Source of the DNA: Oceanospirillaceae bacterium
Lineage (GTDB): Bacteria > Pseudomonadota > Gammaproteobacteria > Pseudomonadales > Oceanobacteraceae
NCBI GenBank assembly: GCA_002724925.1
Contig: PBQA01000019.1
Span: 1 to 38,369 of the forward strand
Direction of reading: 5' to 3'
DNA length: 38,369 bases
In this document: positions 1 through 38,369 of the stretch, piece after piece
Layout: each line of letters starts with the position of its first letter
How positions within the stretch are numbered: the first letter of the stretch is position 1
The notes under the pieces: generated by a model
Database searches by the model: none
Seen by the model: only the letters and a program-made list of their open reading frames with translations
Told to the model about the DNA's origin: nothing
Position numbers and translations under genes: made by a program

Positions 1-873
1 AGCGTAACGCTTCGGATCGTACTCTAAAATAGTAAGCCCGTCTTTATCGACATCCGCAGGCCACTTTAACGGTGCGCAGGTCTCAGATACTTTGGCATCA
101 GGGTTGTTCTTCTTGATTTCATCCCAATCCGCTTGAGCTTCTGGCGACAGAGTTACTTGAATACTACCGACGATGTTATCTACCAGCTCTTTGAAAGGTG
201 CAGGGTCGACTTTTTTATCGACTTCTTCGCGGGTCCCAGAGGCGCTTTGATGAATGCTCAAAGCGAAGCGTACAATATGAGACCGAGAGACTGGAATAAA
301 AACATGGCGAACAGGATCTGCTCCGCTAAAAGTATTTTCGCTATCAAACTGCACCGATAGCACATCAAGCTGTTTAAGTGCTGACCAGTTCAGAGGACCT
401 ATATAATGCATTTCTCCTGTTTTTTTGCAGTACACCCGATGGCCATAGGTTGCAGTCAAGAAAGCAAGCGCCGCAGCTTCTAGTGCACGGGGGTGTATGA
501 AATTAACTTGTGGGTTGGGCTCAGCTAGCTGTATAACGTCGAGATAGCACGACACGCTCCCCATATGCCCCGTAAACCAAGGGCCGCAAAAACTCCAACT
601 CCGAAAAAATAACGCTGTATGCTGCCAGCTTTGACTAGGTTGCTCATTCCTATTGAGCAGTCTGGCAGATTTTAAAGAGTATGATTTTTTCATTCGCCTC
701 TGTGGTGTTTTCCCATAGGGGGAAGGGTCATGCCGCGGCGCTTTAAATACTATCCTTGTACCGACAAGCAGAACCGATTGTGTAGTCGAAGAGTTAAAAT
801 CCGGACCAACTGGAGTACAACTTTCTGGTCGATCTCGCAGTTTTAATTTCGAGTATTTAATGAAATTTCGCAT
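1..873 (-). CDS. Hypothetical protein, partial (C-terminus beyond left edge)
   Basis: An uninterrupted reading frame of 291 codons runs from ATG at 873 to the first base of the window, so the stop lies outside. The start overlaps the stop of the upstream gene as TAATG, which indicates translational coupling. The protein begins MRNFIKYSKLKLRDRPESC and has a basic N-terminal third, a Trp/Cys-rich middle (FCGPWFTGHMGS near residue 95) and a charged C-terminal part. No signal peptide or membrane segment is visible. I do not recognise the family. The tight coupling to the preceding gene suggests the two products work together, for example as effector and partner or immunity protein, but that is inference only. 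Confidence 0.7.
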   Translation of the reverse strand, partial: MRNFIKYSKLKLRDRPESCTPVGPDFNSSTTQSVLLVGTRIVFKAPRHDPSPYGKTPQRRMKKSYSLKSARLLNRNEQPSQSWQHTALFFRSWSFCGPWFTGHMGSVSCYLDVIQLAEPNPQVNFIHPRALEAAALAFLTATYGHRVYCKKTGEMHYIGPLNWSALKQLDVLSVQFDSENTFSGADPVRHVFIPVSRSHIVRFALSIHQSASGTREEVDKKVDPAPFKELVDNIVGSIQVTLSPEAQADWDEIKKNNPDAKVSETCAPLKWPADVDKDGLTILEYDPKRYA

Positions 874-2111
874 TAAAACTTACCTTTCAACTTATCATGA
901 TGCTTAGGTAGTAAATTCTCTACTAGACCGTTCCCAACACTAGCGACAGTTCCCACAGCTTTTCCTGCTGCAAGTGCTCCACCAATAGCAGCAAGAAAGG
1001 TGGTAAGTGCAGCCGGAGCTGTCAAGCTGACACCCGCCACGCCAGCGAATCCAGCCGCAATAGTTGCGCCAGTCATAATCATACCTTGCAAACTTTTACC
1101 ATAAGCAAAGGCATCAACACCCGCCTGCAATGCCGTCAGACTATCATTCTCACTCTTCCAACGATTCCAGTTCATCTCGAGGTGATCACGATTTCCCACA
1201 ATATTGATAGGACGTGTCTTGATGAACTTACGGTCCAGCAGCACACCAAGGTTATGAGCCGCTTTCACTGCGGTATTTGGTGATGTCGTCGGGTTAAACA
1301 TGAAAACAACGTGGCTAGGTAACTGAATCCCTTGAGCAGCTATAATAGTCATTGCTTGAGTGAGTACTCCAGAACCACCATCCTCAGAAACCCATGTAAC
1401 ACCCGGAACCTCCTTCGCCTCGTACATGGTGCGCGCCAATAACATCGCTGACTCGTGTAGCTCTGTATACTGATTGACCCGAATCGCATTCCGGTAATTG
1501 CTCAAGCCACCAATACGCTTTTCACCCGGAGTAAAGTGCAAATCAAAGCCTTTGGTATTAACTCGTAAGCTACCAACATGCGGCGCTTCACCGATTCTAG
1601 GAGCTGCAATTCCTGCAGCTTCATCGGGGTTGTCATAACCACTATCAGAAATTGCAACTAATCGATCTTCTTTATGTTCAATCAGCCCATCTTTTCTGAG
1701 TTCAGCTTTCCATGCACCATTTATTTTTGATGCTTGGTAAAGCCCCGGCTTAGCTTTAGCCTTAATCGCCTCCCCATAGTGAATATCAGCTTCAAAATGG
1801 AGAATACGAAATCCATCAGCATCCAACTTTTCACAGGTGACCTTGCAGCCCGGCAAGATCATCACGAATTCTTCAGTACCGTTGCGGTGAACCGCACCAG
1901 GCTTAACAAAGATATTGCTCTGGTGTAACCGACCCGCAGCGAGCTCGTTAATGGCTTTCACCGTGATCTCAGCCCAGTAGTTGTTACCATCACGGGCTAA
2001 TTTAGCCAGCTGGTCATAAACGGGCTTAGCTGTAGGTACAATTGTTACAGGCTTACCAGAGTGCTGGCCAGCAATGATCACGTCTTGATTTGGGGCGGAA
2101 TTGGAGAACAT
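873..2111 (-). CDS. Hypothetical protein with C-terminal glycine/alanine-rich hydrophobic segment
   Basis: 412-residue protein that I cannot assign to a family. ATG at 2111 is preceded by AAGGACG at a suitable distance. Residues 1 to about 330 look like a soluble mixed fold without a signal peptide. Residues about 345-400 form a long Gly/Ala-rich hydrophobic stretch (GATIAAGFAGVAGV, then AAIGGALAAGKAVG) with small-residue spacing like glycine zippers, followed by a short basic His/Lys tail ending KLKGKF. Such a tail could insert into a membrane or be a translocation segment. The gene is followed by a TAATG-coupled second gene and sits beyond a terminator from the next operon, so it is a separate transcription unit. 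A T6SS or pore-type effector is possible but unproven. Confidence 0.7.
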   Translation of the reverse strand: MFSNSAPNQDVIIAGQHSGKPVTIVPTAKPVYDQLAKLARDGNNYWAEITVKAINELAAGRLHQSNIFVKPGAVHRNGTEEFVMILPGCKVTCEKLDADGFRILHFEADIHYGEAIKAKAKPGLYQASKINGAWKAELRKDGLIEHKEDRLVAISDSGYDNPDEAAGIAAPRIGEAPHVGSLRVNTKGFDLHFTPGEKRIGGLSNYRNAIRVNQYTELHESAMLLARTMYEAKEVPGVTWVSEDGGSGVLTQAMTIIAAQGIQLPSHVVFMFNPTTSPNTAVKAAHNLGVLLDRKFIKTRPINIVGNRDHLEMNWNRWKSENDSLTALQAGVDAFAYGKSLQGMIMTGATIAAGFAGVAGVSLTAPAALTTFLAAIGGALAAGKAVGTVASVGNGLVENLLPKHHDKLKGKF

Positions 2112-2262
2112 ATTTGGGCGTCCTTGTCGCTGATTAATAATGGCGGTGTTGTCCCTATTAGCCTGAGAGTATAACCACTTTCACTTCAGAAAAAAGGCAT
2201 TCTGGGCCACAACGGGGCTGACTCCAGCCTCGGTGAGCCTGACGATCGGAGAGGAATAGCTC

Positions 2263-2297
2263 CACAAAAAAACCGGCACTGTGTGCCGGTTTTTTGT
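2263..2297. terminator. Bidirectional rho-independent terminator
   Basis: ACCGGCAC-TGT-GTGCCGGT hairpin flanked by A-run and T-run (CACAAAAAAA on the left, TTTTTTGTG on the right), so it can act in both directions. On the minus strand it lies about 40 bp after the anti-sigma factor stop codon and ends that operon. Confidence 0.9.
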
Positions 2298-2335
2298 GCC
2301 TTACTAACTGTCTGTAGAACACTTTCTGTTTAGAA

Positions 2336-3043
2336 CTATAGAATGGTTAATCCGGTCACGTACAGAACCTCACCCGGTGCTCCGGTGACAGAGCCCCCCG
2401 GCGCCTCAAGACTGACGGCAACTGCTTTGATCGCTATATCGTGAGTATTCACGGCAAGCGTGCGTGTGATGCGACCGTCTTCTGGCATCAAGCCCAGTGA
2501 CACTGGCGCACTGCCGTCTTCTGGCACAATCCACAATTCATAATCATGCTCATCAGACGGCTGTACGGCGTTGGTTGCCTGTACCGTCAGCTCATTGCCT
2601 GCCACTTCCATCAACCAGAGCGGCTGTTCATCCTGAGTGAACACAGCGACCTGCTCGATCATTGTCTCTGGTATGCCCCCAGGAGCGACCGTAGGCTCAG
2701 GGCGCATTAAGAACACACCGATTAACAGCACTGCGGCGGTCGCAAAGCCACCCGTCCAGGCCATCACGCCTTTGCTCTGAGGCTCATCGTTGGCCGCATT
2801 TTGCGTGGTATCGATAAAGCCGATACGGCGGCTGATTTCCTGCCACACTCTTTCAGGCGGCTGTTGAGCTTCGATACGGCCATTCATTGGCGCAAGCAGC
2901 TGCTCCCAGTGCCATACCCGTTCACGCACTTTCTGGTAGGCCTGCATCAAACGCACAAAACGGCGGCGAGCCTGCCCCTGCATGGTCCCCATGACATAGT
3001 CTGCCGCCAGCGCATCGAGACGTTCGTCATTTAAATAATTCAT
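2336..3043 (-). CDS. Anti-sigma factor, RskA-like
   Basis: 235-residue membrane-anchored anti-sigma factor predicted to hold the partner ECF sigma factor inactive. The N-terminal cytoplasmic part carries the typical anti-sigma pattern (ALAADYVMGTMQGQARRRF at about 10-30, and PPERVWQEISRRIG at about 62-75). One membrane helix is at about 93-112 (FATAAVLLIGVFLM). The C-terminal periplasmic part matches the RskA C-terminal domain (YELWIVPEDGSAPVSLGLM at about 168-186). Its ATG overlaps the sigma factor stop as ATGA, the usual arrangement for a co-translated pair. The signal sensed is unknown; RskA-type proteins are released by regulated proteolysis. Confidence 0.92.
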   Translation of the reverse strand: MNYLNDERLDALAADYVMGTMQGQARRRFVRLMQAYQKVRERVWHWEQLLAPMNGRIEAQQPPERVWQEISRRIGFIDTTQNAANDEPQSKGVMAWTGGFATAAVLLIGVFLMRPEPTVAPGGIPETMIEQVAVFTQDEQPLWLMEVAGNELTVQATNAVQPSDEHDYELWIVPEDGSAPVSLGLMPEDGRITRTLAVNTHDIAIKAVAVSLEAPGGSVTGAPGEVLYVTGLTIL

Positions 3044-3576
3044 TCTTCAAGACACCTCTTCAGACGTTGAAGGCCACGACGTATCCAACTTTTCACGGTA
3101 CCGAGTGGCGTTCCCGTGTGCTCCTGGATCTCTGCGTGGGTCAATCCGCGATAGTACGCCAGGTGGATATACTGCAGATCATGTGTATCAAGCGTTTCCA
3201 TGCAACGCTCCAGAGCCTGGTTTTCAGGATCCTCTGGTTGCTCCGGTGCGATCAGTTCCGGCGCCCCCTCCTCATCGAGAGAATCCTGTCGGTCCTCCTT
3301 TGCGCTTTTTGACCTGAGCAGATCGATACATCGATAACGTACGATACTGCTCATCCAGGTCATGACGCTGCCACGTCCCTGGTGATAGTCCCCAGCGTTG
3401 TGCCAGATTTTAACGAAGGCTTCCTGTAACGCCTCTTCAGCCCGTTCAGGCGATCGCATGAGTTGCATAGCGACACCGTATAACTTCGGCCCCGTCACCT
3501 GGTACAACTCCTCAAACGCTGGTCGCTCACCGCGCGCCACCGCCCTGATCAGCTGTAGCTGAAATTCTGGATCCAT
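3040..3576 (-). CDS. ECF-family RNA polymerase sigma factor
   Basis: 178-residue group 4 sigma factor. Sigma region 2 covers about 20-90, including the -10 recognition helix area (GRGSVMTWMSSIVRYRCIDLLR), and region 4 about 115-175 with the helix-turn-helix GLTHAEIQEHTGTPLGTVKSWIRRGLQRL. There is an acidic linker between them. It resembles the SigK/RpoE-like ECF sigmas paired with RskA anti-sigmas. ATG at 3576 is preceded by AAAGGAGTC. It probably controls its own promoter and may control the nearby DUF4331 gene, since the two upstream regions share short motifs; that link is inference. Confidence 0.95.
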   Translation of the reverse strand: MDPEFQLQLIRAVARGERPAFEELYQVTGPKLYGVAMQLMRSPERAEEALQEAFVKIWHNAGDYHQGRGSVMTWMSSIVRYRCIDLLRSKSAKEDRQDSLDEEGAPELIAPEQPEDPENQALERCMETLDTHDLQYIHLAYYRGLTHAEIQEHTGTPLGTVKSWIRRGLQRLKRCLEE

Positions 3577-3611
3577 ACAGAATGACTCCTTTAATGATAG
3601 ATATAGCTATA

Positions 3612-3641
3612 TACGGACAGTCTGTGTTTTCAGATTAGATG
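3612..3641 (-). promoter_or_regulatory. Candidate ECF-type promoter upstream of the sigma gene
   Basis: Reading the minus strand, CATCTAAT (3634-3641) is followed after 18 bases by CGTATA (ending near 3610). CGTA-type -10 elements are typical of ECF promoters. The same CATCTAAT octamer and a CCGTACA element occur upstream of the DUF4331 gene, but with 13-base spacing. Weak evidence. Confidence 0.3.
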
Positions 3642-3740
3642 CCTTTCGCACAAGTTGCCTGAGGATGATTTATATCAATACCCCAAGTTACCCGATCTGT
3701 AGTCTGATAGTAACCGCCTTACTCATCTTCAGGGGGATCC

Positions 3741-4061
3741 ATGAATACCGAAAGAATACGCACCGACCTACTCGAGCGACTTGAAGCGTTGGAAGCACGA
3801 TCTGAAAAGGCAGCGCGCCATGCCAGCCACCGGGATGAGCCGTTGTCTGCTGACTTTGAAGAGCAAGCAGCTGAGTCCGCGAACGACGAAGTGCTTAATG
3901 TCATTGCCGACGAGGCGCGGCATGAAGCGGATCACATACGGGATGCCTTGAAGCGCATCGCCCTTGGTCAATACGGCGTCTGTGACCAGTGTGGCGACCA
4001 GATTACCGAAGCGCGTCTGATCGCCGTTCCTTACAGCACGCGCTGCATTGAGTGCGCATAA
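3741..4061 (+). CDS. Short DksA/TraR-family zinc-finger protein
   Basis: 106-residue protein with an N-terminal charged coiled coil (residues about 1-70) and a C-terminal four-cysteine zinc finger: C81-x2-C84 and C102-x2-C105. DksA/TraR proteins enter the RNA polymerase secondary channel and alter promoter kinetics. At 106 residues it is shorter than E. coli DksA (151) and closer to the small TraR-like and plant-type DksA paralogues. Acidic residues at the coiled-coil turn (SADFEEQAAE, about 36-46) partly resemble the functional tip. ATG at 3741 has AGGGGGATCC upstream. It is divergent from the ECF sigma operon and convergent with the HupE gene, 24 bp from its end. Confidence 0.88.
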   Translation: MNTERIRTDLLERLEALEARSEKAARHASHRDEPLSADFEEQAAESANDEVLNVIADEARHEADHIRDALKRIALGQYGVCDQCGDQITEARLIAVPYSTRCIECA

Positions 4062-4085
4062 GTTGATTCTGGAACGGACCCTGGC

Positions 4086-5189
4086 TCAGATCCGCGCCAA
4101 GACCCAGTAGCTACCCAATGCCGCCAGCGCCGCCGACAGATACCGTACCAACACTTGTCGATACCAGCCGAGACGTCTCAGGCTGATGAGCAGAGGCATC
4201 ACCAGCAGAGTAATGGCAACCTGTCCTGCCTCAACGCCCAGGTTAAAGCCAAAGAGAGCCCAGGCGATATTGCCTGTTCCTGTTGTCAATTCACTGAGTA
4301 CGCTCGCAAAACCAAACCCGTGAACCAGGCCAAACAGGAAGACGACGACCGCACTGGCTGGCAAATACGGACGCAGATTGTGCAGCGCCGCGACGACAAC
4401 AGACGCCGCAATAATCAGCTCAACCCAGTAGCCGGGAAGCGCCAGCCAACCCAGGGCACTGGCACTCAGTGTCAGAGAGTGGGCAACAGTAAAGGTCGTC
4501 ACATAAAGAAGCGCCGTTTTAACACAAGTACGGACATCAGCCGCTGGCTGCCAGTGTGTTTTCTGCTGAACAAGTACCGACACCAGTAGCAGCGTCAGCA
4601 AAAACGCGACATGATCCGGCCCCAGTAAGATATGAATAACGCCCTGTACGAAAAATTCCGCAAACGTCTGCTTGTTCAATTCGCCGGTGGTCATTTCTGA
4701 ATTAATAGAAAAGCTACCTGAAGCTTCCAGAACCCCCTGACGACTCTGATCGCCTACAGATAAATTCCACAGAAGGCGATGCTCGGGAAGCAGCGAGAAG
4801 AATCCGCTGTATGACACCTCAATGTTCCCTTCAGTACTACAGACATACGTCACCGGAACAATGGCCGACGCCATAGCACCGCGCGCATTATTAAATCTCA
4901 GAGGAACACTGAACTGTGGTGCACAGGCTTCGCCACCCTGTTGCACACTAAGATGACGCTCGACGTAGGTGCGTATCTCTGGAGTCATGGCTTTTACCTC
5001 GCCCCAAAGTAATTCACCATCGCGATTCTGGTCGAGCCCCAGGCTCTGCTCCAGATCAATCAATTGCCACTGCACAGAACCGCGTAATCCGTCCGTTGTT
5101 TCTTTCAGTGTCAGTAGCGCGGTACTGCTTTGATGTGCGAATGCTGTAACAGGAAAAAGCGTAAGCAGCAGAAGAAAAAGACGTCTCAT
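4086..5189 (-). CDS. HupE/UreJ-family membrane protein with periplasmic EF-hand
   Basis: 367 residues. A signal peptide (1-18, ending TAFA-H) is followed by a periplasmic domain of about 165 residues, then six or seven membrane helices from about 185. The membrane part carries the HupE/UreJ_2 signatures HILLGPDHVAFLL, TVAHSLTL and VHGFGFASVL, whose histidines and aspartate are thought to bind metal in this family (Ni or Co uptake in relatives). The periplasmic domain contains a textbook 12-residue EF-hand loop, DQNRDGELLWGE (D53, N55, D57, G58, L60, E64), suggesting Ca2+ binding. The start overlaps the upstream gene as ATGA, so the two are co-translated. The transported substrate cannot be read from sequence. 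Confidence 0.85.
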   Translation of the reverse strand: MRRLFLLLLTLFPVTAFAHQSSTALLTLKETTDGLRGSVQWQLIDLEQSLGLDQNRDGELLWGEVKAMTPEIRTYVERHLSVQQGGEACAPQFSVPLRFNNARGAMASAIVPVTYVCSTEGNIEVSYSGFFSLLPEHRLLWNLSVGDQSRQGVLEASGSFSINSEMTTGELNKQTFAEFFVQGVIHILLGPDHVAFLLTLLLVSVLVQQKTHWQPAADVRTCVKTALLYVTTFTVAHSLTLSASALGWLALPGYWVELIIAASVVVAALHNLRPYLPASAVVVFLFGLVHGFGFASVLSELTTGTGNIAWALFGFNLGVEAGQVAITLLVMPLLISLRRLGWYRQVLVRYLSAALAALGSYWVLARI

Positions 5190-6268
5190 AATAAATCTCC
5201 CTGTACGGCGACATATTGATACTTCTGAGCATTATTTACTTGCGACAGCCAACTCAGATTACGCGATTCTGCGTTTTTTCCGACCGTTGAAAAGTACAAT
5301 GAAATCAACTCTGAGTAGCTTGTATCGCGACGTTTAATGCGCTGGGTGATACGCTCTTCTGCGTACTCTCTCCAGTAGAAGTCGGCACTTTCGCTTTGCT
5401 GCTCAGCACGCGCAAGCTGAACGATCAGAGCGTCATCCGGGTAGTCCTCGTGGCCATATCGCTGTAGCAGAGAAGTCACCTGTGCTGGTTTGTCGTTTCT
5501 CAGCAGTGCTTCGCTTCGGTTTACCAAATCAGCAACACTCAAAAGCGCATCATCTGACCATCGTTGGTACAGCGCTTCTACCTGCTCATACTTGCCTTCA
5601 TTGAGGTAGCTTTTCGCTTTATGGTACAGAGCCCACGCTGTCAGGCTACGACCTTGCGGTGAGTCATCACTGCTCAGACGTTCGAGCTGAGCGGTGAGAA
5701 TGCCGTGCCCTGCAGAGCCGGCAGTCTCCTGTAAACCAATACTGCATACAGCAGCGAGGTCTGACTGCTCAAGCATAATAGACACGCATGCCTCGCGAGC
5801 AGCCTTCTGTTGATTTTGTTCACCATACACCTGCGCCATCATCAGGCGAGCACTACTAAAAAATACAGAACCTGGATCAATTTTCTGAAGCAGAGCGGCG
5901 GCTCTGGCAAATTCATGTCGGTGCTGTAAAAGACGTGCGCGGTAGTAGGTTAACTCATCCGCGCCTACTCCCGATGCTGCAATTTTCTGTGCCGTCAAAC
6001 CATCCATCAGAACGTAAATACGGTCGTAGCGCCAAGATTCGCCGGGCTTGTCGGCAAGCGTAAAGTGCTTTCTTATTTCTTCTATGCGCTGTGCAAAAGT
6101 CTGAGGCAGCGGCTTGATTTCTTCTTTGCTCCAACGTGCAACCACCGCATTGTCATCAGGCTCAGACCAAGATGTATCAGCCATTGCAGGTGCTGCCAAA
6201 GCCGGCATTAAAATAACTGCCGTAGAAAGACCAAAACAAAGATTTTTAATTAAGCCACTGATTAACAT
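5186..6268 (-). CDS. Secreted TPR-like helical repeat protein
   Basis: 360 residues with a signal peptide (about 1-30, ending LAAPAMA). The mature part is rich in paired helices with TPR-like spacing: YYRARLLQHRHEFARAAALL at about 108-127, ARLMMAQVYGEQNQQKAA at about 138-155, and ALYHKAKSYLNEGKYEQVEALY at about 213-234. I recognise no named family beyond tetratricopeptide-like. It is coupled by an ATGA overlap to the HupE-type gene that follows, so it is probably a periplasmic scaffold or partner of that membrane protein. A terminator stands between it and the upstream lipoprotein gene. Confidence 0.75.
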   Translation of the reverse strand: MLISGLIKNLCFGLSTAVILMPALAAPAMADTSWSEPDDNAVVARWSKEEIKPLPQTFAQRIEEIRKHFTLADKPGESWRYDRIYVLMDGLTAQKIAASGVGADELTYYRARLLQHRHEFARAAALLQKIDPGSVFFSSARLMMAQVYGEQNQQKAAREACVSIMLEQSDLAAVCSIGLQETAGSAGHGILTAQLERLSSDDSPQGRSLTAWALYHKAKSYLNEGKYEQVEALYQRWSDDALLSVADLVNRSEALLRNDKPAQVTSLLQRYGHEDYPDDALIVQLARAEQQSESADFYWREYAEERITQRIKRRDTSYSELISLYFSTVGKNAESRNLSWLSQVNNAQKYQYVAVQGDLL

Positions 6269-6303
6269 AATTTTTGTCCGTTGATTTTCAGAATATCTGG
6301 TGA

Positions 6304-6331
6304 GAAAAAAACGGGGCTGCAGAACAGCCCC
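6304..6331 (-). terminator. Rho-independent terminator inside the DUF4331-HupE cluster
   Basis: On the minus strand GGGGCTG-TTCTG-CAGCCCC is followed by GTTTTTTT. It starts just 7 bp after the lipoprotein stop and lies 36 bp before the TPR gene start, so it should limit rather than abolish expression of the last two genes. Confidence 0.85.
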
Positions 6332-6337
6332 AAAAGG

Positions 6338-6595
6338 TTACTCACCCCCAGTGAGATACGAGAAAGAGAACTCGTCAGCGTCGTCAACAATTTCAAGTTC
6401 ATTTATTTTTACTGGCTCTGAATTTTCAGATGCCATGAAAATATCGTCGACCAATTCAGTGAGCAGAACTTCAGTCTGTTCGGCGACATTGTCATCCACG
6501 TCAGGAAGGTCGACAGTCGAATTGTTGTTGCTGCTGTCGGAGCATGCACTTAACAGTGCAATACTCCCTATCATTAATAAGTTACGCGTTTTCAT
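6338..6595 (-). CDS. Small acidic lipoprotein
   Basis: 85-residue precursor with a clear lipobox (LLSAC, lipidated Cys18) after a short basic N-terminus. The mature part of 68 residues starts with a Ser/Asn linker and is then strongly acidic (Asp/Glu rich, few basic residues), ending SYLTGGE. No known domain is recognised. The start has AGGAGTG upstream. It lies 30 bp after the DUF4331 gene and is probably co-transcribed with it. The acidic character could mean divalent-cation binding, in keeping with the acidic loops of its neighbours, but this is inference. Confidence 0.8.
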   Translation of the reverse strand: MKTRNLLMIGSIALLSACSDSSNNNSTVDLPDVDDNVAEQTEVLLTELVDDIFMASENSEPVKINELEIVDDADEFSFSYLTGGE

Positions 6596-6625
6596 ATAAC
6601 ACTCCTTACTTCACGGTTGCGGATC

Positions 6626-8161
6626 TTACGGTGCAGGGTTTACTGAACCTGCAAGTGGCGTCAGCAAGTATGGGAAGGTGTCGTTGACGTACGTCGAGTC
6701 GACAGGAGCCAGGTCTGAGAACGGCTGGTTTCCGGTTGGCGCATCAGCTGGCTCACATAGACCCAGATCGTCGGTTGCATTGCCATCACCATCAAGGTCT
6801 ACCGGATGACACAGAGCGCCCATCACGACACGCAGTGCAATATCCACAACATCATCACCAGGACGACGACCGTTAGGGAAACCAGCCAGGTCACCAGCAA
6901 CCACGCCAAAAGCACTTTGATCAGCAGAAGCCGTAGCGGCAATAGCAGTATTCAGACGCACCATTTCAGACGCGGTCACAGTCGACATCTGGTTCACGCC
7001 CGGAAAGCCCGTCAGGAAGGCAGTTACCAGATCGGTACGAGGAATATTCGACGGTGCAATGTTGTCAGAGGCACCCAGCGCATCGCGGAAAAGAATATCC
7101 AGCAAAGCAGGCAGGGTTGGATGAGTCACATAATCTGCAAACTGACCATCGTCTTTAGGTTCAGAGGCGTTAAAAGTGTCTTTATCGCTCAGCCCGATGA
7201 CAACCTCGTTCACCAGTGGCATACCCAGGCGTGATACCTGAGTCCAGGCACCGCCATTGACTTCTGGCTTAGCGAACGATGCTTCAGGGTTAAGGATACG
7301 GGCCTGCTGCTGGCTGGCGCTGGTCCAGGCACCAATCACACCATTACCAGACCCAGTGACACACGAGATCGGTACTTCCAGAGCGATAGAGGTGACATTT
7401 TTATCTGCCAGATCGTCGTTTGCATCGTCCTGTGCACTGCCATCACCATCCAGAGGGACGTAATTCACGAGGTCGAATGTTTTACCCAGATTCACGACGA
7501 ATGGGTCTTTACGCTGGCCAACAAATACCTTACCGCCCGCGTCACATCCAGGAATAGTCAGGTCGTGTACAAAACCGCCTGCGTAAGCCTCATAGTCGGT
7601 AAAAGACTTCTCACCGATATTGTCGAGTGGCTTAGTAAAGGTCGCTTCACCAGAACCGTCGGTCAGGCTGATTGCAGAACCAGTACGACGATCACCGCTG
7701 ACTTTTTTGATGCTGTAGGTTTCGTAGAAGTTGGCGCTGCCATCGGTATCAACGTTGCCGAAGTTTTTCAGAGGAATGGCGACGCTTTTCTGATTCTCGC
7801 CTTCGCCAATCGGCAGAGCGAAACCGCTTCCCATAGCACCCAGCATCTGCTGGAAGCGGAACTGGAAGGTAATGTCTTCGACCGCGTCACCGTCATTATC
7901 GATGTGAATCTCGTACAGAGCGTTCGGGTCCATCGCGAAGTAATTTGGGCCGCCATAGGCGTCCTGCAGCGGGATATAGTTCGCAACCAGAGTCACGTAG
8001 TCTTCACGATCAGTTTCATAACTGCGGAACGCGTAGAAGTCCGTAGAGTCGATGGCCGGTAGGCGGGTAACGTTCGGTGCTTCTCGGTGACTCGAAGCGC
8101 TTGCATTCATAGCTGTCAGCGCGGTAATCGCACCGAGCAGGAGTGTGGCGTGCGTTTTCAT
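6626..8161 (-). CDS. DUF4331-family secreted protein
   Basis: 511 residues when started at ATG 8161, which has GGGAGCAG upstream and gives a normal signal peptide (1-22). An upstream in-frame ATG at 8221 would add 20 residues before the signal peptide and is disfavoured. The mature protein begins SSHREAP, the hallmark start of DUF4331 proteins, followed by DSTDFYAFRSY. Several aspartate-rich loops (IDNDGD at about 87-92, LDGDGSAQDD in the middle, LDGDGNATDD near the C-terminus) look like calcium sites. Two or more Cys are present and may form disulfides. The biochemical function of DUF4331 is not known. It begins a cluster with a lipoprotein, a TPR protein and a HupE-type membrane protein. 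Confidence 0.9.
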   Translation of the reverse strand: MKTHATLLLGAITALTAMNASASSHREAPNVTRLPAIDSTDFYAFRSYETDREDYVTLVANYIPLQDAYGGPNYFAMDPNALYEIHIDNDGDAVEDITFQFRFQQMLGAMGSGFALPIGEGENQKSVAIPLKNFGNVDTDGSANFYETYSIKKVSGDRRTGSAISLTDGSGEATFTKPLDNIGEKSFTDYEAYAGGFVHDLTIPGCDAGGKVFVGQRKDPFVVNLGKTFDLVNYVPLDGDGSAQDDANDDLADKNVTSIALEVPISCVTGSGNGVIGAWTSASQQQARILNPEASFAKPEVNGGAWTQVSRLGMPLVNEVVIGLSDKDTFNASEPKDDGQFADYVTHPTLPALLDILFRDALGASDNIAPSNIPRTDLVTAFLTGFPGVNQMSTVTASEMVRLNTAIAATASADQSAFGVVAGDLAGFPNGRRPGDDVVDIALRVVMGALCHPVDLDGDGNATDDLGLCEPADAPTGNQPFSDLAPVDSTYVNDTFPYLLTPLAGSVNPAP

Positions 8162-8206
8162 AACTGCTCCCGATTTCAGGTTCAACACGTTGTGTGTATT
8201 TACCTG

Positions 8207-8231
8207 TACGGGGCAGCTCACAAATTAGATG
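8207..8231 (-). promoter_or_regulatory. Candidate promoter motif upstream of DUF4331 gene
   Basis: The minus strand carries CATCTAAT (8224-8231) and then CCCGTACAGG, similar to the region before the ECF sigma gene but with 5 bases less between the two elements. Low confidence as a functional site. Confidence 0.25.
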
Positions 8232-8249
8232 TAATTATTTTCAAAAAAA

Positions 8250-8693
8250 TCAGACTGACGGGAACTCAGGCTCGATGATTACTTCCGAAAGCACCGAATT
8301 GGCAACGAAACAATGCTCATGCGCCTTAATGTGCATCGCCTCAACCGAAGCGTCATCCGGTATTTTCTCACCACTGAACTGCACACGAGGCCTCAATATC
8401 AGGGTTGCAATAAAGAACCTGCCATCTTCCCGCTGCGCCAGTACAGCTTCTGCTTCATCGTGATAGGACTCGACAGTCAGGCGCTTTTTTGCGGCCAGCG
8501 CGAGGAAAGTCTGCATATGACAGCTGGACATAGCCGCGGCCAGCATCTGTTCAGGATCAGCTCCGAAGTCATTGCCAGCACCACCCGCAGGCAGACCCAC
8601 CTGCGGCTGAAACGCAATATCGTGACGCCGCTCAAATCCTTCGTGAGAGAATTCGCCAACCCTCTGCCAATGAACGTCAACCTTATGTTTCAT
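8250..8693 (-). CDS. OsmC-family peroxiredoxin
   Basis: 147 residues, full length for the OsmC/Ohr family. These enzymes reduce organic hydroperoxides with two cysteines. Both are present: C58 in MSSCHMQTFL and C128 in AHEHCFVANS, along with the typical GADPEQMLAAA segment before the first cysteine. ATG at 8693 has AGGAGA five bases upstream. It lies 23 bp after the Tll0287-like gene on the same strand and 88 bp before the DUF4331 gene. Substrate subtype (Ohr, OsmC or YhfA-like) cannot be settled by eye. Confidence 0.93.
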   Translation of the reverse strand: MKHKVDVHWQRVGEFSHEGFERRHDIAFQPQVGLPAGGAGNDFGADPEQMLAAAMSSCHMQTFLALAAKKRLTVESYHDEAEAVLAQREDGRFFIATLILRPRVQFSGEKIPDDASVEAMHIKAHEHCFVANSVLSEVIIEPEFPSV

Positions 8694-8716
8694 CGTCGTC
8701 TCCTGGCAGCTGTCGA

Positions 8717-9283
8717 TTACTGCTTGTTGAAGGTGTAGGTCAGTGTGAATGCTCCGCGCAAATCGCCGGGCTTATACCCCCGCGCTTCATCTTCAGGGTA
8801 AAGCTCGCTGAGTCTGGCAGCGACCGGCTCTGCAAGCTGCTCACCATGACACACCACGCACGGTCCGCCGACAGGAATCGCTTTCATGTAGCGGAAGTGC
8901 CCGTCTTGACGAGCAGAGGCCTCCATAGTCGCCAGGTTTTCCCCTGCAGCTGCACGCTGGGCGAAGGATTCGAGCACACCAGCTTCCCACTCGTCGGGCG
9001 CATTTTCTGGATTACGGAGTTTCACCGATGTCCGACCGACCTCCCAGCCATCTTTGCTGTTCGCTGTTGCTATCTCTGGTGCTTCCGTATTGCATAAACG
9101 GATCGCCGCCAGCGGCCCCTCGGCTTTCATCCCCTGCATCAGGGTTGCTTTGAGGTCCTGAGCAAAGGCTTTTGTCTGAGTCCGAGCTTCAACCAACATA
9201 TAATCTTCGGAGCTCTCGGCGAGGACACTGCCCGACACGCAAGCCGCCGACAACAGCAGGGTCAATAGGGATATGCTTTTCAT
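8717..9283 (-). CDS. Periplasmic c-type heme protein, Tll0287-like (DUF3365)
   Basis: 188 residues: signal peptide (about 1-22, VLA-E), a Tll0287-like/DUF3365 sensor-type domain, and a single heme-attachment motif CVVCH at 142-146. The motif GxCVxCHG after a KAIPVGGP segment and the C-terminal DLRGAFTLTY are typical of the family. The heme would be attached in the periplasm by the Ccm system. The protein may sense redox or gas ligands or carry electrons; the family has no settled role. It sits between a rhodanese and an OsmC gene in a redox-flavoured run. Confidence 0.88.
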   Translation of the reverse strand: MKSISLLTLLLSAACVSGSVLAESSEDYMLVEARTQTKAFAQDLKATLMQGMKAEGPLAAIRLCNTEAPEIATANSKDGWEVGRTSVKLRNPENAPDEWEAGVLESFAQRAAAGENLATMEASARQDGHFRYMKAIPVGGPCVVCHGEQLAEPVAARLSELYPEDEARGYKPGDLRGAFTLTYTFNKQ

Positions 9284-9325
9284 TGTCTCAATGTACCGGT
9301 TCAGATTAAATTTTGTTGAGCATGC

Positions 9326-9703
9326 TTACTTGTAGACACTCGGGTCGGTTTCTACGGTGTGGCCTTCCCAGCCATCATAGCCACCCACCAGCATTTTTAC
9401 GTTAGAAAACCCCATACGCTTCAGCGTGTGTGCAGCCAAGGTGCTACGCCCACCGTTTTTGCAGTACAGCAGGATTTCAGCGTCTTTATCTGCCAGAACA
9501 GGATGATCGGCCACTTTGAACTCAAGCACACCACGGGGAACATTCTCTGCACCCGGCAGGTGCCCCATCATGTATTCAGCGGGTTCACGAACATCAAGCA
9601 CTTTAGTGCCAGCGTCTAACATCGCCTGTGCAGCATCGGCTTCGACGGGGTTTACGGATGCACGTGCTTCTGCAAGCAGATCATCGCGGGTCATTACACT
9701 CAT
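9326..9703 (-). CDS. Single-domain rhodanese (sulfurtransferase)
   Basis: 125 residues when started at ATG 9703, which has CTGGAG eight bases upstream; a GTG at 9712 would overlap that ribosome binding site. One rhodanese domain is complete: VLDVREPAEYMMGHLPGAENVPRG (about 35-58) and active-site loop CKNGGRS with persulfide-forming C81, then GGYDGW near the end. No signal peptide, so cytoplasmic. It could move sulfane sulfur between small thiols or detoxify sulfide-derived species. It lies 97 bp downstream of ybgE on the same strand. Confidence 0.93.
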   Translation of the reverse strand: MSVMTRDDLLAEARASVNPVEADAAQAMLDAGTKVLDVREPAEYMMGHLPGAENVPRGVLEFKVADHPVLADKDAEILLYCKNGGRSTLAAHTLKRMGFSNVKMLVGGYDGWEGHTVETDPSVYK

Positions 9704-9800
9704 AAATACCACTCCAGTTAACGAGTTTTGTCTCTTTCAATATAACCACACAGGAATACTTAAAGACAAGTCTCTCCTGTTGAATCACCATTCGCCGGAA

Positions 9801-10112
9801 TCACCAGGCCCAGATGACCTCAGACCACCACCAGGCACACCAAAGCATCAAAGGCCATGCCACATAAGGACTGAAAAGCCAGCGCCAGACAGCCATCAAA
9901 GGTACGTAGCCCACACCATGAATAAAGCCTGCACTGATTCCCAGCAACCCGAGCGACAATGGCCCATGCTCCAGCTCTCGGGTATCAGTGGCCACCAGCT
10001 GCGGCATCGCCAGTAATGCAACTGACAATCCGACAGCCAGCATAAACGACAGGCCCCGTGCCCAGCCCGCATAGAGCGGGCCGTAACGACGATAATCTAC
10101 CGGCGCTGTCAT
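9801..10112 (-). CDS. ybgE: Cyd operon protein YbgE
   Basis: 103-residue membrane protein with three predicted helices (about 18-37, 52-72 and 78-100) and a Trp-rich C-terminus ending WWWSEVIWAW. Size, topology and position directly after cydX match the YbgE family found with cytochrome bd operons. The start overlaps the cydX stop as ATGA. Its molecular role in bd oxidase assembly or stability is not well defined. Confidence 0.9.
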   Translation of the reverse strand: MTAPVDYRRYGPLYAGWARGLSFMLAVGLSVALLAMPQLVATDTRELEHGPLSLGLLGISAGFIHGVGYVPLMAVWRWLFSPYVAWPLMLWCAWWWSEVIWAW

Positions 10113-10231
10113 GGCGCATCATCTGGATCGGGATCGCGATCCAGGTTTTCGTTAACTTCCAGCCAGAGCGCGTTAATCAGGCCGAATGAACAGGCGAGCA
10201 GTACGCCCAGAATCCATGCGAAATACCACAT
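10109..10231 (-). CDS. cydX: Cytochrome bd small subunit CydX
   Basis: 40-residue single-helix protein starting MWYFAWILGVLLACSFGL, almost the same as the start of E. coli CydX, followed by an acidic tail (NLDRDPDPDDAP). CydX binds CydAB and is needed for a stable, active bd-I oxidase. Its AAGGAG ribosome binding site overlaps the cydB stop codon, and its TGA overlaps the ybgE start. Confidence 0.96.
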   Translation of the reverse strand: MWYFAWILGVLLACSFGLINALWLEVNENLDRDPDPDDAP

Positions 10232-10243
10232 TTTCAAGGCTCC

Positions 10244-11377
10244 TTAATACGTTGAATATTGGTTATCTTCAATAAAATCGGTAGTGAGACGACCCCACAT
10301 TTTGTAATAACCCCAAGCGGTGTAGCTGAGAATAATGGGGACGAAAATCATCGCCACCCAAAACATAATATGCAGTGTCAGCTGACTTGAGGTGACATCC
10401 CACATCGTCAGGGATTGCGATGGTGCAGTACTGGAAGGCATCAGGAATGGAAACAGGCTGAATCCCGCAGTACAGATGATGCCGGTAACCGCAAACGAGC
10501 TACTGATAAACGCCAGAGCGCCGCGATTCGCCATGCTGAGTACTGCGGTGAGCGCCAGGCCAGCGAACGCCATTACAGGGGCAATCAGCATCCACGGATA
10601 TCGGCCGTAGTTATCCAGCCAACCAGCGGCCTGAAGCGCAACGCTTTTCTGCAGCGGTGTTGTCACGCCACCGAGATTCGACGCCGCTTTAATAACGTAT
10701 CCATCCAGTTGGCTGACCCAGAAACCACCGATAGCAAAGGCCACAGCAACCACCACAGCTAACAGAACTGAAATGCGGCGGGCGCGTTCGTGTACCAGCC
10801 CTGCTGTACGCATTTGCAGGTACGTCCCTCCATGCATCGCCAGCATCAGTAAACTCACTACCCCGCACAGCAAGGCGAAAGGATTAAGTAATGCCCAGAA
10901 AGAACCGGTGTACGTTGAACGCATAAACTCATCCAACGTAAAAGGAACGCCCAACAGCAGATTGCCGAAGGCCACACCAAACACCAACGCTGGCACAGCG
11001 CCCCCGACCGTCAATCCCCAATCCCAGGCATTTCTCCAGCGCGGATCCTGAACCTTTGAGCGATATTCAAATCCGACCGGGCGGAAAAACATGGCAAACA
11101 AGACCAACAGCAGTGCCCAGTAAAAACCGGAGAATGCCACGGCATAGACCACCGGCCAGGCAGCGAAAATCGCACCACCGGCGGTAATAAACCAAACCTG
11201 ATTACCATCCCAGTGCGGACCGATCGTGTTCATCATGACACGACGCTCAGTGTCGGTTTTACCGATCACTTTTAACAGTGCTCCAACGCCCATATCGAAG
11301 CCGTCTGTCACCGCAAAACCGATCAGTAAAACGCCAATCAGTACCCACCAGATAATTTTAAGCAGTTCGTATTCCAT
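10244..11377 (-). CDS. cydB: Cytochrome bd ubiquinol oxidase subunit II
   Basis: 378 residues from ATG 11377 (AAGGAG upstream), equal to the length of E. coli CydB; a longer frame extending upstream is not needed. The start MEYELLKIIWWVLIGVLLIGFAVTDGFDMG and the GNQVWFITAGGAIFAAWPVVYA segment are typical of CydB. Multi-helix inner membrane subunit that pairs with CydA in the quinol-oxidising, oxygen-reducing complex. It begins 10 bp after cydA. Confidence 0.98.
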   Translation of the reverse strand: MEYELLKIIWWVLIGVLLIGFAVTDGFDMGVGALLKVIGKTDTERRVMMNTIGPHWDGNQVWFITAGGAIFAAWPVVYAVAFSGFYWALLLVLFAMFFRPVGFEYRSKVQDPRWRNAWDWGLTVGGAVPALVFGVAFGNLLLGVPFTLDEFMRSTYTGSFWALLNPFALLCGVVSLLMLAMHGGTYLQMRTAGLVHERARRISVLLAVVVAVAFAIGGFWVSQLDGYVIKAASNLGGVTTPLQKSVALQAAGWLDNYGRYPWMLIAPVMAFAGLALTAVLSMANRGALAFISSSFAVTGIICTAGFSLFPFLMPSSTAPSQSLTMWDVTSSQLTLHIMFWVAMIFVPIILSYTAWGYYKMWGRLTTDFIEDNQYSTY

Positions 11378-11387
11378 GATGATCTCC

Positions 11388-12977
11388 TTACGCCTGAGCC
11401 GGTGAAGTCGAAGCAGAGTCGTTTTCCCCGGTCTGCTCCCAGTGATAACGCCCCGTGTGCAAGCTTGATGGACCAAGACGAGCAAACCGGATCATCAGGT
11501 ACATTTCTGCAATAAGAAGTAGCGTGTAAAAGCCGATAAAGCCCGCGAGACTCATATAGATATCTTCCACTGAGCGCGTAGAAACAGATAAGTGAGTTGG
11601 CAGAATACCGCCTATCGACCATGGCTGACGCCCAAACTCGGCGACGAACCAACCCATTTCGCAAGCAATCCAGGGGGCTGGCAGGGCAATAATTAATGCC
11701 CTTAATAAATATTTCTGGCGCTCGGCCGTGCCCTTAGCGCTGTAGTAAAAAGAGAGCCCAATCAATACCAGCATAATAAAGCCAAGGCCAACCATAATCC
11801 GGAAGGTCCAGAACATTGGCGCTACCCGCGGAATGGAGTTCTGCGCTGCCAGTTTGATCTGCTCTTCGGTAGCATTAACTGGATTTTCAACGTATTTTTT
11901 CAGAAGCAATCCATAACCCAGATCATCGACACGAGACCTGAATTCAGCAATGGTTGCCTCAGAACGATCACCGGCTTTAATCTGCGTCAACAGATCGTAG
12001 GCCACTATGCCGTTGCGAATTTTTATCTCATGCTCAGCAATGAGATCCTTCAAACCTTTCACTTCTTCTGTGACTGAACGGGTAGCAATCAGGCCAAGAG
12101 CATAAGGAATCTTAATCGCATAATCAGTTTCCATATTCTCCTGATCAGGAATACCAAACAAGGTAAATGCAGCTGGGGGTTCGTGGGTTTCCCACTCGGC
12201 TTCAATCGCCGCCAGCTTCACTTTCTGAACCTCACCAATTTCATAGCCCGATTCATCACCCAGAACGATAACCGACAGAATGGATGCCAGACCGAAACTG
12301 GAGGCAATGGCAAACGAGCGACGGGCGAATGGAAGATCACGCTTCTTCAGCATGTAATAGGCAGAAATAGCCAGAACAAACATAGCCCCGGTCACGTAAC
12401 CGGCGGATACCGTATGCACAAACTTAACCTGAGCCACAGGGTTAAAAATCACCTCGGAGAAGCTCATCATCTCCATGCGCATGGTATCGAAATTAAACTC
12501 GGCTCCTACTGGATTCTGCATCCAACCATTAGCGATCAGAATCCAGAGCGCCGACATATTCGAGCCAATGGCGACCAGCCAGGTCACCATCAAATGCTGC
12601 ACTTTCGTCAGGCGATCCCAACCAAAGAAGAACAGACCAATAAACGTCGATTCCAGAAAGAACGCCATCAAGCCTTCGATAGCAAGCGGAGCACCAAAAA
12701 TATCACCGACGTAATGTGAGTAGTAAGCCCAGTTAGTACCGAACTGAAACTCCATCGTCAGACCCGTGGTCACGCCCAGGGCGAAGTTAATACCGAATAA
12801 CTTCCCCCAGAACTTCACCATGTCCTGATAGACCTGCTTACCCGTCATGACATAAGCAGACTCCATGATGGCAAGAATAAAAGACAACCCGAGCGTGAGG
12901 GGCACGAAGAGAAAATGATAAAAGGCCGTAATCGCAAACTGTAACCGCGATAAATCGACCACGCTTTCACTGATCAT
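11388..12977 (-). CDS. cydA: Cytochrome bd ubiquinol oxidase subunit I
   Basis: 529 residues, close to E. coli CydA (522). It carries the heme subunit hallmarks: an N-terminal His in FYHFLFVP (H21), a second His in [12 protein letters not shown], the GRQPW motif ([10 protein letters not shown]) and the quinol-binding Q-loop ([15 protein letters not shown]). The Q-loop is the long form, so this is a canonical bd-type rather than a short-loop CIO-type enzyme. The complex reduces O2 to water with high affinity and releases scalar protons. The ATG overlaps the cydP stop as ATGA. Confidence 0.98.
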
Positions 12978-13201
12978 GATGGATCTCCTTGAGTATCAGA
13001 AACCGAGGGATTATCCAGGCCAAAGTGCTCCCGCAGACCTTGCCCTTCGTCACCAACAATGACAGGGTCAGAAAAGAAGAAGTGAGCAATAAGAAATACC
13101 AACGCCAACTTGATAATCAGGACAGCGGTAAGCTCTCGGACCAGAGGAATAGAAAATATAGAGCGCCTTTGTTTCAAGTCCTGCTTCAAATCTTGCTTCA
13201 C
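12974..13201 (-). CDS. cydP: Cytochrome bd small accessory subunit CydP
   Basis: 75 residues from a GTG start at 13201, chosen because GGAGG lies four bases upstream; a longer frame to 13324 lacks a good ribosome binding site and would put low-complexity sequence before the domain. The core [19 protein letters not shown] with one membrane helix (about 22-43) matches the CydP family of putative small oxidase subunits. A charged tail follows. It opens the cyd operon and is translationally coupled to cydA. Confidence 0.85.
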
Positions 13202-13282
13202 GCAGCCTCCATTAGCCGGATGTTCTAGGGCGGTATTATTCCACCTGACCGGGTAGACCGCCTGCGTCATAATGCCGCAGAT

Positions 13283-13324
13283 GGAATATATCTCATTTGG
13301 AATATATGATTCCCGGCCAATCAT
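13283..13324. promoter_or_regulatory. Repeat motifs in the cydP / c-di-GMP gene intergenic region
   Basis: GGAATATAT occurs twice in direct orientation (13283-13291 and 13299-13307), and a perfect inverted repeat ATGATT-N7-AATCAT spans 13306-13324. Together they look like operator sites for a regulator of the divergent cyd operon and/or the c-di-GMP gene. No FNR or ArcA consensus is obvious. Confidence 0.35.
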
Positions 13325-13457
13325 TCTGCCATAGCGGCCGAATCGGATATTGATCCACGGTACAGGCCATCAGAGAATCAACGTATTACCTTTCACAGCA
13401 TATCTCGCTAGACTGTGCAAACTGCGCACAGCTGGGTTTAAAGGATCAGGGAACACT

Positions 13458-16400
13458 ATGACCAGTGAATTAAGGAAGCATCCGCGTTTCTCGAGCCAGG
13501 TAAATGCACGACTGATTCTGAACGACGGAAGTGGCTATGAGTGCCTGATTCAGGACTACTCCCATGCTGGCATGCGTGTTCACTGGCCCCATCAACCAAT
13601 ACCTGAGCAGCATGAACCTATGTTGCTGGAGTTGCAACTGAGTACCCCGGTCAAAGCTGAAGTCGACCTGGTTCATCAGGAACCCGGCGCTCTTGGCGTG
13701 CACGTCCACCAGGCAGATGGTCAGTTATTCCTTGATATGCAGGAATACAATCAAACGCGCGCAGGTGAAGGGTTACCCACAGAGCAACGAAACCGCTTCC
13801 GCGATATCTTTGGTCATGAAGCCAAGCTGCTGATCGAGCGTATCCCCCGCCAGTGGCTGCCAGAATTTATCGAAGCAACGTACACTAAGGCAGATTTCGC
13901 ACGCAACACAGCTGAACAACAGCTGTGGATGAAGCTCGAATCGAAGACCCGCGCTAAGGCCGATGAATTTTACCAACGCTTCAGCCAGATTCTCGAACAC
14001 CAGCTACAACGCTGGCTCGCTGGCGAGGCCAAACTCACTGACGAAAGTGACGAATACGAAGGCGCGGTTGCCCTATCACTCGTTAGACAGAGTGACTTCG
14101 AAGACTGGTTAATGGCTAAAGTCACAGCCTCGCACTTGCAGTCGTTCCTGAGTCAGGAGAGTTTTGAACTTCGTCAGCTACTGGACACCCTGTCATCAGC
14201 ACAGGTCGCAGACTGCTTTAATCCGATTGGCCCTAACACAGTGACAGAAGGATTCCGCGACTGCATTGATGCGCTTGAATTGCCCCACGAAGCACGTGAA
14301 CTCGCATTCGAGAGTTTTGAGAAAGCCACCGTCGACTTGTTGAAAGCCACGTATCAGGCCTGTATCCGCCAGATTAATATCCCAATTACCTTCCGGTATC
14401 GCAAAGCAAAGACCGTGGTCGTTGAGGTGCCAGATGCGCCCGCATCAGATACGACCAGTTCATCGGCCGCAGCGGCAACTGATGACACGAATATTCAGCA
14501 CAACCGTCGCTCAGACCCTGGGCGTCGCGGCGATTCCATGTTTGATTTTGCACGCCACCAGGGTGAGGCACAGCAGGCCTACGCCAATATCCAACAGCTG
14601 CTGACGTTGCGACTAAAGAAGGAAACGGAAGCTAATGGTCAAACGAATAGTCTGCCTGCAGCGAAGCCAGAAGCGGTATCAGAAGTTGTTGAGTCGCTCG
14701 ACACCAGCACTCCCCTGAGTGAGCAGAATATTGTCGAGCAACTGGAGCAGCAACTCGCCGAACAGGAAAAAAGCCTGCCGGAAGATACCCGCCACGCGAT
14801 TGATACGGTTGAGCAGGTAACGCGTAACCTGCTTAGCAACCCGAGCATGGCCGAATTCGTCAAGCCCAGCGTCGAACAGCTTGGCTGGCCACTGTTACGC
14901 CTGATGCTGGAAGATCCATCCCTGCTGTTCAATCCGCAACACCCGGGGCGACTGATTTTTAACCTTCTGGGGCGTCTCGGGAAAATCACCAGCTCTGGCC
15001 AGAAGCGCGTAAAGGCCGCCCTGGAAGAGATGATCGCGCCGATTCTGGAAAACCCCGGTGGCGAACCAAAGCAAATGGAAGAGCTGGTTGAAAATCTTCA
15101 GGTGCTGGTGGGTAGCGCAGAGCGTAAGGTTCGCCAGAATACAGACCGGGTCGCAGAGGCCGCCGAAGGCGAGTACCGCCTTTACATGGCGCACAAACGC
15201 GTGAACGCGTTAATTGGTCATGATACCTCGGGCCGGACACTGCCCGAATGCGTTATCCGCTGGTTGCAGGAAGGCTGGCAACAAATGCTGTGCCTGCTCT
15301 TGCTGAGAGAAGGCCCCGACAGTGCGCGCTTTAAAGGTGCAGTAAAACTCTACCGTCAGGTGATCATTTTGTTCGGCCAGAAAAATGCTGGTCGCTCAGA
15401 TCTGATGGAGAAATTTACGCCGTTGCTTAATCTCGCTCGCTCCGAACTTGATCAGCTGAACGGTCCACTGCCTCAGCATGAGCAGTGGTACAAAGAAATC
15501 ATGGAAGCGGCAAGATTACACCTCGAAGAAGGCGATCTGGAACAGGGCATCGACCTGCCTGAGTATAACGAGCCCGAAGAGGAAGAAACCGTCACCGGCA
15601 AAGGCGCCCGTCGCGTGCTGACACTTCAGGTAGGTGATCTTCTTTTACTGACAGCCACCGGACAGTCCGTCTCTGTCGCATGGATCGCTGCCGACCAGAC
15701 ACGCTATGCCTGTGTTAATCATACAGGGATGCGGGTGCACGATTACCGGTTTAACGAGCTTGCCCGAGCAATGGAAGACGGCTCAATCAAGCGAATTTAC
15801 GAGCAGGAAGAGACACCGGTCGATCAGAGTATCGACAAACTTGTACAACAGATTTATTCCGACCTCTCAGCACAGGCCAACACCGATCCACTGACGGGCC
15901 TGATTAACCGTCAGCACTTCCTCAGCCTGTTGGCTAATTCCGTTGCCGATGCTCAGAAAAGTGCCTCCGGGCACACCCTTGCAATGATCAACATTGATCA
16001 GTTTAAACTGATCAATAAAAACTACGGTGTCGAGCTGGGTGACACCTGCTTGCAGACCTTAGCGACGATCCTGCAGGAAGCTTATCCAGACGCCCTGTGC
16101 TCACGGGTGGGCAGCAATGAGTTTGCCGTACTATTGGAGAAGCATGACCTGGAGCAGGCAGAGGCAAGTGCACGCTTGGTATCTGCTCAGGTTGAGAAAG
16201 TGAAGATCGATGGTGCTGACGATGCGTTCCATATTACAGTCAGTATCGGCTTGGCGGTGTTATCCGCAGACATTACCGATGCTGCAGATTTACTTGAACG
16301 CGCCGAAATCGCCTGTCATCTGGCAAAAGAAAAAGGCACCAATCGAATCGTGCGCTACCAATACGATGACGCATCGCGCGAGCGCCACGAACTCTTTATG

Positions 16401-17150
16401 AGCTGGGGTAACCGTTTGAGCAAGGCTCTTGAATCCGATTCGCTGCATGTACTTTGCGTACCTGTTGATCCGATTCAGGCACGTTTTAAAGGCATTCTGC
16501 AATATGAAGTGACGATTGCCGTTGATGGGGATGACGCACTCGATATTCCACCGCAGGAATTTCTGCAGGCGGCTCAGAACTATAACCGGATGTACGACAT
16601 TGATCGCTGGGTAATCGACCAGGTGCTCGCCTGGATTGCTAGCAATGAAAACGTAGCCAGCACCATCGAACGCTTTATCATCCGCCTCTCCGGGCGGGCA
16701 TTCAGCGATGACTCACTGCTCGAATTTCTCACCGAGCAATCGCGCGAACATGATGTGCCTGTTGAGAAACTGTGTTTCGAGCTTAACGAAACAGCCACCA
16801 TTCACGACCTGACAGATGCCGCCGATTTCATGCATGAGGTACGGAAGTTAGGCTGCAAATTCGTACTTTCTGACTTCGGAACAGGCCAGTCTTCATACAA
16901 CTTCCTGAAAGCATTACCTGTCGACTTCGTGAAGATTGACCGCAACTTTATAGACGGCCTGCACTCCAGCTCAGCTGACTATGCGCTGATTAAGTCAATT
17001 CAGGAAATCGCCCAGTTCATGGCGAAAAAGACAATCGCTGAGCATAGTGAAAATGACGTCGTATGGGAGATTCTACGCGGTATCGGAATCGATTTCGGTT
17101 TACGCTCCGTACAACAGGCGACGCCGCTTCGCTACATGGCGGAAGTCTGA
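13458..17150 (+). CDS. PilZ-DUF1631-GGDEF-EAL protein with degenerate catalytic motifs
   Basis: 1230 residues from ATG 13458 (AAGGATCAGGGAACACT upstream); a longer frame from 13350 lacks this site. The N-terminus is PilZ-like (RKHPRFSSQVNARL, QDYSHAGMRV; about 5-95). A large helical region matching DUF1631 spans about 130-750. A GGDEF domain follows (DPLTGLINR at 808; signature changed to GSNEF at about 883). The C-terminal EAL domain (about 980-1225) has EVT in place of EAL, no Asn in the usual NLS position, SDFGTG instead of DDFGTG and AEHSEN for the late Glu motif. Synthesis and hydrolysis of c-di-GMP are therefore both unlikely; a c-di-GMP effector or scaffold is more probable. No membrane segments or signal peptide are visible. 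Confidence 0.9.
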   Translation: MTSELRKHPRFSSQVNARLILNDGSGYECLIQDYSHAGMRVHWPHQPIPEQHEPMLLELQLSTPVKAEVDLVHQEPGALGVHVHQADGQLFLDMQEYNQTRAGEGLPTEQRNRFRDIFGHEAKLLIERIPRQWLPEFIEATYTKADFARNTAEQQLWMKLESKTRAKADEFYQRFSQILEHQLQRWLAGEAKLTDESDEYEGAVALSLVRQSDFEDWLMAKVTASHLQSFLSQESFELRQLLDTLSSAQVADCFNPIGPNTVTEGFRDCIDALELPHEARELAFESFEKATVDLLKATYQACIRQINIPITFRYRKAKTVVVEVPDAPASDTTSSSAAAATDDTNIQHNRRSDPGRRGDSMFDFARHQGEAQQAYANIQQLLTLRLKKETEANGQTNSLPAAKPEAVSEVVESLDTSTPLSEQNIVEQLEQQLAEQEKSLPEDTRHAIDTVEQVTRNLLSNPSMAEFVKPSVEQLGWPLLRLMLEDPSLLFNPQHPGRLIFNLLGRLGKITSSGQKRVKAALEEMIAPILENPGGEPKQMEELVENLQVLVGSAERKVRQNTDRVAEAAEGEYRLYMAHKRVNALIGHDTSGRTLPECVIRWLQEGWQQMLCLLLLREGPDSARFKGAVKLYRQVIILFGQKNAGRSDLMEKFTPLLNLARSELDQLNGPLPQHEQWYKEIMEAARLHLEEGDLEQGIDLPEYNEPEEEETVTGKGARRVLTLQVGDLLLLTATGQSVSVAWIAADQTRYACVNHTGMRVHDYRFNELARAMEDGSIKRIYEQEETPVDQSIDKLVQQIYSDLSAQANTDPLTGLINRQHFLSLLANSVADAQKSASGHTLAMINIDQFKLINKNYGVELGDTCLQTLATILQEAYPDALCSRVGSNEFAVLLEKHDLEQAEASARLVSAQVEKVKIDGADDAFHITVSIGLAVLSADITDAADLLERAEIACHLAKEKGTNRIVRYQYDDASRERHELFMSWGNRLSKALESDSLHVLCVPVDPIQARFKGILQYEVTIAVDGDDALDIPPQEFLQAAQNYNRMYDIDRWVIDQVLAWIASNENVASTIERFIIRLSGRAFSDDSLLEFLTEQSREHDVPVEKLCFELNETATIHDLTDAADFMHEVRKLGCKFVLSDFGTGQSSYNFLKALPVDFVKIDRNFIDGLHSSSADYALIKSIQEIAQFMAKKTIAEHSENDVVWEILRGIGIDFGLRSVQQATPLRYMAEV

Positions 17151-17160
17151 ACGCCAGCGG

Positions 17161-17189
17161 GTGAAACCACCCACTGGCCAGTGTACAAT
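17161..17189 (+). promoter_or_regulatory. Predicted sigma-70 promoter of the TRAP operon
   Basis: GTGAAA (17161-17166), 17-bp spacer, TACAAT (17184-17189), placing the transcription start about 20 bp before tatT. Confidence 0.65.
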
Positions 17190-17218
17190 CGCCACACACT
17201 TTTTTTGGCGACGGCACA

Positions 17219-18052
17219 ATGAAATCGATTACCGTTCTGGCATTTTCTCTTCTGCTGGGGGCTTGCTCTGTCACCCAGTTGCCTGACAACCTGTCTCGAG
17301 CGATGCTCAATCAGGACGACCCTGAAGTCGTTGCCGATGGCGCACCAGCGTATCTGCTGATGCTGGATGCCTTGATTCTTACTTACCCTGAAAACGAACG
17401 TTTCCTGCTGGCCGGAGCGCAACTATACGGTGCCTATGCTGGCGTCTTCGCGCAGGATGAAGCTCAGGCACAGTCGATGGCAGACAAGGCGCTGGAGTAT
17501 GCCAGGCGCGCTCTTTGTGAGTACGACACCGATGCCTGCGACCTCGTGGATGGGCCAGCCGATGAGCTGAAAAAAGGCCTGGCCTTAAATTACGATGAAG
17601 ACGACGTCGATATTTTCTACGCATACGGTGCCGCTTGGGCGGGCTGGATACAGGCGAATACCAGCGACTGGAATGCGATTGCTCAGGTCAGCAAAGTGAA
17701 AAACCTGATGGAGTGGGTCGAAGGATATGACGAAGGCTACGACAACGCCACGGTACAGGTATACCTGGGCGTACTGACCACTCAGCTACCACCGTCCGTC
17801 GGTGGTAAGCCTGAAATTGGTAAGGCCCATTTCGAAAAAGCCATCGCTCTGAGTGACGGTAAGCACCTGATGGCGAAGGTACTTTATGCCAAGCAATACG
17901 CCCGCCTCATGTTTGAACAGGAACTCCATGATGAACTGCTCCAGCAGGTCATTGATGCAGACCCTTATGCCGAAGGGCTGACTTTGATTAACCGCCTGGC
18001 CCAACGTCAGGCCGACCGTTTACTAGCAGAATCCGCTGACTACTTTGAGTGA
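17219..18052 (+). CDS. tatT: TRAP transporter TatT-component lipoprotein
   Basis: 277 residues. The signal sequence ends in lipobox LLGAC (lipidated Cys16). The rest is a TPR-like all-helical fold, and the segment ALNYDEDDVDIFYAYGAAWAGWI with repeated ADKALEYARRAL-type helices matches the TatT family described from Treponema (Tp0956), where a trimer binds the DctP-type substrate protein. It heads a four-gene TRAP operon, eight bases before the DctP-type gene, which supports this call. Confidence 0.88.
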   Translation: MKSITVLAFSLLLGACSVTQLPDNLSRAMLNQDDPEVVADGAPAYLLMLDALILTYPENERFLLAGAQLYGAYAGVFAQDEAQAQSMADKALEYARRALCEYDTDACDLVDGPADELKKGLALNYDEDDVDIFYAYGAAWAGWIQANTSDWNAIAQVSKVKNLMEWVEGYDEGYDNATVQVYLGVLTTQLPPSVGGKPEIGKAHFEKAIALSDGKHLMAKVLYAKQYARLMFEQELHDELLQQVIDADPYAEGLTLINRLAQRQADRLLAESADYFE

Positions 18053-18059
18053 GATACCT

Positions 18060-19052
18060 ATGAGAATTTTTGCATTCCTCCTGCTGCTCGGCAGCATGCT
18101 GGCACCTTCAGTACACGCCGCGACACTGAAGATAGCGACACTGGCCCCGGATGGCACAAGCTGGATGAAAGTAATGCGTCAGGCCGCTGCCGATATCAAA
18201 GCCGAGACTGAAGGCCGGGTGAAAATCAAATACTTCCCCGGTGGTGTTCAGGGCAGTGACAAAAGCGTTCTGCGTAAAATGCGCATTGGCCAGCTTCAGG
18301 GCGGTGCCATCGCTACAGGCTCGCTGATTAATATTTCACCGGCTTCGCAGCTGTATAACCTGCCGTTTACCTTTCGCACACTGGAAGAAGTCCGCGCTAT
18401 CCGCGAAGAGTTTGACCCATATATCGTCAGCGAGCTGGCGAAAGAGGGCTACGTTGTTCTTGGCATCTCTGAAGCCGGTTTCGCTTACATGATGTCTGAC
18501 GAGCCTATCCGTACCTCGGACGATGCGCGCAAACAAAAAGTCTGGGTGCCAGAAGGTGATCTGATCGGTGAAACGACGTTTGAAAATGGCGGTGTTGAGC
18601 CAATTTCTCTGCCTCTCTCTGACGTTTACACCAGCCTTCAGACGGGCCTGATCGACACCATCGTGGTGAATGCCTCCTCAGCTATCGCACTCCAGTGGCA
18701 CACCAAAGTAAATTACGTTACTGATTTCCCACTGCTGTTTCTGACCGGCACCATCATTGTCGACCAGAAGGCATTCCGTAAAATCAGTACCGAAGATCAG
18801 GCTGTCGTTAAGCGCATTATGGCCGAAGCCTTTGCCTCTATGGACGCTCAGAACGAAACAGACGAAGCCGGTGCCCGTGATGCACTGGCCCAGAATGGCG
18901 TCGAATTTGTTGAGCTGTCTGAAGAAGATAAGCAGGCCTGGGAAGAACTGGCGACCGGTGTTGTTGATGAACTGGCAAGCAAAGAAATTTACCCGGTTGA
19001 AGTCTTTAAACGTTTACAGCAACGCCTTGAAGAGATGCGTCAGGAGCCTTAA
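18060..19052 (+). CDS. dctP: TRAP transporter substrate-binding protein, DctP family
   Basis: 330 residues from ATG 18060; the upstream in-frame TTG at 18045 is less likely because it precedes the signal peptide (1-20, ending SVHAA). The mature protein starts TLKIATLAPDGTSWMKVM and carries the DctP-type KIKYFPGGVQGSD and YNLPFTF motifs. It would bind a substrate, probably an organic acid, in the periplasm and hand it to the DctQM permease. Pairing with tatT places it in the TatP-like branch (Tp0957), for which hydrophobic ligands have been suggested; the ligand here is unknown. Confidence 0.92.
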   Translation: MRIFAFLLLLGSMLAPSVHAATLKIATLAPDGTSWMKVMRQAAADIKAETEGRVKIKYFPGGVQGSDKSVLRKMRIGQLQGGAIATGSLINISPASQLYNLPFTFRTLEEVRAIREEFDPYIVSELAKEGYVVLGISEAGFAYMMSDEPIRTSDDARKQKVWVPEGDLIGETTFENGGVEPISLPLSDVYTSLQTGLIDTIVVNASSAIALQWHTKVNYVTDFPLLFLTGTIIVDQKAFRKISTEDQAVVKRIMAEAFASMDAQNETDEAGARDALAQNGVEFVELSEEDKQAWEELATGVVDELASKEIYPVEVFKRLQQRLEEMRQEP

Positions 19053-19531
19053 TGAAACGATTGGTTCAGTGGCTGCACCGTCTTGAAGACAGCGTGCTGG
19101 TCTTACTTCTGCTGGCGATGATTCTTCTCGCCGGCTACGACATTCTGGCCCGCTCAATTTTTGGCGGCGGCGTGTCATGGATTCCGCCACTGCTGCGCGT
19201 CATGGTCTTATGGATCGGATTGCTCGGTGCGTTACTGGCAACCCGCTCACGTGAACATATCAGTATTGACCTGATATCCAGACTGGGTGGTCCGACACTG
19301 AACCGTATCGCTTCTACCATCACTCTGTTGTTTGCCGCCGTTGTCTGCGGCCTGGTTGGCTGGTTCTCAGGCCAGTATGTACAGCTCGCTTTTGAATATC
19401 AGGATATCGCCTTTGCTGACATTCCGGCGTGGCCGCTGCAGCTCATTATTCCATTCACGTTTGGCTTGATGGGCCTGCGCTTTTTCATCCAGGGCATTGC
19501 CGCCGCCACCGGTAAGGAACAGACAGCATGA
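19052..19531 (+). CDS. dctQ: TRAP transporter small permease, DctQ family
   Basis: 159 residues with four membrane helices (about 10-32, 46-63, 82-108 and 124-145), the normal size and topology for DctQ. The family pattern ARSIFGGGVSWIPPLLRVMVLWIGLLGA at about 33-58 is present. Its ATG overlaps the dctP stop as TAATG, and its TGA overlaps the dctM start as ATGA, so all three genes are translationally coupled. Confidence 0.95.
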   Translation: MKRLVQWLHRLEDSVLVLLLLAMILLAGYDILARSIFGGGVSWIPPLLRVMVLWIGLLGALLATRSREHISIDLISRLGGPTLNRIASTITLLFAAVVCGLVGWFSGQYVQLAFEYQDIAFADIPAWPLQLIIPFTFGLMGLRFFIQGIAAATGKEQTA

Positions 19532-20808
19532 GTATTCTCGTTACGGCGCTCCTGCTGCTACTGGCACTGGCCGGCGCGCCTTTGTTTGCTGTGATCGCCG
19601 CCTCAGCTATGTGGGGCTTCTTCCAGACGGACGTCGATCTTCAGGTTATGGCCGTGGAGATTTACCGGGTCGCTGAAATGCCGGTTCTGATCGCCATTCC
19701 GCTTTTCACCTTTGCAGGCTACCTGATGGGTGAAAGCAAGGCGCCACAGCGTCTGGTACGCATTACCGATGCCTTCCTGGGCTGGATGCCTGGTGGCCTG
19801 GCCATTGTTGCTCTGGCTGCCTGCGCACTCTTTACTGCCTTCACCGGAGCCTCGGGTGTGACCATTGTGGCCTTGGGTGCGCTGTTAGTCCCGGCGCTGC
19901 AAAAAGCCGGCTATCGTGAAAACTTCAATCTCGGCCTGGTGACCACGTCAGGTTCTCTGGGTCTGCTGTTTGCGCCATCGCTGCCGCTAATTCTGTACGG
20001 TGTCATCGCTCAACAAATGTCACTGGAAACCCCGGTCAGTATTGATGACCTGTTTCTTGCCGGCATTTTACCGGGGCTGCTGATGCTCACCGCGCTGTCC
20101 CTTTATAGCGCCTGGCAATCGCGTCACCTACCGAAATCAGACCAGACGTTTGATCGTGCTGAAGCATGGGCTGCGATCAAAGACAGCGCTTGGGAAATCC
20201 CCCTCCCGTTCGTCGTTCTTGGTGGTATCTACGGCGGTTTCTTTGCCGTCTCAGAGGCAGCCGCAATCACTGCATTCTATGTACTGATCGTGACTGTAGT
20301 GATTCGCCGGGAAATTACCTTTACGCAGCTTCCTGTTGTCATGCGCGACTCAATGAAACTGGTGGGAGCCATCCTGCTGATTCTGGCAGTATCGCTGGCA
20401 TCGACCAACTACATGATTGATGCAGGCGTACCTGAGAAAGTCTTTGATACGATTCAGGCGCATGTCACAGACGGATTTACCTTCCTGTTACTGCTGACAA
20501 TATTCCTGCTGATTCTCGGCATGATGCTGGATATTTTCTCTGCCATCGTGATCATGATTCCGATTATTCTGCCAATTGCGGTACAGTACGGAATTCATCC
20601 GGTTCATCTGGGTATCCTGTTTCTCGCGAATATGCAGCTTGGATACTTTACTCCACCAGTCGGGATGAACCTGTTTATTGCAAGTTTCCGTTTTAACAAG
20701 CCAGTCATGACCTTATATCGTGCGACCTTGCCGTTCTTCTTTATTCTTCTGGCAACCGTTCTGATCATTACTTACTGGCCGGGATTAAGTCTGCTTCTTG
20801 TGGAGTAA
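19528..20808 (+). CDS. dctM: TRAP transporter large permease, DctM family
   Basis: 426 residues, the standard DctM length, with about 12 membrane segments. Family motifs include PLFTFAGYLMGESKAPQRLV (about 57-76), GASGVTIVALGALLVPAL, MMLDIFSAIVIMIPIILPI, and LGYFTPPVGMNLFIA near the C-terminus. It is the ion-coupled transport channel of the system. The operon ends at a strong terminator 130 bp downstream. Confidence 0.96.
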   Translation: MSILVTALLLLLALAGAPLFAVIAASAMWGFFQTDVDLQVMAVEIYRVAEMPVLIAIPLFTFAGYLMGESKAPQRLVRITDAFLGWMPGGLAIVALAACALFTAFTGASGVTIVALGALLVPALQKAGYRENFNLGLVTTSGSLGLLFAPSLPLILYGVIAQQMSLETPVSIDDLFLAGILPGLLMLTALSLYSAWQSRHLPKSDQTFDRAEAWAAIKDSAWEIPLPFVVLGGIYGGFFAVSEAAAITAFYVLIVTVVIRREITFTQLPVVMRDSMKLVGAILLILAVSLASTNYMIDAGVPEKVFDTIQAHVTDGFTFLLLLTIFLLILGMMLDIFSAIVIMIPIILPIAVQYGIHPVHLGILFLANMQLGYFTPPVGMNLFIASFRFNKPVMTLYRATLPFFFILLATVLIITYWPGLSLLLVE

Positions 20809-20939
20809 CGACATTTCATGATGAATGCCTGACCCTTCTTTACCGCGCCTTGCCCCTGTTTACCGAGGCCGGGCGTAAAGTAGAAGTCATTGGCATCTGC
20901 CATGTTCATGATCGCCACTTCATAGCGGCACCCAATTTA

Positions 20940-20977
20940 AGCGGGCCCCTGTTTCAGGGTTGCCCGCTCTTTTTTTG
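20940..20977 (+). terminator. Rho-independent terminator after the TRAP operon
   Basis: A 12-bp stem AGCGGGC-CCCTG / CAGGG-TT-GCCCGCT with a TTT loop and a two-base bulge, followed by CTTTTTTTG. It ends just before the ribosome binding site of the esterase gene, so it may also control read-through into that gene. The 130 bp between dctM and this hairpin holds no gene that I can support. Confidence 0.9.
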
Positions 20978-20988
20978 AGGTACATAAC

Positions 20989-21858
20989 ATGTCGATGATG
21001 CAGTCTGTTATGCGTCGGCTGGTCACCCTGACCGTCAAATCGCAGCTGAACCCCAGGGTTCCAGTCACCACTCAACGTAAGCGCCTCGATCTTCTGCGCT
21101 TCACACCCATGCCTGGCGGAATAAAAGAGTCTCATACCGAGCTTGCTGCTATCCCAACACGTCGCCTGACACCGACCCCCTGCTACGGTGCCATCCTGTA
21201 TTTGCATGGAGGCGCGTATTGCACCGGCTCCCCCGACAGCCATCGTGAAATGGTCGGGCGCATTGCCCGTACGACAGAGCGAGAAGCGTTTATCCTGGAT
21301 TACCGCCTGGCACCAGAAGCTCCCTACCCGGCAGCACTTGATGATGCCTTGGCGGCGTATACAGACCTCCTGTCGCGTCATCAGGACATCGTCATCATGG
21401 GAGATTCTGCCGGCGGAGGGCTCGCGATGGCATTGGCCGAAGCCATCAGTAAAACTGACTATGCTCAGCCCAATGCGATGGTGCTGATGTCGCCATGGTG
21501 CGACCTGACCTGCAGCGGACCTACCATCGAAAGCAATCGCCGTATCGACCCTATGCTGCATCCTTCATGGCTGACATCGTCGGCGGAGATGTACGCCGCC
21601 GATATTCCCAAGAGCACGCCCGGACTGTCACCATTATTCGGTGATATGAGCGGTTACCCGCGCACGCTTATTCAGGTCGGTTCGGATGAGATCCTGCTCT
21701 CTGATTCAACACGTGCAGAAACGGCAATGAAAGAAGCCGGTGTCGACGTCACTCTTCAGATTTCTGAAGGTATGTGGCATGTATTCCAATTCCACGCTGC
21801 TTTCCTGAAGTCATCTAAGAAAGCAGTTTATAGAATTGGTGAATTTCTTCGGCAATAA
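20989..21858 (+). CDS. Alpha/beta hydrolase, HSL-type esterase
   Basis: 289 residues, cytoplasmic (no signal peptide). Oxyanion motif HGGAY (about 69-73), nucleophile elbow GDSAGGG (about 141-147, Ser143), acid in VGSDEILLSDS (about 238) and His in GMWHVFQFH (about 266) make a complete catalytic set of the hormone-sensitive-lipase/bacterial family IV esterases. Hydrolysis of short-chain esters is expected. ATG 20989 has GAGGT at good spacing directly after the terminator T-run. Transcription must come from read-through or from an unseen promoter in the preceding 130 bp. Confidence 0.93.
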   Translation: MSMMQSVMRRLVTLTVKSQLNPRVPVTTQRKRLDLLRFTPMPGGIKESHTELAAIPTRRLTPTPCYGAILYLHGGAYCTGSPDSHREMVGRIARTTEREAFILDYRLAPEAPYPAALDDALAAYTDLLSRHQDIVIMGDSAGGGLAMALAEAISKTDYAQPNAMVLMSPWCDLTCSGPTIESNRRIDPMLHPSWLTSSAEMYAADIPKSTPGLSPLFGDMSGYPRTLIQVGSDEILLSDSTRAETAMKEAGVDVTLQISEGMWHVFQFHAAFLKSSKKAVYRIGEFLRQ

Positions 21859-21879
21859 CGCAAGACCGTGAAATAAAAA

Positions 21880-21908
21880 TGCTGCACTGAATTGACTCCA
21901 GTGCAGCA
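21880..21908 (-). terminator. Rho-independent terminator of the TonB receptor gene
   Basis: Perfect 10-bp stem TGCTGCACTG / CAGTGCAGCA; on the minus strand it is followed by TTTTTATTT. In the plus direction no T-run follows, so it may only weakly affect the esterase transcript. Confidence 0.85.
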
Positions 21909-21931
21909 TCCGCGGATCAATATTTAATTAA

Positions 21932-24031
21932 TCAGAACGAATAATTAAAGGTCAGATTCGCATTGCGCGGAGCACCATAGATAGCACCTGACTGAATACC
22001 GGTGACGTATTTTTCATTCAGAATGTTATCTACGTTAAGTTTCAGTTTCGCCTGCTCGTTAATCGCATAGGCTGCGAAAGTGTCCACAACCATATAGGCA
22101 TCCTGCCTGTTTGCATTTTCTTTGTACGCATCAGACTTCCATGTCGCCTTTGCGCCTAATCGCACCGCCGGTGCAAACGGTAATACTGAATCATAACGCG
22201 CTTTCCATACAGTACGAGGAATCCAGGTCGAGGTGTTATCGCCGTTGTCATCGGTCACGCGCAGGCGTGTAACACCAACGGCGAGATTAGAATCCTCTGT
22301 CACTTCACCGGAGATTTCGGCTTCAAAGCCCTTTGAGTTAACGTCCGCAGGCACGTAGTAGGTCGTTGTGTCCTCACGCTGACCGCCAACGATGGCTACT
22401 CCTTGCTGCTCAGCCTTGAAGACGGCAAAGGTTGCTAACACGCGGTCGTTAAAGAACTCAGCCTTAGCACCCGCCTCATAGTTGACGCCTTTCATCGGAT
22501 CAAGATAGTCACCGTTGATATCACCACTGTCCTGGTTCTGATAAATATCTGAGTAAGACACATAAGTAGTAAGATCATCAGTGACGTCCCAGGTCAGACC
22601 GGCATAAGGGCTGGTTTCCTCAAGATCAGGATAATAAGTACTTTCCGTCGTCGACCCATAGATCGAGCTGCCTTCACGTTTTAGCTTAATCACGTTAACG
22701 CCAGCAATAAGGTTGAGAGTGTCGGAAAGACCAAACCGTGAGGAGGCATAGAAGCGACTCAGTGACTTCTCGCCATCGCCACGCTTTTCTTTAGCGCCGA
22801 ATACGGGCTCCGGATAATCATCGCCGTCGTATTCATCAAACGCGGGATAGGGAAGGAAACCACCCGATTGCACAGGCCGGTTATACGTTGTGTTCTCGTC
22901 TTCAATCTGGCTGGCGCCAACAAGAACGCTGTGGTAATTGCCAAAGGCTTCGAACTCACCAGAAAGATTCACATCAAACACGAGAGACGACTTTTCTGTA
23001 TAACCCGCATAAGGCCAACCCACTAACCCTGTATTGTCGTCATTCAGGCCCCCACCCAGGGTGTAAGCATAAAGAAGGCGACTCTGACCATCGTAGCTAT
23101 TTGCATGGACGCTGGCCTTGGCTTCCCAGCCCGAGCCCAAACTATGAAGATACTCAACGAATGTATTTCGGCTTTTGGAATTCCAATACGTCCAGTCAGC
23201 CGACGGAGAAGAGGAAACGTCAAAATCGGCATAACCGCCGTTAGCGTAATTAAGGGTTAATGAGCCCCACATTGGTGAGTCCTGCTCACTGTTCTGGAAG
23301 CTCGATCCAAAGGTCAGAATACCGTTTTCGCCTATCTGGCCATCGACGACCCAATACAGTGAAGTGCGGCGGGTTTCCAGGTCGCGGATGTGCGAGTTCT
23401 TATTTTCCTGAACGGCGACAACACGTCCGGCCCAGCGACCATCGCTGGTAAGTACCTTGTTACCGTCGACCCCCAGTCGGACCTGGTTATAAGAACCAAG
23501 CGTAAATAGAATTTCCGCTTCGTCCTCGTTAGTCGGACGCTTACGTACATAGTTGATTGTGCCGGATGAATTACCGACGCCTGTTAACAGACCGTTTGCC
23601 CCTCTGACCAGTTCAATACGCTCGAAAAGGAAGGTGTCCTGTTGACCAAGAACAGTACCGTAGTCGTTGCTGGTACCAAGACCATCAACCTGCGTCAGCT
23701 GGATCTCAAAGCCTCTGGCATTGTAGGAAGTCCGGTTAGTCTCGTACTCCTGTACATCAATGCCATTCATCATTTTAAGCGCATCATTCGTCCCAGAAGC
23801 GTCGTAGAGACCCATCGCCTCATCATCGAGAATGGTAATGGACTGCGGCGTATCTTTTAGCGACAGTGGCAAACCGATCGCTCCCTTAGATACGCGATCA
23901 TCGCGCACAGCGGTAATGGAAACCGCATCGAGCTCTACCGATTTAGTGGATGTGCTGTCTTCAGCCACCACGAGTGGCGAAAGTGTCGTCGCCAGGATGG
24001 CGGCGGCAAGTGGAGTGCGAATACTAAACAT
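21932..24031 (-). CDS. TonB-dependent siderophore receptor
   Basis: 699 residues from ATG 24031 (GAAGGCAG upstream), giving a signal peptide (about 1-23, ending VVA-E); a start at 24070 would add 13 residues in front. The plug domain shows SLKDTPQSITILDDEAM, then YNARGFEIQLTQVDGL and ELVRGANGLLTGVGNSSGTINYVRKRP. A C-terminal barrel follows, ending in the aromatic signature LTFNYSF. No N-terminal signalling (STN) domain is present. FhuE/PupB-like ferric siderophore uptake is the most likely role; the ligand is unknown. The gene stands alone, without tonB/exbBD or transporter neighbours. Confidence 0.95.
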   Translation of the reverse strand: MFSIRTPLAAAILATTLSPLVVAEDSTSTKSVELDAVSITAVRDDRVSKGAIGLPLSLKDTPQSITILDDEAMGLYDASGTNDALKMMNGIDVQEYETNRTSYNARGFEIQLTQVDGLGTSNDYGTVLGQQDTFLFERIELVRGANGLLTGVGNSSGTINYVRKRPTNEDEAEILFTLGSYNQVRLGVDGNKVLTSDGRWAGRVVAVQENKNSHIRDLETRRTSLYWVVDGQIGENGILTFGSSFQNSEQDSPMWGSLTLNYANGGYADFDVSSSPSADWTYWNSKSRNTFVEYLHSLGSGWEAKASVHANSYDGQSRLLYAYTLGGGLNDDNTGLVGWPYAGYTEKSSLVFDVNLSGEFEAFGNYHSVLVGASQIEDENTTYNRPVQSGGFLPYPAFDEYDGDDYPEPVFGAKEKRGDGEKSLSRFYASSRFGLSDTLNLIAGVNVIKLKREGSSIYGSTTESTYYPDLEETSPYAGLTWDVTDDLTTYVSYSDIYQNQDSGDINGDYLDPMKGVNYEAGAKAEFFNDRVLATFAVFKAEQQGVAIVGGQREDTTTYYVPADVNSKGFEAEISGEVTEDSNLAVGVTRLRVTDDNGDNTSTWIPRTVWKARYDSVLPFAPAVRLGAKATWKSDAYKENANRQDAYMVVDTFAAYAINEQAKLKLNVDNILNEKYVTGIQSGAIYGAPRNANLTFNYSF

Positions 24032-24097
24032 AACGACTGCCTTCAGTGAGAAGTAAAAACTCAGGCGCAATATGTCTGCACCGAGAGAACGGCAGTG

Positions 24098-24126
24098 ATT
24101 CTAACGACAGCGCGAATAAACGTAAA
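24098..24126 (-). promoter_or_regulatory. Predicted promoter of the TonB receptor gene
   Basis: On the minus strand TTTACG (24121-24126), 17-bp spacer, TAGAAT (24098-24103). A near-palindrome GCGAA-TCG-TTCGC at 24128-24140 lies just upstream of the -35 and could bind a regulator. No good Fur box is seen. Confidence 0.55.
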
Positions 24127-24173
24127 GGCGAATCGTTCGCGTTATTATTTTATTTGGTAAATATTTTAACCCA

Positions 24174-24201
24174 TAAAAAAACCCGCACTAGGCGGGTTTC
24201 T
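24174..24201 (-). terminator. Terminator of the alpha ribosomal operon
   Basis: Minus strand AAACCCGC-CTAGT-GCGGGTTT followed by TTTTATGG, 20 bp after rplQ. It closes the ribosomal gene array. Confidence 0.92.
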
Positions 24202-24220
24202 TCAAACTGAATACTTCAGC

Positions 24221-24613
24221 TTAGTCTTCTGTGACTACGTCTTCTGCTTCAACAACAGGACGGTCAACCAGTTCAACGAATGCCATAGGCGCGTTGTCAC
24301 CGGCACGGAAGCCACATTTCATAATGCGAATGTAGCCGCCAGGACGGTTCTGGTAACGAGGACCAAGATCAGTAAACAGCTTACCTACTGCTTCTTTGCT
24401 GCGAGTGCGAGCAAAGGCCAGACGGCGGTTAGCAACTGAATCAACCTTTGCCAGGGTGATCAGTGGCTCAGCTACACGACGCAGCTCTTTCGCCTTTGGC
24501 ACAGTAGTCTTGATGATTTCATGCTCGAACAGGCTCACAGCCATGTTTTTAAACATAGCCTGACGGTGTGAACTTGTGCGATTGAAGTGGCGACCACTTT
24601 TACGATGACGCAT
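24221..24613 (-). CDS. rplQ: 50S ribosomal protein L17
   Basis: 130 residues (E. coli 127). The N-terminus [24 protein letters not shown] is the L17 signature, and the C-terminus ends with an acidic tail [11 protein letters not shown]. Last gene of the alpha operon, 19 bp after rpoA. Confidence 0.99.
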
Positions 24614-24632
24614 GGTTTTATTCCTTCACTAC

Positions 24633-25634
24633 TTACGCAAGAACTTTGTCGTCGTTGCGGAGGCTGGCAGGTGGCCAGTTCTCGAGGTGCATACCCAACG
24701 ACAGTCCGCGTGATGCGAGAACGTCTTTGATTTCAGTCAAAGACTTCTTACCCAAGTTAGGTGTCTTCAGCAGCTCAACTTCAGTGCGCTGGATCAGATC
24801 ACCAATGTAGTAGATGTTTTCAGCCTTCAGACAGTTAGCCGAGCGAACGGTCAACTCCAGATCGTCCACAGGACGCAGGAGAATCGGATCAATCTCTTCT
24901 TCTTCGCGAACCTGTTCAACGACTTCGTCGTTTTCAAGGTTAACAAAGATAGCCAACTGCTGCTGCAGGATGGTCGCGGAACGACGGATTGCTTCTTCCG
25001 GATCGATGGTGCCATCAGACTCCAGATCGATGATCAACTTATCCAAGTCAGTACGCTGTTCCACACGAGCGCTTTCGACGCTGTAAGAAACACGTTTAAC
25101 CGGGCTATAAGTTGCATCGAGCTGCAATTTGCCAATCGCCTTGGTCTCTTCATCGCTTTGGTTGCGAGCTTCTACAGTCTCGTAACCACGGCCAGAATCG
25201 ATCCGCAGGGTCATTTTCAGTTCAGCGCCTTCACCCAGGTGAGCGATGACGTGATCCGGGTTGGCAATTTCAACACCATGATCCAGTTGAATATCAGCAG
25301 CTGTCACTGTACCCGGACCAACTTTGGTCAGAGTCAGGTTCGCGTCGTCACGTTCATGCAATTTGACCGCTACACCTTTGAGGTTCAGCAGGATTTCAAT
25401 TACATCTTCCTGAACGCCGTCGATAGCGCTGTACTCATGGAGTACACCTTCGATTTCACATTCGGTGATTGCTGCGCCTGGCATAGACGACAGCAGGATA
25501 CGACGTAACGCGTTACCCAGAGTATGACCAAAACCACGCTCCAGCGGCTCAAGTGTTACCTTGGCATGGGTACCGGATACTTCGTCCACCTGGATGTTAC
25601 GAGGTGTCAAAAATTCATTAACTGCACGCTGCAT
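24633..25634 (-). CDS. rpoA: RNA polymerase subunit alpha
   Basis: 333 residues (E. coli 329). The N-terminal dimerisation domain contains [28 protein letters not shown]. The C-terminal DNA- and activator-binding domain (about 250-333) contains [18 protein letters not shown] and [26 protein letters not shown]. It assembles core polymerase and reads UP elements. Its place between rpsD and rplQ is the standard alpha operon order. Confidence 0.99.
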
Positions 25635-25656
25635 AGCTGCCCCTTAAGTTCCTCTA

Positions 25657-26277
25657 TTACTTAGAGTAAAGTTCCACGATGAGGTTTTCGTTGATCTCTG
25701 CTGGGAGATCAGCGCGCTCAGGAACTGCTTTAAAAGTTCCTTCCATCTTGCCGGCATTCACATCAATCCAACCGCAGTCAGCACGCTGACCAGCCAGATC
25801 GAGTGCAGTCTTGATGCGATCCTGAGACTTTGACTTCTCACGGACAGCTACCACATCACCGCCTTTAACCTGGAAGGAAGGAATGTTAACGGACTGACCA
25901 TTAACAGTGATTGCTTTGTGAGACACCAGCTGACGTGCTTCAGCGCGGGTAGAACCAAAGCCCATACGATAAACAACGTTATCCAGGCGTGATTCCAGCA
26001 GCTGCAGCAGGTTTTCACCGGTTGCACCTTTACGACGAGCAGCTTCTTTGTAGTAGCTACGGAACTGCTTCTCGAGGATGCCATACAGACGACGGACTTT
26101 CTGCTTCTCACGAAGCTGCAGACCGTAGTCAGAAAGACGACCACGACCAGCGCCATGAACGCCAGGCTTGGTTTCTAACTTACATTTTGTGTCCAGAGCA
26201 CGGACGCCACTTTTCAGGAACAGGTCAGTTCCTTCACGACGCGCGAGCTTACACTTAGGACCAATATAACGTGCCAT
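25657..26277 (-). CDS. rpsD: 30S ribosomal protein S4
   Basis: 206 residues, identical in length to E. coli S4. It starts [21 protein letters not shown] and contains the S4 RNA-binding domain (about 95-160, [34 protein letters not shown]). A primary 16S-binding protein that in E. coli represses the alpha operon through a leader pseudoknot. Gap to rpsK is 12 bp. Confidence 0.99.
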
Positions 26278-26289
26278 TATTGAGCCTCC

Positions 26290-26679
26290 TTATACGCGAC
26301 GTTTCTTAGGTGGACGACAGCCGTTATGTGGGATCGGAGTAACATCAGTGATGTTAGTGATCTTGTATCCACATGCATTCAGGGCACGAACAGCTGATTC
26401 ACGACCTGGACCAGGGCCTTTGACCTCTACATCCAGATTCTTCAGGCCGTACTCTTTAGCGGCTTCTCCAGCACGTTCTGCTGCAACCTGTGCGGCAAAC
26501 GGCGTGCTCTTACGTGAACCACGGAAACCAGAGCCACCTGCGGTTGCCCATGAAAGAGCGTTACCCTGGCGGTCGGTGATGGTCACGATAGTATTGTTAA
26601 AAGAGGCGTGGATGTGCGCGATGCCATCGACGACCGTCTTTTTAACTTTTTTCTTCGTTGATCTTTGTGGCTTAGCCAT
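26290..26679 (-). CDS. rpsK: 30S ribosomal protein S11
   Basis: 129 residues, as in E. coli. Signatures include [23 protein letters not shown] and the C-terminal [18 protein letters not shown]. Part of the 30S platform near the E site. A 78-bp gap with a small CTGCA/TGCAG hairpin separates it from rpsM. Confidence 0.99.
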
Positions 26680-26757
26680 TTTTAAATCCTGCTTTTAATA
26701 TCAACACTGCAACAAGTCGAATGCAGCTACACTAAAAGAGCAGATCCGAGTAATAAA

Positions 26758-27114
26758 TTACTTACGGATCGGCTTGCGCGGACCCTTACGGGTACGTGCA
26801 TTAGTTTTAGTACGCTGACCACGAAGTGGCAGACTGCGACGGTGGCGGATACCACGGAAACAACCCATGTCCATCAGACGCTTGATGTTCATCTGAGTCT
26901 CGCGACGCAGATCACCTTCAACTGTGAACTTACCTACTTCGTTACGAACAACATCGAGCTGATCTTCGCTCAGGTCACCAATTTTGGTGTCTTCAGCGAT
27001 GCCAGTAGAGGCGCAGATCTGCTTCGCAGTCGTCTTACCAATGCCATAGACATAGGTCAGAGAAATAACTGCATGCTTGTTGTCAGGAATGTTGACACCG
27101 GCAATACGGGCCAT
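26758..27114 (-). CDS. rpsM: 30S ribosomal protein S13
   Basis: 118 residues, as in E. coli. The sequence [26 protein letters not shown] and the basic C-terminus [18 protein letters not shown] are typical. It sits at the head of the 30S and contacts the P-site tRNA and L5. First gene of the alpha operon, preceded by a predicted promoter at 27154-27182. Confidence 0.99.
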
Positions 27115-27153
27115 GTCTAACTCCGTTACACTTACTTAATGAAAGGGCGGCGA

Positions 27154-27182
27154 ATACTACAGGTCGCCTGCTTAAAAAGCAA
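27154..27182 (-). promoter_or_regulatory. Predicted alpha operon promoter
   Basis: Minus strand TTGCTT (27177-27182), 17-bp spacer, TAGTAT (27154-27159), giving a 5' leader of only about 33 nt before rpsM. The promoter lies inside an inverted repeat AGGTCGC...GCGACCT (27161-27189). E. coli has a longer leader here that forms the S4 pseudoknot; I see no room for an equivalent. Confidence 0.5.
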
Positions 27183-27209
27183 GCGACCTGTTTTCAGCCA
27201 CCCGGCCTT

Positions 27210-27248
27210 GTCAGGATTGACCTGACTCGTCAGGGGTTTAGCCCTGAC
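27210..27248. repeat. Nested GTCAGG/CCTGAC inverted repeats at the end of rpmJ
   Basis: Two hairpins, CCCTGAC/GTCAGGG (27229-27248, overlapping the rpmJ stop) and GTCAGG-ATTGA-CCTGAC (27210-27226), lie back to back. Neither is followed by a T-run, so they may stabilise or process the spc transcript end rather than terminate it. Confidence 0.6.
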
Positions 27249-27351
27249 GCTGTTTGTGCTTAGGATCTGTACAGATCACTCGCACACTGCCGTTACGGCG
27301 AATGATTTTGCATTCACGGCAGATTTTCTTTACAGATGCACGTACTTTCAT
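27238..27351 (-). CDS. rpmJ: 50S ribosomal protein L36
   Basis: 37-residue protein starting [15 protein letters not shown] and ending DPKHKQRQG. The zinc-ribbon residues C11, C14, C27 and a late His are intact, so this is the zinc-binding (C-plus) form. It lies 27 bp after secY, at the end of the spc gene group. Confidence 0.98.
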
Positions 27352-27378
27352 GACGTTCTCCTGTATACGGTACGCGCC

Positions 27379-28707
27379 TTATCGGCGAGTACCATATTGA
27401 TGTAAATTAGACTTCTTCATCAGTGATTCATACTGATGCGACATCAGGTGCGATTGAACCTGAGCCATGAAATCCATCACGACGACGACCACAATCAGCA
27501 GCGATGTGCCACCGAAGTAGAAGGGTACGTCAGCACCAATAACCAGCAGCTGAGGCAACAGACATACAGCGGTAATGTAGAGAGAGCCAAACAGTGTCAG
27601 GCGACCCAATACAGTGTCGATGTAGTTTGCGGTCTGCACACCTGGGCGGATACCCGGGATAAACGCACCAGACTTCTTCAGGTTTTCAGCCACTTCACGC
27701 GGATTGAACATCAACGCAGTGTAGAAGTAGCAGAAGAAGATGATGCCTGCAGAAAACAGCAACAGGTAAAGCGGCTTATCAGGCGCCAGCAGCATGCTGA
27801 AGTCCTGAAGGTATTCAGCCATCACACCTTCACCCTGGCCGAACCATTGCCCCAGAGAGGCAGGGAACAACAACAGAGAAGACGCGAAGATCGCTGGGAT
27901 AACGCCCGCCATGTTCAGCTTCAGTGGTAGGTGGCTGGTTTGAGCAGCGAACACCTGACGACCTTGCTGACGCTTGGCATAGTTGATCGTAATCCGACGT
28001 TGGCCGCGTTCAACGAACACGACAAACGCGATAACGGCAACCGCCAGGAGAGCGATACCAAGCAGCAGAACGATGTTTACCTCACCCGTACGGGCAGATT
28101 CAAACGCCTGCGCCAACGCTGATGGCAAACCAGCCACAATACCTGCAAAAATAAGAATAGAAATACCGTTACCGATGCCTCGCTCGGTTACCTGTTCGCC
28201 CAGCCACATCATGAATACCGCGCCCGCCACGAATGATGGGATAGCTGCGATATAAAAATCAGGACCAGTCGAGAAAGTAACACCCTGGCTTGCCAGACCT
28301 GCGGATACACCGAAGGCCTGGAGTGTTGCCAGAAGCACAGTCCCGTAACGGGTGTATTGGGTAATCTTACGACGCCCCGCCTCACCTTCTTTCTTAAGCT
28401 GCTCAAGCTGTGGGCTCACCGCGGTAAGCAACTGCATGATAATCGACGCAGAGATGTAGGGCATGATACCCAACGCAAGAATACTCATACGTTCCAGTGC
28501 ACCACCAGAGAACATATTGAACATTTCCAGGATCGTGCCCTGGTTCTGATCAAACAATCTCTCGAGTGCTTCTGGGTTCATCCCAGGTACCGGAATATGG
28601 GTACCAATGCGATATACAATAATTGCCAGAATCACAAAACGGATGCGAGCCCAAAGCTCGCCCATTCCGTTCTGCATCCCTGCCGGGAGTGAGCCTTGCT
28701 TAGCCAT
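27379..28707 (-). CDS. secY: Protein translocase subunit SecY
   Basis: 442 residues (E. coli 443) with ten membrane helices, forming the inner membrane protein-conducting channel with SecE and SecG. Recognisable parts are [16 protein letters not shown] (about 37-52), the cytoplasmic loop [21 protein letters not shown], the plug-side [26 protein letters not shown] and the C-terminal [15 protein letters not shown]. Start overlaps the rplO stop as TAATG. Confidence 0.99.
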
Positions 28708-29141
28708 TAGTCTTCGACCTTACCACCCGCTGCTTCAATAGCAGCTTTAGCGCCTTTAGTAACTTTCAGACCTTTAACAGTCACAGCTTTGCTGAGTTCG
28801 CCAGACAGAATTACGCGAGCTTCTTTAATCTTCTCGCCAATTACGTCAGCAGCTTTCAGAGCTGCCAGGTCAACAGTCTCGCCTTCTACCAGTGTCAGTT
28901 CGTTGAGACGGATCTCAGCAACGTACTGTGCTTTACGTGAAGCAAAGCCAAACTTTGGCAGACGACGGTGAATAGGCATCTGACCGCCTTCGAAGCCTGG
29001 AGCTACTTTACCGCCAGAACGTGATTTCTGACCTTTGTGACCACGGCCGCCGGTCTTACCCAGACCAGAACCGATACCACGACCAACACGCTTAGCAGTA
29101 GGCTTAGAACCAGGAGCCGGGCTCAATTCGTTGAGACGCAT
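28707..29141 (-). CDS. rplO: 50S ribosomal protein L15
   Basis: 144 residues, as in E. coli. The Gly/Lys/Arg-rich N-terminal extension [20 protein letters not shown] reaches into the 23S core, and [18 protein letters not shown] is the family signature. One base separates it from rpmD. Confidence 0.99.
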
Positions 29142-29142
29142 A

Positions 29143-29328
29143 TTACTCCCCTTCTACCTTAACCATGTATTGAACTTGATTGATCATGCCACGCACAGAA
29201 GGAGTATCTTCCAGCTCAACAGTGTGACCAATACGACGCAGGCCCAGACCTTTCATGGTCTCGCGGTGCTTTGGCAACTTGCCAATAGTACTGCGGGTCT
29301 GGGTAACTTTTACGGTTTTCTTAGCCAT
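29143..29328 (-). CDS. rpmD: 50S ribosomal protein L30
   Basis: 61 residues (E. coli 59). [29 protein letters not shown] is the L30 pattern. Small 23S-binding protein; 6 bp after rpsE. Confidence 0.99.
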
Positions 29329-29334
29329 GTCAGA

Positions 29335-29847
29335 TTACCCCAGAATGTCTTCAACTGACTTGCCACGCTTAGCTGCAACCTGCTCAGGTGATTTCATCTG
29401 CGCCAGACCGTTAAAGGTCGCGCGAACTACGTTCACCGGATTAGTTGAGCCATAGCACTTGGCCAGTACGTTTTTAACACCAACCATTTCCAGAACGGCA
29501 CGCATCGCACCACCGGCGATAATACCGGTACCTTCAGATGCAGGCTGCATGAAGATGCGCGAACCTGAGTGCACGGCCTTAACCGGGTACTGCAGAGTCG
29601 AACCGTCCAGCTGGACGTCGATCATGTTGCGCTTAGCCTGTTCCATTGCTTTCTGGATTGCAGTTGGTACTTCGCGGGATTTACCACGACCAAAGCCAAC
29701 GCGACCGTTGCCATCGCCTACCACAGTCAGAGCTGTGAATGCGAAGATACGACCACCTTTAACTACTTTGGCTACGCGGTTCACCTGAACCAGCTTTTCC
29801 TGCAGTTCGCTTTCGTTACGTTCGTTGTTACGTTCGTTATTCGCCAT
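29335..29847 (-). CDS. rpsE: 30S ribosomal protein S5
   Basis: 170 residues (E. coli 167). Contains the double-stranded RNA-binding N-terminal domain with [22 protein letters not shown] and [20 protein letters not shown]. Involved in decoding accuracy. The first residues are an Asn/Glu/Arg repeat ([14 protein letters not shown]), slightly unusual and encoded by two GAACGTAACGAACG-like direct repeats. Confidence 0.99.
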
Positions 29848-29857
29848 GATCTACCCC

Positions 29858-30208
29858 TTAGAATTCCAGGCCGCTTTCACGAGCCGCGTCAGCCAGAGCT
29901 TTAACACGACCATGGTATTTGAAACCGGAACGATCGAACGCTACTTTGGTCACGCCAGCTGCTTTCGCACGCTCTGCGATCAGTTGACCTACTTTGGTAG
30001 CTGCAGAAACATTACCAGTGATTTCGCTACGCAGATCAGCTTCTACAGTAGAAGCAGTTGCCAGTACGGTTGCGCCGTTAGCAGCAATGACCTGAGCGTA
30101 GATGTGTCTTGGTGTGCGGTGTACGCACAGACGTACCGCGCCTTTGTCACGGATGTTAGTCCGTGTTTTCGCGGCACGGCGCAGACGAGCTTTTTTCTTC
30201 TCATTCAT
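29858..30208 (-). CDS. rplR: 50S ribosomal protein L18
   Basis: 116 residues (E. coli 117). It binds 5S rRNA with L5. Motifs [16 protein letters not shown] and [27 protein letters not shown] are typical. Confidence 0.99.
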
Positions 30209-30218
30209 GGCCTAGCCC

Positions 30219-30752
30219 TTACTTTTTCTTGGCTTCTTTACGACGCACATTTTCATCAGCATAACGAACACCCTTACCTTTATAAGGCTCTGGTGGACGA
30301 TAGCCACGGATCTCAGCAGCAACCTGACCAACCTGCTGTTTGTCGATACCTTTGATAACGACTTCAGTCTGGCTTGGGGTTTCGGCAGTTACGCCTTCAG
30401 GCAGTGCATAATCAACAGGGTGAGAGAAACCCAGAGACAGATTCAGAGTATTACCGGCTGCTTTCGCACGGTAACCAACACCCTGAAGAATCAGTTTCTT
30501 CTCAAAACCAACGCTGACACCAGTAACCATGTTGTTAACCAGTGACCGGAAAGTACCGGCAAGAGCGTTAGCCTGTTTGTCGGCAGACTTAGGCGCGAAC
30601 TTCAGTTCGTTCTCTTCCTGGCTGATCGCCACAGAAGCGTGAACGTCGAGTTCAAGCTGACCCTGTTTGCCTTTAATAGTGATCTTGTCGTCAGCCAGCT
30701 TGACTTCAACGCCAGCTGGGATTGCGACAGGAGCTTTTGCTACGCGAGACAT
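30219..30752 (-). CDS. rplF: 50S ribosomal protein L6
   Basis: 177 residues, as in E. coli. Two repeated beta-alpha domains; the C-terminal signature [24 protein letters not shown] near the GTPase-associated region is intact. Confidence 0.99.
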
Positions 30753-30763
30753 CGATAAACTCC

Positions 30764-31156
30764 TTAGAATACAGTCGCGATGACTTCGCCGCCAACACCC
30801 GCAGCACGGGCAGCGCGGTCAGTCATTACGCCTTTAGAAGTTGAAACGATGGCAACGCCCAGACCAGCCTCAACTTTAGGCAGCTCGGTAGTACCACGGT
30901 ACTGACGCAGACCAGGACGGCTAACGCGCTGGATGCGCTCAATAACCGGCTTGCCTTCGTAGTATTTCAGGTCGATAGTCATAGTAGGCTTAACCTCACT
31001 ATCGACAGAGAAGCCAGCAATGTAGCCTTCAGATTCGAGAACCTGAGCTACAGACTTCTTAATCTTTGAAGACGGCATGCTTACATTCGTATGACCAGCT
31101 TGCTGGGCATTACGAATGCGGGTGAACATATCCGCCAACGTATCTTGCATACTCAT
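30764..31156 (-). CDS. rpsH: 30S ribosomal protein S8
   Basis: 130 residues from ATG 31156 (GAGGAAA upstream), the same length as E. coli S8; a longer frame to 31285 is not coding. It starts [18 protein letters not shown] and ends with [27 protein letters not shown]8 binds 16S helix 21 and, in E. coli, represses the spc operon. Here it is preceded by an unusually long 168-bp gap containing a predicted promoter and a long hairpin. Confidence 0.99.
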
Positions 31157-31225
31157 TTGTATTTTCCTCGGTTGTACAGCGCCCCTCTCCCCATGCTCGC
31201 CTGGATAAAATCCTGAGACGACAAT

Positions 31226-31271
31226 ACTCCGCCAATCCGAGCTGCTAAGCAGAACAAGGATTTGGCAGAGT
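31226..31271 (-). promoter_or_regulatory. Long hairpin in the rpsH leader
   Basis: In the minus-strand RNA, ACTCTGCCAAATCC (31258-31271) pairs with GGATTGGCGGAGT (31226-31238): 13 pairs including one G-U, with one bulged base. An inner CTGC-TTA-GCAG hairpin (31242-31252) sits in the loop. No T-run follows, so it is not a terminator. It could be a ribosomal protein binding site for autoregulation. Confidence 0.6.
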
Positions 31272-31301
31272 AAAGAGAAGCACACCTGAAATCAGGCGCG
31301 C

Positions 31302-31331
31302 ATTCTACACGAGTTGGGAATTGCTTACCAA
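31302..31331 (-). promoter_or_regulatory. Predicted internal spc operon promoter before rpsH
   Basis: Minus strand TTGGTA (31326-31331, overlapping the rpsN stop), 18-bp spacer, TAGAAT (31302-31307), followed by a GC-rich discriminator GCGCGCC typical of stringently controlled promoters. Confidence 0.6.
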
Positions 31332-31630
31332 CTAGCTTTTTTCAGACCTGGCACGTTACCTTTCATGCCTTCTTCACGCAGTTTAATGCGTGACAGCTTG
31401 AACTTGCGGTAAACGCCGTGCGGACGGCCTGTCATCTGACAACGACGCTGCAGACGGCTTGGTGACGAATCACGTGGCAGCTGCTGCAGAGCCTGTTGTG
31501 CGTTCCAGCGATCTTCATCAGAAGACGCTGGGTTTTTGATGATGGCTTTCAGTTCTTCGCGCTTGGCAGCGAACTTGGCAACCAGTTTTTCACGCTTCAG
31601 CTCGCGCTGCTTCATGCTAATTTTGGCCAT
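31325..31630 (-). CDS. rpsN: 30S ribosomal protein S14
   Basis: 101 residues, the long zinc-free (C-minus) form as in E. coli: the C-terminal region has [20 protein letters not shown] with no CxxC pairs. Binds the 30S head. 10 bp after rplE. Confidence 0.99.
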
Positions 31631-31640
31631 GATTCACTCC

Positions 31641-32180
31641 TCAGTTGCGGAACGGGAACTGCAGCGCTTTCAGCAAAGCGCGGCCTTCATCGTTTGTTTT
31701 AGCCGTAGTGGTGATGGTGACATCCATACCGCGAACCTTGTCTACTTTATCGTATTCAATTTCCGGGAAGATGATCTGTTCCTTCACACCCATGCTGTAG
31801 TTACCACGTCCGTCGAATGACTTAGGGTTAATACCACGGAAGTCACGCACACGTGGCAGAGAGATATCTACCAGGCGATCCATGAATTCCCACATACGAT
31901 CACGACGCAGGGTAACTTTACAGCCGATCGGCCAGCCTTCACGGACTTTAAAGCCCGCGACTGATTTACGTGCCTTAGTAACAACAACTTTCTGACCAGC
32001 AATCAGTTCCATATCGGCAACCGCGCTGTCCATCAGCTTTTTGTCACCCAGTGCTTCACCAACACCCATATTCAGGGTGATTTTAGAAACACGTGGCACT
32101 TCCATCGGGTTTTTGTAACCAAACTCTTCAGTCAGCTTGGCTACTACTTCATTCTTGTACAGGTCTTTTAAACGTGACAT
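31641..32180 (-). CDS. rplE: 50S ribosomal protein L5
   Basis: 179 residues, as in E. coli. Typical segments are [20 protein letters not shown] and [30 protein letters not shown]. Binds 5S rRNA and forms an intersubunit bridge with S13. In E. coli the S8 repressor site overlaps the start of this gene; only 17 bp separates it from rplX here. Confidence 0.99.
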
Positions 32181-32197
32181 AGCAGTATCCAGTCCTA

Positions 32198-32512
32198 TCA
32201 GGCGTCAACTTGATCGCCAGTAGATTTGAAGATACGTACCTTGCTTTCACCGTCAACCTTGAAGCCAACACGGTCAGCTTTCTCGGTTTTCGGGTTCCAG
32301 ATGGCAACGTTAGAAACCTGAATGCTGGCTTCTTTTTCAACGATGCCGCCTGGCTGCTGCAGGTACGGGTTTGGTTTCTGGTGTTTTTTCACCATGTTAA
32401 TACCAGAGACAATCAGACGACCGTCGGCCAGTACTTTCTGTACCTTGCCGCGCTTGCCTTTGTCTTTACCAGCAATAACAACTACTTCGTCATTTCTGCG
32501 AATTTTCAACAT
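32198..32512 (-). CDS. rplX: 50S ribosomal protein L24
   Basis: 104 residues, as in E. coli. The N-terminal KOW motif ([24 protein letters not shown]) is clear. An assembly initiator for the 50S subunit. Confidence 0.99.
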
Positions 32513-32523
32513 TTCACTGCTCC

Positions 32524-32892
32524 TTAAAGCACTTCAGGCGCAAGGGAAATGATCTTCATGAACTGCTCAGAACGCAGTTCACGAGTCACAGGACCGAAGA
32601 TACGCGTTCCAACTGGTGCGTTAGACGCATTCAGCAGTACGGCAGAGTTGGTGTCGAAACGGATGATTGATCCGTCAGGACGACGTACACCTTTACGGGT
32701 ACGAACAACAACTGCGTTCATTACCTGGCCTTTTTTAACTTTACCGCGTGGAATTGCTTCCTTCACGGATACCTTGATCAGGTCACCGATGCCGGCATAA
32801 CGACGATGAGAGCCGCCCAGTACTTTAATGCACTGAACACGCTTCGCGCCGCTGTTGTCGGCAACGTCAAGCATGGTTTGTGTCTGGATCAT
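32524..32892 (-). CDS. rplN: 50S ribosomal protein L14
   Basis: 122 residues (E. coli 123). It starts [22 protein letters not shown] and has [21 protein letters not shown]. Binds at the subunit interface. A 31-bp gap to rpsQ marks the S10/spc junction of classical nomenclature. Confidence 0.99.
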
Positions 32893-32923
32893 GCCTATCG
32901 CTCCTAACTACGTGCGCCCGGTA

Positions 32924-33196
32924 TTAAACCTTGGCGGCGCGCTCGTCGATTGATACCAGCGCCCAAGTCTTATTTTTAGACATAGGACGCGACTCTTTTA
33001 CTGTAACGGTGTCGCCAATCTGACACTCGTTATTGGCATCGTGTGCCATTACTTTCGTGGAGCGCTTAACGAACTTTTTATAGATCGGGTGCTTCACGAA
33101 GCGTTCAACCAGCACAGTCACGGACTTGTCCATCTTGTTGCTGACAACGCGGCCGCTCAGTGTGCGGGCAGTTTTTGTGTTCTCAGTCATGGTCAT
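32924..33196 (-). CDS. rpsQ: 30S ribosomal protein S17
   Basis: 90 residues from ATG 33196, which overlaps the rpmC stop as ATGA and has TAAGG seven bases upstream. An in-frame ATG at 33190 (88 residues, AGGTG seven bases upstream) is equally possible. Typical motifs are [30 protein letters not shown] and [23 protein letters not shown]. Primary 16S-binding protein. Confidence 0.97.
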
Positions 33197-33384
33197 TCAC
33201 CTGCCTTACTGGCCAACACGGTTTTTACACGGGCAATATCACGACGAGTTTCGCGCAACAGGTGGGTCTGACCCAGCTGGTTGGTCGCTTTGCTCATGCG
33301 CAGTTTGAATTGCTCGCCCAACAGTTCTTCAAGCTGAGATTGCAGCTCAGCTACTGACTTTTCTTTCAGTTCACTTGCTTTCAT
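33193..33384 (-). CDS. rpmC: 50S ribosomal protein L29
   Basis: 63 residues from ATG 33384, matching the 63 of E. coli; a GTG one codon earlier would add one residue. The start overlaps the rplP stop as [27 protein letters not shown] and the C-terminal [17 protein letters not shown] are typical. Lies near the exit tunnel. Confidence 0.97.
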
Positions 33385-33797
33385 CACAGCACCGTCCGTT
33401 TAACAAACTGTGTTTCAAATGGCAGTTTGGCGGCAGCCAGAGCGAAGGCTTCACGTGCGAGTTCTTCCGACACACCTTCCATCTCATACAGGACTTTACC
33501 TGGCTGAATCTGGCAAACCCAGTATTCAACGTTACCCTTACCTTTACCCTGACGAACCTCAAGAGGCTTCGCAGTGATCGGCTTGTCCGGGAAAACGCGG
33601 ATCCAGATTTTACCACCACGTTTAATTTTACGAGTCATCGCACGACGCGCTGCCTCGATCTGACGTGAAGTCATACGACCACGGCCAGTAGCTTTCAGTG
33701 CGTACTCACCAAAGCTAACCTTGGAGCCACGAATGGCAAGACCACGGTTACGGCCGGTCTGGACTTTACGGAACTTGGTACGTTTTGGTAACAACAT
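33384..33797 (-). CDS. rplP: 50S ribosomal protein L16
   Basis: 137 residues (E. coli 136). [19 protein letters not shown] and [36 protein letters not shown] are strongly conserved. It contacts the A-site tRNA elbow. Confidence 0.99.
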
Positions 33798-33809
33798 TAC
33801 TCAATCCCC

Positions 33810-34496
33810 TTATGAACGGCCTTTCTTCTTACCCTGGTTCTTAGCGCGCTCACGAACTTCTTCGATACCGCCCAGAATCTCACCTTTGAAGATCCAGACT
33901 TTCACGCCAATAACACCGTAAGTAGTGTGTGCTTCGTAAGTCGCGTAATCGATATCTGCACGCAATGTGTGCAGTGGAACACGACCTTCGCGATACCACT
34001 CAGAACGAGCGATTTCCGCACCACCCAGACGACCACCCACCTGGATCTTGATACCTTGCGCACCGCCACGCATTGCATTCTGTACCGCGCGCTTCATAGC
34101 ACGACGGAACATCACACGACGCTCAAGCTGGTTTGCAACGCTCTGTGCTACCAGTTTGGCATCCAGATCCGGTTTACGAACTTCTTCAATGTTGATGTGT
34201 ACCGGGATACCCATCAATTCACTGACATCTCTACGCAGAACTTCTACGTCTTCACCTTTTTTACCAATCACGATGCCTGGACGGGCAGTGTGGATGGTAA
34301 CTTTGGCGTTTTGCGCTGGACGCTCAATAACGACCTTGCTCACTGATGCTTTTTCAAGACGCTTTTCGATCAAAGAACGAACAGCGATGTCAGCCAGCAG
34401 GTTGTCGGCGTACTTATCCTTACCGGCATACCAGACCGAATTATGGTCTTTAGTGATACCTAAACGGATACCGGTTGGATGAACTTTTTGACCCAT
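33810..34496 (-). CDS. rpsC: 30S ribosomal protein S3
   Basis: 228 residues (E. coli 233). The KH domain carries [19 protein letters not shown] (about 74-92), and the C-terminal domain [28 protein letters not shown]. At the mRNA entry tunnel, with helicase function. Ends in a basic [10 protein letters not shown] tail. Confidence 0.99.
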
Positions 34497-34508
34497 CTGA
34501 CCAACTCC

Positions 34509-34841
34509 TTATTCTGAAACTTTCACAGTGATGTGACAGGTACGTTTGAAGATACGGTCCGCACGGCCTTTAGCACGTGGACGGATACGCTTCATAGTCA
34601 TACCTTCATCAACGAATGCGGTGGAAACACGCAGCTCATCGACGTCAGCACCGTTATTGTGCTCAGCATTGGCGATGGCAGACTCCAGCACTTTCTTAAC
34701 CAGGTCCGCACCCTTAGTGGTGCTGAAGCTCAGGATATCGAGTGCTTCGGCAACCTTTTTACCGCGGATGCTGTCAACAACCAGGCGACCTTTCTGTGCA
34801 GACAATCGAGCACCACGTAATACAGCGGCTACTTCAGACAT
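34509..34841 (-). CDS. rplV: 50S ribosomal protein L22
   Basis: 110 residues, as in E. coli. The beta-hairpin reaching the exit tunnel is [31 protein letters not shown] (about 80-110), the macrolide-resistance region, with no deletion or insertion visible. Confidence 0.99.
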
Positions 34842-34854
34842 ATCTATTCACCCC

Positions 34855-35130
34855 TTAACGTTTGGCTTTCTTATCCGCAATGTGACCCTTGTAGGTACGG
34901 GTCAACGCGAATTCGCCGAGTTTATGACCAACCATGTCTTCAGTTACGAAAACAGGCACGTGTTGTTTGCCGTTATGGACGGCGATCGTCAGTCCTACGA
35001 AATCCGGGAAGATCGTAGAACGGCGAGACCATGTCTTGATCGGACGCTTGTCGTTAGCCTCAAGAGCGGTCTCTACCTTTTTCATCAAGTGGTGGTCGAT
35101 AAATGGACCTTTTTTCAATGAACGTGGCAC
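34855..35130 (-). CDS. rpsS: 30S ribosomal protein S19
   Basis: 91 residues (E. coli 92). [19 protein letters not shown] and [28 protein letters not shown] are typical. Head protein, forms a complex with S13. Confidence 0.99.
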
Positions 35131-35147
35131 AGTTCAATCCTCTCTAT

Positions 35148-35975
35148 TTATTTCGCAGAACGACGGCGTACGATCAGTTTGTCGGTACGCTTATTCTTAC
35201 GAGTCTTGTAACCCTTAGTCGGAACACCCCAAGGAGTAACCGGATGACGACCACCAGAGGTACGACCCTCACCACCACCGTGTGGGTGATCGACAGGGTT
35301 CATTACCACACCGCGGACGGTCGGACGGATACCACGCCAGCGGGAAGCACCAGCTTTACCCAACTCACGCAGAGAATGTTCAGAGTTACCAACTTCACCC
35401 AGTGTTGCACGGCAATCTGACAGCACTTTACGCATTTCGCCTGAACGAAGACGCAGTGTGCAGTAGGTACCTTCACGGGCAACCAGCTGAGCAGATGCAC
35501 CGGCAGAACGAGCCATCTGGCCGCCTTTACCTGGCTTCAACTCAACGTTGTGAACAGTACTACCCACCGGAATGTTGCGCAGTGGCATAGCGCTACCTGG
35601 TTTAATAGGCGCATATTCACCTGAAACAACCTCATCACCTGCAGTCAGACCTTTAGGTGCAAGGATGTAGCGACGCTCACCGTCTGCGTACTTCAGCAGT
35701 GCGATGTTTGCGCTACGGTTCGGATCGTATTCCAGACGCTCAACAACAGCAGGAACACCATCTTTGTTACGTTTGAAGTCAACGATACGGTAGTGGTGCT
35801 TGTGACCACCGCCAATGTGACGGGTAGTAATACGGCCGTTGTTGTTACGACCACCAGTCTTGGACTTCTTCTCCAGCAGACCAGCAAAAGGCTTACCTTT
35901 GTGCAGTTCGCTGTTTACGACTTTAACCAGATGACGACGGCCAGCTGAAGTCGGTTTAGTTTTCACCAATGCCAT
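35148..35975 (-). CDS. rplB: 50S ribosomal protein L2
   Basis: 275 residues (E. coli 273). The peptidyl-transferase-associated C-terminal segment [29 protein letters not shown], with the functional His, is intact. One of the most conserved 23S-binding proteins. Confidence 0.99.
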
Positions 35976-35989
35976 GACTTAAGCTCCTC

Positions 35990-36286
35990 TTATTCCGCGT
36001 CAGCGAAGTCGATGTCTTGACCAGGCACGAGACGAACATACGCTTTGCGGATGTCGTTACGCTTACCCATACCGCGAGCGGTACGCTTGGTCTTACCTTT
36101 GATGTTGACGGTCTGTACGGACTGAACTTTCACTTCGAACAGAGCTTCAACAGCTTTTTTAATCTCTGGCTTAGTTGCGTCAGGTGCTACACGGAACACG
36201 TACTGACCAGCTTTGTCTGCCAGGATGGTTGCTTTCTCAGAAATATGAGGAGCTACCAGTACTTTGTAGATACGTTCACGGTTCAT
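35990..36286 (-). CDS. rplW: 50S ribosomal protein L23
   Basis: 98 residues (E. coli 100). [38 protein letters not shown] is typical. It docks trigger factor and SRP at the tunnel exit. The start overlaps the rplD stop as ATGA. Confidence 0.99.
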
Positions 36287-36885
36287 GCGTAAGCCTCCTC
36301 AAGTTTCTTAAGGGCCTGCACGGTTACCAGGATCTTATCGAAAGCGATCAGGCTGACTGGATCAACACTGCTTGCTTCGGTCACGCCAACGTGTGGAACA
36401 TTGCGTGAAGCCAGGTAGAGCTTTTCATCGACATCATCAGACACGATCAGAACGTTATTCAGCTCAAGCGCGTTCAGCTTTTTCACAAAATCTTTGGTTT
36501 TGTGAGTGTCAACTTTGAAGTCGTCCGCTACAACCAGACGTTCCTGACGAACCAGCTCAGACAGAATTGACTGCATCGCAGCGCGATACATCTTCTTGTT
36601 TACTTTCTGCTCGTAGTTACGTGGCTTAGCAGCAAACGTCACACCACCTGAACGCCAGATAGGAGAGCTTGCAGTACCAGCACGTGCACGACCAGTACCC
36701 TTCTGACGCCAAGGCTTCTTACCACCACCGGCTACTTCAGAACGGGTTTTCTGAGCTTTAGTACCCTGGCGACCGCCTGCAAGGTATGCAGTAACAATCT
36801 GATGAACCAGAGATTCGTTAAATTCGCGAGCAAAGGTAGCGTCAGAGACTGCTACAGCTGCACCAGTATTTGTTTTCAGTTCCAT
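36283..36885 (-). CDS. rplD: 50S ribosomal protein L4
   Basis: 200 residues (E. coli 201). The tunnel loop [29 protein letters not shown] is intact. In E. coli L4 also represses the S10 operon via its long leader; the leader here is only about 50 nt, so that control may not operate in the same way. Confidence 0.99.
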
Positions 36886-36888
36886 TGC

Positions 36889-37521
36889 TTACCCCTTAGC
36901 CTTTACAGCTGGTTTAACAATTACTTCGGAACCAGTCGCACCTGGCACAGCACCTTTGATCAACAGCAGGTTGTTCTCGGCGTCTACCTGAACAATTTCC
37001 AGCATCTGGGTAGTCTGCTTCTCAGCACCCATGTGGCCTGCCATCTTTTTGCCTTTCCATACGCGACCTGGGGTCTGACACTGGCCAATAGAGCCAGGCG
37101 CACGGTGAGACAGTGAGTTACCGTGAGTTGCGTCCTGGGTAGAGAAGTTCCAGCGCTTAACACCACCCTGGAAACCTTTACCTTTGGTCGAACCAGTCAC
37201 ATCGACTTTCTGACCGACCTCAAACTGTTCAACGGTCAATTCCTGACCCAGTTCAAAACCTTCCTCAGTACGGAACTCAATAAGACCCTTACCAGCTTCA
37301 ACGTTTGCTTTCGCAAACTGGCCAGCTTGAGGCTTAGATACGCGAGACGCTTTCTTCTCGCCAAATGCAATCTGAACAGCACTGTAGCCATCAGTTTCAG
37401 GTGTTTTCACCTGAGTAACGCGGTTAGGCGCCACCTGCAGTACAGTTACAGCGACAGATTGACCTGCTTCAGTAAATACACGGGTCATACCCGCTTTTTT
37501 ACCGACAATACCAATTGCCAT
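36889..37521 (-). CDS. rplC: 50S ribosomal protein L3
   Basis: 210 residues (E. coli 209). [25 protein letters not shown] and the long loop [33 protein letters not shown] are typical, including the Gln that is methylated by PrmB in E. coli ([12 protein letters not shown]). Three bases before rplD; 102 bp after rpsJ. Confidence 0.99.
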
Positions 37522-37623
37522 GTTGTTTTCCTCTCGTGTACGGGGCTGATACCCGCTATGGCCGCCCTTGTTTCATTAAAGATTACGGGCGTTACACAGA
37601 GCCTTAGGACAAATCCTTACGGA

Positions 37624-37935
37624 TTAGCCGAGGCTGATCTGAACTTCCACACCGGCAGCCAGATCAAGTTTCATCAGCGCATCTACAGTTTTTTCTGTAG
37701 GCTCAACAATGTCGAGCATGCGCTTGTGCGTACGGATCTCGTACTGGTCACGCGCGTCTTTGTTAACGTGCGGTGAAACCAGAACGGTATAACGCTCTTT
37801 ACGAGTCGGCAGTGGAATAGGACCACGTACCTGAGCGCCCGTGCGCTTAGCCGTATCGACGATTTCCTGAGTCGAAGTATCGATCAGGCGATGGTCGAAC
37901 GCCTTCAGACGGATACGGATTCGTTGGTTTTGCAT
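37624..37935 (-). CDS. rpsJ: 30S ribosomal protein S10
   Basis: 103 residues, as in E. coli. [44 protein letters not shown] is typical. In the 30S head and also the NusE partner in antitermination. First gene of the S10 operon, preceded by AACTGGAG and a near-perfect promoter. Confidence 0.99.
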
Positions 37936-37971
37936 ACCAAACTCCAGTTAATGTGCTTGAGCTTGCGGTTT

Positions 37972-37987
37972 CCCCAGATAATAGGGG
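37972..37987 (-). promoter_or_regulatory. Small hairpin at the 5' end of the S10 leader
   Basis: CCCC-TATTATCT-GGGG in the minus-strand RNA, placed at or just after the predicted transcription start, so the mRNA would begin with a hairpin. Confidence 0.45.
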
Positions 37988-37993
37988 ACGCGA

Positions 37994-38022
37994 ATTGTAG
38001 GGGGAGTCAGGCGACGTGTCAA
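37994..38022 (-). promoter_or_regulatory. S10 operon promoter
   Basis: Minus strand TTGACA (38017-38022), exactly 17-bp spacer, TACAAT (37994-37999), with GTGTTGACA upstream context. Predicted start near 37987, giving a leader of about 52 nt before rpsJ. Confidence 0.92.
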
Positions 38023-38062
38023 CACGCTTAGAGAAATAAGCCAGACGGGCTTATTCGAAGTT

Positions 38063-38165
38063 CAAAAAAGCCCGCACGGAGCGGGTTTTTCAATTGTAGG
38101 AGCGAAGCATCTTCGCGAACACCCTATCAGCCGATACAGGCTCGGAGATAAGATCCCCTCCTACA
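38063..38165. repeat. Terminator-plus-BIME unit, copy 1
   Basis: 103-bp unit: a hairpin CCCGC/GCGGG flanked by A and T runs (38064-38090), then a REP-like pair. The first REP is TGTAGGAG + GCGAAG-CAT-CTTCGC (38095-38116). The second is inverted, read on the minus strand as TGTAGGAG + GGGATC... (to 38165). The same unit recurs at 38203-38305 with six differences, all transitions. GTAGGAG-type REPs are typical of RAYT-associated elements in Pseudomonas and relatives. Confidence 0.88.
38064..38090 (-). terminator. Rho-independent terminator, copy 1
   Basis: AAAAACCCGC-TCCGT-GCGGGCTTTTTT on the minus strand; backs up copy 2 downstream of tuf and insulates the S10 promoter. Confidence 0.85.
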
Positions 38166-38202
38166 TTCTTGCAGCCCTGCAAGAGAGCCATAGAAACAGG
38201 CA

Positions 38203-38305
38203 CAAAAAAGCCCGCACGAAGCGGGCTTTTTAATTGTAGGAGCGAAGCATCTTCGCGAACACCTTATCAGCCGATACAGGTTCGGGGATAAGATCCCCTC
38301 CTACA
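38203..38305. repeat. Terminator-plus-BIME unit, copy 2
   Basis: Second copy of the 103-bp unit, 140 bp from the first and separated from it by 37 bp of unrelated sequence. It lies 15 bp after the tuf stop codon, with the REP pair first and the terminator second in the direction of tuf transcription. Confidence 0.88.
38204..38231 (-). terminator. Rho-independent terminator of the str operon (tuf), copy 2
   Basis: AAAAAGCCCGC-TTCGT-GCGGGCTTTTTT on the minus strand, a stronger stem than copy 1 because one substitution restores a G-C pair. Confidence 0.9.
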
Positions 38306-38320
38306 AGGTATTGGCGCAGA

Positions 38321-38369
38321 TTATTCGATAATCTTAGCTACAACACCAGCACCTACAGTACGACCGCCT
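38321..38369 (-). CDS. tuf: Elongation factor Tu, C-terminal end only
   Basis: Only the last 15 residues plus the stop are in the window: GGRTVGAGVVAKIIE, the invariant end of EF-Tu. EF-Tu delivers aminoacyl-tRNA to the ribosome. It is the last gene of the str operon upstream of the S10 operon, the standard order in Gammaproteobacteria. The rest of the gene lies beyond the right edge. Confidence 0.97.
   Translation of the reverse strand, partial: GGRTVGAGVVAKIIE

Follow-up and report, generated by a model that had tools for sequence, protein, structure and literature searches.

Organization of the locus

The window, i.e., the whole stretch of 38,369 nucleotides analyzed here, carries four genes within positions 4086-8161, all on the minus strand, that encode a DUF4331 protein, a small acidic lipoprotein, a TPR-like protein and a HupE_UreJ_2 permease (Table 1). 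The initial annotation regarded these genes as a candidate undescribed envelope system that may form a cation-responsive or metal-handling complex across the periplasm, possibly controlled by the neighboring ECF sigma/RskA pair; the common strand and the ATGA overlap of the TPR and HupE genes (5186-5189) were both confirmed. We place the start of DUF4331 at the ATG at 8161; the open reading frame listing gives a longer frame from a GTG at 8221. A strong hairpin (6332..6312, read on the minus strand) divides the set into a DUF4331-lipoprotein part and a TPR-HupE part, and a similar hairpin occurs in the same place at 32 of 76 loci, versus 18 of 1520 shuffles.

Table 1. Positions of genes and sequence features in the window
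Feature	Position	Strand	Remark
RskA-type anti-sigma gene	2336..3043	-	PF10099; 4-nt overlap with ECF gene
ECF sigma factor gene	3040..3576	-	SigK-like; Cys pair around region 4
Promoter-like element before ECF sigma gene	3611..3635	-	ATCT-N16-CGTAT; pattern as at DUF4331
DksA/TraR gene	3741-4061	+	Between HupE and ECF/RskA pair
HupE_UreJ_2 permease gene	4086..5189	-	PF13795; N-terminal exported "anglerase"-type domain
HupE residues 186-193, H-x5-D-H permease motif	4611..4634	-	H186-ILLGP-D192-H193
HupE residues 53-64, EF-hand loop	4998..5033	-	DQNRDGELLWGE; loop-pattern match
HupE His19 codon	5133..5135	-	First residue past predicted cleavage A18/H19
TPR-like protein gene	5186..6268	-	Exported, 360 aa; Pfam TPR matches under cut-off
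Terminator-like hairpin, lipoprotein/TPR gap	6312..6332	-	Followed by T run
Small acidic lipoprotein gene	6338..6595	-	85 aa; lipobox Cys18; conserved tail of family
DUF4331 gene	6626..8161	-	PF14224; secreted product, 511 aa
DUF4331 residues 88-96, calcium-type loop	7874..7900	-	DNDGDAVED; conserved
DUF4331 codons 23-25, Ser-Ser-His	8087..8095	-	Predicted ATCUN Cu(II)/Ni(II) motif directly after signal peptide
Promoter-like element before DUF4331	8206..8230	-	ATCT-N16-CGTAC; ECF-type pattern

The N-terminus of DUF4331

DUF4331 is encoded at no fewer than 548 places in the GTDB genome collection, and a large literature search found no paper naming it, although the identical search does find DUF4198. 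The protein of the window matched PF14224 in a Pfam search (E 9e-153, 510 bits), and its AF2 model, a single chain like all structure predictions used here, had a pLDDT of 89.7 and a pTM of 0.89. The Ser-Ser-His that comes directly after the signal peptide is followed by a conserved Arg-Glu-Ala-Pro, and H25, A28 and P29 are invariant in the family alignment. When 120 DUF4331 sequences were taken and five truncated, extended or divergent ones in which the motif was not located were set aside, the motif read SSH in 111 of 115 and the -3,-1 cleavage rule was satisfied in 115 of 115; the search motif itself contains His, and so the cleavage rule, not the His, is the real test in this count. We predict that mature DUF4331 begins with Xaa-Xaa-His, a Cu(II)/Ni(II)-type ATCUN motif, which is a new proposal of this study. 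A second feature is the loop at residues 88-96, in which D88, G91, D92, A93, E95 and D96 are conserved at 90% or more and which may bind calcium.

The exported domain and permease of HupE

The HupE_UreJ_2 protein of the window (PF13795, 135.3 bits versus a curated cut-off of 24.5) has an exported beta-sandwich at its N-terminus with a fold match to the copper-binding "anglerase" domain of PDB 9GCE. 9GCE is not recovered at E 1 with a profile of 68 HupE sequences; the HupE of one locus (L114), encoded upstream of DUF4331 there, recovers it at 6.5e-27. This domain class (Ang-1 anglerase, RbAng-1a) was described in October 2025 (PMC12537917), in a paper whose main text names neither DUF4331 nor TPR; the label "undescribed" no longer holds for the HupE N-domain, but no paper naming DUF4331 was found in the literature search. 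The likeness to Ang-1 consists of the N-domain fold and of a His at the N-terminus after removal of the signal peptide: His19 is invariant in the 68 aligned HupE, with cleavage between A18 and H19 predicted by the -3,-1 rule only. Unlike the aligned 9GCE sequence, which has no EF-hand loop, most DUF4331-linked HupE have one, and they mostly also have a conserved Cys pair (C89, C117) and His137.

The loop in the window, D53-QNRDGELLWG-E64, fits the 12-residue EF-hand loop pattern D-x-[ND]-x-D-G...E, and the Pfam EF-hand models gave no match in the window at E 0.1. A looser loop pattern was found in 67 of 73 DUF4331-linked permeases but in none of the 14 scored controls, the control set being the first 170 residues of 20 unlinked HupE, six of which were unparsed. 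The loop was also absent by eye from the 20 HupE_UreJ_2 proteins located away from DUF4331, and an EF-hand as a general feature of HupE is not supported; the loci of these 20 gave no TPR or DUF4331 match and one ECF match (47 bits). The EF-hand loop marks DUF4331-linked HupE, a feature first noted here.

The next best fold matches of the N-domain are zinc-binding ZrgA and PA4063, periplasmic zinc proteins that are not known to be fused to a permease, and they would fit uptake of zinc, cobalt or iron instead of copper or nickel. DUF4198-type genes at six DUF4331 loci (two of them tested) point the same way: such genes are reported together with TonB receptors from Alteromonas, in iron-responsive neighborhoods (PMC7190382), and from Caulobacter, in data on a zur mutant (PMC4176598). 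Against this, RbAng-1a is stabilized by Cu and Ni and slightly destabilized by Zn, Fe, Mn and Co (PMC12537917). ATCUN sites, such as the one predicted for DUF4331, also prefer Cu(II)/Ni(II), and we regard zinc, cobalt or iron as the substrate as very unlikely.

The permease part carries H-x5-D-H, a HupE motif, with D192 and H193 invariant and H186 conserved at 90% or more in the 68 sequences. At the region of the second HupE motif, FHG-x-[AV]-HG-x-E, the protein of the window reads FGLVHGFGF. Hydrogenase-linked HupE are not known to have a large N-terminal exported domain and are located in hydrogenase clusters, whereas the present cassette shows no hydrogenase association in the genomes compared and its own genome gave no NiFe hydrogenase match. 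The HupE of Rhizobium leguminosarum, which is of the same family and has the same H-x5-D-H motif, is cited as a nickel permease in PMC12537917.

In Streptomycetaceae, the position downstream of DUF4331 and TPR is taken, with 4-nt overlaps, by a NicO/RcnA-type protein whose "HPLGN" N-terminal domain has the N-terminal His and EF loop seen in the HupE of the window, but whose permease belongs to another family (PF03824) and has a His-rich loop. The Xaa-Xaa-His of DUF4331 and the His after the predicted HupE signal peptide were likewise present in the Actinomycetota and Bacteroidota sequences compared. These residues argue against a cassette that is independent of transition metals, in which calcium-stabilized DUF4331 would serve at the surface or in a matrix, anchored by the lipoprotein and assembled by the TPR protein, while protons, thiols or another solute would be moved by the HupE-like protein; the permeases found, which are of HupE and NicO types, also speak against it, and we consider it improbable.

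The lipoprotein and the TPR-like protein

The lipoprotein has the lipobox LLSAC and a net negative charge, and it gave no Pfam match. A lipobox ORF follows DUF4331 at 94 of 110 loci, compared with 3 of 110 in an opposite-strand control, an association reported here for the first time; this lipoprotein family has a common conserved tail, evident in the tail consensus, which the protein of the window carries. All Pfam TPR matches of the TPR-like protein were below the curated cut-off (the best at 21.8 versus 27 bits). The proteins encoded at the equivalent position in Actinomycetota and Bacteroidota are unambiguous TPR proteins, those of two Streptomycetaceae, Adhaeribacter and Miltoncostaea passing the cut-off. 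In an alignment of 23 sequences, H118, C161, C175 and W212 are invariant.

Recurrence of the gene neighborhood

Among 369 gammaproteobacterial genomes, 31 were DUF4331-positive, and 30 were counted, leaving out one (G355) with DUF4331 on a 4.6-kb contig; G301 was entered by its C2 locus, and G128 without its additional loci L080 and L081. At these 30 loci, a same-strand HupE gene lay downstream in 21 cases and a same-strand TPR gene in 19, and an ECF sigma/anti-sigma pair lay within 5 kb in 17. The corresponding counts for 80 named relatives, the top-ranking 80 among at least 548 candidates and hence favoring close relatives, were 55 for HupE, 61 for TPR and 58 for the ECF pair; in both sets the profiles were built from these family and class loci themselves, and the loci are related, so that the counts are not independent events. 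HupE_UreJ_2 (E 0.001 or better) occurred in 26 of 31 DUF4331-positive genomes versus 81 of 338 others (Fisher p 4e-11, with genome lists transcribed by hand from profile-search output), in the former mostly directly downstream of DUF4331. TPR/HupE was missing at 27 of 119 DUF4331 loci. Coincidental neighbors were ruled out by co-occurrence and neighborhood counts. The initial annotation had named absence of co-occurrence as grounds for giving up its idea; DUF4331, TPR and HupE recur together in many genomes, often near an ECF/anti-sigma pair, and so it was not refuted.

The ECF/anti-sigma pair and a promoter-like element

The anti-sigma factor has an RskA_C domain (PF10099, 63.2 versus 29.4 bits), and the ECF factor scored 147 bits with the SigK model PRK09646 of NCBIfam, the cut-off of 226 not being reached. 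Two Cys frame its region 4, a SigK-like trait of ECF18/ECF19, to which it is a candidate for assignment; by a loose position rule, this pair is present in 67 of 68 RskA-linked and 0 of 13 ChrR-linked ECF factors. The RskA_C anti-sigma and the region-4 Cys pair recall SigK/RskA of M. tuberculosis, and the cupin anti-sigma at other DUF4331 loci, which from the sequences by eye we take to be of ChrR type, recalls RpoE/ChrR. The SigK regulon as named in the excerpt of PMC7509140 includes mpt70/mpt83, not DUF4331.

An ATCY-N16-CGTW element, first noted here, was found upstream of DUF4331 at 82 of 115 loci and upstream of 40 of 82 ECF genes (8 on the reverse strand); the pattern was derived from the same sequences as were counted, and it was checked by reverse-strand, random-window and shuffle controls and by its sharp spacing of 16. 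In relatives, DUF4331 and ECF genes have TGCATCCA...CGTAta in common, and in the window the element is placed before both genes. The wider form of the pattern matches four sites of the window, which does not exceed the chance expectation, and the narrower form matches two. Control by the ECF/anti-sigma pair, as proposed initially, gains support from this promoter-like element.

ECF/anti-sigma pairs of the types found here are stress-related, which would suit a defense against metal stress. In that case, redox or metal damage would be the signal for the ECF factor, surplus copper or nickel would be bound in the envelope by DUF4331 and the N-His domain, and the permease would expel it from the cell. 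The Streptomyces permease fits best, below cut-off (117 versus 195 bits), to the nickel/cobalt efflux model PRK10019, and a glutathione peroxidase gene follows a TonB receptor gene at one Arsukibacterium locus (by Pfam) and at three more Arsukibacterium/Rheinheimera loci (by cluster membership). However, TonB-dependent receptors of a single subfamily, present in the vicinity of 21 of the 80 named loci (yet 1 of 30 class loci), fit uptake, and at nine loci HupE is without its permease part, so that no cassette part would export. We hold defense to be unlikely, albeit clearly less so than the other two alternatives.

A proposed model of metal capture

The reading that we favor, with modest confidence, is an ECF sigma-controlled envelope cassette in which a transition metal, most likely copper or nickel, is caught and passed to an inner-membrane permease. 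The ECF factor would be held by a redox-type anti-sigma factor (RskA here, ChrR elsewhere) and, after release, would drive the DUF4331 operon as well as the ECF gene itself through the ATCY-N16-CGTW promoters. Secreted DUF4331, once cleaved as predicted, would bind Cu(II)/Ni(II) at its Ser-Ser-His N-terminus, and judging by gene order the acidic lipoprotein may hold it at the envelope, as a C-terminal anchor and sortase may do instead in Streptomyces. The exported TPR protein, from its position and fold class, could be the adaptor between DUF4331 and the permease. The EF-hand-braced, N-terminal-His domain of HupE would take the metal, as the fold match and the published metal binding of its relative suggest, and feed its own H-x5-D-H permease; the remaining step across the outer membrane may, in some genomes, be provided by a specific TonB-dependent receptor. 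Metal handling, as first annotated, is strengthened by the resemblance in fold between the HupE N-domain and a domain that binds copper and by predicted N-terminal metal motifs in two products. The earlier interpretation as a whole is partly supported; the support does not extend to a cation response or to a periplasm-spanning complex.

Tentatively, and as a possibility rather than an expectation, we speculate that DUF4331, secreted and without an assigned fold, founds a new kind of metal acquisition, combining an ATCUN copper/nickel trap at a processed N-terminus, a dedicated lipoprotein tether, a TPR adaptor and an EF-hand-braced "angling" permease. A single promoter would switch it on, under one or the other of two unrelated redox anti-sigma factors. 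The system would be conserved across Proteobacteria, Actinomycetota and Bacteroidota but differ in its permease module, which would be HupE, NicO, or a free angling domain with a TonB receptor. Seen as part of a regulated metal cassette, and with such an N-terminal motif, the unknown DUF4331 family becomes open to a simple binding experiment. This placement would also provide the "anglerase" permeases with a regulator and possible partners, and it would suggest a target of the recurring ECF/RskA or ECF/ChrR pair.

With regard to nickel enzymes as partners of the cassette, no firm conclusion is drawn: urease was associated with DUF4331 genomes (E below 1e-40) and hydrogenase was not (E below 1e-100), with hand-transcribed genome lists and with genome size and lifestyle uncontrolled, and Ni-SOD was rare in the genomes compared by hand count. 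The cassette also has plasmid-borne relatives, of which eight regions from 31 records were examined. One, from Nonomuraea, is in a record without annotation; one, from Sulfitobacter, has neither TPR nor permease near DUF4331; two, from Miltoncostaea and Adhaeribacter, have DUF4331-TPR without an annotated permease; and four have DUF4331-TPR-permease.

Conservation of the cassette

The initial annotation had proposed that DUF4331, an acidic lipoprotein, a TPR protein and a HupE-type membrane protein form one envelope system, possibly controlled by an adjacent ECF sigma/RskA pair, and all four genes were found where it had placed them.

Features of the window and of related DUF4331 loci (positions within each sequence)
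Sequence	Feature	Position	Strand	Remarks
Window	412-aa ORF	873-2111	minus	C-terminal part hydrophobic; no match in Pfam or NCBIfam
Window	RskA anti-sigma	2336-3043	minus	
Window	ECF sigma	3040-3576	minus	
Window	DksA/TraR zinc finger	3741-4061	plus	parts HupE from the ECF/RskA pair
Window	HupE/UreJ_2	4086-5189	minus	last cassette gene; Pfam HupE_UreJ_2, 135 bits
Window	TPR-like	5186-6268	minus	third cassette gene; resembles TPR, scores under Pfam cut-offs
Window	Acidic lipoprotein	6338-6595	minus	no Pfam family
Window	DUF4331	6626-8161	minus	Pfam PF14224, 9e-153
Window	OsmC-family and Tll0287-like genes	8250-9283	minus	directly upstream of DUF4331
Window	Two cytochrome bd oxidase subunit-like genes (by eye)	10244-12977		upstream of the cassette region
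L182 (Streptomyces)	DUF4331 with neighbouring sortase and fasciclin genes	537-2147, 5896-7545, 8821-9477		DUF4331 C-termini with hydrophobic segment and Arg run
L084, L089, L106, L113 (Arsukibacterium/Rheinheimera)	Glutathione-peroxidase-type gene	about 15860-16463		after TonB receptor

DUF4331 occurs in 31 of the 369 gammaproteobacterial genomes searched and in 11 of 44 family genomes, among them all 9 searched genomes of the genus, our own genome counted. Profile searches over every reading frame covered the neighbourhoods in 30 of the 31 class genomes, the window itself among them; G355, with DUF4331 on a 4.6-kb contig, was omitted. Of these 30 loci, 21 have HupE downstream of DUF4331 in the same orientation, 19 have TPR there and 18 have both; 17 hold an ECF gene with an anti-sigma gene within 5 kb (10 RskA-type, 7 ChrR-type). 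The proposed association recurs in other genomes. Among the named loci, which are the best 80 of at least 548 matches, the counts were 55 for HupE, 61 for TPR, 55 for both and 58 for ECF with anti-sigma (RskA in 53, ChrR in 7). The ATGA overlap that joins TPR and HupE in the window recurs in 43 of 79 pairs, and HupE_UreJ_2 was detected in 26/31 DUF4331 genomes versus 81/338 others. Both TPR and HupE were absent within 5 kb downstream in 27 of 119 pooled class, family and named loci. We conclude with high confidence that the cassette is real, conserved and probably co-regulated.

The open-access article texts searched name neither DUF4331 nor PF14224, while DUF4198, looked for in the same way as a positive control, turned up in 10 papers. 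PMC12537917, which describes the anglerases, contains neither DUF4331 nor TPR in its main text. Of the four terms HupE, ECF, anti-sigma factor and tetratricopeptide, three each are combined in the best 10 of 14 papers that have three or more.

DUF4331 matched 31 plasmid records, and eight regions from these were examined. The full cassette is present in Marinobacter adhaerens and Pseudoalteromonas donghaensis; Streptomyces anulatus carries DUF4331-TPR-nickel transporter, and a second Streptomycetaceae region has a similar order with a sortase in between. Miltoncostaea and Adhaeribacter show DUF4331-TPR and no annotated permease, the Sulfitobacter region has DUF4331 with neither TPR nor permease, and the Nonomuraea record is unannotated. 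In L182, sortase and fasciclin genes adjoin DUF4331, which together with the C-terminal tails hints at cell-surface anchoring.

DUF4331 and its lipoprotein partner

Strong conservation of the DUF4331 family begins at Ser-Ser-His-Arg-Glu-Ala-Pro, a motif found in 115 of 120 sequences. Cleavage placed directly ahead of it satisfies the -3,-1 signal-peptidase rule in 115/115, and the strict form [AV]-x-A is matched by 80 sequences at this register and by at most 6 at any other tested; mature DUF4331 would therefore be predicted to start Xaa-Xaa-His. Such an N-terminus constitutes an ATCUN motif for Cu(II)/Ni(II), and the cassette would thus present N-terminal metal-binding motifs on two of its products. 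The AF2 model of DUF4331 is good (pLDDT 89.7, pTM 0.89), and comparison with the PDB returned no clear relative.

The lipoprotein is a constant partner of DUF4331: in 94 of 110 loci, no more than 250 nt separate the end of DUF4331 from the start of a lipobox protein (73/83 with TPR/HupE close by, 21/27 without), and the opposite strand gives 3 of 110. Its conservation sits in the tail (consensus F...vr.af.q..t.ePl.vngr.ft.d...p.afddLl). In 35 of the 80 named loci the lipoprotein is longer, at about 155-194 aa, and the single example tested carries a Big_9/cadherin-like domain. A terminator-like hairpin, strong in the window between the lipoprotein and TPR genes, follows the lipoprotein in 32/76 loci versus 18/1520 shuffles; DUF4331 and lipoprotein may thus be produced at higher levels than TPR and permease. 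By eye, four Caulobacter and Sphingomonadales-type loci (L133, L145, L153, L160) have DUF4331 and lipoprotein near conjugation/type IV secretion-like genes in place of TPR/HupE, with VirB4-like, VirB6-like and mostly lytic transglycosylase genes downstream.

Regulation

DUF4331 upstream regions share TGCATCCA...CGTAta. The element ATC[CT]-N16-CGT[AT] is present in 82 of 115 of them (10 on the reverse strand) and in 40 of the 82 regions upstream of ECF genes (8 on the reverse strand), whereas random 200-bp windows give 49/2300 and shuffles 30/2300; the DUF4331 upstreams hold 82 with spacing 16, 8 with 17 and at most 2 with any other. By nearby regulator, it accompanies RskA in 59/67, ChrR in 10/13, ECF only in 2/3 and none in 11/32. 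Two unrelated anti-sigma types thus seem to govern a single cassette by way of a single type of promoter. The window contains four matches, no excess over shuffles (mean 3.95), of which two lie immediately upstream of the ECF gene and DUF4331 on the correct strand; these two are the only matches in the 38-kb contig, among those listed, to the narrower ATCY-N16-CGTAH (genome total 166). A Cys pair surrounds region 4 in 67/68 RskA-linked ECF proteins versus 0/13 ChrR-linked; PMC7509140 treats this pair for SigK.

Metal and direction of transport

A transition-metal role is likely for the cassette. Copper or nickel is the most likely metal, the former favoured by analogy with the published metal binding of a related domain and the latter by the permease types. 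Urease occurs more often in genomes with DUF4331 (17/31 versus 68/338) and is present in our own; hydrogenase does not occur more often (6/31 versus 64/338), and a search of our own genome gave no match. Ni-SOD is rare (3/31 versus 6/338). Uptake is more likely than defence, and individual handover steps between the products are our inference.

Neighbouring genes

Cluster c15 genes occur in L124, L131, L132, L135, L138 and L140; the members tested (L124, L138) are DUF4198, a nickel-binding family in PMC12537917. The glutathione-peroxidase-type call rests on Pfam for L106 and on cluster c19 membership for L084, L089 and L113. A relative of the DksA/TraR gene (cluster c12) occupies the corresponding position in L042, L043 and L047, and relatives of the OsmC and Tll0287-like genes adjoin the cassette in a few family loci (c16 in 3, c13 in 4, window counted).
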